Part shown: positions 1-64,000 of the stretch, in pieces
Numbering within the stretch: the stretch's first letter is position 1
Layout: each line of letters starts with the position of its first letter
Assembly (NCBI RefSeq): GCF_027943945.1
Contig: NZ_AP027141.1
Coordinates: forward strand, 868,001 to 932,000
Direction: 5' to 3'
DNA length: 64,000 nucleotides
Source of the DNA: Microbacterium terricola
GTDB lineage: Bacteria > Actinomycetota > Actinomycetes > Actinomycetales > Microbacteriaceae
Notes under the pieces: model-generated
Databases searched by the model: none
Seen by the model: the letters and a program-made list of their open reading frames with translations, nothing else
What the model was told of the DNA's origin: nothing
Position numbers and translations under genes: made by a program

Positions 1-48
1 GAGGCGTACCGATCGAGGTTATCACCGCCCGGAGGGCGTTCCTGTCGC

Positions 49-840
49 TCAGGGAGCGTCGGCGGGCGCCCCGGCGCTGACGGGCGCGACCTCCACGAGC
101 GCGGTGAGGGAGGCGGCCAGGCGCTCCGCCAGATACGCGTGCCCGGCGTCGGAGGGATGGTCGCGACCGAAGTCCGACGTGTCGATGACGTCGGCGTAGT
201 TCGCGGCCGTGATCCACTCCTCGTGGATGGGGGAGATGTACGCCCACCCGCGCGCGGCGGCGAGCGCGGCGAGGTCGCTGTCCATGCGTGCGGTGTTCGC
301 CTCGACGGGCAGCACCTGGGGAGCGGGGCCGAGGATGACGACGGATGCTGCGGGGTAGACGTCCGCGAGCGCGTCCCACGCGGCGTTCACCGCATCCTCG
401 TATCCGGAGGGGTAGCGTACGCGGTCGTTGATCGACCCCTGCACGATGACGAGGTCGGGGTCGAGCGTGGGATCGAGATCGGCGATGCGCTCGCCGAAGG
501 CGGGACCGTCGATCCCCGGCTTGAGGTATCCGCTGCCGCGGACGCCGTCGACGAGGGTGGTCCAGCCGAGCAGTCCGCCGAGGCGGTACGCGTACCCGAG
601 CGTCGGGACGGTGGCGGCCGAGCCGTATGTCCACGAGTCCCCGAACACGAGCACCGTCGCGTCCTCGGGCAGCGACAGCGGCGCGGCCGCGATCACCCGA
701 TCCTCGGCGTTCGCGAGCGGCTCGGTGGGCACGGCCCACGGTCGCTGGACGGCCACGACGGCGACCGCGATGACGGCGACCGCGAGCCCCGCGAACACCC
801 AGCGCAGGCGCGCGGTGCGGGGGCGATCGGGCGTCGTCAT
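49..840 (-). CDS. SGNH/GDSL-type hydrolase, membrane-anchored or secreted
   Basis: 263 aa. A short basic N-terminus is followed by one hydrophobic helix (about residues 14-32), so the catalytic domain is probably outside the membrane. The block I signature FGDSW carries the nucleophile Ser, a later GSIND resembles block III (Asn), and SDFGRDHPSDAGH near the C-terminus supplies the Asp-His pair. This is the SGNH hydrolase layout (esterase, lipase or O-deacetylase); the substrate cannot be read from sequence. The ATG at 840 is preferred over an upstream in-frame start at 927 because a -10 hexamer TACCCT ends 6 nt before it, which fits a leaderless transcript. The gene is divergent from the transglutaminase-like gene. 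Confidence 0.8.
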   Translation of the reverse strand: MTTPDRPRTARLRWVFAGLAVAVIAVAVVAVQRPWAVPTEPLANAEDRVIAAAPLSLPEDATVLVFGDSWTYGSAATVPTLGYAYRLGGLLGWTTLVDGVRGSGYLKPGIDGPAFGERIADLDPTLDPDLVIVQGSINDRVRYPSGYEDAVNAAWDALADVYPAASVVILGPAPQVLPVEANTARMDSDLAALAAARGWAYISPIHEEWITAANYADVIDTSDFGRDHPSDAGHAYLAERLAASLTALVEVAPVSAGAPADAP

Positions 841-846
841 GCGACG

Positions 847-852
847 AGGGTA
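847..852 (-). promoter_or_regulatory. -10 hexamer of a leaderless promoter (SGNH hydrolase)
   Basis: On the minus strand TACCCT is followed by 6 nt and then the ATG at 840. The spacing places the transcription start at or next to the start codon. No clear -35 is visible. Confidence 0.55.
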
Positions 853-941
853 CGTCACGATCCGGCCGCCGCCGAACCGGCGGCGCGAAGCCTGATCCTG
901 GGGTGTGAGAACGGGGGCTTCCGGCATGCGAGGATACTTCG

Positions 942-1766
942 GTGCAACGCGTGGTGACCGCAGAACTGGACCTCGAACTGGGGGCCTCCGTCGACCTCAT
1001 CTTCCAGATCGCGACAGCGCAGCATGTGCCCGTCTCCGCGGAGACGCTGACCTTCACGCAGGGCGACCGCGTGTACACCCCGACCGAGATCGTCGACCAG
1101 TCCGGCACCCGCCTGCACCGCCTCACGGGCGAGGCCGGTCGCGTGCAGATGCGGTACGAGGCGACCATCGAGGGCGTGACCCCGGCTACCCGCACGAGCG
1201 ACCTCGAGGCGATCACCTACCTGCGCCCGAGCCGGTACTGCCAGTCCGACGAGGTGTTCAGCCAGGCGCGCCGCCAGTTCCGCGGACTGTCGGGCATCGA
1301 GCTCATCGCCGCGGTCTCGGACTTCGTGGCCACGAGCACCACCTATACCCCCGGTCTCAGCCAGGGCACCGACAGCGCCGTCACCACACTCATGACCGGC
1401 CAAGGCGTCTGCCGCGACTACGCGCACGTCGTGATCGCGCTGCTGCGCGCCATGGACATGCCGGCGCGCTACGCCGCCTGCTACGCGCCCGGGCTCCAGC
1501 CGATGGACTTCCACGCCGTCGCGGAGGCCTACTTCGACGGGGCCTGGTACGTGATCGACGCGACCCGCCTCGCCGACCGGCGCTCGCTGGTGCGCATCGC
1601 CACCGGCCGCGACGCCGCGGACTGCGCCTTCCTGAGCTACCACGGCGGGCACGTCGGTCTGCAGCGCATGCGCGTGGATGCGTGGGTCATGCCGGACGCG
1701 GCATCCGACCTCGCCGACGCCGCGAGCGATGCCGACGACCCCCTGGCGCTGGTGCAGATCGCCTGA
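942..1766 (+). CDS. Transglutaminase-like (cysteine protease fold) protein
   Basis: 274 aa. The N-terminal half (about 1-100) resembles the beta-sandwich found before bacterial transglutaminase cores (SFLCPYDVLFTF-like). The core shows the catalytic triad: Cys in GQGVCRDYAH (about 155-164), His in MDFHAVAEA and Asp in YVIDATR. The family includes predicted cytoplasmic proteases and peptide cyclases or cross-linkers; the reaction here is unknown. No signal peptide is seen. The start is uncertain: GTG at 942 opens the longest frame, but GTG codons at 951 and 954 are also in frame and have the more usual distance from the weak -10-like GATACT at 933-938. Confidence 0.8.
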   Translation: MQRVVTAELDLELGASVDLIFQIATAQHVPVSAETLTFTQGDRVYTPTEIVDQSGTRLHRLTGEAGRVQMRYEATIEGVTPATRTSDLEAITYLRPSRYCQSDEVFSQARRQFRGLSGIELIAAVSDFVATSTTYTPGLSQGTDSAVTTLMTGQGVCRDYAHVVIALLRAMDMPARYAACYAPGLQPMDFHAVAEAYFDGAWYVIDATRLADRRSLVRIATGRDAADCAFLSYHGGHVGLQRMRVDAWVMPDAASDLADAASDADDPLALVQIA

Positions 1767-1791
1767 AGACTCGGTCGGTCACCTCGGCCGC

Positions 1792-1849
1792 ACTCCTGGG
1801 GATAAGGACAGGAGGGTCTGCGGTCCGACCCGTCCTTATCGCCAGGAGT
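1792..1849 (+). terminator. Long imperfect stem-loop between the transglutaminase-like gene and argS
   Basis: The arms ACTCCTGGGGATAAGGAC (1792-1809) and its near-complement (1832-1849) pair over 18 bp with one G-G mismatch. An inner GGGTC/GACCC pairing extends the stem across a bulge. There is no T-tract. The position just after a stop codon and before the argS promoter suggests a terminator. Confidence 0.55.
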
Positions 1850-1903
1850 CTCCGCGAGTCGGGATGCCATCTCGCGTCGATCTCGCGCACAGCCACCCGC
1901 CCG

Positions 1904-1909
1904 TAGACT
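1904..1909 (+). promoter_or_regulatory. -10 hexamer upstream of argS
   Basis: TAGACT ends 9 nt before the argS ATG at 1919, and no Shine-Dalgarno sequence lies between them. This fits a leaderless or near-leaderless transcript. Confidence 0.55.
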
Positions 1910-1918
1910 TGACGGGCT

Positions 1919-3586
1919 ATGAATCCGGATGCCCTCGCCCACGCCCTGCTCGCCGCCATCACGCCTCTGGCTGAGGCGCGACGCGCCGGCTCGACGGACG
2001 GGCTGACCGCATCCGATCTGCCGCTGGATCGTCCGAAGAACCGGGACCACGGCGACTGGGCCTCCAACGCCGCGCTGAAGCTCGCCAAGGCGGTCGGGGC
2101 GAACCCGCGTGAGTTCGCGGCCGAGATCGCCACGGCGCTCGCCGAGGTCGACGGCATCGCGAGCGTCGAGGTCGCCGGCCCCGGGTTCATCAACATCCGA
2201 CTGGATGCTGCCGCCGCCGGTGCGCTCGCGAAGACCATCGTCGACGCGGGCGCCGCGTTCGGCACGAACGACTCGCAGCGCGGCAACACGATCAACCTCG
2301 AGTTCGTCAGCGCCAACCCGACCGGGCCGATGCACATCGGACACACCCGCTGGGCAGCGCTCGGCGATGCGCTGGCGCGTCTGCTGCTCGCCAGCGGCGC
2401 CACGCTCGTGCGCGAGTTCTACATCAACGACGCCGGTGCGCAGATGGACCGCTTCGGGCGGTCGATCCTCGCCGCCATCAAGGGCGAGCCGACGCCGGAG
2501 GGCGGATACGCCGGCGCGTACATCGGAGATCTCGCGCAGCGCGTGATCGCCGCGGAGCCCGGTCTGCTCGACCTCGACGACGACGCGCAGCTCGTCGCGG
2601 CGCGCGACAGGGCGTACGCGTTCCAGCTCGGCGAGCTGCAGAACTCGCTGGAGAAGTTCAACGTGCACTTCGACGTGTTCTTCAGCGAGCGGATCCTGCA
2701 CGCGAAGGGCGAGAACGGCGAGCCCAGTCTGGTCGACGAGGCGGTCGACCGCCTGCGCCTCCAGGGCCACGTCTTCGACGACGACGGCGCCGTCTGGGTG
2801 CGCACCACCGACTTCGGCGACGACAAGGACCGCGTGATCCGCCGCTCCAACGGCGAGTACACGTACTTCGCCGCCGACGCCGCGTACTACTTGAACAAGG
2901 GCGACCGCGGCTTCGCGCACAAGATCTATCTGCTCGGCGCCGACCACCACGGCTACGTGCACCGGCTGAAGGCGCTTGCCGGCGCGGCGGGCGACGACCC
3001 GGAGAAGGACGTCGAGGTGCTGATCGGCCAGCTCGTGTCGATCAACGGCGCGCGGCTGAGCAAGCGCGCGGGCAACATCATCGAGCTCGACGACCTGCGC
3101 GAATGGCTCGGCACCGACGCCCTGCGCTACTCGCTGGCGCGGTACCCCGCCGACTCGCCCCTGACGCTCGACCCCGAGATCCTGCGCAAGCGCACCAACG
3201 ACAACCCGGTCTTCTATGTGCAGTACGCCCACGCGCGCACGCACAACGTGGCGCGCAACGCCGAGGCCTCCGGCGTCGACCGGTCGGAGTTCGCGCCCGA
3301 GCTGCTCGACCACGAGACCGAGTCCGCGCTGCTGGGTGCGCTGCAGGAGTTCCCCCGCATCGTCGGCTTCGCCGCCGAGGTGCGCGAGCCGCACCGGGTC
3401 GCGCGCTACCTCGAAGAGCTCGCGGGCCTCTACCACCGCTGGTACGACAACTGCCGGGTCATCCCGCTCGGCGACGCGCCCGTCGAGCCGGTGCACCGCA
3501 CCCGCCTGTGGCTGAACGACGCCACCGGCCAGGTGCTGCGCAACGGGCTCGACCTGCTGGGCGTGAGCGCGCCGGAGCGGATGTAG
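1919..3586 (+). CDS. argS: Arginyl-tRNA synthetase
   Basis: 555 aa, normal length for the family. It charges tRNA-Arg in the cytoplasm as a class I synthetase. Visible features are the N-terminal Arg-tRNA synthetase add-domain (about 1-95), the HIGH motif as [10 protein letters not shown] (about 137-146), the KMSK-equivalent RLSKRAGN (about 378-385, as usual a divergent form in ArgRS), and the DALR anticodon-binding domain at the C-terminus starting near [12 protein letters not shown]. The ATG at 1919 is fixed by the -10 hexamer 9 nt upstream. It is the first gene of the argS-DUF2993-lysA-hom-thrCB-rho series. Confidence 0.96.
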
Positions 3587-3588
3587 CG

Positions 3589-4359
3589 GTGAACGCGGCG
3601 ACGTCCCGATCACGGGCAGGCTGGGCCTGGCTCATCGGCGTCGTGATCGTCGTGGGGCTCGCCATCGCCGCCTGGTTCATCGGCGAGCGGATCGCGCACG
3701 ACCTCGTCGTGAAGACGATCCGCGACCAGGTGATCACGCAGCTGTCGCTGCCCGAGGACCAGCAGATCGACGTGACGGTCGAGGGGATGGTGCTGCCGCA
3801 GCTCATCGCGGGGACCCTCACGGAGGTCTCGATCGTCTCGGACGACGTGCCGCTCGGGCAGGTCACCGGCGACATCAGCGTCGAGGCGAGCGGCGTCCCG
3901 ATCCGCGGCGACGCGCCCGCCGACGAGGCCCACGGCACGCTCGCGCTGGACGTCGACCAGCTGCAGTCGCTGCTCTCCACGATCGACGGCTTCCCCGCCG
4001 AGAGCGTCGGCCTCGACGAGCCGAATGTGACCGCCGCGACCGAGCTGACCTTCTTCGGCGCGACCGTGCCGCTCGGTATCGCGCTGACGCCGAGCGCGGC
4101 AGAGGGAGACCTCGTGCTCACGCCGGCGTCGCTCACCCTGGGCTCCGCCGAGATCAGCGCGGCCGATCTGGAGAGCCGCTTCGGCAGCGTGGCCGACCGC
4201 CTCCTGAAGGACTGGCACGTCTGCATCGCGGACAGTCTTCCGGCGGGTGTCACGCTCACCGAGGTGTCGGTCATCGGGGACGAGATCATCGCCCTGGTCG
4301 ACATCGACGGCGCGATCATCACCGACCCCGCGCTGCAGGAGAACGGCACGTGCGCGTGA
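3589..4359 (+). CDS. DUF2993 (LmeA-like) membrane-anchored protein
   Basis: 256 aa, starting at GTG 3589 two bases after the argS stop, so the two genes are probably cotranscribed. One N-terminal transmembrane helix (about 13-32, WAWLIGVVIVVGLAIAAW) is followed by an extracytoplasmic domain with the alternating hydrophobic pattern of DUF2993. In mycobacteria the family includes LmeA, a periplasmic phospholipid-binding protein needed for lipomannan elongation. A lipid-handling role here is inference from the family. Two Cys residues near the C-terminus (WHVCIAD and the penultimate Cys) could form a disulfide. Confidence 0.78.
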   Translation: MNAATSRSRAGWAWLIGVVIVVGLAIAAWFIGERIAHDLVVKTIRDQVITQLSLPEDQQIDVTVEGMVLPQLIAGTLTEVSIVSDDVPLGQVTGDISVEASGVPIRGDAPADEAHGTLALDVDQLQSLLSTIDGFPAESVGLDEPNVTAATELTFFGATVPLGIALTPSAAEGDLVLTPASLTLGSAEISAADLESRFGSVADRLLKDWHVCIADSLPAGVTLTEVSVIGDEIIALVDIDGAIITDPALQENGTCA

Positions 4360-4394
4360 GCGTCATCGAGACGGGACGCCCGCGTCGGGTGCCC

Positions 4395-4400
4395 TAGACT
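4395..4400 (+). promoter_or_regulatory. -10 hexamer of the lysA-hom-thrCB transcript
   Basis: TAGACT lies about 104 nt before the lysA start, so unlike its neighbours lysA would have a 5' UTR of roughly 95 nt. The leader can fold with GGTCC (4422-4426) against GGACC (4446-4450). I found no leader peptide rich in Lys, Thr or Ile codons in it. Confidence 0.45.
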
Positions 4401-4503
4401 GCTACCACTGCCCGGCGCGTGGGTCCACCGGCCGCGGCATCCGCCGGACCAGGGCCCGTCCCGGCCGGCGACGCGCCGAAGCATCCACCGATTGGTTCCA
4501 CCC

Positions 4504-5919
4504 GTGTCCGCCCCCACACCCGACCAGGCTCTGGCCCCGGCGTGGCTCGACCTGCCCGCGGACGCGAACGAGCTGGCGCCGCAGATCTGGCCGGCATCGA
4601 CCGACCGCGACGAGCACGGGATGCTGCGCCTCAGCGGCATCTCCGCCGCCCGTCTCCAGGAGCAGTTCGGCACCCCGCTGTACGTCCTCGACGAAGATGA
4701 CGTGCGCGCGCACGCCCGCCGCACCCTCGCCGCCTTCCGCACGGCCATCGCGCCCCACGGCGCCGACGTCCGCGTGTACTACGCGGGCAAGGCGTTCCTG
4801 TGCACCGAGGTGGTGCGCTGGGTGACCGATGAGGGGCTGGCGGTGGACGTCTGCACCGAGGGTGAGCTCGCCGTCGCGATCGCCGCGGGCGCCGACCCGT
4901 CCCGCCTCGGGTTCCACGGCAGCAACAAGTCGGTCCGCGAGCTCGAGCGCGCCGTCGAGGTGGGCATCGGCTCGATCGTCCTCGACAGCCCGATCGAGCT
5001 CGAGCGGCTCGCCGCCATCGTGGCACGACGCGGTGGGGTGCAGGACGTCCTCGTGCGGGTCAACAGCGGCGTGCACGCCGAGACCCATGACTTCCTCGCG
5101 ACCGCGCACGAAGACCAGAAGTTCGGCTTCACGCTGCAGGACGCCCCCGACGCGGTCGCCCGCATCCGCTCGCTCCCCGGCCTGCGCTTCGTCGGACTGC
5201 ACTGCCACATCGGATCGCAGATCTTCGGCACCGCCGGTTTCCAGGAGTCCGCCGCGCGGCTGGTCGAACTGCACGCCGAACTGCTCGAGGGCGGCGACGT
5301 GCCGGTGCTCAACCTCGGGGGCGGCTTCGGGATCGCCTACACGAACGCCGACGACCCCACGCCGATCGAAGACCTCGCCGCGGGCATCGTCGACGCGGTC
5401 GCGCGCGAGTGCGAGGTGCGCGGCATCGGACTTCCCCATCTCGCGTTCGAACCCGGTCGGGCCATCGTCGGCCAGGCCGGCGTCACCCTGTACGAGGTGG
5501 GCACCACCAAGGAGGTGCACGTCGGCGAGGAAGCCACCCGGCTCTACGTGAGCGTCGACGGAGGCATGAGCGACAATGCCCGCCCTGCGCTGTACGGCGC
5601 GCAGTTCTCCGCCCGCATCGCCTCACGCACCTCCGACGCGGAGCCGGCACTCGTGCGGGTCGTCGGGCGCCATTGCGAGTCGGGCGACATCGTCGTCGAC
5701 CACGAGTACCTGCCGGGCGACGTCGCCCCCGGCGACCTGCTCGCCGTGCCCGCGACGGGCGCGTACTGCTTCTCTCTGGCCTCGAACTACAACTACGTCC
5801 CGCGGCCGCCCGTCGTGGCGGTGCGCGGGGGACAGGCGCGCCTCATCGTGCGCGGCGAGTCGATCGACGATCTGCTCGCGCGCGACCTCGGAGCCGCCGA
5901 GACGGAAGGAAACAAGTGA
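4504..5919 (+). CDS. lysA: Diaminopimelate decarboxylase
   Basis: 471 aa. It decarboxylates meso-diaminopimelate to L-lysine, the last step of lysine synthesis, using PLP. Fold III alanine-racemase-like barrel features are visible: the PLP-binding Lys in VYYAGKAFLC (about residue 96), HIGSQ (about 237), the Gly-rich LNLGGGFGIAY phosphate-binding loop, the substrate-site motif CESGD (about 395) and YNYVPRP at the end. GTG 4504 is chosen; a TTG at 4492 would add four residues. It is followed by hom with a 4-bp GTGA overlap. Confidence 0.96.
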   Translation: MSAPTPDQALAPAWLDLPADANELAPQIWPASTDRDEHGMLRLSGISAARLQEQFGTPLYVLDEDDVRAHARRTLAAFRTAIAPHGADVRVYYAGKAFLCTEVVRWVTDEGLAVDVCTEGELAVAIAAGADPSRLGFHGSNKSVRELERAVEVGIGSIVLDSPIELERLAAIVARRGGVQDVLVRVNSGVHAETHDFLATAHEDQKFGFTLQDAPDAVARIRSLPGLRFVGLHCHIGSQIFGTAGFQESAARLVELHAELLEGGDVPVLNLGGGFGIAYTNADDPTPIEDLAAGIVDAVARECEVRGIGLPHLAFEPGRAIVGQAGVTLYEVGTTKEVHVGEEATRLYVSVDGGMSDNARPALYGAQFSARIASRTSDAEPALVRVVGRHCESGDIVVDHEYLPGDVAPGDLLAVPATGAYCFSLASNYNYVPRPPVVAVRGGQARLIVRGESIDDLLARDLGAAETEGNK

Positions 5920-7232
5920 CCGACTATCGCCGCCTGCGCGTCGCGCTGCTCGGGGCCGGAGCCGTGGGCTCCCAGGTCGCCGGGCTGATGCGGCAGCACG
6001 CAGATGAACTGGCCGATCGGGCCGAAGCCCGGCTGGAACTGGTCGGCATCGCCGTGCGCGACATCGACGCGCCTCGCGACACCGACCTTCCCCGCGAGCT
6101 GCTGACGACCGATGCCGAGAGCCTGATCGTCGGCGCCGACATCGTGATCGAGCTGATCGGCGGCATCGAGCCGGCGCGCACGCACATCCTGCAGGCGCTC
6201 AACTCCGGAGCGGACGTGGTGACGGGCAACAAGGCGCTGCTGGCCACCCACGGCACCGAGATCTTCGACGCGGCCGACCAGGTCGGCGCCTCCGTCTACT
6301 ACGAGGCCGCCGCCGCCGGTGCGATCCCGATCATCCGCCCGCTGCGCGACTCGCTCGCCGGCGACCGTGTGGTGCGCATCATGGGCATCGTCAACGGCAC
6401 CACCAACTACATCCTCGACCGGATGGACGGCGAGGGTGCGGAGTTCGACGACGTGCTCGCCGACGCGCAGGCGCTCGGCTACGCCGAGTCCGACCCCACC
6501 GCCGACGTCGAAGGCTACGACGCCGCGCAGAAGGCGGCGATCCTCGCGAGCCTCGCGTTCCACACCTCCGTGCCCCTCGAGGCGGTTCACCGCGAGGGCA
6601 TCACGCGGATCGACAAGGCGATCATGGATGCTGCCCGCCACGCGGGCTACGTGGTCAAGCTCCTCGCCGTCTGCGAACGACTCGCGGGCGAGGACGGGGC
6701 GGAGTCGATCTCGGTGCGGGTGTACCCGGCACTCGTGCCCCGCGCACATCCCCTGGCCAGCGTGCACGGCGCGAACAACGCCGTGTTCGTCGAGGCCGAG
6801 GCCGCGGGCAGCCTGATGTTCTACGGGGCGGGCGCAGGCGGGGTGCAGACCGCGTCCGCCGTCCTCGGCGACGTCGTCTCTGCCGCCCGCCGCCACATCG
6901 CCGGCGGCGTCGGCGTGGGGGAGTCCACCCGCGCGAACCTGCCCGTGGTCGAGATCGGGCGGGTCACCACCCGGTACCAGGTCATCCTCGAGGTCGACGA
7001 CGAGCCGGGCGTGCTCGCCACCGTCGCCGGCATCCTCAGTGAGGGGCGCGTCTCGATCGCCACGGTCGAGCAGACCGTCGTGACGGAAGCCAACGGCCAG
7101 CCGGGCGTCGCCCGCCTGGTCATCGGGACCCACCGGGCCCTGGAAAAGGATCTCAGCGAGACGGTCGACCGTCTCGCGGCGAGCGGCGTCGTCGAGCGCG
7201 TCGTCTCCGTGCTGCGTGTAGAAGGGGAATGA
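5916..7232 (+). CDS. hom: Homoserine dehydrogenase
   Basis: 438 aa. It reduces aspartate semialdehyde to homoserine with NAD(P)H, the branch step to threonine and methionine. The Rossmann motif LLGAGAVG is at about 11-18, the catalytic domain shows [11 protein letters not shown] (about 155-165) and the catalytic stretch [16 protein letters not shown] (about 190-206), and a C-terminal ACT domain (about 355-430) is consistent with feedback control by threonine. GTG 5916 overlaps the lysA stop by 4 bp, so translation is probably coupled. The longer frame reaching back to 5409 runs over lysA and is not real. Confidence 0.96.
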
Positions 7233-8323
7233 AAATGGCACATGTCTGGCGGGGAGTCCTCCGCGAATACGCCGATCGACTCGGTGTGACCGACACCTCG
7301 ACCGTGGTGACCCTCGGTGAGGGCGGCACTCCGCTGCTGCCGGCCCCGTCGCTCTCGCGGCGCACCGGCACCGACGTCTGGGTCAAGTTCGAGGGGATGA
7401 ACCCCACCGGATCGTTCAAGGACCGCGGCATGACGGTCGCGCTCTCGCGCGCCGTCGAGCACGGCGCCAAGGCCGTGATCTGCGCGTCGACCGGCAACAC
7501 GTCGGCATCCGCGGCCGCCTATGCGGCCCACGCGGGCATCACCGCCGCCGTGCTCGTGCCCGAGGGCAAGATCGCGATGGGCAAGCTCAGCCAGGCGGTC
7601 GCGCACAACGGTCAGCTGATCCAGATCCGCGGCAACTTCGACGACTGCCTCGAGATCGCCCGTGAGCTCGCCGACCACTACCCGGTGCACCTGGTCAACT
7701 CCGTGAACCCCGACCGCATCGAGGGTCAGAAGACGGCGGCCTACGAGGTCGTCGAGGTGCTCGGCGACGCGCCCGACTTCCACTTCATCCCCGTCGGCAA
7801 CGCGGGCAACTACACCGCCTACTCCCGCGGCTACCGCGAGGAGGCCGACCGCGGCGTCGCCACCCGCGTGCCGCGCATGTTCGGGTTCCAGGCCGAGGGC
7901 TCTGCGCCGCTCGTCCGCGGCGAGGTCGTGAAGAACCCCGAGACGGTGGCCAGCGCCATCCGCATCGGCAACCCCGCGTCGTGGGAGCTCGCCCTGGAGG
8001 CGCGCGCGGCCACGGACGGCTGGTTCGGCGCGATCGACGACGCCCGCATCCTCGCCGCGCAGAAGCTGCTCGCCGCCGAGGTCGGCATCTTCGTCGAGCC
8101 CGCGTCGGCGATCAGCGTCGCCGGCCTGCTCGACCGTGTGGAGTCCGGCGTCGTGCCCCAGGGCGCGCGCGTCGTGCTCACGGTCACCGGCCACGGCCTG
8201 AAGGACCCGCAGTGGGCCCTGCGCAACGCCGACGGCTCGCAGGTCGAGCCCACGGTCGTCGACGCGACCACCTCCGACGTGGCCTCCGTGCTCGGCCTGG
8301 CGCCGGTGGAGGCCACCGCGTGA
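7229..8323 (+). CDS. thrC: Threonine synthase
   Basis: 364 aa. This PLP enzyme of fold type II converts O-phosphohomoserine to threonine. The PLP Lys is in PTGSFKDRG (about residue 64), and the phosphate-binding Asn/Gly loop is [13 protein letters not shown]. The ATG at 7229 overlaps the hom stop by 4 bp (ATGA), with AGAAGGGG just upstream as ribosome binding site; a second ATG at 7235 is possible. It is cotranscribed with hom and thrB. Confidence 0.96.
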
Positions 8324-9279
8324 GCCCACTCGACGCGCGCGGCTCCGCGACGGCCGCCGGCCGTCGCGTGGTCGTGCGCGTTCCGGCGACCAGCGCCAAC
8401 CTCGGCCCGGGCTTCGACACGCTCGGCCTCGCCCTCAGCGTCTACGACGAGCTCGTCGTGACGGCGCTGCCGGCCGGCGAGCTCGAGGTCGACGTGCAGG
8501 GCGAGGGTGCCGCGGACGTGCCGCGCGACGCCTCCAACCTGGTCGTGCGTGCCATCGCCTACGCCTTCGAGGCCGTGGCGCGCCCCCTGCCGGGTCTCCG
8601 GCTCGAGGCGCACAACGTCATCCCGCACGGACGAGGACTCGGCTCGTCCGGCGCCGCCGTCGTCTCGGGGCTCCTCGCCGCCAAGGGCCTGCTGGCCGGC
8701 GACGTCGAGATCGGCGACGACACGCTGCTGCGCCTCGCGACCGAGATGGAAGGGCACCCCGACAACGTCGCGCCCGCCCTCTTCGGCGGACTCACCATCG
8801 CGTGGGTCGACGAGAACGGCCCGCAGCACAAGAAGCTGCTGGTCCACCGCGGCGTCTCGCCCCTCGTGTTCGTGCCGGGCTTCACGATGTCGACCACGCT
8901 GGCCCGCAGCCTGCAGCCCCTGCAGGTGCCGCGGGAGGATGCCGTCTTCAACGTCTCGCGATCGGCGCTGCTGATCGCGGCCCTGACGCAGAGCCCGGAG
9001 CTGCTGCTGGCCGCCACCGAAGACAAGCTGCATCAGAACTACCGCGCACAGGCCATGCCCGAGACCGACAAGCTGGTCAGGGCGCTGCGCGCGGCGGGCT
9101 TCGCCGCGGTCGTTTCGGGGGCGGGACCGAGCGTCCTCGTGCTCGCCGACGGCCCCGGTCGGCGCCTCGAAGCAGCCGCCATCGCGGACACCGCCACAGA
9201 CACCCCGTGGGAGACGCGCATGCCGGCCGTCGACTTCAAGGGTGGTACAGTGAAGGAGTACGCGGAGGATTCCACGTGA
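8320..9279 (+). CDS. thrB: Homoserine kinase (GHMP family)
   Basis: 319 aa. It phosphorylates homoserine to O-phosphohomoserine, the substrate of ThrC. The GHMP signatures are [18 protein letters not shown] at the N-terminus, the ATP-binding loop [12 protein letters not shown] (about 103-114), [14 protein letters not shown] and the C-terminal [14 protein letters not shown] 8320 overlaps the thrC stop by 4 bp. The 3' end contains a TACAGT hexamer (9246-9251) that may be part of the promoter for rho. Confidence 0.96.
9246..9251 (+). promoter_or_regulatory. Possible -10 hexamer for rho inside the 3' end of thrB
   Basis: TACAGT matches TANNNT and sits about 205 nt upstream of the rho GTG, which would give rho its own long leader. 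No convincing -35 is present. Confidence 0.3.
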
Positions 9280-9456
9280 ACCCGTGAATCTGGCCTCCGT
9301 CGCAAATCTGCGAAACCCCCGCACAGCCCCCGCGCTCGTCGAGCGCTGAGCAGCCGACAGGCAGCGCAGCACGTCGAAAGGCGGCCAGGGCAGTCTCCTG
9401 CCCTGCGCGGCATCTGCGGTTCTGTACATCCATTTCCGTTTCATGAGGGAGCACTC
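9280..9456 (+). promoter_or_regulatory. Untranslated leader region of rho
   Basis: This is the longest gene-free stretch in the window (177 bp). It can form a small hairpin TCGCA-AATC-TGCGA (9300-9313) and a perfect 7-bp hairpin AGGGCAG-TCTC-CTGCCCT (9387-9404). A C-rich stretch lies between them (CCCCCGCACAGCCCCCGCGC). Long leaders upstream of rho are known elsewhere to mediate autoregulation; whether this one does so is inference. Confidence 0.5.
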
Positions 9457-11481
9457 GTGGAGTCCATCTCCGAGATCCACACCGCCGACGTCCCGGCCGA
9501 GGAGCGCACCGACGCGCCCGTCGCCGAGAACACGGCTTCCACCACCACCGAGGCTGCAGCCGAGGTCGCCCCCGCGACCGACGCCGAGACGCCCGGCACC
9601 GACACTCCGGCCGAGGCCGCGCCTGTCGAGGCGCCGGCGAAGGCCAAGCGCGCGCCGCGCCGTGCCAAGAGCGCGACCGCCGCCACCGCGACCCCGGTCG
9701 AGACCGACGCCGCGGAGAACCCCGCCGCGCTGATCGACGCCGCCGAGGTCGACGCCGCCGTCGCCGCGCCGGCGGCCGAGGCCGGCCCCGCGGACGAGGC
9801 GCCCGCCGCCACCGCGCCCCGCGCCAAGCGCCCCGCTCGCCGCGCCAAGACCGCCGCTCCGGCCGACGCCGACGCGACCGAGACCGCCGCGCCCGCTGAC
9901 GAGGCGCCCGCCGACACCGCCCCCGCCGACGCCGCTCCCGCCGAGCAGCCCGCGCAGGCGACCGACGGCGACACCGCCGCCGAGGCCGCAGAGCAGACCG
10001 CCGAGGGCGACGCTCCTGCCGAGGCCGGCGACGAGACCCCGTCGCGCTCGCGCAGCCGCAGCCGGAGCCGCAACCGCAACCGCAACGGCTCCCAGGGCGG
10101 CCAGAACGGCCAGCCCGCTCAGGGCGGCCAGAACGCCGGCGGCCAGAACACCGGCGGTCAGGCCGCTCAGGAGCAGCCCGCGACGGCCGACGACGACGAG
10201 TCGGGCCGTGGCGGCCGCAATCCCCGCAACCAGCGCAACAACACCAAGCGCCGCGGCCAGGGTGGCGCGGACGAGTTCGAGACCGAGATCGGCGAGGACG
10301 ACGTCCTCATCCCGATCGCGGGCATCCTCGACGTCCTCGACAACTACGCCTTCGTCCGCACGGCGGGCTACCTCCCCGGCACGAGCGACGTCTACGTCTC
10401 GCTCGGCCAGGTGAAGAAGTACAACCTGCGCAAGGGCGACGCCGTCGTCGGCGCGATCAAGCAGCCCCGCGAGGGGGAGCAGTCCAGCCGTCAGAAGTAC
10501 AACGCGCTGGTCAAGGTCGACGCCATCAACGGCCTGTCCGTCGAGGACGCCGCCAACCGCGTCGAATTCGGCAAGCTCACGCCGCTGTACCCCCAGGAGC
10601 GCCTGCGCCTGGAGACCGCGCCCGAGAAGCTGACCCAGCGCATCATCGACCTGGTCGCCCCGATCGGCAAGGGCCAGCGCGGCCTCATCGTCGCGCCGCC
10701 CAAGGCGGGCAAGACGATCGTGCTGCAGCAGATCGCCAACGCGATCGCGACGAACAACCCCGAGGTCCACCTCATGGTCGTGCTCGTCGACGAGCGTCCG
10801 GAAGAGGTCACCGACATGCAGCGCACGGTGAAGGGCGAGGTCATCGCCTCGACCTTCGACCGTCCGGCCGAAGACCACACCACGGTCGCCGAGCTGGCCA
10901 TCGAGCGCGCCAAGCGCCTCGTCGAGCTCGGCCGCGACGTCGTCGTGCTGCTCGATTCGATCACCCGCCTGGGTCGCGCCTACAACATCTCGGCGCCCAC
11001 CTCCGGTCGCGTGCTCTCCGGCGGCGTCGACGCCTCCGCGCTGTACCCGCCGAAGCGCTTCTTCGGCGCCGCGCGCAACATCGAGAACGGCGGATCGCTC
11101 ACGATCCTCGCGACCGCGCTCGTCGAGACCGGCTCCAAGATGGACGAGGTCATCTTCGAGGAGTTCAAGGGCACCGGCAACAGCGAGCTGCGCCTGAGCC
11201 GCTCGCTCGCCGACAAGCGCATCTTCCCGGCCGTCGACGTCAACGCGTCGAGCACCCGCCGCGAGGAGATGCTGCTCTCGAACGACGAGGTGAAGATCAC
11301 CTGGAAGCTGCGTCGCGCCCTTGCCGGCCTCGACCAGCAGCAGGCTCTCGAGGTCGTGCTGGGCAAGCTCAAGGAGACGCAGTCCAACGTCGAGTTCCTC
11401 GTGCAGATGCAGAAGTCGATCCCGGCGCCGGCGCGCGACGGCAACGGCCACAGCCACGGGCACGAGAACAGCATCCGCTGA
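9457..11481 (+). CDS. rho: Transcription termination factor Rho, with long low-complexity N-terminal extension
   Basis: 674 aa, about 250 longer than the E. coli type. Residues 1-190 are almost purely Ala/Pro/Glu/Asp/Thr with islands of [12 protein letters not shown] basic repeats. Residues 190-270 contain an RS/RN repeat ([15 protein letters not shown]) and a GGQN-rich stretch. The conserved part begins near 275 with the cold-shock-like primary RNA site ([13 protein letters not shown]). The Walker A site is [10 protein letters not shown] (about 413), followed by [11 protein letters not shown] and [16 protein letters not shown] 9457 has AGGGAG upstream. Long disordered insertions are typical of actinobacterial Rho and are thought to add RNA contacts. 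rpmE, often found next, is absent here. Confidence 0.97.
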
Positions 11482-11502
11482 TCGGGCGGGGGAGTCCGCA
11501 CC

Positions 11503-12594
11503 GTGTCTGAGCCCGCCATGTTCGAGTCCGTCAAGGCGCTCCTCGACGAGCACAAGGCGGTCCAGGAGGAGCTGAGCGACCCCGCGGTGCACGCCGACGC
11601 CGGTCGTGCCAAGCGGGTCAACCGCCGCTATGCCGAGCTCAGCCGGATCGTGGCAGCGCACGACGGGTGGCTGGCCGCATCCGACGACCTGGCCGCCGCG
11701 CGCGAACTGGCCCGTGAAGACGACGCCTTCGCCGAGGAGGTGCCGGCCCTCGAGGAGAAGGTCGCCTCCGCTCAGGAGCGCCTGCGGCGCCTGCTCATCC
11801 CGCGCGATCCGGACGACGCCCGCGACGTGATCATGGAGATCAAGGGGGGTGAGGGCGGTGCGGAGAGCGCGCTGTTCGCCGCCGACCTGCTGCGCATGTA
11901 CCTGCAGTACGCCGCCTCCAAGGGCTGGAAGACCGAGCTCCTCGAGCGCACCGAGTCCGACCTGGGCGGCTACAAGGACGTCCAGGTGGCGATCAAGGGC
12001 TCGTCCTCCGATCCCGCGCAGGGCGTCTGGGCGCACCTGAAGTACGAGGGTGGCGTGCACCGCGTCCAGCGGGTGCCGGCGACCGAGTCGCAGGGGCGCA
12101 TCCACACGTCGACCACCGGCGTCCTCGTCTTCCCCGAGGTCGACGAGCCGGACGAGGTCGAGATCAATCAGAACGACCTGAAGATCGACGTCTTCCGCTC
12201 GTCCGGGCCCGGCGGGCAGTCGGTGAACACGACCGACTCGGCCGTGCGCATCACCCACGTGCCCACGGGCATCGTCGTCTCGATGCAGAACGAGAAGTCG
12301 CAGCTGCAGAACCGCGAGGCCGGGATGCGCGTGCTGCGCGCCCGCCTGCTCGCCAAGCAGCAGGAGGAGCGGGATGCTGCGGCCAGCGACGCGCGCAGGT
12401 CGCAGATCCGCGGGATGGACCGTTCGGAGCGGATCCGCACGTACAACTTCCCGGAGAACCGCATCGCCGATCACCGGACCGGATACAAGGCCTACAACCT
12501 CGACCAGGTGATGGACGGGGCGCTCGCCCCCGTGATCGAGTCGTGCATCGCCGCGGACGAGGAGGAGCGACTGGCCGCCCTCGCCGGCGACTGA
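11503..12594 (+). CDS. prfA: Peptide chain release factor 1
   Basis: 363 aa, normal RF1 length. It recognises UAA/UAG and triggers peptide release. The catalytic GGQ is in [15 protein letters not shown] (about 231-245), and the PCRF domain lies before it. GTG 11503 is preceded by GGGGGAG. It starts 22 bp after rho and is probably cotranscribed. Its methyltransferase PrmC lies 2.1 kb downstream, separated by three inserted genes. Confidence 0.97.
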
Positions 12595-12644
12595 CGTTCC
12601 GGACGCCGCCCGCACGGCGCGGCCGCGGCGGCACTCGGCGCCGC

Positions 12645-12650
12645 TAGGCT
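12645..12650 (+). promoter_or_regulatory. -10 hexamer of a leaderless promoter (holin-like gene)
   Basis: TAGGCT ends exactly 6 nt before the ATG at 12657. Confidence 0.55.
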
Positions 12651-12656
12651 CGCGCC

Positions 12657-13067
12657 ATGATCATGTTCCTCATCCGCGCACTGATCTTCCTCGCCTCCGC
12701 AGCGGTGGGACTCATCGTGGCCGACTGGATCCTGCCCGGCTTCCGGATCGACTGGAGCGACGCGTGGGGGTTCCTCCTCGCCATCGTGATCTTCGCCGTG
12801 CTGCAGAGCGTTCTGACGCCGTGGATCGCCAGCGTGGCCAGGCGCAACGCGCCGGCGCTGCTGGGCGGCATCGGCATCTTCTCGACCCTGATCGCCCTGG
12901 TGATCGTCGTGCTCATCCCGGGCGCGGGCCTCACGATCGGCGAGCCGTACCTGCTCACCTGGATCCTCGCGCCGGTGATCGTGTGGCTGGTGACCGCGCT
13001 GGCGACGCTGCTGCTGCCGATGATCTTCATCAAGAAGAAGGTCGACGAGCGCCGCAGCGGCGCCTGA
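12657..13067 (+). CDS. Small four-helix membrane protein, phage-holin-superfamily-IV-like (PF04020 type)
   Basis: 136 aa with four predicted transmembrane helices (about 3-24, 37-57, 68-88, 97-122) and a short basic tail IKKKVDERR. The layout, the conserved pattern WILPGFRIDW and the NAPALLGG-type loop match the chromosomal family annotated as 'mycobacterial 4-TMS phage holin'. These are widespread housekeeping membrane proteins without a proven holin function, and no phage genes are near. The ATG at 12657 is supported by the leaderless promoter; an ATG at 12663 is the alternative. Confidence 0.72.
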   Translation: MIMFLIRALIFLASAAVGLIVADWILPGFRIDWSDAWGFLLAIVIFAVLQSVLTPWIASVARRNAPALLGGIGIFSTLIALVIVVLIPGAGLTIGEPYLLTWILAPVIVWLVTALATLLLPMIFIKKKVDERRSGA

Positions 13068-13099
13068 CGAGACCCGCTGCCGATCGGCGCGGCGGCACG

Positions 13100-13669
13100 T
13101 CAGATGAAGTACTCGGGCGCGGTGAGCAGCGCCCGGGTGTCGATGCCTTCGCGCCGTGCGCGGGGCTTCGCGGGCACTCCGACCAGGATGCTGTCCGCGG
13201 GGGCGTCCTTCGTGACGACCGCGTTCGCGCCGATGACCGAGCCTGCGCCGATCGTGATGGGACCGAGCACCTTCGCGCCCGCCCCGATCGCGACGCCGTC
13301 GCCGATCGTGGGGTGGCGCTTGCCGCCGTCGCGCGTCCGGCCGCCGAGGGTGACCCCGTGATAGAGCATCACGTCGTCACCCACCTCGGCGGTCTCACCG
13401 ATGACCACGCCCATGCCGTGGTCGATGAAGAACCGGCGCCCGATCACGGCGCCGGGGTGGATCTCGACGCCGGTGAGCCACCGGCTCAGCTGGGAGCCCG
13501 CCCGCGCCAGGAGGCGCAGGCGGTGCGTCCACAGCCAGTGCGTGCAGCGATGAGCCCAGATCGCGTGCAGCCCCGGGTACAGCAGCGCGATCTCGACGGC
13601 GCTGCGCGCCGCCGGGTCGCGCAGCTTCGCGGCTGCGAGGTCTTCTCTGATCCGTGCCCAGGCGCCCAC
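13100..13669 (-). CDS. cysE: Serine O-acetyltransferase
   Basis: 189 aa, the short form common in Gram-positives. It acetylates serine with acetyl-CoA to give O-acetylserine for CysK. The N-terminal helical part is 1-60. The left-handed beta-helix has hexapeptide repeats from [16 protein letters not shown] (catalytic His) through YHGVTLGG and [21 protein letters not shown] 13669 begins one base after the cysK stop, so the pair is translationally linked. The longer frame reaching 13870 lies inside cysK and is rejected. Confidence 0.94.
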
Positions 13670-13670
13670 G

Positions 13671-14609
13671 TCAGTCTTCGCGCAGGTGCTCGTACAGCGC
13701 GGTCGAGAGGTAGCGCTCACCGAACGAGGGAATGATGACGACGATGTTCTTGCCTGCCGCCTCCGGGCGCTTGGCGATCTCGAGCGCTGCCCAGATGGCC
13801 GCGCCGCTGGACATGCCCACGAGGATGCCGTCCGAGGTGGCGGTCTCCCGCGCGACGCGGATCGCGTCATCGAACTCGACGTCGATGACCTCGTCGATGA
13901 CGTCCCGGTCGAGGATGGACGGGACGAAGTTCGGCCCGATGCCCTGGATCTTGTGCGGCCCGGGGTGGCCCTCGGTCAGCAGCGGCGAATCCTTGGGCTC
14001 GACGGCCACGACCTTCACACCGGGGACGCGCTCCTTGAGCACCTGTCCGACACCGGTGATCGTCCCGCCGGTGCCGATGCCGGCGACGAAGTAGTCGACC
14101 TTGCCGTCCGTGTCGCGGAGGATCTCCTCGGCGGTGGTCTTGCGGTGGATCGCGGGGTTCGCCTCGTTTGCGAACTGCTTGGCCAGCACGGCGCCCGGGG
14201 TCCGCGCGGCGATCTCCTCCGCCTCGCCGACGGCGAAAGCCATGCCCTTGGTCGGGTCGGTCAGCACGAGCTCGGCTCCGAAGGCCTTCAGCAGCAGGCG
14301 GCGCTCCTTCGACATCGACGCGGGCATCGTCAGGATGACCTTGTAGCCGCGCGCCGCACCGACCATGGCCAGGGCGATGCCGGTGTTGCCGCTGGTCGCC
14401 TCGACGATGGTGCCGCCCGGCTTGAGCTCGCCTGACGCCTCCGCCGCGTCCACGATCGCGATGCCGAGACGGTCCTTCACGCTGGACGCGGGGTTGTAGA
14501 ACTCGAGCTTGGCGAGGATCTGGGCGTCGACGCCCTCCGCGATCCGGTTGAGCTTGACCAGCGGCGTGTTGCCGAACGCGGTCGTGATGTCGGAGTGGAT
14601 GCCGGGCAT
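13671..14609 (-). CDS. cysK: Cysteine synthase A (O-acetylserine sulfhydrylase)
   Basis: 312 aa. PLP enzyme that makes cysteine from O-acetylserine and sulfide. The PLP Lys is in [13 protein letters not shown] (about 43), the substrate loop is [12 protein letters not shown] and the phosphate-binding motif is [10 protein letters not shown]. The ATG at 14609 (MPGIHSD) follows GAAAGG at good spacing; a frame extending to 14708 lacks support. A TAGTGT -10 lies at 14648-14653, so this gene, unlike most neighbours, has a leadered mRNA. CysE binds the CysK C-terminus in other bacteria; the adjacency fits that complex. Confidence 0.96.
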
Positions 14610-14647
14610 GTCTGGCCTTTCGGGATGTCGGTCGTTGACAGGCAACC

Positions 14648-14653
14648 ACACTA
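14648..14653 (-). promoter_or_regulatory. -10 hexamer of the cysK-cysE operon
   Basis: Reverse-strand TAGTGT about 38 nt before the cysK ATG; a Shine-Dalgarno sequence follows. This is a leadered promoter. Confidence 0.4.
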
Positions 14654-14710
14654 CGGGGGTGGCGATTCCCGCACCCGATTTGTGACGCAGAGCGACGCCG
14701 CGTCGCACCT

Positions 14711-14716
14711 TAGGCT
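14711..14716 (+). promoter_or_regulatory. -10 hexamer upstream of prmC
   Basis: TAGGCT ends 12 nt before the ATG at 14729. GGAGG lies between them, so the transcript is either very short-leadered or leaderless. Confidence 0.5.
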
Positions 14717-14728
14717 GGAGGACGCACT

Positions 14729-15607
14729 ATGGCACACCTCGCACCGCACTCCTCCCTCGCCGCCGCCCTCCGCGATGCCGTCGAGTCATTGGCGCGCGCC
14801 GGCGTACCCGATCCCCAGGTCGACGCGGAGCTGCTCGCCGCCCACGCGCTCGCGACGAGCCGCGGCGCCGTCCAGGCCGCGGCGATCCGCGGCGACGCGC
14901 TCGACGGGGCCGTGGCGGCCGCGTTCGCCGAGCTGGTCGAGCGCCGTGCCGCCCGTGAGCCGCTGCAGCACCTCACCGGCCGTGCGCCGTTCCGCCACCT
15001 CGACCTGCGCGTCGGACCGGGCGTCTTCGTGCCCCGGCCCGAGACCGAGATGGTCGCGCAGCTGGCCGTCGACGCGCTGCGGGCCGCAGCATCCCCCGCT
15101 CCGATCGCGGTGGACCTGGGGACGGGGAGCGGCGCGATCGCACTGGCGATGGCCACCGAGGTGCCGCATGCGCGGGTGTTCGCCGCAGAGAACTCGGTGG
15201 ACGCGTTCGTGTGGACGAAGGAGAACTTCGCCGAGGTGGGTGCCGAGAACGCCGAGCTGCACTTCATCGACCTCGAGCATGCGTTCGCCGAGCTCGACGG
15301 CACCGTCTCGGTCGTCGCGTCCAACCCGCCCTACGTCCCGGATGCGGCCATCCCGCGCGACCCGGAGGTGCGCCTGTACGACCCGCCGGCGGCGCTGTAC
15401 GGCGGGGCGGACGGCCTCGACGTCGTGCGCGTGCTCAGCGGCGTGGGTCTGCGCCTCGCGCACCCCGGCGGGATGATCGTGATCGAGCACGGCGAATGGC
15501 AGGGTGAGCAGATCCGCGCGATCCTCACCGCGGACGGCTGGCGCGCTGCCGCGACCCACGTCGACCTGACCCAGCGAGACCGGGCGACCACCGCCCTGCA
15601 TCCCTGA
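14729..15607 (+). CDS. prmC: Release factor glutamine methyltransferase (HemK)
   Basis: 292 aa. It methylates the Gln of the GGQ motif in RF1/RF2 using S-adenosylmethionine. An N-terminal helical domain (about 1-75) is followed by the Rossmann-like methyltransferase domain with FVPRPETE, the AdoMet loop DLGTGSGAIAL (about 130-140) and the catalytic NPPY (about 201-204). It lies downstream of its substrate gene prfA, with the holin-like gene and cysK-cysE in between. Confidence 0.94.
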   Translation: MAHLAPHSSLAAALRDAVESLARAGVPDPQVDAELLAAHALATSRGAVQAAAIRGDALDGAVAAAFAELVERRAAREPLQHLTGRAPFRHLDLRVGPGVFVPRPETEMVAQLAVDALRAAASPAPIAVDLGTGSGAIALAMATEVPHARVFAAENSVDAFVWTKENFAEVGAENAELHFIDLEHAFAELDGTVSVVASNPPYVPDAAIPRDPEVRLYDPPAALYGGADGLDVVRVLSGVGLRLAHPGGMIVIEHGEWQGEQIRAILTADGWRAAATHVDLTQRDRATTALHP

Positions 15608-15632
15608 CCCGGTGCCGCCCAGGTCGCCCGCC

Positions 15633-15638
15633 TAGACT
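15633..15638 (+). promoter_or_regulatory. -10 hexamer of a leaderless promoter (sua5)
   Basis: TAGACT ends 9 nt before the ATG at 15648. Confidence 0.5.
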
Positions 15639-15647
15639 GGAGCCGAC

Positions 15648-16325
15648 ATGTCCTCCCTCTTCGACTGCCGGGATGAGGCGCAGCTGCTCCCCGGCCTGCG
15701 ACAGGCGCGCCAGGCGATCGCGCGCGGCGAGCTGATCGTCGTCCCCACCGACACGGTGTACGGGGTGGCCGCCGATGCGTTCAGCCCCGCCGCCGTGCAG
15801 CGGCTCCTCGACGCGAAGGGCCGCGGACGCCAGGCGCCGCCGCCCGTCCTGGTGTCGGGGGAGGGGATGCTGCGTGCCCTGGTCGCCGAGGTGCCTGAGG
15901 CCGTCGAGCGGCTCGTCGCCGCGTTCTGGCCAGGCGGCCTCACGATCGTGCTGCCCGCGCAGCCCTCGTTGACCTGGGACCTCGGCGAGACCCACGGCAC
16001 GGTGGCGGTGCGCATGCCCGACAAGCGGCTGGTGCTCGAGCTCATCGAGGACACCGGCCCCCTCGCCGTGTCCAGCGCCAACCTGACGGGCAAGGCCGCC
16101 GCGATCATGGCGATCGACGCGGAGGACATGCTCGGCGACAGCATCGCGGTCTACCTCGACGACGGCCCGAGCGACACGGGTATCGCCTCGACCATCATCG
16201 ATGCCACCGGCCTGGTCGGCGGCGACGGACGCGTCCGCGTGCTCCGGGAGGGCGCCGTCAGCCGCGACCGCCTCGGCGAGGTGCTCGGCGACCTGCTCGA
16301 ACCGTACGCGGGCGGCTCCGAGTGA
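15648..16325 (+). CDS. sua5: L-threonylcarbamoyladenylate synthase (Sua5/YwlC family)
   Basis: 225 aa. It makes threonylcarbamoyl-AMP from threonine, bicarbonate and ATP for the t6A37 modification of tRNAs reading ANN codons. The YrdC-domain signatures are PTDTVYGVAADA (about 33-44), the KGRGRQAPPPVLV region (canonical KxR with K/R residues near 62-66), FWPGGLTIVL and SSANLTG. It lacks the long C-terminal Sua5 domain, so it is the short TsaC-like form. Its stop overlaps the next start by 4 bp (GTGA). Confidence 0.93.
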   Translation: MSSLFDCRDEAQLLPGLRQARQAIARGELIVVPTDTVYGVAADAFSPAAVQRLLDAKGRGRQAPPPVLVSGEGMLRALVAEVPEAVERLVAAFWPGGLTIVLPAQPSLTWDLGETHGTVAVRMPDKRLVLELIEDTGPLAVSSANLTGKAAAIMAIDAEDMLGDSIAVYLDDGPSDTGIASTIIDATGLVGGDGRVRVLREGAVSRDRLGEVLGDLLEPYAGGSE

Positions 16326-17473
16326 GGAACCACCTCTTCATCATCCTGCTCACCGCCGCGCTCACCCTGGTGCTGGCGTGGGCGGTGTGGCGGCTCAGCA
16401 TGCGCTACAAGCTGTATCCCGGCATCCGCGAGCGCGACGTGCACAAGACCCCGACGCCGCGTCTGGGCGGGATCGCGATGTTCCTGGGCATCGTGGTCGC
16501 GTTCGCCGTCTCGTCGCAGATGGAGAACTTCCAGATCTTCTGGGTCGAGCCGGAGCGCCCGTGGGCGATCCTCGGGGCGACGTTCCTGATCGTGCTCGTC
16601 GGGGTCGCCGACGACCTGTGGGACCTGGACTGGACGATCAAGCTGGCCGCCCAGTTCCTGGCCGCGTGGATCGTCGCCTGGTTCGGCGGGCTGCAGATCC
16701 TCTCGCTCCCGATCGGCGGCATCGCGGTCGGCTCGAGCACGCTCAGCATCGTGCTGACGGTCTTCGCGATCGTCATCGTCATGAACGCGGTCAACTTCAT
16801 CGACGGTCTCGACGGGCTCGTGGCGGGCGTCTGCCTCATCGCGAACAGCGTGTTCTTCGTGTACTCGTACCTGCTGCTGCGCGAGTTCACCACGAGCAAC
16901 TTCTCGCTCGCGACGTTCCTGGCCGCGGCGCTCATCGGCGCGTGCGCCGGGTTCCTGCCGTTGAACTGGAAGCCGGCGAAGCTGTTCATGGGGGACTCGG
17001 GCGCACTCATGCTCGGGCTGCTGATGGCCTGCTCGGCGATCGCGATCACCGGGCTGCTGCCGCCGTCCGTCCTCGGCTCGGACGAGTTCGGTCGGTCCCA
17101 GCTGCTCGGTGCCTTCATTCCGATCCTGCTGCCGGTGGTCGTGGTCCTGCTCCCGCTGCTCGACTTCGGGCTTGCGGTGCTGCGGCGCATGCGCGCGGGC
17201 AAATCGCCCTTCTCGCCCGACCGCAAGCACCTGCACCACCGGATGCTGGACATGGGCCACAGCGACCGTGCCGCCGTGCTGATCTTCTACGCGTGGACCT
17301 CCGTGGTCAGCCTGTCGTTCCTGCTGATGTTCATCGGCACCACCGCGAACTGGCCGGGGGAGTACCTCCTCGGTCTCGGCTTCGGCATCGCCGGCGCCGC
17401 CGCCTGCCTCACCGTCACCTTCCTCCCGGCCGGCACGCGGTCGGCCGTCACCGCACCGGAGAGCACCCGATGA
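16322..17473 (+). CDS. wecA: Undecaprenyl/decaprenyl-phosphate GlcNAc-1-phosphate transferase (WecA/TagO family)
   Basis: 383 aa polytopic membrane protein with about eleven helices. It transfers a sugar-1-phosphate to polyprenyl phosphate to start cell-wall glycopolymer synthesis. Family signatures are HKTPTPRLGG (about 41-50), GVADDLWDLDW with the Asp pair, NAVNFIDGLDGLVAG, FMGDSGALMLG and the HLHHRMLDMGHS motif near the C-terminus. GTG 16322 overlaps the sua5 stop. The place just before the ATP synthase operon matches rfe in mycobacteria. WecA is favoured over MraY because this locus is outside the dcw cluster. Confidence 0.92.
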   Translation: MRNHLFIILLTAALTLVLAWAVWRLSMRYKLYPGIRERDVHKTPTPRLGGIAMFLGIVVAFAVSSQMENFQIFWVEPERPWAILGATFLIVLVGVADDLWDLDWTIKLAAQFLAAWIVAWFGGLQILSLPIGGIAVGSSTLSIVLTVFAIVIVMNAVNFIDGLDGLVAGVCLIANSVFFVYSYLLLREFTTSNFSLATFLAAALIGACAGFLPLNWKPAKLFMGDSGALMLGLLMACSAIAITGLLPPSVLGSDEFGRSQLLGAFIPILLPVVVVLLPLLDFGLAVLRRMRAGKSPFSPDRKHLHHRMLDMGHSDRAAVLIFYAWTSVVSLSFLLMFIGTTANWPGEYLLGLGFGIAGAAACLTVTFLPAGTRSAVTAPESTR

Positions 17474-17964
17474 CCCCGAACCCCGTCACCAGCACGCCGA
17501 TCCTGCGGACCACGCTCATCTGGTCGGGCATCGTCACCGCCGCGCTCGCCGTGGTCGGCGGGCTCATCGGCTACGCCGTCGGACAGGCGCCCGGCCTGTG
17601 GAGCGCGCTCATCGGCGTGCTCGTCGGCGCGGTCTTCCTCGCCATCACCGGCCTCAGCATCCTGATCGCCAACCGCTGGTACGGCGATCCGCTCTACGTC
17701 CCGCTGTTCTTCGGCATCGTGCTCGGCGGCTGGATCCTCAAGTTCGTCGTGTTCATCGTCGTGCTGATCGTGCTGCGCGGGCAGGAGTGGGTGAACGACA
17801 CCGTCTTCTTCTTCTCGCTCGTCACCAGCGTGCTGGCCTCGCTCGCGATCGACGTGGTCACCCTGCTGCGGATGCGCGTTCCGCAGATCGACGTGGAGCT
17901 GCCCTCGCACAACCCGGAGGACGGGCCCGACGAGGCTCCCAGCGGGCACTCAGCACCCCGCTGA
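17470..17964 (+). CDS. AtpI-like membrane protein upstream of the ATP synthase operon
   Basis: 164 aa with four transmembrane helices (about 15-36, 43-66, 76-100, 111-130) and an acidic, Pro-rich tail. The ATG at 17470 overlaps the wecA stop by 4 bp. Position and topology match the protein encoded between rfe and atpB in other Actinobacteria (the AtpI or UncI place). In other bacteria AtpI helps assemble the c-ring or acts with magnesium; sequence similarity here is too weak to assert that. Confidence 0.7.
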   Translation: MTPNPVTSTPILRTTLIWSGIVTAALAVVGGLIGYAVGQAPGLWSALIGVLVGAVFLAITGLSILIANRWYGDPLYVPLFFGIVLGGWILKFVVFIVVLIVLRGQEWVNDTVFFFSLVTSVLASLAIDVVTLLRMRVPQIDVELPSHNPEDGPDEAPSGHSAPR

Positions 17965-17970
17965 GTTTGA

Positions 17971-17976
17971 TAGGGT
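17971..17976 (+). promoter_or_regulatory. -10 hexamer of the ATP synthase operon
   Basis: TAGGGT 7 nt after the stop of the AtpI-like gene and about 75 nt before the annotated atpB start, giving the operon a 5' UTR. No clear -35. Confidence 0.45.
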
Positions 17977-18051
17977 TGATCCGCGCCCGCCCGCTCGAAC
18001 AGAGCGAATCGCGGATGACGCTCACCGACCAACGTCCACCGGCTCACCCCG

Positions 18052-18888
18052 GTGCCCGCCGAGCTGGAGCCAGCGCTGTTTACTCAAGCTGCGACCTTGA
18101 TCGCCCCCATTGCCGTGGATGAACCGCCCGTTTTCCACGGGCCGTCGATCGATGAGTTCTTCCCGGCCGTCCTCTTCGACATCGCGGGAATCCCGGTCAC
18201 CCGGATCCACCTGATCCAGTTCATCGCGACGATCGCGATCGTGCTGATCTTCTGGCTCGGCACCCGCCGCATGCGCATCGTGCCCGGCCGTTTCCAGAAC
18301 GTCGTCGAGCTGGGCCTCGGCTTCGCCCGCAACAACATCGCGCACGACCTGCTCGGCCGCAAGGACGGCGATCGCTTCCTGCCGATCCTGACGACGATCT
18401 TCTTCATGGTCCTGTTCATGAACATCACGGGCATCATCCCGTTCCTGAACATCGCCGGCACGAGCATCATCGCGGTGCCTCTGCTGCTCGCCGTCGTCAG
18501 CTATGTGACCTTCATCTACGCCGGCATCAAGAAGAGCCCGAAGAACTTCTTCAAGAACGCGCTCTTCCCGACCGGCGTGCCGTGGCCGATCTACATCATC
18601 GTGACGCCGATCGAGCTCATCTCGACCTTCATCATCCGGCCCGTCACGCTCACGCTGCGACTGCTGATGAACATGATCGTCGGCCACCTGCTGCTGGTGC
18701 TGTTCTTCTCGGCCACGCAGTTCTTCCTGTTCGAGCTGGGCGGGTGGTGGTCGATCCTCGCCGCAGGCAGCCTCGCCTTCGGGTTCGTCTTCACCCTGTT
18801 CGAGATCCTGGTGGCCGTCCTCCAGGCGTACGTCTTCGCTCTCCTCACCGCGGTCTACATCCAGCTCGCAGTCGCGGAAGAGCACTAA
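18052..18888 (+). CDS. atpB: ATP synthase Fo subunit a
   Basis: 278 aa. It forms the proton half-channels against the c-ring. Subunit a features are HGPSIDEFFP near residue 30, five to six transmembrane helices, the essential Arg in RPVTLTLRLLMNMIVGHLLL (about 197-216), and the C-terminal helix with LEILVA/QAYVFALLTAVYI. The start is unsure: GTG 18052 has no obvious ribosome binding site, and TTG 18097 or GTG 18114 would also leave the conserved part intact. Confidence 0.93.
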   Translation: MPAELEPALFTQAATLIAPIAVDEPPVFHGPSIDEFFPAVLFDIAGIPVTRIHLIQFIATIAIVLIFWLGTRRMRIVPGRFQNVVELGLGFARNNIAHDLLGRKDGDRFLPILTTIFFMVLFMNITGIIPFLNIAGTSIIAVPLLLAVVSYVTFIYAGIKKSPKNFFKNALFPTGVPWPIYIIVTPIELISTFIIRPVTLTLRLLMNMIVGHLLLVLFFSATQFFLFELGGWWSILAAGSLAFGFVFTLFEILVAVLQAYVFALLTAVYIQLAVAEEH

Positions 18889-19164
<276 letters not shown>

Positions 19165-19192
19165 TCGCCACCACCAGTCCTAAGGAGACAGG

Positions 19193-19750
19193 ATGCTGAA
19201 CGCTCTTGTCCGGTACGCCGCGGAAGAGGGTGCGGAAACGCACAACCCTCTCATTCCCGCGTGGTACGACATCATCTGGTCGGCGGTCTGCTTCGTCGTC
19301 ATCCTCTTCATCTTCTGGAAGGTGGCTCTGCCGCGCTTCAAGAAGATGCTCGATGAGCGCTCCGCCGCGATCGAGGGCAACATCGCGAAGGCCGACGAGG
19401 CTCAGCGCAAGGCCGAAGCGGCGCTGGAGGAGTACACCGCCCAGCTCGCCGACGCCCGCAAGGAAGCAGGCGCGATCCGCGATGCCGCCCGCGAGGACGG
19501 CAAGAAGATCGTCGCCGAGGCGAAGGATGCTGCGACCTCCGAGGCCGCGCGACTGACCGCATCCGCCCACTCGCAGATCGAGGCGGAGCGCCAGTCGGCG
19601 CTCGTGTCGCTGCGCAGCGAGGTCGGCACCCTGGCGCTCGACCTGGCCGGCGGCGTGATCGGCGAGACCCTGTCGGACGACGCGAAGGCTCAGGCCGTCG
19701 TCGACCGCTTCCTCGCTGAGATCGAAGCGTCCGAAACGGCGGCGAAGTAA
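19193..19750 (+). CDS. atpF: ATP synthase Fo subunit b
   Basis: 185 aa. N-terminal membrane helix (about 25-45) followed by a long charged coiled coil (about 55-150) that forms the peripheral stalk. Upstream AAGGAGACAGG is a strong ribosome binding site. The stop TAA overlaps the atpH ATG by one base (TAATG). Confidence 0.95.
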   Translation: MLNALVRYAAEEGAETHNPLIPAWYDIIWSAVCFVVILFIFWKVALPRFKKMLDERSAAIEGNIAKADEAQRKAEAALEEYTAQLADARKEAGAIRDAAREDGKKIVAEAKDAATSEAARLTASAHSQIEAERQSALVSLRSEVGTLALDLAGGVIGETLSDDAKAQAVVDRFLAEIEASETAAK

Positions 19751-20538
19751 TGGGCAGCGCGACCACTCAGGCACTCGCGACGACGTCGTCGGCACTCGCC
19801 GATGCGTCCGGCGTCGACCTCCGGGTGGCCGGCGAGCTGTTCGCGGCCTCTCGCGTCGTCGGCGGCTCGTCGCAGCTGAGCGGCGCGCTGGCTGACGCCG
19901 CAGCGGCTCCCGCCCTGCGGGAGAAGGTCATCGCCGACGTGTTCGGCTCGCTGCAGCCGACGACCGTCTCGCTGCTGAAGACGGTCGTCGCGCAGCGGTG
20001 GTCGAACGCGGCCGACCTCGTCGAGGCGATCGAGGAGACCGCGGTCCGCGCGGCCGCCGTGGCCGCACCCGAGGCCGACGTCGAGGCCGAGCTCTTCCGG
20101 TTCTCGCGCACGATCGCCGAGAACCCCGAGCTCGAGCTCGCGCTCGGCAGCCGTGGCGGCGACGCCGCGGCCAAGGGCGTCCTGGTCTCGACGCTCCTGG
20201 ACGGCCGCGCCAGCGCGGCGACGGCGCTCATCGTCTCGTCGCTCGTGCAGCAGCCGCGCGGGCGCCGTGCTCGTCGCCTGCTGACGTGGGCGACCGGGCT
20301 GGTCGCAGATCAGCGCGGGCGCATGGTCGCCACGGTGATCACCGCGACCGCGCTCAGCGACGCGCAGCTCGAGCGTCTGGGCGCTGCGCTCTCCAAGCGC
20401 TACGACTCGCCCGTGGCCGTCAACCCGGTCATCGACCCGAGCGTCGTCGGGGGCCTGCGCGTGCAGATCGCCGATGACGTCATCGACGCGAGCGTGTCCT
20501 CGCGTCTCGCCGACCTGCGCCAGCGCCTGGCCGGCTGA
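19750..20538 (+). CDS. atpH: ATP synthase F1 subunit delta
   Basis: 262 aa, the long actinobacterial form without fusion to subunit b. It links the peripheral stalk to the top of F1. The conserved C-terminal region contains [23 protein letters not shown], close to the family signature. ATG 19750 overlaps the atpF stop. Confidence 0.94.
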
Positions 20539-20615
20539 CCTGGACTTCCCGCCGGACGGCGGACAAGCTTCGGGGCTCAGGCCCCACCACACGTACTACA
20601 CACAAAGGGAAGACA

Positions 20616-22253
20616 ATGGCAGAACTGTCCATCAGCCCCGACGTCATCCGTGACGCGCTGAAAGACTTCGTCGCCGCATACGAGCCCACCGGCGCAGCGG
20701 CGACCGAGATCGGCACCGTCATCGACGCGGCCGACGGCATCGCGCACGTCGAGGGCCTGCCCGGCGTCATGGCGAACGAGCTCGTCCTGTTCGCCGACGG
20801 CACCCGCGGCCTCGCGCTGAACCTCGACGAGCACGAGATCGGCGTCGTCGTCCTCGGCGAATTCTCCGGCATCGAGGCCGGCCAGCAGGTCACCCGCACC
20901 GGCGAGGTCCTCTCGGTCCCCGTCGGCGACGGCTACCTCGGCCGCGTCGTCGACCCGCTCGGCACCCCGATCGACGGCCTCGGCGAGATCGTCACCGACG
21001 GCCGCCGCGCCCTCGAGCTGCAGGCGCCCGGCGTCATGCAGCGCAAGAGCGTGCACGAGCCGCTGCAGACGGGCATCAAGGCCATCGACGCGATGATCCC
21101 GGTCGGCCGCGGCCAGCGCCAGCTGATCATCGGCGACCGCCAGACCGGCAAGACCGCGATCGCGATCGACACGATCATCAACCAGAAGGCCAACTGGGAG
21201 TCGGGCGACGCCGAGAAGCAGGTCCGCTGCATCTACGTCGCCATCGGCCAGAAGGGCTCGACCATCGCCTCGGTGAAGGGCGCGCTCGAGGACGCCGGCG
21301 CGATGGAGTACACCACCATCGTCGCGGCCCCCGCATCCGACCCGGCCGGCTTCAAGTACCTCGCCCCGTACACCGGCTCGGCCATCGGCCAGCACTGGAT
21401 GTACGACGGCAAGCACGTCCTGATCATCTTCGACGACCTGTCGAAGCAGGCCGAGGCCTACCGTGCCGTGTCGCTGCTGCTCCGCCGCCCGCCGGGCCGC
21501 GAGGCGTACCCCGGCGACGTGTTCTACCTGCACTCCCGTCTGCTGGAGCGCTGCGCGAAGCTGTCCGACGAGCTCGGCGCCGGCTCGATGACGGGTCTGC
21601 CGATCATCGAGACCAAGGCCAACGACGTCTCGGCGTACATCCCGACCAACGTGATCTCGATCACCGACGGCCAGATCTTCCTGCAGTCCGACCTGTTCAA
21701 CGCCAACCAGCGTCCCGCGGTCGACGTGGGCATCTCGGTGTCGCGCGTCGGCGGCGACGCCCAGGTCAAGTCGATCAAGAAGGTCTCCGGCACGCTCAAG
21801 CTCGAGCTCGCCCAGTACCGCTCGCTCGAGGCGTTCGCGATGTTCGCGAGCGACCTGGATGCGGCGTCCCGCCGCCAGCTGGCGCGCGGCGCACGTCTGA
21901 CCGAGCTGCTGAAGCAGCCGCAGTACTCGCCGTACCCGGTGGAGGAGCAGGTCGTCTCGATCTGGGCCGGCACCAAGGGCAAGCTCGACTCGATCGCCGT
22001 CGAGGACGTGCTCGCGTTCGAGCGCGAGCTCCTGGACTTCGTCCGTCGCAACACGTCGATCCTCGACACGCTGCGCGAGACGAACGTCCTGGACGACGAC
22101 ACCGCGGCGGAGCTCGAGAAGGTCACCGACACCTTCATCCTCGAGTTCCAGTCCGGCAAGGGTCAGGCCATCGACAACCCCGGTCACGAAGAGGTCGCTG
22201 CCGCGGCCGAGGGCGACGTCAACCAGGAGAAGATCGTCAAGGGCCGCCGCTAA
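20616..22253 (+). CDS. atpA: ATP synthase F1 subunit alpha
   Basis: 545 aa, non-catalytic nucleotide-binding subunit of the F1 hexamer. Walker A is [11 protein letters not shown] (about 172-182); the alpha signature [14 protein letters not shown] is at about 368-381. The C-terminal acidic tail ([15 protein letters not shown]) is somewhat extended, as in other Actinobacteria. ATG 20616 is preceded by AAAGGGAAG. Confidence 0.97.
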
Positions 22254-22274
22254 CAGCGGGCCGAGACTACGACA

Positions 22275-24652
<2,378 letters not shown>

Positions 24653-24654
24653 TC

Positions 24655-24915
24655 ATGCCGCTCAAAGTGAGCCTCGTCTCCGCGGATGCGGAGGTCTGGT
24701 CGGGAGAGGCGTCGCTCGTCGTCGCCAAGACGATCCTCGGCGAGATCGGCTTCATGCCCGGCCACGAGCCCGTGCTGGCGATCCTCGCCGAAGGTCAGGT
24801 GCGCATCACCGAGACCTCCGGCGGGAAGGTCATCGCGAACGCGCAGGACGGGTTCCTCTCCGTCGAAGGCGATGAGGTCATGATCGTCGCCGGCAACGCC
24901 GCGCTGGTCGCCTGA
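24655..24915 (+). CDS. atpC: ATP synthase F1 subunit epsilon
   Basis: 86 aa, shorter than the 130-aa E. coli protein. It keeps the N-terminal beta-sandwich (MPLKVSLVSADAEVWSGEA ... GFMPGHEPVLAIL) and stops at its end, so the C-terminal two-helix inhibitory hairpin is missing. Short epsilon subunits are known in Actinobacteria. ATG 24655 lies two bases after the atpD stop. Confidence 0.93.
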   Translation: MPLKVSLVSADAEVWSGEASLVVAKTILGEIGFMPGHEPVLAILAEGQVRITETSGGKVIANAQDGFLSVEGDEVMIVAGNAALVA

Positions 24916-24928
24916 GCCACACCACTCC

Positions 24929-24997
24929 GCGAGAAACCACATTCCGTCCGAGACGCACCGCCAGGCGCGGTGTCTCGAACGGGATGTGGTTTCTCGC
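24929..24997 (+). terminator. Long stem-loop terminating the ATP synthase operon
   Basis: The arms beginning GCGAGAAACCACAT (24929) and ending ATGTGGTTTCTCGC (24997) pair over about 30 bp with a U-G wobble, one C-A mismatch and a small bulge, around a short loop. It starts 14 bp after the atpC stop. There is no T-tract and it ends 9 bp before the next start codon. Confidence 0.65.
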
Positions 24998-25005
24998 TGT
25001 TGCAG

Positions 25006-25755
25006 ATGCTGATCCTCCTTCCCCCGTCCGAGACGAAGCGCGCCGGCGGCTCCGGCGCACCGCTCGACGTCTCCGCGCTCGCGCTGCCCGGACTCGCACC
25101 GCAGCGCGCCGCCACGCTCGACGCCCTCATCGCGCTCTCCGCCGACGATGAGCTCGCCGCGCGCGTGCTGAAGCTCGGCCCGACGCAGCGCGACCAGGTC
25201 GCCGTGAACCGCGAACTGCGCACCGCGCCGACCATGCCCGCCGTCGACCGCTACACGGGCGTGCTCTTCGATGCGCTGGACGCCGCATCCCTCGATCCGA
25301 CGTCGCGGCGCTGGCTCGGGCGGCACGTCCTCGTGCACTCCGCGCCGCTCGGACCGGTCGGCGCCCTCGACGCGATCCCGGCGTACCGCCTCGGGGCGGG
25401 AGCGCGCCTGCCCGGCCTTCCGGCACTCACGACCGTCTGGGCGGATGCGGTCTCCACCGCGATCGCCGGCGCCGAGCCGTCGTTCGTGCTCGACCTGCGC
25501 AGCGAGGCGTACGTCGCCCTCGGCCCGGTCGCCGGAACCGTGCCCTCCGTCTACGTCCGCGTCGTGAGCGGGGGAGCGGACGGCGCGGTCCGCGCGCTCA
25601 ACCACTTCAACAAGCACGCGAAGGGCGCGCTGGTGCGTCGTCTCGCGAGCGATCGTCCGCGGATCGGCAGCGCCCGCGGATTCCTGCGGTGGGCGGCGTC
25701 GGCCGGACTCGAGGCGCGTGCGGGTGCACGGGGCGAGATCGAGTTGTTCGCCTGA
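25006..25755 (+). CDS. yaaA: YaaA-family protein (peroxide-stress protein, DUF328)
   Basis: 249 aa. The N-terminal LILLPPSETKR and the C-terminal NHFNKHAKGALVRRL are signatures of the YaaA family, whose E. coli member limits free iron during peroxide stress and binds DNA. The ATG at 25006 is chosen at the conserved MLILLPPSETK. It begins directly after the atp operon stem-loop with no visible promoter of its own, so it may depend on read-through or on a promoter buried in the hairpin region. Confidence 0.85.
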   Translation: MLILLPPSETKRAGGSGAPLDVSALALPGLAPQRAATLDALIALSADDELAARVLKLGPTQRDQVAVNRELRTAPTMPAVDRYTGVLFDALDAASLDPTSRRWLGRHVLVHSAPLGPVGALDAIPAYRLGAGARLPGLPALTTVWADAVSTAIAGAEPSFVLDLRSEAYVALGPVAGTVPSVYVRVVSGGADGAVRALNHFNKHAKGALVRRLASDRPRIGSARGFLRWAASAGLEARAGARGEIELFA

Positions 25756-25793
25756 GGCAGGATCGCACCCTGTTCACGGTGCGTCGCCGTCGA

Positions 25794-25799
25794 TAGCAT
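25794..25799 (+). promoter_or_regulatory. -10 hexamer upstream of the DUF5684-like gene
   Basis: TAGCAT about 46 nt before the ATG at 25846, which has its own GAGGAGA ribosome binding site; this is a leadered gene. Confidence 0.4.
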
Positions 25800-25845
25800 G
25801 GCGGCACGAGGGAGCACCCCGTACCGCCCGCCCGAGGAGACTGCC

Positions 25846-26727
25846 ATGGATGGCTACTACGACAACACCGGCGCTCTGGCCTTCCTGGCCGTGTTCGGAT
25901 TCATCACGTTCCTGCTGGCCGTCGCCCTGTACGTCGTGTCGGCCTGGTTCCTGATGAAGGTCTTCGACAAGGCCGGTGTGCAGGGGCGCTGGCGCGCATG
26001 GGTGCCCGTGTACAACTACATGGTGTTCTCCAAGCTCGGCGATCTGAGCCCGTGGCTCATCCTGATCGCCTGGGGCGTCGCGATCGTGCTCTCGTGGGTG
26101 CCCGGCCTCAACGGCGTGCTCTTCCTCCTCGTGCAGATCGTCTCCCTGCTGGCCGCGTGGCGCGTCGGGCTGAAGCTGCAGAAGGAGGCCGTGTGGCTGA
26201 TCCTGTACTTCTTCCTGCCGTTCGTCTGGCTCGGCATCCTCGCGTTCGACCGGTCACGCTGGAACACGGCCGTCCCGGCCGCGCCCTGGGCCGGCAACGG
26301 CTTCCTCGCCGACCGGACGCAGTGGGCGGGCATCCCGGAACAGGTCCCCGCCGGCGGCTTCCCGCCGAACCCGGTGACCACGCCGGGGGCCTACCCCCAG
26401 CCGCCCGCACCGGGCGCCGGATACCAGCCGCCGGCTGCCCCGCCCGCCGGGTACCAGCCGCCGGCTCCCCCCGCCGGGTACACGCCGCCGCCGGCCGCGC
26501 CGGCTGCCCCGCCCGCCGCCCCGCCGGCCTCGACCGAGCCTCCTGCATCGCCTGCCGCGCCGCCGCCCGCAGCTCCGCCCGCGGCAGCAGAGCCGCCGGC
26601 ACCGCCCGCAGCGCCCGAGCCTCCCGCAGCGCCCGAGCCTCCCGCAGCGCCCGACGCACCGGAGCCCCCTGCGGCCCCGCCCGCATCGCCGGAGCCGCCC
26701 GCCGACCCGAACGCCCCGCGCCCCTGA
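25846..26727 (+). CDS. Membrane protein (DUF5684-like) with long Pro/Ala-rich tail
   Basis: 293 aa. The first 140 residues hold four transmembrane helices with the pattern FDKAGVQGRWRAWVPVYNYMVFSKLG typical of DUF5684 proteins, which have no assigned function. From about residue 165 to the end the sequence is low-complexity: GYQPPA repeats, then nearly pure Ala/Pro/Glu (APEPPAAPEPPAAP). Such tails are usually disordered and exposed. The ATG at 25846 with its ribosome binding site is preferred over the ATG at 25798. Confidence 0.65.
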   Translation: MDGYYDNTGALAFLAVFGFITFLLAVALYVVSAWFLMKVFDKAGVQGRWRAWVPVYNYMVFSKLGDLSPWLILIAWGVAIVLSWVPGLNGVLFLLVQIVSLLAAWRVGLKLQKEAVWLILYFFLPFVWLGILAFDRSRWNTAVPAAPWAGNGFLADRTQWAGIPEQVPAGGFPPNPVTTPGAYPQPPAPGAGYQPPAAPPAGYQPPAPPAGYTPPPAAPAAPPAAPPASTEPPASPAAPPPAAPPAAAEPPAPPAAPEPPAAPEPPAAPDAPEPPAAPPASPEPPADPNAPRP

Positions 26728-26734
26728 CCGCGGG

Positions 26735-26740
26735 TAGCGT
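26735..26740 (+). promoter_or_regulatory. -10 hexamer of a leaderless promoter (aldo/keto reductase)
   Basis: TAGCGT ends 6 nt before the ATG at 26747. The intervening bases are all G, so a Shine-Dalgarno role cannot be fully excluded. Confidence 0.5.
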
Positions 26741-26746
26741 GGGGGG

Positions 26747-27736
26747 ATGACCTCCGCCGTTCCCCTGCGCCGCGTCGGCGCCTCCGGGCTCCTCGTCTCC
26801 TCCGTCGGCCTCGGCTGCAACAACTTCGGCCGCGCCGGCACGAAGACCGAGACGCTCGACGGCACCCGCGCGGTGCTCGACGCCGCCATCGACGCCGGGG
26901 TGACGTTCCTCGACACCGCCGACATCTACGGCCGTGAGCCCGGGCTGAGCGAGACCCTCATGGGGGAGGCGCTGAAGGGCCGCCGCGACGAGGTCGTGCT
27001 GGCGACGAAGTTCGGGCACTCGGCGTTCCCCGCCGGCATCTCCGGGGCCTCGAAGGGATCGCGCACTTACATCCGTCGTGCCGTCGAGGCGTCGCTGCGG
27101 CGCCTGCAGACCGACTGGATCGACCTCTACCAGCTGCACACGCCCGACCCGAAGACGCCGATCGACGAGACGCTCGACGCGCTCGGAGAGCTCGTGCGCG
27201 AGGGCAAGGTGCGCTACGTCGGGCACTCGAACTTCACCGGGTGGCAGATCGCCGAGGCCGAGCTCGTCGCGCGCGAGCGGCACAGCATCCGCTTCGTCTC
27301 CGCGCAGAACCACTACAGCCTGCTCGCCCGTGCCGCCGAGCGGGAGGTGCTGCCGGCCGCCGAGCGGTTCGGCGTCGGCTTCTTCCCGTTCTTCCCGCTG
27401 CACAACGGGCTGCTCACGGGCAAGTTCAGCCGCGACAACGCACCCGCGGACTCGCGCATCATGCGTCAGCGTCAGCACGTCTGGCAGGAGGCCCCGTGGG
27501 ACGCCCTCGAGGCCTTCCAGTCGTTCTGCGACGCGCGTGGCATCACGATGCTCGAGGCCACGTACGGATGGATGCTGTCGCACCCCGCCCTGTCGAGCGT
27601 CATCGCCGGCGCGACGACCCCGGAGCAGGTGCGCGCCAACGCCGCCGCGGGCAGCGCCTGGACCCCCGACGCCGATGACCTGGCGGCCATCGACGCGCTC
27701 CTGCCGCTCCCGGAGGACCCAGGCGCGAAGGTCTGA
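26747..27736 (+). CDS. Aldo/keto reductase
   Basis: 329 aa TIM-barrel oxidoreductase using NADPH. The catalytic tetrad is visible: Asp and Tyr in FLDTADIYG (about 54-62), Lys in LATKFG and His in YQLHTPD. The C-terminal VIAGATTPEQVRAN is the cofactor-binding end. It resembles the AKR11/12-like general stress or YhdN/potassium-channel beta-subunit-type group; the substrate is unknown. Confidence 0.88.
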   Translation: MTSAVPLRRVGASGLLVSSVGLGCNNFGRAGTKTETLDGTRAVLDAAIDAGVTFLDTADIYGREPGLSETLMGEALKGRRDEVVLATKFGHSAFPAGISGASKGSRTYIRRAVEASLRRLQTDWIDLYQLHTPDPKTPIDETLDALGELVREGKVRYVGHSNFTGWQIAEAELVARERHSIRFVSAQNHYSLLARAAEREVLPAAERFGVGFFPFFPLHNGLLTGKFSRDNAPADSRIMRQRQHVWQEAPWDALEAFQSFCDARGITMLEATYGWMLSHPALSSVIAGATTPEQVRANAAAGSAWTPDADDLAAIDALLPLPEDPGAKV

Positions 27737-27802
27737 CGCGCCGCGGGGCGGGGTTCGCCCACGGCGTACGCGTCGAGGTTGGCCCTCGGCCCGAGCCGGG
27801 CG

Positions 27803-27808
27803 TAGCGT
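27803..27808 (+). promoter_or_regulatory. -10 hexamer upstream of the ABC exporter pair
   Basis: TAGCGT ends 8 nt before an in-frame GTG at 27817, but a GGAAGGGA ribosome binding site precedes a second in-frame GTG at 27865. Confidence 0.45.
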
Positions 27809-27864
27809 CATTCTTCGTGCGCGGTCCGCTCCCAGGACGAGGTGGCGCACCGGAAGGGAACAAC

Positions 27865-29598
27865 GTGCTCGGCAAGCTCCTGGTGCGATATCTTCGCCCC
27901 GCCTGGCCGCTCATCGTCGCCGTCATCGTGTTCCAGCTGGCGCAGTCCGTCGCCTCGCTGATGCTCCCCACGCTGAACGCCGACATCATCGATGAAGGCG
28001 TCGTCACGGGCGACATCGACTACATCTGGCGGACCGGCGGCGTCATGCTGCTGGTGAGCCTCGTGCAGGTCGTCTGCTCGATCATCGCCGTGTACTTCGG
28101 GTCGCGACTCGCGATGGGAATGGGCCGCGACCTGCGCGCCGCCTTCTTCCACCGGGTCGTCGCCTACTCGCAGCGCGAAGTGGGTCAGTTCGGGGCGCCC
28201 TCGCTCATCACCCGCAACACCAACGACGTGCAGCAGGTGCAGATGCTCGTGCAGATGTCGGCGACGGTCATGGTGTCGGCGCCCATGCTCGCCATCGGCG
28301 GCGTGATCATGGCCGTGCGGCAGGATGCCGGTCTGTCCTGGCTGATGGCGGTCGCCGTGCCGGTTCTGCTGGTCATCGTCTCGCTCATCGTCGTCCGGAT
28401 GGTCCCCGCCTTCACGCAGATGCAGGCGCGCATCGACCGGGTCAACCAGATCATGCGCGAGCAGCTCACCGGCATCAGGGTCGTGCGGGCCTTCGTCCGC
28501 GAGCGCGAGGAACGGGCGCGGTTCACGGGGGCCAGCGAAGACGTGATGTCGACCGCCCTCCGTGCCGGCAACCTGATGGCGCTGATGTTCCCCGCGGTCA
28601 TGCTGGTCATGAACCTGTCGTCGGTCGCGGTGATCTGGTTCGGCGCCATCCAGGTGCAGGAGAACGGCGTCGAGGTCGGCACCCTGTTCGCGTTCCTCAA
28701 CTACCTGATGCAGATCCTCATGGGCGTCATGATGGCGACGTTCATGTTCGTGATGATCCCGCGTGCGGCGGTCTGCGCGAACCGCATCGGCGAGGTGCTC
28801 GAGACGTCGCCGTCGGTCGAGGCGCCGCTCGCCCCGGTCGACGCGCCCGCACCGGCGGGGCGCATCGCCTTCGACCACGTCGACTTCGCCTATCCCGGTG
28901 CGGACGACGCCGTGCTGCACGATCTCACCTTCTCGGTGGAGCCGGGGACGACCACCGCGATCATCGGATCGACCGGTGCGGGCAAGACGACGCTCATCGG
29001 GCTCGTCGCCCGGCTGTTCGACGTGACGGCCGGCACCGTGTCGCTCGACGGCGTGGACGTGCGCGACTACGACCCCGACGAGCTGTGGGAGCGGATCGGC
29101 CTGGTGCCGCAGCGCGCCTTCCTCTTCTCGGGCACCGTCGCCTCCAACCTCCGCTACGGCGACGAGGAGGCCACGGACGACGAGCTGTGGACCGCGCTGG
29201 GGCTCGCCCAGGCCGACGGCTTCGTCCGTTCGCTGCCTGAGCAGCTGCAGGCGCCCATCGCGCAGGGCGGCACGAACGTCTCGGGCGGCCAGCGGCAGCG
29301 GCTCGCCATCGCCAGGGCGCTGGTGAAACGGCCGGAGGTGTACATCTTCGACGACTCGTTCTCCGCGCTCGACCTCACCACGGACGCGGCGCTCCGCCGC
29401 GCGCTCGACCGCAGCCTGCCGGATGCCACGCGGATCGTCGTCGCGCAGCGGGTGTCGACGATCCGACACGCCGACCAGATCGTCGTCCTCGACCACGGCC
29501 GCATGGTCGGCCTCGGCTCGCACGACGAGCTGGTGGAGACCTGCGAGACATATCGAGAGATCGTGGATTCGCAGCTCGCGGCGGAGGAGGCAGCATGA
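27865..29598 (+). CDS. ABC exporter half-transporter with degenerate ATPase site (subunit 1)
   Basis: 577 aa: six-helix type IV exporter domain (about 1-310) fused to an ATPase domain. Walker A STGAGKTT is at about 370 and the signature VSGGQRQR is canonical (about 472). The Walker B ends YIFDDSFSALD with Asp in place of the catalytic Glu, and the switch His is Gln (VVAQRVSTI). This is the non-catalytic half of a heterodimeric exporter such as TM287/288 or BmrCD (family knowledge). Start at GTG 27865 (MLGKLLVRY) because of the ribosome binding site; GTG 27817 is a leaderless alternative adding 16 residues. Confidence 0.88.
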   Translation: MLGKLLVRYLRPAWPLIVAVIVFQLAQSVASLMLPTLNADIIDEGVVTGDIDYIWRTGGVMLLVSLVQVVCSIIAVYFGSRLAMGMGRDLRAAFFHRVVAYSQREVGQFGAPSLITRNTNDVQQVQMLVQMSATVMVSAPMLAIGGVIMAVRQDAGLSWLMAVAVPVLLVIVSLIVVRMVPAFTQMQARIDRVNQIMREQLTGIRVVRAFVREREERARFTGASEDVMSTALRAGNLMALMFPAVMLVMNLSSVAVIWFGAIQVQENGVEVGTLFAFLNYLMQILMGVMMATFMFVMIPRAAVCANRIGEVLETSPSVEAPLAPVDAPAPAGRIAFDHVDFAYPGADDAVLHDLTFSVEPGTTTAIIGSTGAGKTTLIGLVARLFDVTAGTVSLDGVDVRDYDPDELWERIGLVPQRAFLFSGTVASNLRYGDEEATDDELWTALGLAQADGFVRSLPEQLQAPIAQGGTNVSGGQRQRLAIARALVKRPEVYIFDDSFSALDLTTDAALRRALDRSLPDATRIVVAQRVSTIRHADQIVVLDHGRMVGLGSHDELVETCETYREIVDSQLAAEEAA

Positions 29599-31580
29599 GC
29601 GGCTCGCAGGCATCCCGTCCCGTCGCGGCTCCCGCACGCGGCCCCGCGGGCCCCCGCGGCCCGATGGGCGGCATGGTTCCCCCCGGGGCCAAGGCGCAGA
29701 ACTTCGGCCCGAGCGCAAAGCGGCTGCTCGGCACGCTGCGCACCGACATGCCGCAGCTCATCACCGTGCTCGTGTTCGGCGTGCTGAGCGTCGCGCTCAG
29801 CGTGACGGGTCCGAAGATCCTCGGCGAGGGCACGAACATCGTGTTCGCCGGGTTCGTCTCGCTGCAGGTCCCCGAGGGCATGAGCAGGCAGGAGGTCATC
29901 GACGGCCTCATCGCGCAGGGCAACCAGCAGCAGGCCGACATGCTCTCCGCGATGGACTTCACGCCGGGTGCGGGCGTCGACTTCGCCCGGCTCAGCTGGA
30001 TCCTCGGGCTCGTGCTGGTGATCTACCTGCTCGCGAGCCTGTTCGGCTGGCTGCAGGCCCGCATCCTCAACGGCGTCGTGCAGCGTGCTATGAACCGGCT
30101 GCGCATCCAGGTGGAGGAGAAGATCCACCGCCTGCCGCTGTCCTACTTCGACAAGGTGCAGCGCGGTGAGCTGCTCAGCCGCGTCACCAACGACGTGGAC
30201 AACATCGGCCAGACCATGCAGCAGACCCTCTCGCAGGTGGTCATCTCGCTGCTGACCGTGATCGGCGTCCTGGTCATGATGTTCGTGATCTCACCGCTGC
30301 TGGCGATGATCGCGCTGGTCACGATCCCGCTCACGATCCTCATCACGGTCGTGGTCGCCAAGCGGTCGCAGAAGCTGTTCGTGGCCCAGTGGGCGGCGAC
30401 CGGCGTCCTCAACGCCCGTGTGGAGGAGACCTTCTCCGGTCACGCCGTCGTGAAGGTCTTCGGGCACCAGCGGGAGGTCGAGTCCGACTTCCGCGCCGAG
30501 AACGACGCGGTCTACCAGGCCAGCTTCGGCGCCCAGTTCATCTCCGGCATCATCATGCCGGCCATGATGTTCATCGGGAACCTGGTGTACGTCGCCATCG
30601 CCGTGGTCGGCGGCCTTCAGGTGGCGGGCGGGCTGATGTCGATCGGCGACGTGCAGGCCTTCATCCAGTACTCCCGTCAGTTCACGCAGCCGCTGAGCCA
30701 GCTCGGATCGATGGCCAATCTGCTCCAGTCGGGCATCGCCAGCGCCGAGCGCGTGTTCGAGCTGCTGGACGAGGAGGAGCAGACCCCCGATGCCGACGAC
30801 GCGCAGACCGCGCCGGCGGATGCGGGTCACCTCGAGTTCGACGACGTGTCGTTCCGCTACCTGCCGGACAAGCCGCTCATCGAGGGGCTCTCCCTGGAGG
30901 CCATGCCCGGCAGCACCATCGCGATCGTCGGTCCGACCGGCGCAGGCAAGACGACCCTCGTGAACCTCATCATGCGGTTCTACGACGTCGACTCCGGTCG
31001 CATCGCCCTGGACGGGGTCGACACCCGCGGGATGACGCGGGGCGACCTGCGCGCGCGCACCGGCATGGTGCTGCAGGACACCTGGCTGTTCGCCGGCACG
31101 ATCAGGGAGAACATCGCCTACGGCCGGCCGGGCGCGACGGAGGAGGAGCTCCTCGCCGCTGCCACCGCCGCCTATGTGGACCGGTTCGTCCACGCGCTGC
31201 CCGACGGATACGACACGATGCTCGACGACGAGGCCACCAACCTGAGCGTGGGGGAGCGGCAGCTCGTCACCATCGCGAGGGCGTTCCTGGCCGACCCGCG
31301 TCTCCTGATCCTCGACGAGGCGACCAGCTCGGTCGACACCCGCACCGAGCTGCTCATCCAGCGCGCCATGTCGCGGCTGCGGGAGGACCGCACCGCGTTC
31401 GTGATCGCGCACCGGCTCTCGACGATCCGCGACGCCGACCTCATCCTGGTGATGGAGAACGGCGCGATCGTCGAGCAGGGCGACCACGATGCGCTGCTCG
31501 CCGCGCGCGGAGCGTACTGGCGTCTCTACAACGCACAGTTCGAGGCGCCGGTCGAAGAGGAGTCCGAGCCCGTCCACTAG
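29595..31580 (+). CDS. ABC exporter half-transporter with intact catalytic ATPase site (subunit 2)
   Basis: 661 aa, starting with ATG 29595 that overlaps the upstream stop by 4 bp. A Pro/Gly-rich N-terminus (about 1-40) precedes the six-helix exporter domain, and an unusual insertion lies between helices 1 and 2 (about 90-125). The ATPase has Walker A PTGAGKTT (about 447), catalytic Glu in LLILDEATSSVD and switch His in VIAHRLSTI, but the signature is LSVGERQ instead of LSGGQ. With subunit 1 it would give one complete and one degenerate site. The exported substrate (drug, lipid or peptide) is unknown. Confidence 0.9.
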   Translation: MSGSQASRPVAAPARGPAGPRGPMGGMVPPGAKAQNFGPSAKRLLGTLRTDMPQLITVLVFGVLSVALSVTGPKILGEGTNIVFAGFVSLQVPEGMSRQEVIDGLIAQGNQQQADMLSAMDFTPGAGVDFARLSWILGLVLVIYLLASLFGWLQARILNGVVQRAMNRLRIQVEEKIHRLPLSYFDKVQRGELLSRVTNDVDNIGQTMQQTLSQVVISLLTVIGVLVMMFVISPLLAMIALVTIPLTILITVVVAKRSQKLFVAQWAATGVLNARVEETFSGHAVVKVFGHQREVESDFRAENDAVYQASFGAQFISGIIMPAMMFIGNLVYVAIAVVGGLQVAGGLMSIGDVQAFIQYSRQFTQPLSQLGSMANLLQSGIASAERVFELLDEEEQTPDADDAQTAPADAGHLEFDDVSFRYLPDKPLIEGLSLEAMPGSTIAIVGPTGAGKTTLVNLIMRFYDVDSGRIALDGVDTRGMTRGDLRARTGMVLQDTWLFAGTIRENIAYGRPGATEEELLAAATAAYVDRFVHALPDGYDTMLDDEATNLSVGERQLVTIARAFLADPRLLILDEATSSVDTRTELLIQRAMSRLREDRTAFVIAHRLSTIRDADLILVMENGAIVEQGDHDALLAARGAYWRLYNAQFEAPVEEESEPVH

Positions 31581-31583
31581 TAT
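31578..31583 (+). promoter_or_regulatory. -10 hexamer upstream of the PP2C phosphatase gene
   Basis: TAGTAT overlaps the stop of the ABC transporter gene and lies about 75 nt before the phosphatase start. Confidence 0.4.
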
Positions 31584-31657
31584 GTGAACACGCCGCAGGA
31601 TCCGCCCCGTGCGGTCCGCTCCCCCGACGCGGCAGCCGAATCATGGGAGGACAGGGC

Positions 31658-32440
31658 GTGCCCCAGGTGACCACCCAGTCCCGCACGGTCTCCACACACG
31701 GGACCACACTCACGCTGTCCTGGGCGGAGGCCACCCACACCGGGCGCCGCCGCGAGGTCAATCAGGACGCCGTTCTCGCCACCTACCCGCTCTTCGTCGT
31801 CGCCGACGGCATGGGCGGGCACATCGGCGGCGAGATCGCCAGCACCAGCACCGTCGAGCGGCTGCAGGCGGTGGTCGCCGCCGGCGCCGTCTCGCCGAAG
31901 ACCATCGAGAAGGCCCTCGCCAAGGCCGTCAAGGACATCGCCTCCCATCCGGAGGCGACCGACGACGGCACGGGGACGACGGTGACCGGCGTGTTCCTGG
32001 ACACCTCTGGCGACGAGGCGACCTGGGTCACGCTCAACATCGGCGACTCCCGCGTGTACCTCGTGCGCGACGGCGCGATCGTGCAGATCACGACCGACCA
32101 CTCCGTGGTGCAGGAGCTCATCGCCTCGGGCAAGCTCAGTCCGGAGGAGGCGGAGAACCACCCCTACGGCAACGTGATCACCCGCGCGGTCGGCCCGAGC
32201 GACGGCGTCACCCCGGACTACGTGCGGCTCGACGTGGTCGACGGCGACCGGTTCGTCGTCTGCTCGGACGGGCTCACCAAGGAGCTCACCGACTACGGCA
32301 TCCAGCACTTCCTCGCCGAGAACGCCGACCCCGCCGCCGCGGTCTCGGCGATGCTCGAGGCGGCGCTGGAGAACGGCGGCCGCGACAACATCACGATCAT
32401 CGTGCTGGACGTCGCCGGCTCCTCCCCGGCAGCCGACTGA
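31658..32440 (+). CDS. PP2C-type Ser/Thr protein phosphatase
   Basis: 260 aa soluble PPM phosphatase. Metal-binding motifs in order are REVNQDAV, VADGMGGHIGGE, NIGDSRVYLVRDG, TTDHSVVQE, VCSDGLTKELT and GGRDNITIIVL. There is no membrane segment, unlike mycobacterial PstP. GTG 31658 has GGGAGGACAGG upstream; ATG 31643 is an in-frame alternative. The gene ends 66 bp before the FtsK-like ATPase and may be cotranscribed. No Ser/Thr kinase or FHA partner is in the window. Confidence 0.9.
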   Translation: MPQVTTQSRTVSTHGTTLTLSWAEATHTGRRREVNQDAVLATYPLFVVADGMGGHIGGEIASTSTVERLQAVVAAGAVSPKTIEKALAKAVKDIASHPEATDDGTGTTVTGVFLDTSGDEATWVTLNIGDSRVYLVRDGAIVQITTDHSVVQELIASGKLSPEEAENHPYGNVITRAVGPSDGVTPDYVRLDVVDGDRFVVCSDGLTKELTDYGIQHFLAENADPAAAVSAMLEAALENGGRDNITIIVLDVAGSSPAAD

Positions 32441-32506
32441 CCGCACCCCTCCACCGACCGAGCGTCCGGCCGGCGCCGGCGCGCACGCCGATGATGGGGT
32501 GGGGGC

Positions 32507-35314
32507 ATGGCTCCCCGCTCCGCGCCGTCCGTGGCGTCCGCATCCGCGTTCGACGAGCTCGTCGACGGCGCGGAGCCGCTGAGTCTCCCGCCGCCGTGGA
32601 CCGCGCCCGCCCGGCCGCCGGTCCCGATCATCGCCGCCCTCGTCCCGATCGCCGGGGCCGTGGTGCTGTGGCTCGTGACCGGATGGATCGCGGCGCTCTG
32701 GCTGGCCGCCCTGGGGCCGCTGATCGCCGGCGCCACGGTGCTCGACGCGGCGCGCGCCCTGCGTCGGGAACGCGCCCGTGCCCTGGCCGACGCCGCCGCG
32801 GCGCGGCTGCGGGTCGGGGCGCAGGTCGATCGTCGGCAGGCGGCTGAGCGGGCCGACCTCTGGGCGCGCCACCGCGACGTCCTCGGATACGTGCGACGGG
32901 ACGACGAGGTGTGGCGCGCCGTCCCGGGCCGGGAGGGCGTGTGGGTCGTGGGGGCGGGAACCGTCGGCAGCACCGTGTCGGTCACAGGGGGCGGTCTCGA
33001 CGAGGAGTCGGAGCACTTGCGGCGCAGGGCGCGGCGGCTCGACCGCGCTCCGGTGCTCGTCCCCCTGTCCGCCGGGCTGGCCGTGCGCGGCGGCGGGGCG
33101 TTGGCTGCCGCCGTCGTCCGCGCGCTCGCCCTGCAGCTGTGCCTCGCCCTGCCCCCTGGAGCGGTGCGGGTGGTCGCGGGTCCCGCCGACGACGGTGCCT
33201 GGATGCGGATGCTGCCGCACCGCGAGATCGCCGCGCCCGTCCGTCTCGCGATCACGGGTCCGGGTGACGCCGCACCCGACGACGCCGACATCGTGCTCAT
33301 GCATCTCGCCCCCGGCGCACCCGTCCCGCCCCGCTGCGGTGCGCTGCTCACGGTGCTCTCGCCGGCGCGTGCCCTGCTCGACCACGACGGGAGCGCGCAC
33401 GAGATCAGCGTCGAGGCGGTCGGGCGCGACCAGGCCGAGGCGCTCGCGGGCGGCCTCGCTGCCCGCGCCGCGCGGATCGGGATCGGTCAGACCGCCGAGC
33501 CGCCGGTCGCGCTCGGGCCGCTGCTGCGCGACGCACCGCCCGCACGGCGGGGAGGGCTCCCCGCCGTCATCGGTGCGCGCGGCGGGGAGCCGGTCGTGGT
33601 CGACCTGGTCACGGACGGGCCGCACGCGGTGGTGGCGGGCGTGACCGGTGCCGGCAAGAGCGAGCTGCTCGTCACGTGGGTGCTCGCGCTCGCTGCGACC
33701 CACTCGACGGACGAGGTCGCCTTCCTCCTCGCCGACTTCAAGGGCGGCACCGCCTTCGATCCGCTGGCCGGGCTGCCGCATGTGGCCGGCGTCATCACCG
33801 ACCTCGACGGAACGGGCGCGCTGCGCGCGATCCAGAGCCTCCGGGCCGAGATCAGGCGGCGGGAGGCCGCGCTCGCGGCGGCCGGTGCGCGAGACGTGCT
33901 CGACCCGGCCGCCGGGCTCGGCCGGCTGGTGGTGGTCGTCGACGAATTCGCCGCGCTGCTCGGCGAGCGGCCGGAGCTGCACGCGCTGTTCGCGGACGTC
34001 GCCGCACGGGGGAGGGCGCTCGGCATCCACCTGATCCTCGGCACCCAGCGGATCACGGGAGTGGTGCGCGACGGTCTGCTCGCCAACTGTCCGCTGCGGA
34101 TCAGCCTGCGCGTCACCGACGCGACCGACAGCCGCGCGGTCATCGGCGGCGACGAGGCCGCGCGCCTGGACGGCGGCCAGGCCGGGCGTGGCGTCGCGCT
34201 GCTGCGGCGCGCCTCGGACGGAGCGCCGCAGCGCTTCCGCGTCGCGCTCTCGGCACCCTCCGACGTCGCCGCCGCCCGCACCGCGCGGCAGGGTGCGCCA
34301 CTCCGCCGGCCGTGGCTGCCTGCGCTTCCCGAGCAGCTGGCGCTGGCCGAGATCACCGCGCAGGTCCCGACCGGCGGGCTCGCGTTGGGGCTGGCCGATG
34401 AGCCGGAGCAGCAGCGCCAGCATCCTCTCGTGATCTCGGCTGCCGACCGCGGCGTGCTCGTGGTGGGCAGGGCCGGTGCGGGGAAGACGACGGCGCTGCA
34501 CACCCTGGCGGCGCAGGCGTCGTCCGTCGTGTGGGTGCCGCGGCACGGCGAGGGCGCATGGGATGCGGTCACGTCGCTCGTCGAGGCGCCCCGCGCCGGT
34601 GCCGTGATCGTGATCGACGATCTCGACGCGCTCGGCGGCGGCCTCCCGCTCGACTACGCCCACGAGCTGCACGACCGGATCGAGCGGCTCGTACGTCTGG
34701 CCGGCGACGCGGGCATGCTCGTCCTGGCGTCGGCGCAGCGACTCAACGGCGCGATCGCCCGGGTCGCCGACCTGCTGCCGAGGCGGCTGATCCTCGGGAC
34801 GGTGTCGCGGGTCGAGCACGTCTCGCTCGGCGGCGAACCTGAGCACTTCGCCGCACGCTGCCCGCCCGGGCGGGGCCGCTGGGACGGCACCGCCGTGCAG
34901 GTCGCCCGCACGGCCGAGCAGGCGGGTCCCCCGCGCACGCGCACTCCGGCGACGTGGCGTCCGCAGCATCCTCTCGCCGGCGTCGTGGTGCGCTCGCCCG
35001 CGGGGATCCGCGATGTGCTGGCCGACTGGGCATCCCACGGCACCCACGTCGTGGCTCCCGCGGAGTTCGGCGCCCACCTGCACGCCGACGACGCGCCGGT
35101 GGTGGTCGTCGGAGACGTGGACGACTGGCAGCGGCACTGGCGGCTGCTGACCGAGGTGCGCGCCGAGCACGAGCTCGTCATCGACGCCGGCTGCCTCGCC
35201 GACTACCGCATGCTCACCGGTGAGCGTGCACTGCCGCCGTACTGCGAGCCGGGGCGTGCGCGGGCGTGGCTGCACGTGCCGGGAGATTCCGCGGTGCGGG
35301 TGGCGCTCGAGTGA
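32507..35314 (+). CDS. FtsK/SpoIIIE-type ATPase with two ATPase modules (EccC-like)
   Basis: 935 aa. Two transmembrane helices near the N-terminus (about 40-80) are followed by a charged helical region ([21 protein letters not shown]) and then a first P-loop GVTGAGKSELL (about 379-389) with FLLADFKGG, VVVVDEFAALL (Walker B) and ILGTQRITG. A second P-loop GRAGAGKTT (about 653-661) has VIVIDDLDAL as Walker B. This is the membrane-anchored multi-ATPase plan of EccC/EssC of type VII secretion, with two modules rather than three. No WXG100, EccB, EccD or mycosin gene is nearby, so a role in secretion is only a hypothesis. It is not the DNA translocase FtsK: no gamma domain is seen. Confidence 0.8.
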   Translation: MAPRSAPSVASASAFDELVDGAEPLSLPPPWTAPARPPVPIIAALVPIAGAVVLWLVTGWIAALWLAALGPLIAGATVLDAARALRRERARALADAAAARLRVGAQVDRRQAAERADLWARHRDVLGYVRRDDEVWRAVPGREGVWVVGAGTVGSTVSVTGGGLDEESEHLRRRARRLDRAPVLVPLSAGLAVRGGGALAAAVVRALALQLCLALPPGAVRVVAGPADDGAWMRMLPHREIAAPVRLAITGPGDAAPDDADIVLMHLAPGAPVPPRCGALLTVLSPARALLDHDGSAHEISVEAVGRDQAEALAGGLAARAARIGIGQTAEPPVALGPLLRDAPPARRGGLPAVIGARGGEPVVVDLVTDGPHAVVAGVTGAGKSELLVTWVLALAATHSTDEVAFLLADFKGGTAFDPLAGLPHVAGVITDLDGTGALRAIQSLRAEIRRREAALAAAGARDVLDPAAGLGRLVVVVDEFAALLGERPELHALFADVAARGRALGIHLILGTQRITGVVRDGLLANCPLRISLRVTDATDSRAVIGGDEAARLDGGQAGRGVALLRRASDGAPQRFRVALSAPSDVAAARTARQGAPLRRPWLPALPEQLALAEITAQVPTGGLALGLADEPEQQRQHPLVISAADRGVLVVGRAGAGKTTALHTLAAQASSVVWVPRHGEGAWDAVTSLVEAPRAGAVIVIDDLDALGGGLPLDYAHELHDRIERLVRLAGDAGMLVLASAQRLNGAIARVADLLPRRLILGTVSRVEHVSLGGEPEHFAARCPPGRGRWDGTAVQVARTAEQAGPPRTRTPATWRPQHPLAGVVVRSPAGIRDVLADWASHGTHVVAPAEFGAHLHADDAPVVVVGDVDDWQRHWRLLTEVRAEHELVIDAGCLADYRMLTGERALPPYCEPGRARAWLHVPGDSAVRVALE

Positions 35315-35319
35315 CTGGC

Positions 35320-35348
35320 TTGACCGGCCCGTCCCGCGGTTCTACGGT
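35320..35348 (+). promoter_or_regulatory. Near-consensus sigma-70 promoter, leaderless (APC permease)
   Basis: TTGACC (35320-35325), a 17-nt spacer and TACGGT (35343-35348), then 6 nt to the ATG at 35355. It is the only promoter in the window where both elements are clear. Confidence 0.7.
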
Positions 35349-35354
35349 CGCGGT

Positions 35355-36920
35355 ATGGCAACGACGCCGATCATCCTCTCCCGACCCGACGGAAAGGGAC
35401 TGGCAGCCGGCACGCTGGGGCTGTGGGGCTCCACCGTCATCGGACTCGCCTCCACCGCGCCGGTCTACTCCCTCGTCGCGACCCTCGGGTTCGTCGTCCT
35501 CGCGGTCGGCGCCCAGGCGCCCATCGCCTTCGTCATCGCGTTCATCCCGATGCTCTTCATCGCCTTCGCGTACCGCGAGCTCAACAACGCCGTGCCCGAC
35601 TGCGGCACCACCTTCACGTGGGGCACCAAGGCCTTCGGACCGTGGGTGGGCTGGCTCGGCGGCTGGGGCGTCGCGGTGGCCGGAATGGTCGTGCTCGCCA
35701 ACCTCGCGCAGATCGCCGGCATCTACTTCTGGGCGCTCATCGACGGCATCGCGCGCACCCCCGAAGACGCGCTGCTCGCCGACAACGTGCCGCTCGTCAC
35801 GGCCACCGGCGTCGTGTTCATCGCCGCGATGACCTGGGTGAGCTGGCGCGGCGTGGAGATCGGCGAACGCATCCAGAACATCCTGCTCGGCATCCAGTAC
35901 CTCGCCCTCGCGATCTTCGTCGTGGCCGCGCTCTGGCACTTCTTCGCGGGGACGGCGCCGGATCCGACGCCGTTCGACTGGTCGTGGTTCAACCCGTTCG
36001 CCTTCACCGACTGGAGCGGCTTCATCGAGGCGATCCTGCTGGCGCTGTTCATCTACTGGGGATGGGACACCTGCCTCGCCCTGAACGAGGAGACGAAGGA
36101 TCCCACTCGCATCCCCGGCCGTGCAGCGCTGCTGACGACGATCATCCTGCTCTTCACCTACGTCTCGGTGACCGTCGCGGCGATGATGTACGCGGGGCTC
36201 GGCGAGACCGGGACCGGCCTCGGCAACGAGGCCAACGCCGACGACTTCTTCCTCGCCGTCAAGGACGGCCTGCTCGGTCCGCTCGGCTGGGTGCTGGTGG
36301 TCGCCGTGATGATCTCGGCGATCTCCTCGACGCAGACCACGATCCTGCCGACGGCACGGGGGACCCTCGCGATGGCGGCGTACCGGGCCCTTCCTGCGCG
36401 GTTCAAGACCGTGCACCCGCGGTATCGCACGCCGTCGTTCTCGACCCTCGTGATGGGGATCGTCGCCTCGGTCTACTACGTCGGGATGACGCTCATCAGC
36501 GACAACATCCTGCAGGACTCGATCCTGTCGCTGGGCCTCGCGATCGCGTTCTACTACGCGATCACCGGGTACGCGTGCGTCTGGTACTTCCGCCGCGACC
36601 TGTTCACGTCGGCGCGGGACTTCTTCTACAAGGGGCTGCTGCCGCTGCTCGGCGCGCTGATGCTCACGTACGCGTTCGTGCAGTCCGCGATCGACATGTA
36701 CGACGTCGACTACGGCTACACGGTGCTGCTCGGCATCGGCGGCACGTTCGTGCTCGGCATCGGCGCGCTGGCGCTCGGGGTCGTGCTCATGCTGATCTGG
36801 TTCCTGTTCCCGCGCTCGAAGCGGTTCTTCCGCGGGGAGAGCCTCAACCGCGAGACGCAGATCCTCGTCCCGGAGGATCCCGGCGAGTTCTACCGCTCGG
36901 TCGACGGCGGCCGCGCGTAA
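35355..36920 (+). CDS. APC-family amino acid permease
   Basis: 521 aa with about twelve transmembrane helices. The N-terminal [19 protein letters not shown] matches the broken first helix that carries substrate in the APC superfamily, and [24 protein letters not shown] is the conserved loop after helix 6. Probable import of an amino acid or amine; specificity cannot be read. The ATG at 35355 is set by the leaderless promoter; the frame extending back to 35220 overlaps the FtsK-like gene. It converges on alanine dehydrogenase. Confidence 0.88.
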
Positions 36921-36965
36921 CGCGGACCGTCGGGAGCCCCCGGGCTCGTCGTCTTCTCCCGCTCA

Positions 36966-37005
36966 CCTGTCGCGATCTGCGGGGTTCGGTGCAGATTGCG
37001 ACAGG
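36966..37005. terminator. Stem-loop between convergent permease and ald genes
   Basis: CCTGTCGCGATCTGC (36966-36980) pairs with GCAGATTGCGACAGG (36991-37005) over 15 bp, with one G-U wobble and a 10-nt loop. It lies 45 bp after the permease stop and 15 bp after the end of ald, so it could serve both strands. No T-tract on either side. Confidence 0.6.
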
Positions 37006-37019
37006 CGAACGAAGCGGGC

Positions 37020-38135
37020 TCAGGCCAGGGCGGCGTCGAGCGGCGCGAGCGGGATGCCGTGCGCCGCCGCCACGCCGGCGTTCACCACCGCGCCGCCCAC
37101 GGTGTTGAGACCTGCCGCGAGCGCGGGATCGGCCCGCAGCGCGCCCGCCCACCCGTGCCGGACGATCTGGCGGATGTAGGGGAGCGTCGCGTTCGTGAGG
37201 GCCGAGGTCGAGGTGTTCGGCACCGCGCCCGGCATGTTCGCGACGCAGTAGAAGACGCTGCCGTGCACCGGGAACGTCGGGTCCGCGTGGGTCGTCGGGC
37301 GGGTGTCCTCGAAGCAGCCGCCCTGATCGACCGCGATGTCGACGAGCACCGAGCCCGGCCGCATCCTGGCGACCATGTCGTTCGTGACGAGCTTGGGCGC
37401 CTTCGCACCGGGAATGAGCACCGACCCCACGACGAGGTCGGAGTCGACGACCGCGCGGTCGAGGTCGAGGGGGTTGGAGGCAGCCGTCTTGATGCGCCCC
37501 TGGAAGTGGTCGTCGAGGAACCGGAGGCGCTGGATGTTGGTGTCGAAGATGGTGACGTCCGATCCGAGACCGGCCGCGATCATCGCGGCGTTGGCCCCGG
37601 CGACACCGCCGCCGATCACCGTGACCCGTGCGGGCCGGGTACCAGGCACGCCCGACATGAGCAGGCCGAGCCCGCCGGCCGAGCGCATCAGCGTCGCCGC
37701 TCCCACCGTGGGTGCGAGGCGTCCGGCGACCTCGCTCATCGGCGCGAGCAGCGGCAGACCGCCGCCGGCGAGCTGCACGGTCTCGTACGCGATCGCGGTG
37801 ACGCCGTCGGCGATGAGGCGGTCGGTGAGCGGGCGGTCGGCGGCCAGGTGCAGGTAGGTGAACAGCACGAGGTCGGAGCGGAAGTGCACGTACTCGCTCT
37901 CGATGGGCTCCTTGACCTTCAGCAGCAGCTCCGCTCGAGCCCACACCTCGGCGGCATCGTCGAGCAGGGTCCCTCCGGCAGCGGCGTACTCGTCGTCGGG
38001 CATCGAGGAGCCGGTACCCGCCCCGCGCTGCACGAACACCTCGTGCCCCGCGGCGACCAGGTCGTGCACGCCGGCAGGCGTGAGGGCGACGCGGTACTCG
38101 TTGTTCTTGATCTCGGTGGGGACGCTGATCCTCAT
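37020..38135 (-). CDS. ald: Alanine dehydrogenase
   Basis: 371 aa, normal length. It interconverts L-alanine and pyruvate plus ammonia with NAD. The N-terminal [20 protein letters not shown] and the catalytic-loop Lys in LLLKVKEP match the family. The Rossmann loop is [12 protein letters not shown] (about 174-185), and [18 protein letters not shown] is the Ala-DH/PNT signature. A clear AAAGGAG precedes the ATG. The gene is 44 bp downstream of the asparaginase gene on the same strand, and the two are probably cotranscribed. Confidence 0.95.
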
Positions 38136-38179
38136 CGATCGCTCCTTTCCGCCCCTCGTGAGGGCGCTTGTGTACCCGT

Positions 38180-39169
38180 TCAGAACGCGGGGCGGATCGC
38201 CCCGACATCGTGACCGCCGCCGGTGACCGACAGCGGAAGACTCTGCACAGCCGCGGCGACGTCGGCGGGGGCGAGTGCGCCGGCCTGCTCGAGCAGGCGC
38301 AGTGCGACGACGGTGCGTGCCCGCATCCCGCCGTCGAGGATCTTGAGTGCGACGGTCGTGCCGTTCGGGGCGACCATGATCTGCACGCCCTCGGCGCCGC
38401 CCTTGGCGAAGACGCCGAGGCGCTCGATGACGACGGTGTCGTCGCGGCCGGGGCCGTCCACGGTCCAGGGGTTCTCACGGACTGCGCGCACGAGGACGCC
38501 GGCGCTGCGGTGCAGCGCGAACGGCGAGCGCTCCGACGACGTGCCGATCCGCTGGATCGCCTTCGCGAGGCCGGCCAGGCTCATCGCGTACACGGGCGCA
38601 CCGCATCCGTCGATCGCCGGCTGGCCGGTCTTCTCGCCGATGAGCCGCTCGATGACCTCACGGATGTGCGCCTGGAGCGGGTGGGCGGAATCGAGGTAGC
38701 CCGTGGTGTCCCAGCCGGAGGCGACGCAGGCGGCGAGCATGGCGGCGTGCTTGCCGGAGCAGTTCATCCGGATGCGCTGCGGCTCGTCGCCGGCGCGCAC
38801 CATCGCGTCGCGGGATGCGGTATCGCCCGGCCAGGCCGGCGGGCACGCCAGCGCGCTCTCGTCGAGTCCCGCGGAGTCGAGGATGTCGCGTACCACTGCG
38901 ACGTGGCGGTCGGTGCCGGCGTGGCTGCCCGTCGCGAGACCCAGCCGCTCGCCCTCCAGGGCGGCGCCGGCGGTCACACAGGCGAGCGCCTGGACGGGCT
39001 TGAGGCTCGAGCGGGGGAGCACCGGCGAGAGCACGTCGCCCAGCTGCGCGACCGCGATGCCCTCAGGGTCGAGCACGATCGCGGAGCCGACGTGGCGGGA
39101 CTCGATGAAGCCGCTGCGTTCGACGACGGCGAGCTCGACGGCGTCGGCGGCGGCGAAGGTCTGCGACAC
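38180..39169 (-). CDS. L-asparaginase, AnsA/thermolabile (Rhizobium etli) type
   Basis: 329 aa. It matches the PF06089 asparaginase II family, unrelated to the E. coli enzymes: [18 protein letters not shown] at the N-terminus, the active-site [10 protein letters not shown] (Ser-Lys pair), [24 protein letters not shown] and [16 protein letters not shown]. It releases ammonia and aspartate from asparagine. GTG 39169 is supported by TAGGCT ending 6 nt upstream. Coupling to alanine dehydrogenase suggests amino acid nitrogen handling. Confidence 0.88.
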
Positions 39170-39175
39170 GGACCC

Positions 39176-39181
39176 AGCCTA
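39176..39181 (-). promoter_or_regulatory. -10 hexamer of a leaderless promoter (asparaginase-ald)
   Basis: Reverse-strand TAGGCT, 6 nt before the GTG at 39169. The divergent osmC gene has a weaker CACACT at 39213-39218, also 6 nt from its ATG, so both promoters fit in 55 bp. Confidence 0.55.
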
Positions 39182-39224
39182 TCGCCGGGGGTGCGCCGTT
39201 CATGCGTCATGCCACACTGGTCGG

Positions 39225-39698
39225 ATGCTGGGACAGCACCGCTACGCACTGCAGACCACCTGGACCGGGAACCGGGGGACGGGCACGAGCGGCTACCGCG
39301 ACTACGACCGCTCGGTCACGATCGCGGTCGCCGGCAAGCCGGAGCTGCTCGCCTCGTCCGACAAGCCCTTCCGCGGCGATCCCGCACGATGGAACCCCGA
39401 GGACCTGCTCCTCGCGTCGCTCAGCGAATGCCACCTGCTGTCGTACCTGCACGCGTGCGTGCAGGCGGGCGTGGTGGTCGTCGACTACAGCGACGAGGCG
39501 ACCGGAGTGATGGTCGAGGACGGCCGTGGGGGTGGCGCGTTCCAGGAGGTCGTGCTGCGGCCGCGCGTCACCGTCGCCGAGCCGGCGATGGTGCCCGCGG
39601 CCGAGGCCGCGCACGCGCAGGCGCGGGAGTGGTGCTTCATCGCGAACTCGGTGAACTTCCCGGTCCGGCACGAGCCGACCGTGGCGGTCGCCGGCTGA
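39225..39698 (+). CDS. OsmC-family protein
   Basis: 157 aa. OsmC/Ohr proteins reduce organic hydroperoxides with a Cys pair. The first Cys is in LSECHLLSYLHA (about 66), preceded by the family motif NPEDLLLASL. The second conserved position is CFIANSVNFPVRHEPTV near the C-terminus, with Cys about 143. It is closer to the YhfA/general OsmC branch than to Ohr. The ATG at 39225 follows a hexamer CACACT with the usual 6-nt spacing. Confidence 0.85.
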   Translation: MLGQHRYALQTTWTGNRGTGTSGYRDYDRSVTIAVAGKPELLASSDKPFRGDPARWNPEDLLLASLSECHLLSYLHACVQAGVVVVDYSDEATGVMVEDGRGGGAFQEVVLRPRVTVAEPAMVPAAEAAHAQAREWCFIANSVNFPVRHEPTVAVAG

Positions 39699-39721
39699 CG
39701 ACTGGCGGTCGCCGGCTGACG
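39682..39721. repeat. 21-bp tandem duplication spanning the osmC stop codon
   Basis: Two copies of TGGCGGTCGCCGGCTGACG at 39682-39700 and 39703-39721 (period 21 bp). The first copy encodes the last residues and stop of the OsmC protein; the second lies in the 31-bp gap before the end of glpK. Confidence 0.85.
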
Positions 39722-39729
39722 CCGGTCGG

Positions 39730-41244
39730 TCACCGCACGTCGGCGTCGACCCAGCCCATCGAGGTGTCGACCGCCTTGCGCCAGAGGCGCAGCATCCGAT
39801 CGCGCTCGGCCGCGTCCATCGTCGGCTCCCAGCGGGCGCCCTCGCGCCAGTTCTCGCGCAGCTCGTCCAGGCCAGACCACATGCCGACCGCCAGGCCTGC
39901 GGCATAGGCGGCACCGAGGGCCGTGGTCTCGGCGACCACCGGACGCACCACCGGCACGCCGAGCACATCGGCCTGGAACTGCATCAGCGCGCTGTTCACC
40001 GTCATGCCGCCGTCGACCTTGAGCTCGGCGAGCTCGACGCCGGCGTCGGCCACGACCGCATCGAGCACGTCGCGTGACTGGAACGCGGTGGCCTCCAGGG
40101 CCGCCCGCGCGATGTGGCCCTTGTTCGCGAACCGGGTGAGGCCCACGATCGCGCCGCGGGCGTCCGGCCGCCAGTACGGCGCGAACAGTCCCGAGAAGGC
40201 CGGCACGAAGTAGACGCCGCCGTTGTCTTCGACACTGAGGGCCAGCTGCTCGACGTCCTCCGAGCGCCTGATCACGCCGAGCTGGTCGCGCAGCCACTGG
40301 ATGAGCGAGCCGGTGACGGCGATCGAGCCCTCGAGGGCGTAGCGGGCCGGCTCCTCGCCGAGCTGATACCCGACCGTGGTGAGCAGGCCGTTGCGGGAGC
40401 GCACGATCTCCTCGCCCGTCTGGAAGATCAGGAAGTTGCCGGTGCCGTAGGTGTTCTTGCTCTCGCCCTGGTCGAACGCCACCTGCCCGAACGTCGCCGC
40501 CTGCTGGTCGCCGAGGATGCCGGCGACAGGTGTCTCGCGCAGCAGCGACGAGCTCCTCGCGACGCCGTACACCTCGCTCGATGAGCGGATCTCGGGCATC
40601 ATCGAGCGCGGCACGCCGAACGCTGCCAGGATGTCGTCGCGCCAGGCGAGGGTGCGCAGGTCCATGAACAGGGTCCGGGACGCGTTGGTGACGTCGGTCG
40701 CGTGGACGCCGCCGTCGGGCCCGCCGGTGAGATTCCACAGCACCCAGGTGTCGGGCGTGCCGAAGAGCAGGTCGCCCGCCTCCGCGCGTTCGCGTGCGCC
40801 TTCGACGTTCTCGAGGATCCACGCGACCTTGGTGCCGGAGAAGTAGGTGGCCAGCGGCAGGCCGACATCGTCGGCGAAGCGGTCGACGCCGCCGTCCGCA
40901 GCCAGGCGGTCGACGATCGGCTGGGTCCGGGTGTCCTGCCACACGATGGCGTTGTGCACCGGCTCGCCGGTGTGCCGATCCCACACCACGGCCGTCTCGC
41001 GCTGGTTCGTGATCCCGACGGCCGCCAGGTCGTGCCTGGTCAGGTTCGCCCTCGCGAGGGCCAGGCCGACGACCTCCTGCACATTGCGCCAGATCTCCTG
41101 CGGATCGTGCTCGACCCAGCCGGGCCGCGGCAGGATCTGCTCGTGCTCCTTCTGGCCGGACGAGACCACGCGACCGCGCCGGTCGAAGATGATCGCCCTC
41201 GTCGAGGTGGTGCCCTGATCGATCGCGATCACGTGGTCTGCCAT
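39730..41244 (-). CDS. glpK: Glycerol kinase
   Basis: 504 aa, FGGY family. It phosphorylates glycerol to glycerol-3-phosphate. [15 protein letters not shown] is the N-terminal phosphate-1 loop, GITNQRET and the signature stretch [13 protein letters not shown] / [15 protein letters not shown] are present, and [18 protein letters not shown] is the FGGY C-terminal motif. The ATG at 41244 lies inside the 3' end of glpD (16-bp overlap), so the two are translationally coupled. No glpF uptake gene is adjacent. Confidence 0.96.
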
Positions 41245-42935
41245 GAATGCTCCATCTCCACCCGGTGGTCGCGCCGCAGCACCTCGACCGTGTCGGCCAC
41301 CTCGGCCTCTTGCCGTTCGGCATCCCACTCGACGGCCTCGCCCGCCGCCTCGGCGAGCTGTCGCAGCATCCCCTCCGTGACGCCGCCGACGAACGCGATG
41401 CCGGTGCGCCGCAGGACGATGTCGGTGAGGTGCACGACATGCTCGGTGCGGGCGATGTGCGCGATCTCGGCGGCGAAGTAGCCCGGCACGAGTTCGAGCT
41501 CGGCGGCGCCGACCGGGATCGCGGCGAGCACGTCGCTCGCGCGGGTCCCGTACCGCTCGAGGAGGGCCGCGGCGATCGCCGGATCATGCCCCTGCGCGTT
41601 GGCGCTGACCCAGTCGCGCCGGCCGCGCGCGGTGCGCGGATAGCCCTTGCCGCCGCCGATCGGCAGACGGGCGGTGCTCACCGCGTGTGCGCGGCCCAGC
41701 GCGGCCATGGTGCGGGAGCTGAGGTGCTCGGCGACCGCCCGGAACGTCGTCCACTTGCCGCCCACCAGGCTGAGGAGGGGGATCCCCGCGACCGCCGACT
41801 GCTCGATGCGGTAGTCGCGGGACACGAACCCCGGTGCGGTGTCGTCGTGCCGGGGGAGCGGGCGGATGCCCGCGAACGTGTACACGATGTGCGAGGCGTC
41901 GACCGGGATGGACGGGAAGACGTGCCCGATCAGGTCGAAGAAGTACGCGATCTCGTCGTCCGTGCAGACGACGGGGGCGGCCGGATCGGCGTCGACGTCG
42001 GTTGTCCCGACCAGCACTCTCCCGCGCAGCGGGTAGATCAGCACGATGCGGCCGTCGGAATGCTCGAAGAACAGCTCGCGGCCGCCCGTCGCCTCCAGCA
42101 GGGCAGGGCAGTCGAGCACGATGTGCGACCCCTTCGTGCCGCCCATGTACCGGCTCGGCGCGCCCAGCGCGCCACCGGTCAGGTCGGTCCACGGGCCGCT
42201 CGCATTCACGACGACCCGCGCCGTCATCTCGAACTCCGCCCCCGTCTCCGCGTCGCGCAGGCGCACCGCGGCGCCGTTCCGGCCGACGGCTGCGACGTAG
42301 TTCGCGGCGCGGGCCCGCGAGCCGCCGTCCGCCAGCCCGTCGTGCAGGACGTCCAGCGCCAGGCGCTCCGGGTCGCGCATCGACGCGTCGAAGTAGGTCG
42401 CGGTGTAGCGGATGCCGGGGTTGAGCTCGGGAAGCTCCTCGAGCGACCGGGTGCGCCCGCGGAAGCGGTGCCGCGGCACGGTGCCGCCGTCGCGTGAGAA
42501 CAGGTCGTAGATGACCAGCCCGATCTTGATCAGGAGCGCGCCCCGCTCCCGCCGCTTGCCGCGGCCGTGCGTGACCAGGAGGCGGAACGGGGCGGAGAGG
42601 ATGCCGGAGAACGTGGAGAAGATCGGGATGGTGGTCTCCAGCGGCTGCACGTAGTGCGGCGCTGTGCGCAGCATCCGGTTCCGCTCGGTCACCGCCTCCT
42701 TCACGAGACGGAACTCGCCGTTCTCGAGATAGCGGATCCCGCCGTGGACCATGTGGCTGGACGCCGACGACGCCCCCGACACGTAGTCGCCGCGCTCGAC
42801 GAGGGCGACGTCCACGCCCTGGAGCGCGAGATCGCGGAACGTCGCGATGCCGTTGATCCCGCCGCCGATCACCAGCACATCGGCGTGGGGTCGTTCACGA
42901 AGTCTCGTGACCTCTGCGCGTTCGGCCTGCCCCAC
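41229..42935 (-). CDS. glpD: Aerobic glycerol-3-phosphate dehydrogenase
   Basis: 568 aa flavoprotein feeding electrons from glycerol-3-phosphate to the quinone pool at the membrane. The FAD-binding [21 protein letters not shown] is near the N-terminus, [13 protein letters not shown] is the first family signature and [13 protein letters not shown] the second. GTG 42935 is chosen because GGGGAGG lies 5 nt upstream; the ATG at 42992 would add 19 unlike residues. It is first in the glpD-glpK operon. Confidence 0.94.
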
Positions 42936-43007
42936 GTCGCCTCCCCGCGTCGTCCTGTCTGCTAGCGAAACCCATTGCAGGGCAGGAGGCAAGCCGACAG
43001 GCCCAGG

Positions 43008-43832
43008 TCACAGACGTTCGTGGGGAAGGACCTGCTTGATGCGCTCGATCGGGGTGTGCGCGGGAGGCTCGTTGTAGGCGCCGGCGAGCTCCTGCCCGGA
43101 GAGGGCGTGGATGGCGGCCATGATCTCGTCGGTGGCCAGCCGGCGCGCCCGACCGGAGTTGGCTGCGCCGTGGCGGGTGACGTCGATCGGCTCGCCGAAC
43201 TTGACGGTGATGCGTGCGCGCAGCGACGGGAGCTTGGCGCCGACGGGCATGGCCGCGTCCGTGCCGATCAGGCCGACGGGGACGATCGGCGCACCGGTCT
43301 GCAGCGCGAGGAACGCCACGCCGGTCCGGCCCTTGTAGAGGCGGCCGTCGAGCGAACGGGTGCCCTCGGGATACAGCGCGACGGCGCTGCCCTCCTCGAG
43401 CAGCTGACGCTGCTGGTCGAGTGCGTCCAGTGCCGCCTGCCCCGCACCGCGCTCCACCGCGATCGCGCCGATGGACGTGAAGAACTCGCGGCTGATCCAG
43501 CCCGAGAAGCCGGTGCCGTCGAAGTAGCTGGCCTTCGCGAGGAAATGCACGGGGCGCGGAGCGGCCACCGGGATCGCGATCGAGTCGATGAACGACAGGT
43601 GGTTGCTGGCGAAGATCACCGGTCCCGTGCGCGGGACGTTGTCCTTGCCCTCGATGCGCGGGCGGTAGATCAGCCGTGCGAGCGGGTTGATGACGCCGCG
43701 GCCGAGCTTGTACGTGAGGCTCGCGCGCCGGACCGGGGATGCTGCCTGCTCGATGTCGGCGGAGACCTCGGAGGGGGCGGGGGAGACGGGGTGATCGGCC
43801 TCTGCGGGCTCGCTCGTCTCCTCGGATGTCAC
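43008..43832 (-). CDS. 1-acyl-sn-glycerol-3-phosphate acyltransferase (PlsC family)
   Basis: 274 aa. It acylates lysophosphatidic acid to phosphatidic acid. The motif I block NHLSFIDSIAI (NHxxxxD), motif II around GFSGWISREFF, motif III YPEGTRSLDGRLYKGRTGVA and motif IV IVPVGLIG are in order. Residues 1-35 are acidic, Ser/Pro-rich and probably disordered. GTG 43832 is favoured because TACCCT ends 6 nt upstream; the ATG at 43871 is the alternative. Its product uses glycerol-3-phosphate-derived lipid, metabolically close to glpDK. Confidence 0.88.
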   Translation of the reverse strand: MTSEETSEPAEADHPVSPAPSEVSADIEQAASPVRRASLTYKLGRGVINPLARLIYRPRIEGKDNVPRTGPVIFASNHLSFIDSIAIPVAAPRPVHFLAKASYFDGTGFSGWISREFFTSIGAIAVERGAGQAALDALDQQRQLLEEGSAVALYPEGTRSLDGRLYKGRTGVAFLALQTGAPIVPVGLIGTDAAMPVGAKLPSLRARITVKFGEPIDVTRHGAANSGRARRLATDEIMAAIHALSGQELAGAYNEPPAHTPIERIKQVLPHERL

Positions 43833-43838
43833 CCGTTG

Positions 43839-43844
43839 AGGGTA
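43839..43844 (-). promoter_or_regulatory. -10 hexamer of a leaderless promoter (plsC-like gene)
   Basis: Reverse-strand TACCCT, 6 nt before the GTG at 43832. Confidence 0.5.
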
Positions 43845-43948
43845 CTCCTGAATCCATGCCCCGGTCGGCATAGGGCATTCTCAGCACGGGCAGGGGAAAT
43901 GTGCGGGAAGATAGAGGATCCCTTCATCCCACTTCTGAGGTCTTCTTC

Positions 43949-44917
43949 GTGCGCATTCGTCCGCTTGTCGCCCTGTCCGCCGTCGCCGTCACAGCGCTCC
44001 TCCTCGCCGGCTGCTCGTCGTCGGGCGACCCCGAGGCGTCGCCGACGCCGTCGTCGACCGACTCCGAGTGCCTGCTCGACGCCCAGCCCGGCGCCGACTC
44101 CGACGCGATCACGGTGGCCGGCGAGGCTCCTGAGCTCGACGCCACGGTTCCCGCCGACCTCGGCTTCGAAGACATCCAGCGCACGATCGTGAGCGAGGGC
44201 GACGGCGACGAGCTGCACGTGGGCGACCTCGTGTCCGGCGCGTACGAGTTCTACGACGGCGCCTCGGGCAAGCGCCTGGAGACCTCCGTCGACACGTCGG
44301 CCGACGAGTCCGGGCTGGTCCCGATCCTGCTGGACGCCAGCGCCTACTCGGTGTTCGTCGCGGCGCTCGAGTGCGCCCCGCTCGGCTCGACCGCCGCCAT
44401 CACCATCCCCGGCTCCGCCTTCGGCGAGGGCGGCAGCTCGGTGGCGCTCGTCGCGCAGGGCGTGGAGAAGCTGCCCACGCAGGCCACCGGTGAGGACGTC
44501 GCTCCCACGGACGGCATGCCGACGGTGACGCTCGCCGAGGACGGCGCGCCCACCATCGAGCTGCCGGGCGGCGACGCCCCGACCAAGACCGAGGTCGCCC
44601 AGCTGAAGAAGGGCGACGGCGCGGTCGTCAAGGAGGGCGACACCGTCTTCGTGCAGTACACCGGCGTGAAGTGGTCGGACGGCACCGTGTTCGACTCCTC
44701 GTGGGAGCGCGGCGCCCCCACGGCCTTCCCGACCACCGGCGTGGTCGCGGGCTTCAAGCAGGCCCTCGAGGGTCAGGCCGTCGGCTCGCAGGTCATCGCG
44801 GTGATCCCGCCGGCGGACGGCTACGGCGAGGGCGAGATCAACGAGGACGACCTGGTCGGCGAGACCCTCGTCTTCGTCGTCGACATCCTCGGCACGCAGC
44901 GGGCCGTCACCCAGTAG
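43949..44917 (+). CDS. FKBP-type peptidyl-prolyl isomerase lipoprotein
   Basis: 322 aa. Signal peptide with lipobox LLLAGC (lipidated Cys about residue 22), a Ser/Pro/Thr linker, and two FKBP-like modules. The second (about 225-320) is intact: [47 protein letters not shown]. The first (about 50-165) keeps the outline ([34 protein letters not shown]) but is degenerate. It acts on proteins outside the membrane. GTG 43949 gives the correct signal peptide length. Confidence 0.9.
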
Positions 44918-44950
44918 CCCGCGTCTCCGAGCCGGGGATCAGGCGCTGGC

Positions 44951-44956
44951 TAGGCT
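44951..44956 (+). promoter_or_regulatory. -10 hexamer of a leaderless promoter (dxr)
   Basis: TAGGCT ends 7 nt before the ATG at 44964. Confidence 0.55.
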
Positions 44957-44963
44957 GGAGCCC

Positions 44964-46046
44964 ATGCGTCGCGTCCTCATCCTCGGCTCCACCGGCTCGA
45001 TCGGCACGCAGGCGCTGGATGTGATCCGCGCCAACCCGCAGCGCTTCGAGGTGGTCGGACTCTCCGCCGGCTCGCAGCGGGAGGCCCTCGCCGCCCAGGC
45101 GGCGGAGTTCGGCGTCGAGTACACGGCGCTCGGCGCGGCCGAGGCCGAACAGCTCGTGCACGACGTCGAGGCCGATGTCGTGCTCAACGGCATCACCGGG
45201 TCCGTCGGCCTGGGGCCGACGCTCGCCGCGCTCGCGGCGGGGCGGACGCTCGCGCTGGCCAACAAGGAGTCGCTGATCGTGGGCGGCGACCTGGTGACGG
45301 CGCTCGCCGGCCCCGGCCAGATCGTGCCGGTCGATTCCGAGCACTCCGCCATCGCGCAGGCGCTGCGCGCGGGCCAGCAGGGGGAGGTCCGGCGACTGGT
45401 GCTGACAGCATCCGGAGGCCCCTTCCGCGGCCGCACCCGCGCCGAGCTGGCCGACGTCACCCCGGCGCAGGCGCTCGCCCACCCGACGTGGGACATGGGC
45501 CGCGTGGTCACGACGAACTCGTCGACCCTCGTGAACAAGGGGCTCGAGGTCATCGAGGCGCACCTGCTGTTCGGGGTGCCCTACGACGAGATCGACGTGG
45601 TGGTCCACCCGCAGTCGATCGTGCACTCGATGGTCGAGTTCGTCGACGGGTCGACGATCGCCCAGGCCTCGCCGCCCGATATGCGGCTGCCGATCTCGCT
45701 CGGGCTCGGCTGGCCGAACCGCGTCGGCGGGGTGGGCCGCCCGCTGGACTGGACCGTCGCCTCATCCTGGACGTTCGAGCCGCTCGACGACGAGGCGTTC
45801 CCCGCGGTGCGCCTCGCGAAGCGCGTCGGGAGAGCCGGCGGCACCTACCCGGCGGTGTTCAACGCCGCCAATGAGCAGGCCGTCGACGCGTTCCACGAGG
45901 GACGGCTGTCGTACCTCGGCATCCTCGACACGGTCGACCGGGTCGTCGATGCGCACGAGCCACCCGACGCGCTCACCCGCGAGAGCCTGGCCGCGGCGGA
46001 GGAATGGGCTCGCGCCGCCGCCGATCGCGCGATCGCCGCGACTTGA
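44964..46046 (+). CDS. dxr: 1-deoxy-D-xylulose-5-phosphate reductoisomerase
   Basis: 360 aa. Second step of the MEP isoprenoid pathway (DXP to MEP, with NADPH). The NADPH loop [29 protein letters not shown], the metal and catalytic motif [23 protein letters not shown] and [23 protein letters not shown] (metal and substrate site) are all present. Its pathway partner ispG lies 9.7 kb downstream. Confidence 0.96.
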
Positions 46047-46067
46047 GCCGCGCGGGGATGCTGCCGC

Positions 46068-47690
46068 TCAGTCCTCGGGCGGGTACGGTACCGGCCACGC
46101 GGGGTCGGGCACGGGCCAGCCGGCGGCCTTGAGGGCCCGGCGCGCCAGCTCGCGGGCCGAGTAGGGCGTCCGCACCCCGCGGATGTCGCGGTAGTCCTGG
46201 TGGCCGGGGCCGGCCCACAGGATCGCGTCGCCCTCGCCGACCATGCCCACTGCCGCGACGATCGCGGCCTCGGGCGGCGAGTACTCGTGGATCTCGGCGT
46301 CGGGCCTCGCGCGGCGGGCGCCCTCGATGAGGGTCGCCCGGATGCCGGACGGCTCCTCGAACCGGGGGTGGTGGTCGGTGATGACGAGGATGTCGCTGCC
46401 CTCGGCGGCCGTGCGGCCCATGTCGTGGCGCTTGGTGGCGTCGCGGTCGCCGTCGGCGCCCACGAGCATGAGGACCTTGCCGGGCGTCACCCGGCGGATC
46501 GCGGCCAGCGTCTTCTCGAAGGCGTCGGGGGAGTGGCCGAAGTCGACGTAGACGGCAGGGCCGTGCTCGCCGGAGACGAGCTGCGTGCGCCCTGGCAGGT
46601 GCGCGTCGATGCGGCCCCCATCGAGCGCGGCGACGAGGGACTCCCAGCTGTAGCCGCCCTCGAGGATCATCACGATCGCGAGGCCGGCGTTCGCGGCCAT
46701 GTGCCGCCCGATCACCGGAACGACGGTGGTGAGGGCGCGTCCGTCGGGGCCGACCAGGCGGAAGCGCGTTCCCTCCGGTCGCTCCTCCAGGATCTCGACG
46801 GTCCAGTCCGCGGCGGCGGCGGCATCCGCATCCGACGCGATCGCCGGCGTGCCGACCGTCACGTAGGGCACTTCGCAGCGGGCGGCGACCTCCGCGCCCG
46901 ACGCGGTGTCGAGGCAGATCACGGCGCGGCGCGACCGGTCAGGGCGGAACAGCGGCAGCTTCGCCTCGAAGTACTCGCGCATGTCCGCGTAGTCGTCGAG
47001 GTGGTCGTGCGAGAGGTTCGTGAAGCCGGCGACATCGAACACGATCCCGTCGACGCGTCGTCGACTCAGCGCCTGCGCGCTGACCTCGACGGCCACCGCC
47101 TCGACGCCCCGCTCGCGCATGAGCGCCAGCAGCGCGTGCATCTCGTACGCCTCGGGCGTCGTCAGGCGCGACACGACGACCTGCCCGGCGATGTGCCGCT
47201 CGGCGGTCGAGGACAGCCCGGTCGTCACGTCCAGCTGACCGAGGATGCCCTCGAGCAGGTGCGACACGCTGGTCTTGCCGTTCGTGCCGGTCGTGCCGAA
47301 CAGGGTGGGGAGTTCGTCATCGCGCCCGGTCGAGTAGACCCAGGCGGACAGCGCCCCGAGCACGCCGCGCGGGTCGTCGACGAGCACGACGGGCAGACCG
47401 CTGAATGCTGCGGCCTCCGCCCCGGCCTCGTCGGTGACGACCGCGACGGCGCCCTTCTCCGCGGCCGCCGCGGAGAACTCCGCGCCGTGCCGGTTGACGC
47501 CGCGGACGGCGACGAACACGTCGCCCTGGCGCAGATCAGCGGTGGCGAGGGTCAGTCCGGTGAGCTCCACACCCTCCAGGTCGCCGCGCACGCCGGTGCC
47601 GAACCGTTCGGCCAGCTGCACGAGCGTGTGGGTCGGCGGTGCGTCCGGCCGGAGCACGGGGGGCAGGTTGGAGGGAGCATCGTTCGCCAT
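46068..47690 (-). CDS. murE: MurE-like Mur ligase
   Basis: 540 aa. ATP-dependent UDP-MurNAc-dipeptide ligase fold. The N-terminal domain has LATADLRQGDVFVAVRG; the P-loop is GTTGTNGKTS (about 132-141); TTPEAYEMHALLALM and YFEAKLPLF (candidate carbamylated Lys) follow. The third domain has VYVDFGHSPDAFEKTL. Where mDAP-adding enzymes read DNPR this protein reads HHPR (TDHHPRFEEPSGIR), and the GHE motif is GHQ, so a substrate other than mDAP is likely. Microbacterium-type walls use Lys, Orn or other residues (family knowledge). It is away from a dcw cluster and could be a paralogue. Confidence 0.75.
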   Translation of the reverse strand: MANDAPSNLPPVLRPDAPPTHTLVQLAERFGTGVRGDLEGVELTGLTLATADLRQGDVFVAVRGVNRHGAEFSAAAAEKGAVAVVTDEAGAEAAAFSGLPVVLVDDPRGVLGALSAWVYSTGRDDELPTLFGTTGTNGKTSVSHLLEGILGQLDVTTGLSSTAERHIAGQVVVSRLTTPEAYEMHALLALMRERGVEAVAVEVSAQALSRRRVDGIVFDVAGFTNLSHDHLDDYADMREYFEAKLPLFRPDRSRRAVICLDTASGAEVAARCEVPYVTVGTPAIASDADAAAAADWTVEILEERPEGTRFRLVGPDGRALTTVVPVIGRHMAANAGLAIVMILEGGYSWESLVAALDGGRIDAHLPGRTQLVSGEHGPAVYVDFGHSPDAFEKTLAAIRRVTPGKVLMLVGADGDRDATKRHDMGRTAAEGSDILVITDHHPRFEEPSGIRATLIEGARRARPDAEIHEYSPPEAAIVAAVGMVGEGDAILWAGPGHQDYRDIRGVRTPYSARELARRALKAAGWPVPDPAWPVPYPPED

Positions 47691-47699
47691 AGCCGTCCC

Positions 47700-47705
47700 A
47701 TTCTG
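47700..47705 (-). promoter_or_regulatory. -10 hexamer upstream of the murE-like gene
   Basis: Reverse-strand CAGAAT ends 9 nt before the ATG at 47690 and directly abuts the preceding stem-loop. Confidence 0.4.
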
Positions 47706-47740
47706 CCATCCGGGGAGGGGAGCCACCCCTCCCCGGATGG
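47706..47740 (-). terminator. Perfect 15-bp stem-loop after the ycnI-like gene
   Basis: CCATCCGGGGAGGGG (47706-47720), loop AGCCA, then CCCCTCCCCGGATGG (47726-47740), without a mismatch. It lies 14 bp after the ycnI stop and just before the murE promoter. No T-tract. Confidence 0.7.
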
Positions 47741-47754
47741 GCGGGGCGGGCCGG

Positions 47755-48468
47755 TCAGGCGCGGCGGCGACGCACCAGTGCGACGACGAGTGCAGCGACG
47801 CCGGCCGCGAGGCCTCCCGCGGCGAGCCAGCGCGCGACCGGGTCGGCGGTGACGGCGTCCGTCGACTCCGCAGCGGCGGCGTGCTCGTGCTCGCCGGACT
47901 CCTCGCTCGCGCTGCCGCCGTGGCCGTGCGCGTCACCGGTTTCGGCGACCGCGCCCACGGTGAGCAGCGGTGCGGGGCTCTCCAGCTCCTCCGGGTCCTG
48001 ATCGTCTGCGGCGACCTCGGTCCAGGCCGTCTCGCCGTCGACGCACTCCTGGGTGACGGGGAACACGAGGGTGGAGTCGGCCGCCCCCTCGGCGATCAGG
48101 GCGTCCAGGCTCACAGCGGCCGCGACGCCCGTCTCGACCGGCTCGTCCGCAGTGAAGGTGACCTGCGCGGCGGTGCCGTCTGCGCGCAGCTCGCGGCTGA
48201 TGGTCCATGCCCCGTCCAGCACGGGGGTGGCGGTGGCGACCCCGTCGGGGATGTCGATCACGACCGCCGTGGTGGGCGAGTCGTCGCAGCCGTGGCTGAA
48301 CGAGAAGCTGAGGCGCGTGGTGGTGCCGGCCGCCGCCTCCTCCGGGGTGACGTGCACGTGGGCGGAGGCGGCCAGGGGGACGGCGACGGCGAACGCGAGG
48401 CCGAGCGTGACGCCGGTGAGGGTGCGGGCGGTGCGTGCGCCGGAGCGCGCGGTGGTTCGAGGGGTCAT
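47755..48468 (-). CDS. ycnI: YcnI-family copper-binding protein (DUF1775)
   Basis: 237 aa. Signal peptide (about 1-32) with cleavage after ASA, leaving His as the first mature residue (HVHVTPEEA). An N-terminal His plus Glu is the copper site of YcnI in Bacillus. The DUF1775 beta-sandwich spans about 33-165 (FSFSHGCDDSPTTAV, VDGAWTISRELRA, TFTADEPVETG, FPVTQECVDGE). It is followed by a His-rich linker (DAHGHGGSASEESGEHEHAAA) and a C-terminal transmembrane anchor with Arg tail. Downstream of a small His-containing membrane protein on the same strand; likely copper handling. Confidence 0.88.
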   Translation of the reverse strand: MTPRTTARSGARTARTLTGVTLGLAFAVAVPLAASAHVHVTPEEAAAGTTTRLSFSFSHGCDDSPTTAVVIDIPDGVATATPVLDGAWTISRELRADGTAAQVTFTADEPVETGVAAAVSLDALIAEGAADSTLVFPVTQECVDGETAWTEVAADDQDPEELESPAPLLTVGAVAETGDAHGHGGSASEESGEHEHAAAAESTDAVTADPVARWLAAGGLAAGVAALVVALVRRRRA

Positions 48469-48478
48469 GGGGTCTTCC

Positions 48479-48514
48479 TGTTCGGCGCGCCTGCGCGCGC
48501 AGATGTTCGGCGCG
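48479..48514. repeat. Direct repeat flanking a palindrome upstream of ycnI
   Basis: TGTTCGGCGCG occurs at 48479-48489 and 48504-48514; between them is the palindrome CTGCGCGCGCAG (48491-48502). The element ends 11 bp upstream of the ycnI start codon (at 48468), so it overlaps the translation-start region of the transcript. Confidence 0.6.
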
Positions 48515-48588
48515 ACCGGGCGCGCACATGAGTGGGGTCGCGCTCCCTGAGAAGCGCGTCGGACGATGACACGTCCGCGTGGGTTCAC

Positions 48589-49164
48589 TCAGCGAACAGG
48601 GGGACCTCGGCGCGGCGCATCCGTGAGGAAGACGACGGCGGGGGCGCGGCGGGTGGACGGCGCGATGAGACGCAGCCCCACGGCGCGGGGAAGTTCGGCG
48701 GTGACGGCGATACGCGGCAGCAGCCGGGCGATGCCGGAGGCGATGGCGCGCAGCATCCGCTCGCCCCGATGCAGGGCTGCGACGGTGACGAGCGCGGCGA
48801 CCAGGTGGTGCACGGTCATGCCGGTGTCGGGGAGGAGCGCCCCGCCGCCGACGGCCGGCTCGCTCGACAGCGCGACGGCACCGTGGTGCGTGTGGGCCGC
48901 CATGGCGCCGGAGCCCGCCCCCACGAGGGCGAACGACAGATGGAACAGCGCCTGGCTCGCCAGCACCGCGACCGTGAGACCCGGCAGCGACAGACGGCGG
49001 CCGACCGCGGCGACGCAGACCGGCCACGCCAGCAGCACGACCGCGAGCAGCAGGGCGGGCGGCGGGGCGCCGCCCCCGGCGAGGGTGTGCGCGGCGGCGG
49101 AGACCACGACGGCGACGGATGCGGCGGCCGCGGCACGCAGTGCGCGCAGCTGTCGGATCGTCAC
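48589..49164 (-). CDS. Membrane protein with His-rich loop, partner of YcnI
   Basis: 191 aa, about four to five transmembrane helices in the first 140 residues. A loop contains GAMAAHTHHGAVAL and a later helix MTVHHLVAALVTVAALH, so metal binding is plausible. The C-terminal 50 residues are basic and cytoplasmic. I do not recognise a named family. Gene order membrane protein - ycnI suggests a copper-related unit, but CopC and CopD themselves are not present. GTG 49164 is set by TAGGCT ending 7 nt upstream; the much longer frame on this strand runs through rseP and is rejected. Confidence 0.65.
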   Translation of the reverse strand: MTIRQLRALRAAAAASVAVVVSAAAHTLAGGGAPPPALLLAVVLLAWPVCVAAVGRRLSLPGLTVAVLASQALFHLSFALVGAGSGAMAAHTHHGAVALSSEPAVGGGALLPDTGMTVHHLVAALVTVAALHRGERMLRAIASGIARLLPRIAVTAELPRAVGLRLIAPSTRRAPAVVFLTDAPRRGPPVR

Positions 49165-49171
49165 AGCGATC

Positions 49172-49177
49172 AGCCTA
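49172..49177 (-). promoter_or_regulatory. -10 hexamer of a leaderless promoter (YcnI-partner gene)
   Basis: Reverse-strand TAGGCT, 7 nt before the GTG at 49164. It is divergent from the rseP promoter 30 bp away. Confidence 0.55.
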
Positions 49178-49206
49178 CCCTCGGCCAATTCCAAGCCCGG
49201 CGCAGG

Positions 49207-49212
49207 TACCGT
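49207..49212 (+). promoter_or_regulatory. -10 hexamer of a leaderless promoter (rseP)
   Basis: TACCGT, 6 nt before the GTG at 49219. Confidence 0.5.
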
Positions 49213-49218
49213 GAGCGT

Positions 49219-50496
49219 GTGACAGCCATCGCGTTCCTCGTCGGCATCGTGCTCATGATCGTGGGCCTGGCCGTGTCGATCGCGCTGCACGAGCTCGGCC
49301 ACCTGCTGCCTGCCAAGAGGTTCGGCGTGCGCGTGGGGCAGTACATGATCGGCTTCGGCCCGACCCTGTTCTCCCGCCGCCGGGGCGAGACGGAGTACGG
49401 GTTCAAGGCGATCCCGCTCGGCGGATACATCTCGATGGCCGGCATGTACCCGCCCTCTCGTGCCGAAGGTCGTGCCGGCGGCGGACTGTTCGCGACGATG
49501 GTCCAGGACGCCCGCGTCGCCAATGACGAGACCCTCGCCGGCGAGGACGACGATCGCGTCTTCTACAAGCTTCCCGTCCACCAGCGCGTGATCATCATGC
49601 TCGGCGGCCCGGTGATGAACCTGCTGCTGGCGATCGTGCTGTTCTCGATCCTGCTGAGCGGCATCGGCGTGCAGACGGCCACCACGACCGTCGCCGCGCT
49701 CTCCGAGTGCGTGCCCGCGACCGGAGCCACCTCGTGCACCTCTGACGACCCGGCGGCGCCCTCGGTCGAGGCAGGACTTCAGCCGGGCGACGAGATCGTG
49801 TCGATCGACGGGACCCCCGTCTCGACGTTCGCGGAGGCATCCGCGATCATCCAGGCCTCTCCTGGTGAGCCGATCACGCTCGTGATCGAGCGCGACGGCG
49901 CCCAGCAGACCCTCACGGCGACCCCTGCGCCCATCGTCGGCGCAGCCCCGGACGGCGAGGCCGATCCGGCCGAGATCGGCTTCCTCGGCATCCAGCCGAC
50001 CGCCGAGTTCGTTCCGCAGCCGCTCTGGGCCGGTCCGCAGATGGCGTTCGAGAACGTCGTCGCGGTAGGCGGAGTGATCTGGCAGCTGCCGGTGAAGGTC
50101 TGGCAGACCGGCGTCGACCTCGTCACCGGCCAGGAGCGCGACCCGAACGGGCCGCTCAGCGTCGTGGGCGCCGGTGTGCTCGCGGGCGAGGTCGCCGCCG
50201 CCGACGCCCCTGTGCTCAACCGGGTGGCGGGGATCATCGGGCTGCTCGGCTCGCTGAACATCGCGCTGTTCGTGTTCAACATGGTGCCGCTGCTGCCGCT
50301 CGACGGCGGCCACATCGTGGTCGCCCTGTGGGACGGGATCAAGCGGGCATGGGCGAAGCTGTTCCGCCGCCCGCCGCCGAAGCCGGTCGACGCCACGAAG
50401 CTGGTGCCGGTGACCTTAGTGGTCGTGATCGCGCTCATGGCGATGGGCGCGGTGCTCATCATCGCCGACATCTTCAATCCGGTCTCGCTGTTCTGA
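49219..50496 (+). CDS. rseP: Site-2 intramembrane metalloprotease (M50, RseP/Rip1)
   Basis: 425 aa. Zinc motif HELGH at about 23-27 in the first transmembrane helix, a PDZ domain (about 180-260; GLQPGDEIVSIDGTPVSTFAEA) between helices, and the third zinc ligand in LLPLDGGHIVVAL (about 360). These enzymes cut transmembrane anti-sigma factors or signal peptides in regulated intramembrane proteolysis. dxr - rip1 - ispG is a conserved actinobacterial order; here several unrelated genes have been inserted. A Cys pair in the loop before the PDZ domain (ECVPATGATSCTS) could be a disulfide. Confidence 0.93.
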   Translation: MTAIAFLVGIVLMIVGLAVSIALHELGHLLPAKRFGVRVGQYMIGFGPTLFSRRRGETEYGFKAIPLGGYISMAGMYPPSRAEGRAGGGLFATMVQDARVANDETLAGEDDDRVFYKLPVHQRVIIMLGGPVMNLLLAIVLFSILLSGIGVQTATTTVAALSECVPATGATSCTSDDPAAPSVEAGLQPGDEIVSIDGTPVSTFAEASAIIQASPGEPITLVIERDGAQQTLTATPAPIVGAAPDGEADPAEIGFLGIQPTAEFVPQPLWAGPQMAFENVVAVGGVIWQLPVKVWQTGVDLVTGQERDPNGPLSVVGAGVLAGEVAAADAPVLNRVAGIIGLLGSLNIALFVFNMVPLLPLDGGHIVVALWDGIKRAWAKLFRRPPPKPVDATKLVPVTLVVVIALMAMGAVLIIADIFNPVSLF

Positions 50497-50516
50497 CGAG
50501 CGGATCTTCGCGAGGC

Positions 50517-50522
50517 TGTCGA
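50517..50522 (+). promoter_or_regulatory. Putative ECF42-type -35 element
   Basis: TGTCGA, 61 nt before the DGPF gene start. TGTCGA is the -35 word I recall for promoters read by ECF42 sigma factors, and the adjacent sigma gene is of that type. A -10 is less clear (CGCT at 50540-50543, 17-nt spacing). Confidence 0.4.
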
Positions 50523-50583
50523 AATCGGTGTTGCCCGTTCGCTGTGGGGGTGAAACGGTTCCACTGACGAAAGGACAACGACC

Positions 50584-50952
50584 GTGAAGTACGTCATCAT
50601 GTTCACCTCGACGCCCGACCTGGCAGCCGATGTCACGGCCGACACCAACACCGAGGTGTACGAACGCGTCTATCGCTGGTTCGGAGAGCACGCCGACGTG
50701 ATCGCCGACAGCGGCGCCGAGCTGCAGCCGGTCTCCACGGCGACCACCGTCGCGCACGGCTCGGGCGGCCCGGTCGTCGTCGACGGCCCGTTCTCAGAGG
50801 CCAGAGAGGTCATCGGCGGCTTCTCAGTGATCGACGTGGCCGACCTCGATGCGGCCATCGCCGTCGTGAAGACCTGGCCGCCGCTCGAGCTGCCGGGCGT
50901 GGCGGTCGAGATCCGCCCGATGGTCACCGACTACGACCAGTTCGAGCAGTGA
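50584..50952 (+). CDS. DGPF/YCII-related protein
   Basis: 122 aa, ferredoxin-like fold of the YCII superfamily. The defining motif appears as VVVDGPFSEAREVIGGF (about 61-77). Function unknown; these proteins are encoded beside ECF sigma factors of group 42. GTG 50584 has GAAAGGA upstream. Its stop overlaps the sigma gene start by 4 bp (GTGA), indicating coupled translation. Confidence 0.9.
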   Translation: MKYVIMFTSTPDLAADVTADTNTEVYERVYRWFGEHADVIADSGAELQPVSTATTVAHGSGGPVVVDGPFSEAREVIGGFSVIDVADLDAAIAVVKTWPPLELPGVAVEIRPMVTDYDQFEQ

Positions 50953-52199
50953 CACGAGAGGATGCTGCCGCCGCGGGTGATCAGAATGCCCGCGGCGCAG
51001 CATCCGATCACGAACTCGCCCGCGTGGTGCGGGCGGAGTCGGCACGGATCGTGGGGGCGCTGACGGCAGCGACCGGGAGCCTCGACGTCGCCGAGGAGGC
51101 GACGGCCGAGGCGATCGAGGAGGCGCTGCGGCAGTGGCGGCGGCGCGGCGTGCCGACCAACCCGGGCGGCTGGCTGATGCAGGCCGCCCGCCACAACGCC
51201 CTCGACCGGCTGAGGCGGGAGAAGACCTACCGCGGCAAGCTCGCGCTCCTCGCTGAGCAGCCCGTGCCGGCCGTGCCGGCGGCCGGAGACCCGGACGAGC
51301 GACTGCCGCTGCTGTTCGGATGCTGTCACCCCGCCCTCGCGCCGGAGGCGCAGCTCGCCCTGACGCTGCGGGCCGTGCTCGGGGTGACGACCGAGCAGAT
51401 CGCGCTCGCCACCCTCGAACCCGCCGCCACCGTCGGCCAGCGGATCTCGCGCGCGAAGCGCAAGATGGCCGACACCGGCATCCCCCTCCGGATCCCCGAA
51501 CCCGCTGAGCGCCCCGGCCGGCTCGACATCGTGCTCACCGTGATCTCGGTCATGTACGGCTCCGCCCACCTCGCGGCGGGTGCCGGGGCCGCCGCCGACC
51601 GGGATCTGGCGGACGACGCGCTGTGGCTGGCCCGCGTGGTCGCCGAGGCGCTGCCGACGGAGGCCGAGGCCGCCGGGCTGCACGCCCTGCTGCTGTTCCA
51701 CCGCGCGCGGGAGTCGGCCAGGGCCGTCGACGACGAGCTCATCCTCCTGGGCGACCAGGATCGCAGCCGCTGGGATCCGCGGCTCATCGCCGAGGGGCAG
51801 ACCGAGCTCGCCCGCGCGGCGGCGCGGAAGAGCCCGGGTCGCTGGCAGCTGCACGCCGCGATCGCCGCATGCCACAGCGACGCGGCGACGCTCGCCGAGA
51901 CCGACTGGCTGCAGATGCTGGTGCTCTACGACATGCTCCTCGGCTACGACCCGTCGCCGATCGTTCGGCTCAATCGGGCGGTGGTGCTCGCCGAGGTGGC
52001 CGGGGCCGCCCCGGCGCTGGCGGAGGTCGATGCATTGGGGGAGCGCCTGCAGCGCTACCACCTGTGGCACGCCGTGCGCGCGCGGATGCTGACGGCACTG
52101 GGACGCGACGACGAGGCGCTCGCCGCCGACCTGCGTGCCCTCGAGCTGACCGCGAACGATGCGGAGCGTCGGCTGATCTCGCGCCGGCGAGGTCTGTGA
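50949..52199 (+). CDS. ECF sigma factor, group ECF42-like, with C-terminal TPR-like extension
   Basis: 416 aa. Sigma region 2 lies at about 22-95 (AEEATAEAIEEALRQW ... GGWLMQAARHNALDRLRREK) and region 4 at about 120-170 (LALTLRAVLGVTTEQIALA ... VGQRISRAKRKM). A long helical C-terminal domain (about 190-410) has TPR-like repeats and the conserved YDMLLGYDPSPIVRLNRAVVLAE. This architecture, and the upstream DGPF gene, define ECF42; there is no separate anti-sigma factor, and the extension is thought to control activity. Confidence 0.9.
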   Translation: MTREDAAAAGDQNARGAASDHELARVVRAESARIVGALTAATGSLDVAEEATAEAIEEALRQWRRRGVPTNPGGWLMQAARHNALDRLRREKTYRGKLALLAEQPVPAVPAAGDPDERLPLLFGCCHPALAPEAQLALTLRAVLGVTTEQIALATLEPAATVGQRISRAKRKMADTGIPLRIPEPAERPGRLDIVLTVISVMYGSAHLAAGAGAAADRDLADDALWLARVVAEALPTEAEAAGLHALLLFHRARESARAVDDELILLGDQDRSRWDPRLIAEGQTELARAAARKSPGRWQLHAAIAACHSDAATLAETDWLQMLVLYDMLLGYDPSPIVRLNRAVVLAEVAGAAPALAEVDALGERLQRYHLWHAVRARMLTALGRDDEALAADLRALELTANDAERRLISRRRGL

Positions 52200-52210
52200 C
52201 CCGTCCGGGT

Positions 52211-52274
52211 CCGTTTACGGTCGCGACACGCCGTGGCCCCCGGCATCGACGCGGCGTGTCCCGTCCGTAAACGG
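52211..52274. terminator. Long stem-loop between convergent sigma-factor and trpEG genes
   Basis: The arm CCGTTTACGG...GACACGCCG (52211-52233) pairs with 52252-52274 over 23 bp with two mismatches and an 18-nt loop. It lies 12 bp after the sigma gene and 19 bp after the end of trpEG. No T-tract. Confidence 0.6.
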
Positions 52275-52292
52275 GGTGGAGGCGGTGAGGCC

Positions 52293-54236
52293 CTAGGCGA
52301 GCGCGTGCGCGATGAGGCGCTCGAGAGTCGTCATGCCGTCGCGCGACAGGATCGACTCCAGATGCCCCTGCACGGACGCGAATCCCTCCCCGCGGAGCGC
52401 GTACACGTCGCCCGACGCGTCGGCCGAGATCTGCGCCTCGCCGATCCGCGTCGCACCGGCGGCCGCGCGGGCCGTGAACGTGTTGTAGAACCCGATGGAC
52501 GCGGGAGTGCCGAACACGTCCACGGTCTTCTGCAGGCCCTGATGCGGCCGCTCCAGCGGCGCCAGGTCGAGCCCGAGGCGGTCGGCGAGGATCTGGTGGC
52601 TCAGGCACACCGCCAGCAGGGCACGCCCGGTGTCGAGGCGCCGGGCCACGATGTCGCGGAGACGGTGCATGCGGGGGCTGTCCGGGTCGCGCGGGTCGCC
52701 GGGTCCCGGACCGGACACCACCAGCTCGGCGGCATCCAGCTCGGCGTCGGTGACCTCGCTCCAGTGCACGATGCGGGCGTCGAGGCCGAGATGGCGCAGC
52801 TGGTGGGCGAGCATCGTCGTGAAGCGGTCCTCCGCGTCGACGACGACGGCTGACCGCCCGGCGAACGGGCCGGCCTCGGTCGCGCCCTGCGGGTTCAGCC
52901 AGAACGAGGCCAGCCGCGCGTTCCGGGAGGCGAGCAGCGCCGCGATCTCGGGGTCGTCTGCCAGCGGTGCCGCGGCGACGGCCGGGGCGTCCTCGTCGAT
53001 GACGTCGCCCGCCACCGCGTCGAGCGGCGCCGCGGCGCCGGTGCGGGGCACCGCGCCGATCGCGCCCAGCACGCCGGCAGCCTTCCCATGGGTCTCGCTG
53101 ACCTCTCCGTAGGGGTCCGAGTGGCGCACGAGCGTCGCGCCGACCGGGACGCGCAGCATCCCGTCGACGAGATAGGCGGTGCGGATGAGGATGGGGGCGT
53201 CCAGGTCGTGGGTGGGTTCACCGGCATCCGACCCGACGTCCGATGCGCGCGGCGTGAACAGCGCGGCGACACCCGAGTAGTAGCCGCGCGGGCCGCGCTC
53301 GTGCCGGGTGATCACCGTGCACGCGTTCTGCATGGGCGAGCCGGTGACGGTGGGGGCGAACATCGTCTCGCGCAGGATGTCGCGCGGGTCCAGCCGCGAG
53401 CGACCCCGGAGGACGTACTCCGTGTGGGTGAGCCGCGACATCTCCTTGAGGTGCGGACCGGTGATGCGGCCGCCGTCCGAGCAGACGGCGCTCATCATCT
53501 TGAGCTCTTCGTCGACGACCATGAAGAGCTCCTCGGTCTCCTTGGCAGACTCGAGGAATTCGCTGAGGGCGGCCGCCGTGGCGCCGCCGGCCGGGTGGCG
53601 GAACGTGCCGGAGATCGGGTTCATCGTCACGACGCCGTCCTGGGCGCTGACATGCGCCTCGGGGCTCGCGCCGACCGCGATGTGCCCGGGCGTGATGACC
53701 GCGAACGTCCAGTACGCACCGCGCTCCTGCTCGAGGAGGGCGCGGAACCAGGTCAGGGCCGCGGTGGTCGGGTCCGCGTCGACAGCGGCGGTGAAGTCGC
53801 GGCGGATGACGAAGTTCGCACCTTCGCCGCGGCCGATCTCGTCCGAGATCACCCGGCGGACGATCTCGGCGTACTCCTCGTCGGGGATGTCGAAGCCGGC
53901 GTCGCGCAGAGGCACCGGCGCGCCGGGGAGCGTCGAGAGGACGTCGGCGCGCGGCAGCGCGACACGTCGGTCGACGACGAGGCAGCGCAGCGGCGCCCCG
54001 TCGTCGTGGCACTCGAATCCGCGTTCGCGCACCTGCCGGAACGGCACGAGCGCGAGCACCTCGCGCGGCCGGCCGGTGGCGTCGATGAGGGGGATGTCGG
54101 CGAGCAGATCGACATCGACGATCTCGCCGGTGAGCACCTCGACGGTCGTGCCGTCGCGGGCGATCAGGGCGAAGGGTGCGTCGGCGGCGATCAGTCGGCT
54201 GAGCAGCTCAGCGGCGCGGGGAGCGTCCTCGGTCAT
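52293..54236 (-). CDS. trpEG: Fused anthranilate synthase (TrpE-TrpG), PhzE-like
   Basis: 647 aa. The N-terminal 420 residues form the chorismate-binding domain ([45 protein letters not shown]). After a linker, the rest is a class I glutamine amidotransferase with [27 protein letters not shown], nucleophile Cys in [11 protein letters not shown] and the His-Glu pair in GHLES. Together they make anthranilate from chorismate and glutamine. The same fusion occurs in PhzE (ADIC synthase), but no phenazine genes are near and a Trp attenuator lies upstream, which favours tryptophan-linked anthranilate synthesis. ATG 54236 follows GGAAGG. Confidence 0.88.
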
Positions 54237-54280
54237 CGAAGAGCCTTCCGTGGAGTCGCGGGCGGGTGCTCACATGAGAA

Positions 54281-54300
54281 AGACCGCCCTCGGGCGGTCT
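54281..54300 (-). terminator. Intrinsic terminator of the trp attenuator
   Basis: On the minus strand AGACCGCCC-GA-GGGCGGTCT forms a 9-bp stem followed by TTCTC. It lies 44 bp before the trpEG start. Its upstream arm also pairs with the antiterminator arm. Confidence 0.8.
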
Positions 54301-54341
54301 GTGGTCTCGGGTTCGCGAAACACACCGCCTCAGCGGGTGTG
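54293..54341 (-). promoter_or_regulatory. trp attenuator: antiterminator and pause stems
   Basis: Stem 1:2 joins CACACCCGC (54341-54333) to GGCGGTGTG (54329-54321). Alternative stem 2:3 joins GGCGGTGTG to CACAGACCGCC (54303-54293). Stem 3:4 is the terminator. Segment 1 begins at the base immediately after the second Trp codon, so a ribosome stalled there would mask it and free segment 2 for antitermination. Confidence 0.78.
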
Positions 54342-54365
54342 CCACCAGGTGGGGTTCGCGAACAT
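54330..54365 (-). CDS. trpL: trp leader peptide
   Basis: 11 codons encoding [11 protein letters not shown] and TGA, with two consecutive TGG codons at positions 7-8 (54342-54347). It begins MFA and has the WW pair like Streptomyces trp leader peptides as I recall them. The start codon follows a TAGTTT hexamer by 6 nt, so the transcript is probably leaderless. Too short to appear in routine gene calling. Confidence 0.8.
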
Positions 54366-54371
54366 GGGCCG

Positions 54372-54377
54372 AAACTA
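54372..54377 (-). promoter_or_regulatory. -10 hexamer of the trpL-trpEG promoter
   Basis: Reverse-strand TAGTTT, 6 nt before the trpL ATG. No clear -35. It sits within the short gap after ltrA. Confidence 0.5.
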
Positions 54378-54408
54378 CCACAGCGACGGATCGTGCGGAC
54401 GCGGTGCG

Positions 54409-55644
54409 TCACCGGGCGTCCGCCTCGAGCGCGCCCTCCTGGTGCCGGTAGCCGACCGTCTCGTAGCCGACGACCGTGACCACCGGAGAGGCGGCGACGA
54501 TCAGCAGGGCCGTCCCGATCGACGCGCCCGCGGAGACGGCGAGGACGGCGGCGGCCAGGACGACCACCCCGCCGAGGAAGAGCCAGATGTGGAAGGGGTC
54601 GAAGCGGCGCAGCAGGAGCGTGTAGAGAGTGAACAGCATGATCTCGTAGACGAGCACGGGCACCGCGACGCAGATGAGGGCGAACGCCGCGTCGACGTGC
54701 GCCTCGTGCGAGATGACCTGCGCCGCGACGTGCAGGCCGGCGCCGACGCCGACCAACGAGCCGAACAGGATGATGTGCCCGTACCCCCACAGCCATGCCC
54801 GTGCAGGGTGGCGTGCCAGCAGAGTGCCCGACGGCATCGTGAAGTACACCCACCACAGCGCGAACACCAGGCTGGTTCCGCCGAGGGCGAGCAGGGCGGC
54901 CTCGACGCTCCACTCGTGCTCCGCCTCGACGACGGCGGAGATCGCGAGGATCGTCCCGAGGATGATCTCGCCGAGGGTGATGATGACGAGCAGCCCGTAG
55001 CGCTCGCCGATGTGGTGCGGATGCCAGGGGGTGCGGCCGAAGCGCAGCTCGGCGAACACGGGGCCGGCGAGTTCGAAGAGGATGAGGACGGTCGTGATGG
55101 CGAAGGTCGTCCCGATCGGCAGGTTGAGGAAGATCAGGACGACCCAGAACACCTGGGCGATCGCGATGTTGCCCGCGTAGGCCAGGCACGTCTTCCGCCT
55201 CGCCGCGTCGTGCGCCGCCGCGCGCAGCCAGAGCGCGATGGCGGCGACGCGCATGATCACGTAGCCGGCGACCACGACCGTGTTGTCGAGGTGGCCGCCC
55301 TCCGCGATGGAGTGGAAGACCGGCGGAACACCCAGGGCGAGCACCAGCACGCCGACCATCTCGACCAGCGTCGCCACCCGGAAGAAGATGTCGTCGTTGT
55401 CGTACGCCGACGCGAGCCACGAGTAGTTGATCCAGGCCCACGTCACCGCGAAAACGGTGAATGCGAACGCGCTCAGCGCGGTGCTGAGGTCGCCGATCTC
55501 GAGGTAGTGGGCCGCCTGGCCGGAGATCTGGCTGAACGCCACGACGAACGTCAGGTCGAACAGCAGCTCGAGCGGGGTCGAGGCGCGGTGACGCTCCTGC
55601 GGGTCGCGCCCCGTCATCCTGCCGACATGGTGGCTCATGCTCAT
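54409..55644 (-). CDS. ltrA: Low-temperature-requirement protein A family membrane protein
   Basis: 411 aa, about ten to twelve transmembrane helices. It matches the LtrA family: [19 protein letters not shown] near the N-terminus, [21 protein letters not shown] in the middle with the conserved His/Glu, and the [15 protein letters not shown] helix. The name comes from a Listeria mutant unable to grow in the cold; the biochemical role is not established. The ATG at 55644 is supported by TAGCGT ending 6 nt upstream. The trp attenuator follows its 3' end. Confidence 0.9.
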
Positions 55645-55650
55645 GGCGGA

Positions 55651-55656
55651 ACGCTA
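55651..55656 (-). promoter_or_regulatory. -10 hexamer of a leaderless promoter (ltrA)
   Basis: Reverse-strand TAGCGT, 6 nt before the ATG at 55644; divergent from the ispG promoter. Confidence 0.55.
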
Positions 55657-55700
55657 CCGGGCGGATCAGCCCATCCAGGCTCCGCCGAGTCGGCGCGGCG

Positions 55701-55706
55701 TAGGCT
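55701..55706 (+). promoter_or_regulatory. -10 hexamer of a leaderless promoter (ispG)
   Basis: TAGGCT, 7 nt before the GTG at 55714. Confidence 0.55.
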
Positions 55707-55713
55707 GGGGGAC

Positions 55714-56865
55714 GTGCCAGCTGTCAATCTCGGGATGCCCCGCGTCCCGGACGTCCTCGCCCCCCGTCGCAAGAGCCGTCAGATCAAGGTCGGCAAAGTG
55801 CTCGTGGGCGGCGACGCCCCGGTCAGCGTGCAGTCCATGACGACGACCCCGACGACCAACATCAACGCGACGCTCCAGCAGATCGCCGAGCTGACCGCAT
55901 CCGGCTGTGAGATCGTCCGCGTCGCCGTGCCGAGTCAGGACGATGCCGATGTGCTGCACATCATCGCGTCGAAGAGTCAGATCCCGGTGATCGCCGACAT
56001 CCACTTCCAGCCGAAGTACGTGTTCCAGGCGATCGACGCCGGCTGCGCCGCCGTCCGGGTGAACCCCGGCAACATCCGCAAGTTCGACGACCAGGTCGGC
56101 GCGATCGCGCAGGCGGCGAAGGCCGCGGGCGTCTCACTGCGCATCGGCGTGAACGCGGGCTCGCTCGACCCGCGTCTGCTGCAGAAGTACGGCAAGGCGA
56201 CCCCGGAGGCGCTCGCCGAGAGCGCGCGCTGGGAGGCGTCCCTGTTCGAGGAGCACGACTTCCACGACTTCAAGATCTCGGTCAAGCACAACGACCCGAT
56301 CGTGATGGTGAAGGCGTACCGTCTCCTCGCCGAGATGGGCGACTGGCCGCTGCACCTCGGCGTCACCGAGGCGGGCCCCGCCTTCCAGGGCACGATCAAG
56401 TCGGCCACCGCGTTCGGCATCCTGCTCGCCGAGGGCATCGGCGACACCATCCGCGTCTCGCTGTCCGCCCCGCCGGCCGAAGAGGTCAAGGTCGGCCACC
56501 AGATCCTGCAGTCGCTGAACCTTCGCGAGCGCAAGCTCGAGATCGTCTCCTGCCCGTCCTGCGGGCGGGCCCAGGTCGACGTGTACACGCTCGCCGACAA
56601 CGTGACCGAGGGGCTCAAGGACATGACCGTGCCCCTGCGCGTCGCCGTGATGGGCTGCGTCGTCAACGGACCGGGTGAGGCGCGCGAGGCCGACCTGGGC
56701 GTGGCGAGCGGCAACGGCAAGGGGCAGATCTTCGTCAAGGGCGAGGTCATCAAGACGGTCCCGGAGGCCGACATCGTCGCCACCCTCATCGAAGAGGCGA
56801 ACCGCCTCGCCGCCGAGATGGGCCCCGACGCACCGCTCGGCACCGCGCAGGTCGTCACCGCGTAG
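55714..56865 (+). CDS. ispG: 4-hydroxy-3-methylbut-2-en-1-yl diphosphate synthase
   Basis: 383 aa. Iron-sulfur enzyme of the MEP pathway converting MEcPP to HMBPP. TIM-barrel start [33 protein letters not shown] and [15 protein letters not shown] are present. The 4Fe-4S Cys residues are in SCPSCGRAQ (two) and [15 protein letters not shown] (one). GTG 55714 is supported by the -10 hexamer. The huge open frame from 53308 covering the antisense of trpEG and ltrA is not coding before this point. Confidence 0.96.
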
Positions 56866-56873
56866 CGATCCGT

Positions 56874-56879
56874 TAGCGT
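56874..56879 (+). promoter_or_regulatory. -10 hexamer of a leaderless promoter (BenE-like gene)
   Basis: TAGCGT, 7 nt before the GTG at 56887, in the 21-bp gap after ispG. Confidence 0.5.
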
Positions 56880-56886
56880 GAGGCGG

Positions 56887-58065
56887 GTGAACCCGGCTCC
56901 CTCCGACACGCTCGCGCGCCCGATCCTCGCGGGGGTGGTGACCGCCCTCGTCGGCTTCACCAGCTCGTTCGCCGTCGTGCTCACCGGGCTCGCGGCGGTG
57001 GGGGCGAGCCCGGCGCAGGCCGCCAGCGGGCTGCTGGCCCTCTGCGTCGTCATGGGACTGGCGTCGCTGATCCTGGCGCGCCGCTATCGCATGCCGATCA
57101 CCGTTGCGTGGTCGACGCCGGGCGCGGCGCTGCTCGCCGCCACGGGCGCGGTCGAGGGAGGCTGGCCGGCCGCCGTGGGTGCGTTCCTCGTAGTCGCCGC
57201 GCTGATCCTTCTCACCGCGGTGTGGCCTCAGCTCGGTCGCCTCATCGCCCGCATCCCTCCCTCGATCGCCCAGGCGATGCTCGCCGGGGTGCTGCTTCCG
57301 CTCTGCCTCGCGCCGGTGACCGGGCTGGTCGCCAACCCGTGGGGTGTCGCACCGGTCGTGCTGACCTGGCTCGTCTGCGCGCGGCTGGCGCCCCGGTGGG
57401 CGGTTCCGCTGGCCTTCGTCGCCGCCGCGATCGTCGTGATCGTGAACCTGGTCGCCGAGGGCGTGGCCGTCGATCCCGCGCTGCTTCTCCCGCATCTGGA
57501 GCTGACCGCGCCGACCCTCACCATCGGGGCGCTCGTCAGCCTTGCGCTGCCGCTGTTCATCGTCACGATGGCCTCGCAGAACGTGCCGGGGGTCGCGATC
57601 ATGCGCAGCTTCGGCTACGAGGTGCCGTGGCGGCCAGCGATGCTGGTCACCGGTCTCGGCACGGCGATCAGCGCGCCGTTCGGCGGGCATGCCGTGAACC
57701 TCGCCGCGATCAGCGCCGCGCTCGCCGCCGCACCCGAGGCCGACCCTGATCCGCGACGCCGGTGGGTGGCGGGCGCGTCGACCGGGGTGTCCGCCGTGCT
57801 GCTGGGCGCCGCCTCCACGATCTTCGTCGCGCTCGTGGTGCTCGCCCCGGAGGCCGTGATCCCCGCGGTCGCGGGTCTGGCGCTGTTCGCGGCGTTCGGC
57901 TCGGCCGTCCAGCAGGCCATCGACGACCCGGGGGAGCGTCTCCCGGCCGTGGTGACGTTCCTGGTCGCCGCGTCGGGCGTCGCGATCCTCGGCGTCAGCG
58001 CTGCGTTCTGGGCGCTCGTCGCCGGTCTGCTCGTGCGCACCGTGCTGCACGCCGGGCGCAGATGA
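56887..58065 (+). CDS. BenE-family (benzoate/H+ symporter-like) transporter
   Basis: 392 aa with about twelve transmembrane helices in the seven-plus-seven NAT/SulP-like fold. The N-terminal ILAGVVTALVGFTSSFAVVL, PITVAWSTPGAALLA and MASQNVPGVAIMRSFGY followed by AISAPFGGHAVNLAAISAAL are BenE family signatures. Benzoate is the substrate of the founding member; none of the catabolic genes is in the window, so the true substrate is open. GTG 56887 is chosen over GTG 56878 because the -10 hexamer overlaps the latter. Confidence 0.85.
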   Translation: MNPAPSDTLARPILAGVVTALVGFTSSFAVVLTGLAAVGASPAQAASGLLALCVVMGLASLILARRYRMPITVAWSTPGAALLAATGAVEGGWPAAVGAFLVVAALILLTAVWPQLGRLIARIPPSIAQAMLAGVLLPLCLAPVTGLVANPWGVAPVVLTWLVCARLAPRWAVPLAFVAAAIVVIVNLVAEGVAVDPALLLPHLELTAPTLTIGALVSLALPLFIVTMASQNVPGVAIMRSFGYEVPWRPAMLVTGLGTAISAPFGGHAVNLAAISAALAAAPEADPDPRRRWVAGASTGVSAVLLGAASTIFVALVVLAPEAVIPAVAGLALFAAFGSAVQQAIDDPGERLPAVVTFLVAASGVAILGVSAAFWALVAGLLVRTVLHAGRR

Positions 58066-58129
58066 CGCGACGCGCGGAAGATCTGCCGCCTGCCGGGAAC
58101 CGATCGGCAACTCGTGGACACTACGGGGT

Positions 58130-58666
58130 GTGAGTGAACCCGACGCCCAGCTGTGGACGCGAGTGCGCGCGGGCGAGGAAGCCGCGTTGGGGGCGCTCTT
58201 CGACCTGCACGAAGCGCGCCTGTTCCGCCACACGCGACGGCTGCTGAGCTCACGCGAGGATGCGAAGGATGCCGTTGCCATCGCGTTCTTCGAACTGTGG
58301 CGCAAACGTGAGACCGTCCGGCTGGTGGACGGCTCGCCGCTCCCGTGGCTGCTCAACACGGCAGCGCACTGCGCGAGGAACCTGGAGCGTTCGGGTCGGC
58401 GCTATCGGGCGCTGCTTGCGCAGGCACCGGCACAACCCGCTGCTCCGCCGCCGACCGCGGCCGATGAGAGCGGGATCCTCTCGGCGCTGCGGCGTCTGCC
58501 TGCCCATGAGCAGAGCGTGATCGTGCTCGCCGTGCTCGAGGGATACCCCGAGCGGGTGGTCGCCGAGACGCTGGGGATCCCGGTCGGCACGGTCAAGTCG
58601 CGCCTGGCGCGAGGGAAAGCGCGACTGCGCGGCGAGATGACGGCCCTGGAGGCATCATGGGCATGA
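58130..58666 (+). CDS. ECF-type RNA polymerase sigma factor
   Basis: 178 aa. Region 2 lies at about 5-75 (GALFDLHEARLFRHTRRLLSSREDAKDAVAIAFFELWRKR) and region 4 at about 115-170 (LSALRRLPAHEQSVIVLAVLEGYPERVVAETLGIPVGTVKSRLARGKARLR). A short Pro/Ala linker joins them. The stop overlaps the next gene by 10 bp, so that gene is the natural candidate for its anti-sigma factor or sensor. The regulon is unknown. Confidence 0.9.
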   Translation: MSEPDAQLWTRVRAGEEAALGALFDLHEARLFRHTRRLLSSREDAKDAVAIAFFELWRKRETVRLVDGSPLPWLLNTAAHCARNLERSGRRYRALLAQAPAQPAAPPPTAADESGILSALRRLPAHEQSVIVLAVLEGYPERVVAETLGIPVGTVKSRLARGKARLRGEMTALEASWA

Positions 58667-59859
58667 ACGAACAGCCACTGTCCCCGGCCGAGCACGAACA
58701 GGTCCGGGGGGTGATCCTCGCCGGAGCCCGACGCATCAAGCCGCACGGCGCACACCGGAAGGCCTTCCTCGCCGGAGCGGTCGCGTTCGTGCTGATCAGC
58801 GGAATCTCGGGCGGCGCCGTCGCCACCGCCGCGTACTTCGGCACGAGTCCCGCCCCCGTGTCGTCACCCACGCCCACGCCCAGCCCCACCCCCGAGACAA
58901 CTTCGACGCCGACCCCGTCACCGACTCCCACCATTACTCTGTCGCCCACAACGACGCCCGCGGTCGCCTTCGACGGGATCTGCGAGAACGCGCTGAGCGC
59001 TGCAGAAGTGACGGAAGCGGTCGGCATGCCCATGGAGCTGCGTCCCTTCCGCTGGGAGAGCGGCGAGACCACGCTCCTCGGGGGCATCGATTGCCTGTGG
59101 CTGTCGACCGATGTGTACATGGCAGCGGCGGTCAACCTCTACGTGTACCCGGAGCAGGTTGTGGCGGCATCCGTGCGCGAGGCGCTGACGACGGGGTGCG
59201 TTGGCGGGCCCGACAGCACCGAGTGCACCGCGACTGCGGTGACGTCGGCCGGTGCCTGGTACGCACTCCGTGCCACGCGGGCCGGCGCGATGGCATTCGA
59301 GCCGGTGGAGTCGCTGGAACAGGCGCTCATCGCTCGCCTCTCGAACTTCGCGCCCCCGGCTCCCGAGGCCCGTACGCCGGCATGGTGGGCGCTGCCCGAT
59401 TGCGCCGAGGTGGTCGGCGCGGTCGAACCATCCGCGGTCGGTCACGATCGTCGTGAGCCGGTCGAAAGCGATTCGTCGGACTCGACGCACCCCGTGGCGA
59501 TTCCGTCGCTCGCCGGTGCGGGGTCGAGCTGCACCCTGGAGTTCAGCAGCGGTGAGGGTGACTCCAAGGAGTGGTTCCGGACATGGATCCAGTTCGTGCC
59601 GGGCGCCGGTGCGTCATACGGTGACATCGCGTCTGCGGACGGCGCATCGGCTATCGACATCCCCGGAGCGCGCGGGGCGGTCCTCGTACCAGGCAACGAC
59701 CGGTACGAAGGCTCGCCGAGCGTCGTGGCGGTCACAGACGGAACGAACCTTCTGCTCATCGATACGAGCGTTGCCGTCGTCAACGGCGAGGTGACGGGCG
59801 ATATCGAGGCGGTCAGCGGAGTCGCGGCATCGCTCCTTGATCTGCTCGAACGCGGATGA
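58657..59859 (+). CDS. Membrane-anchored exported protein coupled to the ECF sigma factor
   Basis: 400 aa, not a recognised family. A short cytoplasmic part (about 1-36, with [18 protein letters not shown]) is followed by one transmembrane helix (about 37-60), a Thr/Pro linker ([20 protein letters not shown], about 70-100) and a large external part. The external part appears to hold two similar halves, each with a Cys pair: [15 protein letters not shown]...GGIDCLW and [14 protein letters not shown]...AGSSCTL. Topology fits an anti-sigma factor or sensor, but the zinc-binding anti-sigma motif HxxxCxxC is absent. ATG 58663 is an alternative start. Confidence 0.6.
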
Positions 59860-59903
59860 CCAATCCGCCACTGCGGGCGGGTGGCCGCAGCATCCCCTCC
59901 ACC

Positions 59904-59909
59904 TAGACT
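59904..59909 (+). promoter_or_regulatory. -10 hexamer of a leaderless promoter (proS)
   Basis: TAGACT, 8 nt before the GTG at 59918. Confidence 0.55.
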
Positions 59910-59917
59910 TGACCCTC

Positions 59918-61675
59918 GTGGTCACACGTCTGTCGAACTTCTTCCTCCGCACGCTCCGCGAAGACCCCGCCGATGCCGAGGTCACCAGCCATCGGCTGCT
60001 GGTGCGCGCCGGCTACATCCGCCGGCAGGCGCCCGGCATCTTCGCCTGGCTGCCGCTCGGTCTGCGGGTCAGGGCCAAGGTCGAGGGCATCATCCGCGAC
60101 GAGATGGCCCGCGCCGGCGCGTTCGAGGTGCACTTCCCCGCGCTGCTGCCGCGTGAGCCCTACGAGATCACGGGGCGCTGGGAGGAGTACGGCGACGGCA
60201 TCTTCCGCCTGAAGGACCGCAAGGACGCCGACTACCTGCTCGCACCGACGCACGAGGAGGTCTTCACCCTACTGGTGAAGGACCTGTACTCGTCGTACAA
60301 GGATCTTCCGCTGACGATCTTCCAGATCCAGGACAAGTACCGCGACGAGGCGCGTCCGCGCGCCGGACTGCTGCGCGGCCGCGAGTTCACCATGAAGGAC
60401 GCGTACTCGTTCGACTACACGGACACGGGGCTCGACGCGAGCTACCAGGCGCAGCGCGACGCGTACGAGCGGATCTTCGCGCGGCTCGGGCTCGAGTTCG
60501 TCATCGTGCAGGCCGACGCCGGCGCGATGGGCGGCTCGCGCAGCGAGGAGTTCCTGCACCCCACCGCGATCGGCGAGGACACCTTCGTGCGGTCGGCGGG
60601 CGGCTACGCCGCCAACGTGGAGGCCTTCACCACCCTCGTGCCCGACGCGATCGCCTTCGACGGACTGCCCGAGCCGGTCATCTTCGACTCGCCGGACACC
60701 CCCACGATCGCGACGCTCGTGGATCACTCCAACGCCGTGCTCGAGGGCGACTACACCGCTGCCGACACCCTGAAGAACGTCGTGCTCGCCCTCACCCACC
60801 TCGACGGCTCGCGCGAGCTCGTCGTCGTGGGCATCCCGGGTGACAGGGAGGTCGACGACAAGCGCATGGAGGTCGCCTTCGCCCCCGCTGAGGTCGAGGC
60901 CGCTACCGAGGCCGACTTCGCGAAGCACCCGCTGCTGGTCAAGGGCTACATCGGCCCCTGGTCGCCGACCGGCCCGCTCCTCGGCGAGGAGTCGGCCACC
61001 GGCATCCGCTTCTTCCTCGACCCTCGCGTCGTCGACGGCACCCGCTGGATCACCGGCGCCAACATCGACGAGAAGCACGTCCACTCGCTCGTCGCCGGCC
61101 GCGACTTCACGGCCGACGGCTTCGTCGAGGTCGCGAACGTCCGCGAGGGCGACCCCGCGCCGGACGGCTCCGGCCCGGTCTCGCTGGCGCGCGGCATGGA
61201 GATCGGCCACGTCTTCCAGCTCGGCCGCAAGTACGCCGACGCGCTCGGACTCAAGGTGCTCGACGAGAACGGCAAGCTCGTGACCGTCACGATGGGCTCG
61301 TACGGCATCGGGGTGACCCGCATCCTCGCGAACATCGCCGAGCTCAACAACGACGACAAGGGGCTCATCTGGCCCGCCGCGGTCGCTCCGTTCGACGTGC
61401 ACGTCGTCGCGACGGGGCGGGATGCTGCCGCCTTCGAGCTCGCCGAGCGGCTCTCCGCGGATCTCGAGGCCGCCGGACTCGACGTCCTCTACGACGACCG
61501 CCCCAAGGTCTCGCCCGGCGTGAAGTTCGGCGACGCCGAGCTCGTCGGCATCCCGCAGATCGTCATCGTCGGCCGCGGTGCCGCCGACGGCGAGGTCGAG
61601 CTGTGGGACCGCCGCAGCGGCGACCGCGACGTGCTGCCGCTCGCCGAGGCGGTCGCCCGCCTCTCGGCGCGCTGA
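59918..61675 (+). CDS. proS: Prolyl-tRNA synthetase
   Basis: 585 aa, class II synthetase of the bacterial type with an editing (INS) domain. Motif 1 surrounds [11 protein letters not shown], motif 2 is [26 protein letters not shown] (quoted ends only: [15 protein letters not shown]), the editing domain spans about 225-380, and motif 3 is [10 protein letters not shown] (about 461). The anticodon-binding domain is C-terminal ([15 protein letters not shown]). GTG 59918 is chosen by the -10 hexamer and the conserved [12 protein letters not shown]. Confidence 0.96.
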
Positions 61676-61717
61676 CGCCGGCGCGGAGGTCCGTGCCGTA
61701 ATCGGCCGGCGGCCGTC

Positions 61718-62218
61718 TCAGCAGACGATGCGGCCGTGGTTCATGATGTCGTCGTCGGGAGTGTCCTTCGTGACGAGCGACTTCAGCATGCCCGCCGCCA
61801 TGGCGATCTTCCCCTTCGACGGCTCCCAGAACTCCGTCTCCACGGGCGTCACCTTGAGCAGGGCGATCCCGGGAGTCTCGAGGCCGTCCTCGAACCAGAT
61901 GTCGAGGGACGGAGTGTAGAGCTCCTTCATCTTCGCGTCGTCGTGCACCACGCTCGCCTGCCCGGCGACGGAGACGTACCGCATCCCCTTCGCGTCGCAG
62001 TACGACAGGTTGACGTCCCGGTCGGCCTTCGCGTCGTCGACCTTCCTCGTGTCCTCGGCGGTGAAGAACCAGATGTCGCCAGCCTCGTCCATCTGGCGGG
62101 TGCTCATCGGGCGGCTCACCAGCTTGCCCCCCTCGTGGGTGGTGAGCATGGTGAAGTCGATGTCCTCGACCAGTTCCTTCACGCGGGCCAGTGCGTCCGC
62201 TCCAGTGATTTCGGTCAT
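61718..62218 (-). CDS. Pyridoxamine 5'-phosphate oxidase-fold protein (general stress protein 26 type)
   Basis: 166 aa split-barrel flavin-binding protein. MLTTHEGGKLVSRPMSTRQMDEAGDIWFFT and VNLSYCDAKGMRYVSVAGQASV match the general-stress FMN/FAD-binding group; C-terminal KVTPVETEFWEP is also typical. Probably binds FMN or FAD; reaction unknown. It converges on proS with a 42-bp gap. Confidence 0.87.
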   Translation of the reverse strand: MTEITGADALARVKELVEDIDFTMLTTHEGGKLVSRPMSTRQMDEAGDIWFFTAEDTRKVDDAKADRDVNLSYCDAKGMRYVSVAGQASVVHDDAKMKELYTPSLDIWFEDGLETPGIALLKVTPVETEFWEPSKGKIAMAAGMLKSLVTKDTPDDDIMNHGRIVC

Positions 62219-62325
62219 GACTCCAGCGTCGCCGCGCCGACGGAGCCAGGGGAGGGGCTTGACAAGCGGTCGCGCGTTCGCCGCCGGTTCACCCGCGGGT
62301 CGACGCCGCGTGGAAGGCTGTCGGC

Positions 62326-63366
62326 ATGAGTGAGAACCCGCATGCCATCTCGCCCGAGGTGACCCAGGCGATCCGCACCGTCATCGCGCAGGCGGGGATC
62401 GACGCCAACACCGACCTGATCGCCCGGATCCTCGACACCGGGGTCGGACTCGGTCTCGACGAGGCCGACCGCCTCGACCTCAAGATCACCTCGGCGGCGC
62501 TCACCGAGATGCGCGCCGCCTTCCAGCTGTTCGCCCCTTACGAGGGGGTGCCCAAGGTGACGATCTTCGGCTCCGCGCGCACGCGCCCGACCGACGCGCG
62601 GTACCGGCAGGCCTCAGAGGTGGCCGCGGCGCTGGCCGCGCAGGGCTGGATAGTCGTCACCGGTGCAGGCCCCGGCATCATGCAGGCCGCCGCAGAGGGC
62701 GCCGGCGCCGACTACTCGCTCGGCGTGTCGATCAGGCTGCCTTTCGAGGAGAAGCCGAACGCCGTGATCGGGGAGAGCGCCCGCAACGTCGCCATGAAGT
62801 ACTTCTTCACCCGCAAGCTCATGCTCGTGAAGGAATCCAGGGGCTTCGTCTGCGTGCCTGGCGGCTTCGGCACCCTGGACGAGCTGTTCGAGCTGCTCAC
62901 CCTGCAGCAGACGGGCAAGGCGGAGCCCACTCCGATCGTTCTGCTCGACGAGCCAGGGGGGACTTTCTGGCACGGGCTGCGGCGATTCGCCGACGAGCAC
63001 CTGATCGCCTCGGGCGTCATCTCGCCGGACGACCTCGATCGGGTGCTGATCACCGACTCGGTCGATGCGGCCGCTGCCGAGATCCTGGGCTTCTGGCGCA
63101 ACTACGACTCGCTCCGGTGGGTCGGCAAGCGACTCGTCCTGCGGCTGCGCCATGCTCCGACGGACGCCGAGGTGGACGCGCTGAACGAGACGTTCGCGGG
63201 GATGCTGAAGCTCGGGCGCATCGAGCACCGCGGGCCGCTGCGGGCCGAGCAGGAGGACGCCGATCGGCTCGAGCTGCCCCGCCTCGTGCTCACCCCCGAC
63301 CAGTTCCGGGTCGGCGAGCTGCACGCCCTGATCCGGGCGATCAGCGGACTGGAGAGCGCGGGCTGA
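62326..63366 (+). CDS. LOG-family protein (TIGR00730-type, long form)
   Basis: 346 aa. Lysine-decarboxylase-like/LOG fold: GSARTRPTDARYRQASEVAAALA, VTGAGPGIMQAAAEGA, and the signature PGGFGTLDELFE (about 183-194). LOG proteins cleave cytokinin ribotides or other nucleotides; PpnN-type members are nucleosidases. Extra N-terminal (about 1-70) and C-terminal (about 260-346) segments make it longer than the 190-aa short LOG proteins, as in PpnN-like forms. AAGGCT ends 6 nt before the ATG, a variant of the leaderless -10. Confidence 0.85.
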   Translation: MSENPHAISPEVTQAIRTVIAQAGIDANTDLIARILDTGVGLGLDEADRLDLKITSAALTEMRAAFQLFAPYEGVPKVTIFGSARTRPTDARYRQASEVAAALAAQGWIVVTGAGPGIMQAAAEGAGADYSLGVSIRLPFEEKPNAVIGESARNVAMKYFFTRKLMLVKESRGFVCVPGGFGTLDELFELLTLQQTGKAEPTPIVLLDEPGGTFWHGLRRFADEHLIASGVISPDDLDRVLITDSVDAAAAEILGFWRNYDSLRWVGKRLVLRLRHAPTDAEVDALNETFAGMLKLGRIEHRGPLRAEQEDADRLELPRLVLTPDQFRVGELHALIRAISGLESAG

Positions 63367-63379
63367 TCCGCGCCGTCGC

Positions 63380-64000
63380 TCAGAGGCGGGCGAACCCGGC
63401 CCGGAAGAAGCAGAACACGCCGTAGGCGATGATGCCGGCGCCGACCACACCGGCGAGCCAGGCACCGTACGGCAGGTCGAAGAGCGCCTGGATGGCGCCG
63501 TCCAGTCCGGCGGCAGCATCCGGGTCGACCGTCACCGCGGACACCAGCAGCAGGACGCCCACCACCACGAGCGCGATCCCCTTCGCGATGAAGCCGACGA
63601 TGCCGAGGATCTTCACGCCGTCGCCCAGCGGACTCGACGGGATGGACATCTTGTTCTCGAAGCTGCGGCGCACGCCCATCACCACGAAGACGACCCCGCC
63701 GATGCCGACGCCGAGCCCCACGGCCCCCAGCAGGAAGGGGCCACCCGGAATCGCCAGCACGCCGCGGCTCGCTCCCTGGGCGGCCTCATCGGCATCCGGC
63801 CTCGCGCCCAGGGCGACGGCGGCCGCGATCACCCCCAGGGCGGCGAAGACGAGCGCCTGACCCCATTCCGAGACCCGCACGCCCCACTTCCTCGCGAGTC
63901 CCTTCGCGTCGCCGCCCCGCGCAGGCGCCAGCACGCCTTCCACCGCATGCCAGAGCGCGAGCGCCCACAGGGCGATCGCCAGGACCCACAGCACCGCGAA
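63380..64000 (-). CDS. DUF1206 membrane protein, 5' end beyond the window
   Basis: At least 206 aa are visible; the frame is still open at base 64000, and the family is usually about 270 aa, so the N-terminus is missing. About five transmembrane helices remain in pairs, matching the repeated two-helix DUF1206 unit (for example IGGVVFVVMGVRRSFENKM and IAYGVFCFFRAGFARL). Function unknown. It converges on the LOG gene with a 13-bp gap. Confidence 0.8.
   Translation of the reverse strand, partial: FAVLWVLAIALWALALWHAVEGVLAPARGGDAKGLARKWGVRVSEWGQALVFAALGVIAAAVALGARPDADEAAQGASRGVLAIPGGPFLLGAVGLGVGIGGVVFVVMGVRRSFENKMSIPSSPLGDGVKILGIVGFIAKGIALVVVGVLLLVSAVTVDPDAAAGLDGAIQALFDLPYGAWLAGVVGAGIIAYGVFCFFRAGFARL

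Follow-up and report, generated by a model that had tools for sequence, protein, structure and literature searches.

The fused gene trpEG of the soil bacterium Microbacterium terricola is very probably controlled by a ribosome-mediated tryptophan attenuator on a leaderless mRNA, and its product appears to be the sole anthranilate synthase candidate of its genome. The attenuator lies at 54365-54276 on the minus strand of the analysed DNA (the window, 64,000 nt; GCF_027943945.1, NZ_AP027141.1, positions 868,001-932,000; all coordinates are window positions), upstream of the trpEG ATG at 54236 (Table 1). Its anatomy agrees with what an earlier note had read from this DNA: a complete trp attenuator with an 11-codon leader and tandem TGG codons ahead of trpEG, a segment 1 that begins (54341) directly after the second TGG (54342), a terminator with a U-rich end, and a Shine-Dalgarno sequence (54249-54244) followed by the trpEG ATG. 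Segments 1 and 2 can form 8 base pairs, with a single C bulged out; 6 base pairs are possible between GGCGGT of segment 2 and ACCGCC of segment 3; and segments 3 and 4 form an 8-bp hairpin with a 4-nt loop (54300-54281) that runs into the U-rich end.

Table 1 Features of the trpEG leader region, listed in the direction of transcription (window positions).
Feature	Position	Strand	Remarks
−10-like element TAGTTT	54372..54377	−	6 nt 5′ of leader ATG; predicts leaderless mRNA, start = that A
Leader ORF	54330..54365	−	ATG 54365, TGA 54330; 11 residues + stop
P0 5′ strand GTTCGCGAA	54355..54363	−	nt 3-11; start codon's last base into codon 4; paired in the minimum free energy (MFE) fold, covarying
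Tandem Trp codons TGGTGG	54342..54347	−	codons 7 and 8
Segment 1 CACACCCGC	54333..54341	−	first base directly after second TGG; partner = segment 2
Segment 2 GGCGGTGTG	54321..54329	−	partner = segment 1 or segment 3
P0 3′ strand TTCGCGAAC	54311..54319	−	nt 47-55; paired in the MFE fold, covarying
Segment 3 AGACCGCC	54293..54300	−	ACCGCC common to terminator and antiterminator
Segment 4 GGCGGTCT	54281..54288	−	3′ arm of terminator
U-rich end TTTCTC	54276..54281	−	first T = segment 4's last base
Shine-Dalgarno-like GGAAGG of trpEG	54244..54249	−	
trpEG, 647 aa	52293..54236	−	chorismate-binding domain fused to glutamine amidotransferase
Near neighbours of trpEG			LtrA, YCII protein, sigma factor

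The stop codon of ltrA (54409-55644, minus strand) is separated from the leader ATG by 43 nt only (54366-54408). The whole predicted promoter must therefore sit in this gap or extend into ltrA. A YCII-domain gene and then a gene for a sigma-70 factor with a DUF6596 domain occupy 50584-52199 on the plus strand.

For comparison with relatives we assembled 94 loci: the best 80 of a larger number from a scan of named genomes, 13 further genomes from a family survey, and M. terricola's own. A leader with tandem Trp codons (WW leader) is present in 91 of the 94; the three others are two cut contigs (L017 and L049) and a trpEG gene that has no leader (L112). The distance from WW to the stop is exactly three codons in 83 of these 91, and 5 to 11 codons precede WW. 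TGGTGG is invariant in a 56-sequence alignment (A1) whose rows were picked for carrying it; A1 covers 56 of the 91 loci, near-duplicates and the irregular L036, L072, L073, L077, L080, L082 and L109 being omitted. A TANNNT element precedes an in-frame start in all 91 loci, at a distance of 6, 7 and 8 nt in 52, 38 and 1 of them, against a background of 72 in 22,750 positions, the leader start having been picked nearest-first to satisfy this rule, which favours it somewhat. Shine-Dalgarno-like 4-mers 5′ of the leader start occur in none of the 91. Given this spacing and the lack of such a 4-mer, the leader mRNA is predicted from the −10 position to be leaderless and to start at the A of the leader ATG.

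A terminator was found by script in 89 of the 91 loci (none for L072 and L080, a poor one in L109), and in an alignment of 61 sequences fitted to the structure 98.1% of the cells of its helix are paired. The longest 2:3 run reaches at least 5 bp in 83 of 89 loci and the longest 1:2 run in 86 of 89, both counted with G-U pairs allowed and without a chance baseline. Since relatives retain the WW leader together with the terminator and the alternative pairings, and show double-sided changes in the stems, the comparison that the earlier note had proposed as a test does not refute the attenuator. The Rfam search proposed alongside it came out less well: RF00513 (Trp_leader), which follows the same logic, matches 54353-54274 across its whole model with 23.4 bits only (E 0.008; gathering score 41), and the window contains no match to any Rfam family at its gathering score. 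A covariance model of our own (R1) identifies a single copy in the M. terricola genome at E ≤ 0.01. Across the phylum it has matches in 46 of 296 genomes, of which the weak ones near 25 bits were not used. The simple pattern TGGTGG-N9-TGA occurs at 38 places in the genome against 12 for the reversed control, too many to be of use.

Two relatives depart from this layout. In L112 (genome G027, a 1.4-Mb relative that lacks canonical TrpE by scores), trpEG has no WW leader and the attenuator has been lost or replaced. L109 (genome G003) retains the leader with a degenerate terminator, and its genome also carries canonical TrpE.

The earlier note had also pointed to a repeat shared by the leader codons and the stretch between segments 2 and 3, suggesting that it might allow a further fold. 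The repeat is real. Its core, TTCGCGAA, is its own reverse complement, and the two copies lie 43 bp apart, start to start, so that the repeat is also an inverted one. It yields a further, conserved helix, P0, which joins the leader 5′ end to the stretch that follows segment 2 (the linker). Because MAFFT misregistered P0 in many distant loci, duplex energies and a model-fitted alignment were used to test the helix. The duplex test used the 87 loci with a usable linker, reduced to 64, 48, 33 and 23 representatives at four redundancy thresholds. At each threshold, none of 20,000 permutations reached the mean energy of the cognate leader/linker duplexes (z −9.0, −8.0, −6.8 and −5.9). Only in 3 of 64, 3 of 48, 5 of 33 and 5 of 23 cases does a locus's own linker outrank every other (median rank 0.14-0.17); the signal lies in the mean, not in single best partners. 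Locus by locus, P0 reaches p ≤ 0.05 against shuffles of the locus's own linker in 60 of 87 and is weak in the rest.

As kinship had to be allowed for, we compared disjoint sister pairs on the TrpEG tree. The cognate duplex was better in 13-23 pairs and worse in 3-8 (sign p 0.003-0.049 over 12 settings); the first variant gave 20 better, 8 worse and 9 ties (p 0.036). The same test applied to the leader and a piece of the terminator, as a control, was null (14 better and 15 worse; 12 better and 11 worse). At the stricter distance, scoring P0 by its best ungapped stem gives 13 versus 6 in the sign test (p 0.17, not significant) and p 0.009 in the Wilcoxon test.

The structure-fitted alignment of 61 sequences displays double-sided changes at all seven P0 pairs, where 80.8% of the cells pair, and at two of the five pairs of 1:2; the terminator helix 3:4 covaries as well. 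Its whole-structure values were reached by none of 500 shuffles, although the alignment leans to its fitted structure and kinship alone can beat such shuffles. The pair counts derive from a search of 72 of the 94 loci, in which 61 of 73 matches passed a stricter E-value; the other 12 comprise four antisense matches and eight true distant leaders (L036, L069, L070, L075, L077, L080, L081 and L082). A further alignment, A2, has double changes at five of seven P0 pairs in rows that are those with P0 in register, and is thus biased toward P0.

Folding of the M. terricola leader places P0 beside the terminator. The MFE of the 90-nt leader is −43.4 kcal/mol, which none of 200 dinucleotide shuffles equals, and the corresponding fold contains the terminator together with the 9-bp helix P0 (54363-54355 with 54319-54311). 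Within the first 56 nt, P0 alone contributes −10.1, 1:2 alone −10.4 and both together −20.5 kcal/mol; the minimum of −25.8 kcal/mol has another inner pairing, and the best fold that keeps 1:2 lies at −24.9 kcal/mol. Pair probabilities are 0.46-1.0 for P0 and 0.14-0.44 for 1:2, and individual bases of segment 2 have a probability of 0.38-1.0 of being paired. The exclusive pairings 1:2, 2:3 and 3:4 described in the earlier note thus exist as alternatives and are kept in relatives, but the exact 1:2 helix is not the minimum once P0 is allowed; it sits 0.9 kcal/mol above it, which counts against our main reading.

We then folded the leader with masks for the ribosome, whose footprints were assumed. 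Without a ribosome, the RNA made ahead of segment 3 folds into P0 and the inner hairpin (−25.8 kcal/mol). A stall at codon 7 or 8, imitated by the mask, yields the antiterminator 2:3 once 72 nt have been made (−13.4 kcal/mol). When the masked ribosome stands at the stop codon, P0 is left to close by itself (−10.1 kcal/mol) and the 3:4 hairpin appears. As long as segment 4 has not been transcribed, the states obtained are those that the model expects. In the complete leader of 90 nt, the terminator comes out ahead even under the stall mask. This also counts against the main reading and means that the switch, if it operates, must be kinetic, with timing deciding the outcome.

We propose the following sequence of events. 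Transcription would start at the A of the leader ATG. When charged tRNA-Trp is scarce, the ribosome would stall at codons 7-8 with its footprint over the P0 5′ strand and segment 1, breaking P0 and 1:2; segment 2, freed because of this footprint, would pair with segment 3, and the polymerase would read through into trpEG. When tryptophan is ample, the ribosome would reach the UGA and cover segment 2, 3:4 would form and transcription would stop. If no ribosome initiates in time, P0 would enclose an inner hairpin in which segment 2 is engaged (either 1:2 or a nearly equivalent variant), the start region would be buried, and transcription would stop as well. P0 would thus act as a default-off lock, the role that has been proposed, in the part of PMC11857589 consulted, for the hairpin H1 of the Corynebacterium glutamicum ilvBNC leader.

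A serious rival, which we hold to be possible though the less convincing account of P0, is a classical attenuator of three helices in which P0 forms the base of the 1:2 hairpin, serves to stabilise it or to pause the polymerase, and has no task at the start codon. P0 does enclose 1:2 and adds 10.1 kcal/mol to it, and a 1:2 pause hairpin is standard in the trp leader of E. coli. A pausing role has also been assigned to the apex of H1 (PMC11857589, excerpt). Yet P0 spans the end of the start codon on an mRNA that has no Shine-Dalgarno sequence, and the double-sided changes described above for the 61 sequences run through the whole of P0 and only part of 1:2; both points speak against this rival.

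A second alternative takes the palindrome TTCGCGAA for the DNA operator of a repressor, the fold of the leader being secondary. It would account for the two copies 43 bp apart and for a weak direct-repeat signal, which in the permutation test reaches z −3.0 and −2.2 and counts against the main reading; palindromic pieces would give such a weaker signal. By duplex energy in disjoint pairs, the inverted (complementary) reading (sign p 0.016 and 0.011) outdoes the direct repeat (p 0.15 and 0.093), whereas among best ungapped stretches, where the direct repeat gives p 0.18 and 0.053, the order is reversed at the stricter distance (0.053 for the direct repeat against 0.17). In several relatives (L037, L064 and L069, for example) the two pieces are complementary and yet neither palindromic nor alike. 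The complementary reading of the repeat is better supported than the direct one, and we regard an operator as very unlikely.

The identity of the enzyme bears on what the attenuator controls. The closest solved structure to the trpEG product is 3r74 (E 8.6e-151), which we take to be PhzE, and none of the NCBIfam TrpE models matches the product at its cut-off. Alignments of TrpE and PhzE did not separate the two by the catalytic His. In the genome as a whole, profile models place PabB (338 bits, cut-off 328) and isochorismate synthase (242 bits, cut-off 225) over their cut-offs, and no TrpE; trpA, trpB and trpC also score above theirs. About 380 kb separate trpB from trpEG, and trpCBA is located elsewhere than trpEG, in keeping with the earlier placement of trpEG outside a trp operon. 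Judged by these models, trpEG would be the genome's only anthranilate synthase candidate and not a side gene. That the enzyme is instead an ADIC synthase (PhzE) of secondary metabolism under incidental tryptophan control, as 3r74 and the silence of the TrpE models might suggest, is highly improbable in view of (i) the lack, in a genome that has trpA, trpB and trpC, of any further TrpE that reaches its cut-off, (ii) the second, 43%-identical copy in a genome of the same genus (G215), which follows genes for DAHP synthase and isochorismatase (L178) and has no WW leader, and (iii) the fused enzyme of Streptomyces venezuelae, titled anthranilate synthase in a reference of PMC5036795 (excerpt). To go by its two neighbours, the L178 trio is possibly a phenazine-type cluster; the near neighbours of trpEG listed in Table 1 include no such cluster.

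TrpEG is found in 98 of 99 genomes of the genus of M. terricola and TrpE of the canonical type in one, from which the PhzE-like fusion seems to have taken the place of canonical trpE there. The best match to the TrpE model scores 489 bits in G208 and at most 294 in the other genomes, all 99 staying below the curated cut-off of 517.7. In four genomes (G002, G063, G079 and G208), canonical trpE is flanked by hisI and a gene for a membrane protein, each identified by eye, and the 350 nt upstream of it hold no TGGTGG; in M. terricola the corresponding site is empty. At the trp locus of M. terricola itself (L098:8316-9353), a 345-aa protein with a carboxypeptidase-regulatory-like domain is encoded between the membrane gene and trpC. 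Outside the genus, canonical TrpE is absent from 5 of 12 TrpEG carriers versus 5 of 106 non-carriers (Fisher p 0.0009), in a comparison that judges TrpE presence from scores, ignores kinship, counts two of the five carriers from one genus, includes a non-carrier that is 75% complete, and scores four fragmentary TrpE genes as present.

Leader and helix recur in a second genus of large genomes, which we take to be Streptomyces-like. TrpEG is present in 58 of its 61 genomes, and 27 of the 30 fetched loci have a leader of the leaderless type with three Trp codons (WWW). P0 reaches p ≤ 0.05 in 19 of the 26 testable loci among these 27 (median −13.6 kcal/mol), some of the helices containing an internal mismatch; because many of the sequences are alike, the 19 are not independent events. 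In each of nine multi-copy genomes analysed from this genus (G514, G531, G533, G549, G551, G554, G555, G560 and G565), the leader precedes one, and no more than one, of the two or three copies compared, extra copies in G531 and G560 lying outside this count.

The arrangement of the attenuator is of a known kind, the Streptomyces type. The literature was consulted in excerpts, which bear out the earlier statement that trp attenuators are known in Streptomyces (PMC8079986, PMC1262725) and Corynebacterium (PMC1262725). The trpL1 leader of Streptomyces lividans is leaderless and precedes a monocistronic trpE (PMC8079986). It shares tandem Trp codons, two hairpins and a U-rich stretch with the M. 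terricola leader, for which a leaderless start and a following anthranilate synthase gene are likewise predicted, and differs in having three Trp codons in 18 residues rather than two in 11; the excerpt of PMC8079986 mentions no P0-like helix. The attenuator of the S. venezuelae anthranilate synthase gene (Lin et al. 1998), which stands ahead of that gene as here, is experimentally supported according to PMC1262725 and PMC4833913. The C. glutamicum leader has tandem Trp codons and an attenuator too, but heads a trp operon and not a single fused gene (PMC1262725, PMC11995493). Judging by its figure legend, the attenuator alignment in PMC1262725 begins at the Trp codons and ends at the terminator. 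None of the titles, abstract openings and excerpts consulted describes a P0-like helix for a trp leader, which is a provisional result.

The idea of the lock is not new, since PMC11857589 proposes a start-shielding hairpin for the ilvBNC operon of C. glutamicum. According to the excerpt, that mRNA is leaderless, with its start site one nucleotide from the leader start codon, and the early hairpin H1 is proposed to shield the initiation site, block initiation and act as an antiantiterminator; P0 (nt 3-11) likewise covers the initiation region of the predicted leaderless leader. ilvBNC responds to branched-chain amino acids and is another operon; the likeness drawn here between P0 and H1 is one of position and proposed role. 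What is added here to PMC11857589 are the covariation and sister-pair tests for P0, and to the earlier note the P0 helix and the apparent replacement of canonical trpE by trpEG in the genus. Taking P0 and H1 together, we tentatively suggest, as an idea with a reasonable chance that we would still place short of even, that a start-shielding helix is a general, selected feature of leaderless attenuators in actinobacteria, in which the first ribosome is given a single time window, failing which the gene remains off.

In textbook attenuation, the ribosome loads at a free Shine-Dalgarno sequence. Here, no such sequence was seen upstream of the leader, whose start region is paired with sequence further along the same leader, so that P0 offers a mutable test of how leaderless translation is coupled to transcription. 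The leader marks the presumed housekeeping copy as opposed to other copies in an ambiguous enzyme family, and draws attention to a genus where trpE has seemingly given way to a PhzE-like enzyme. The comparisons also lend support to a start-shielding idea that was proposed for one ilvBNC operon (PMC11857589, excerpt). A computer model of classical attenuation reproduced the tryptophan response of S. venezuelae trpE only when RNA triplexes were included (PMC4833913, excerpt); if the general reading is true, P0 may be what that model lacked. The switch should allow the first enzyme of tryptophan synthesis only when tryptophan is low and, on the same reading, would sense the capacity for translation initiation besides tryptophan.
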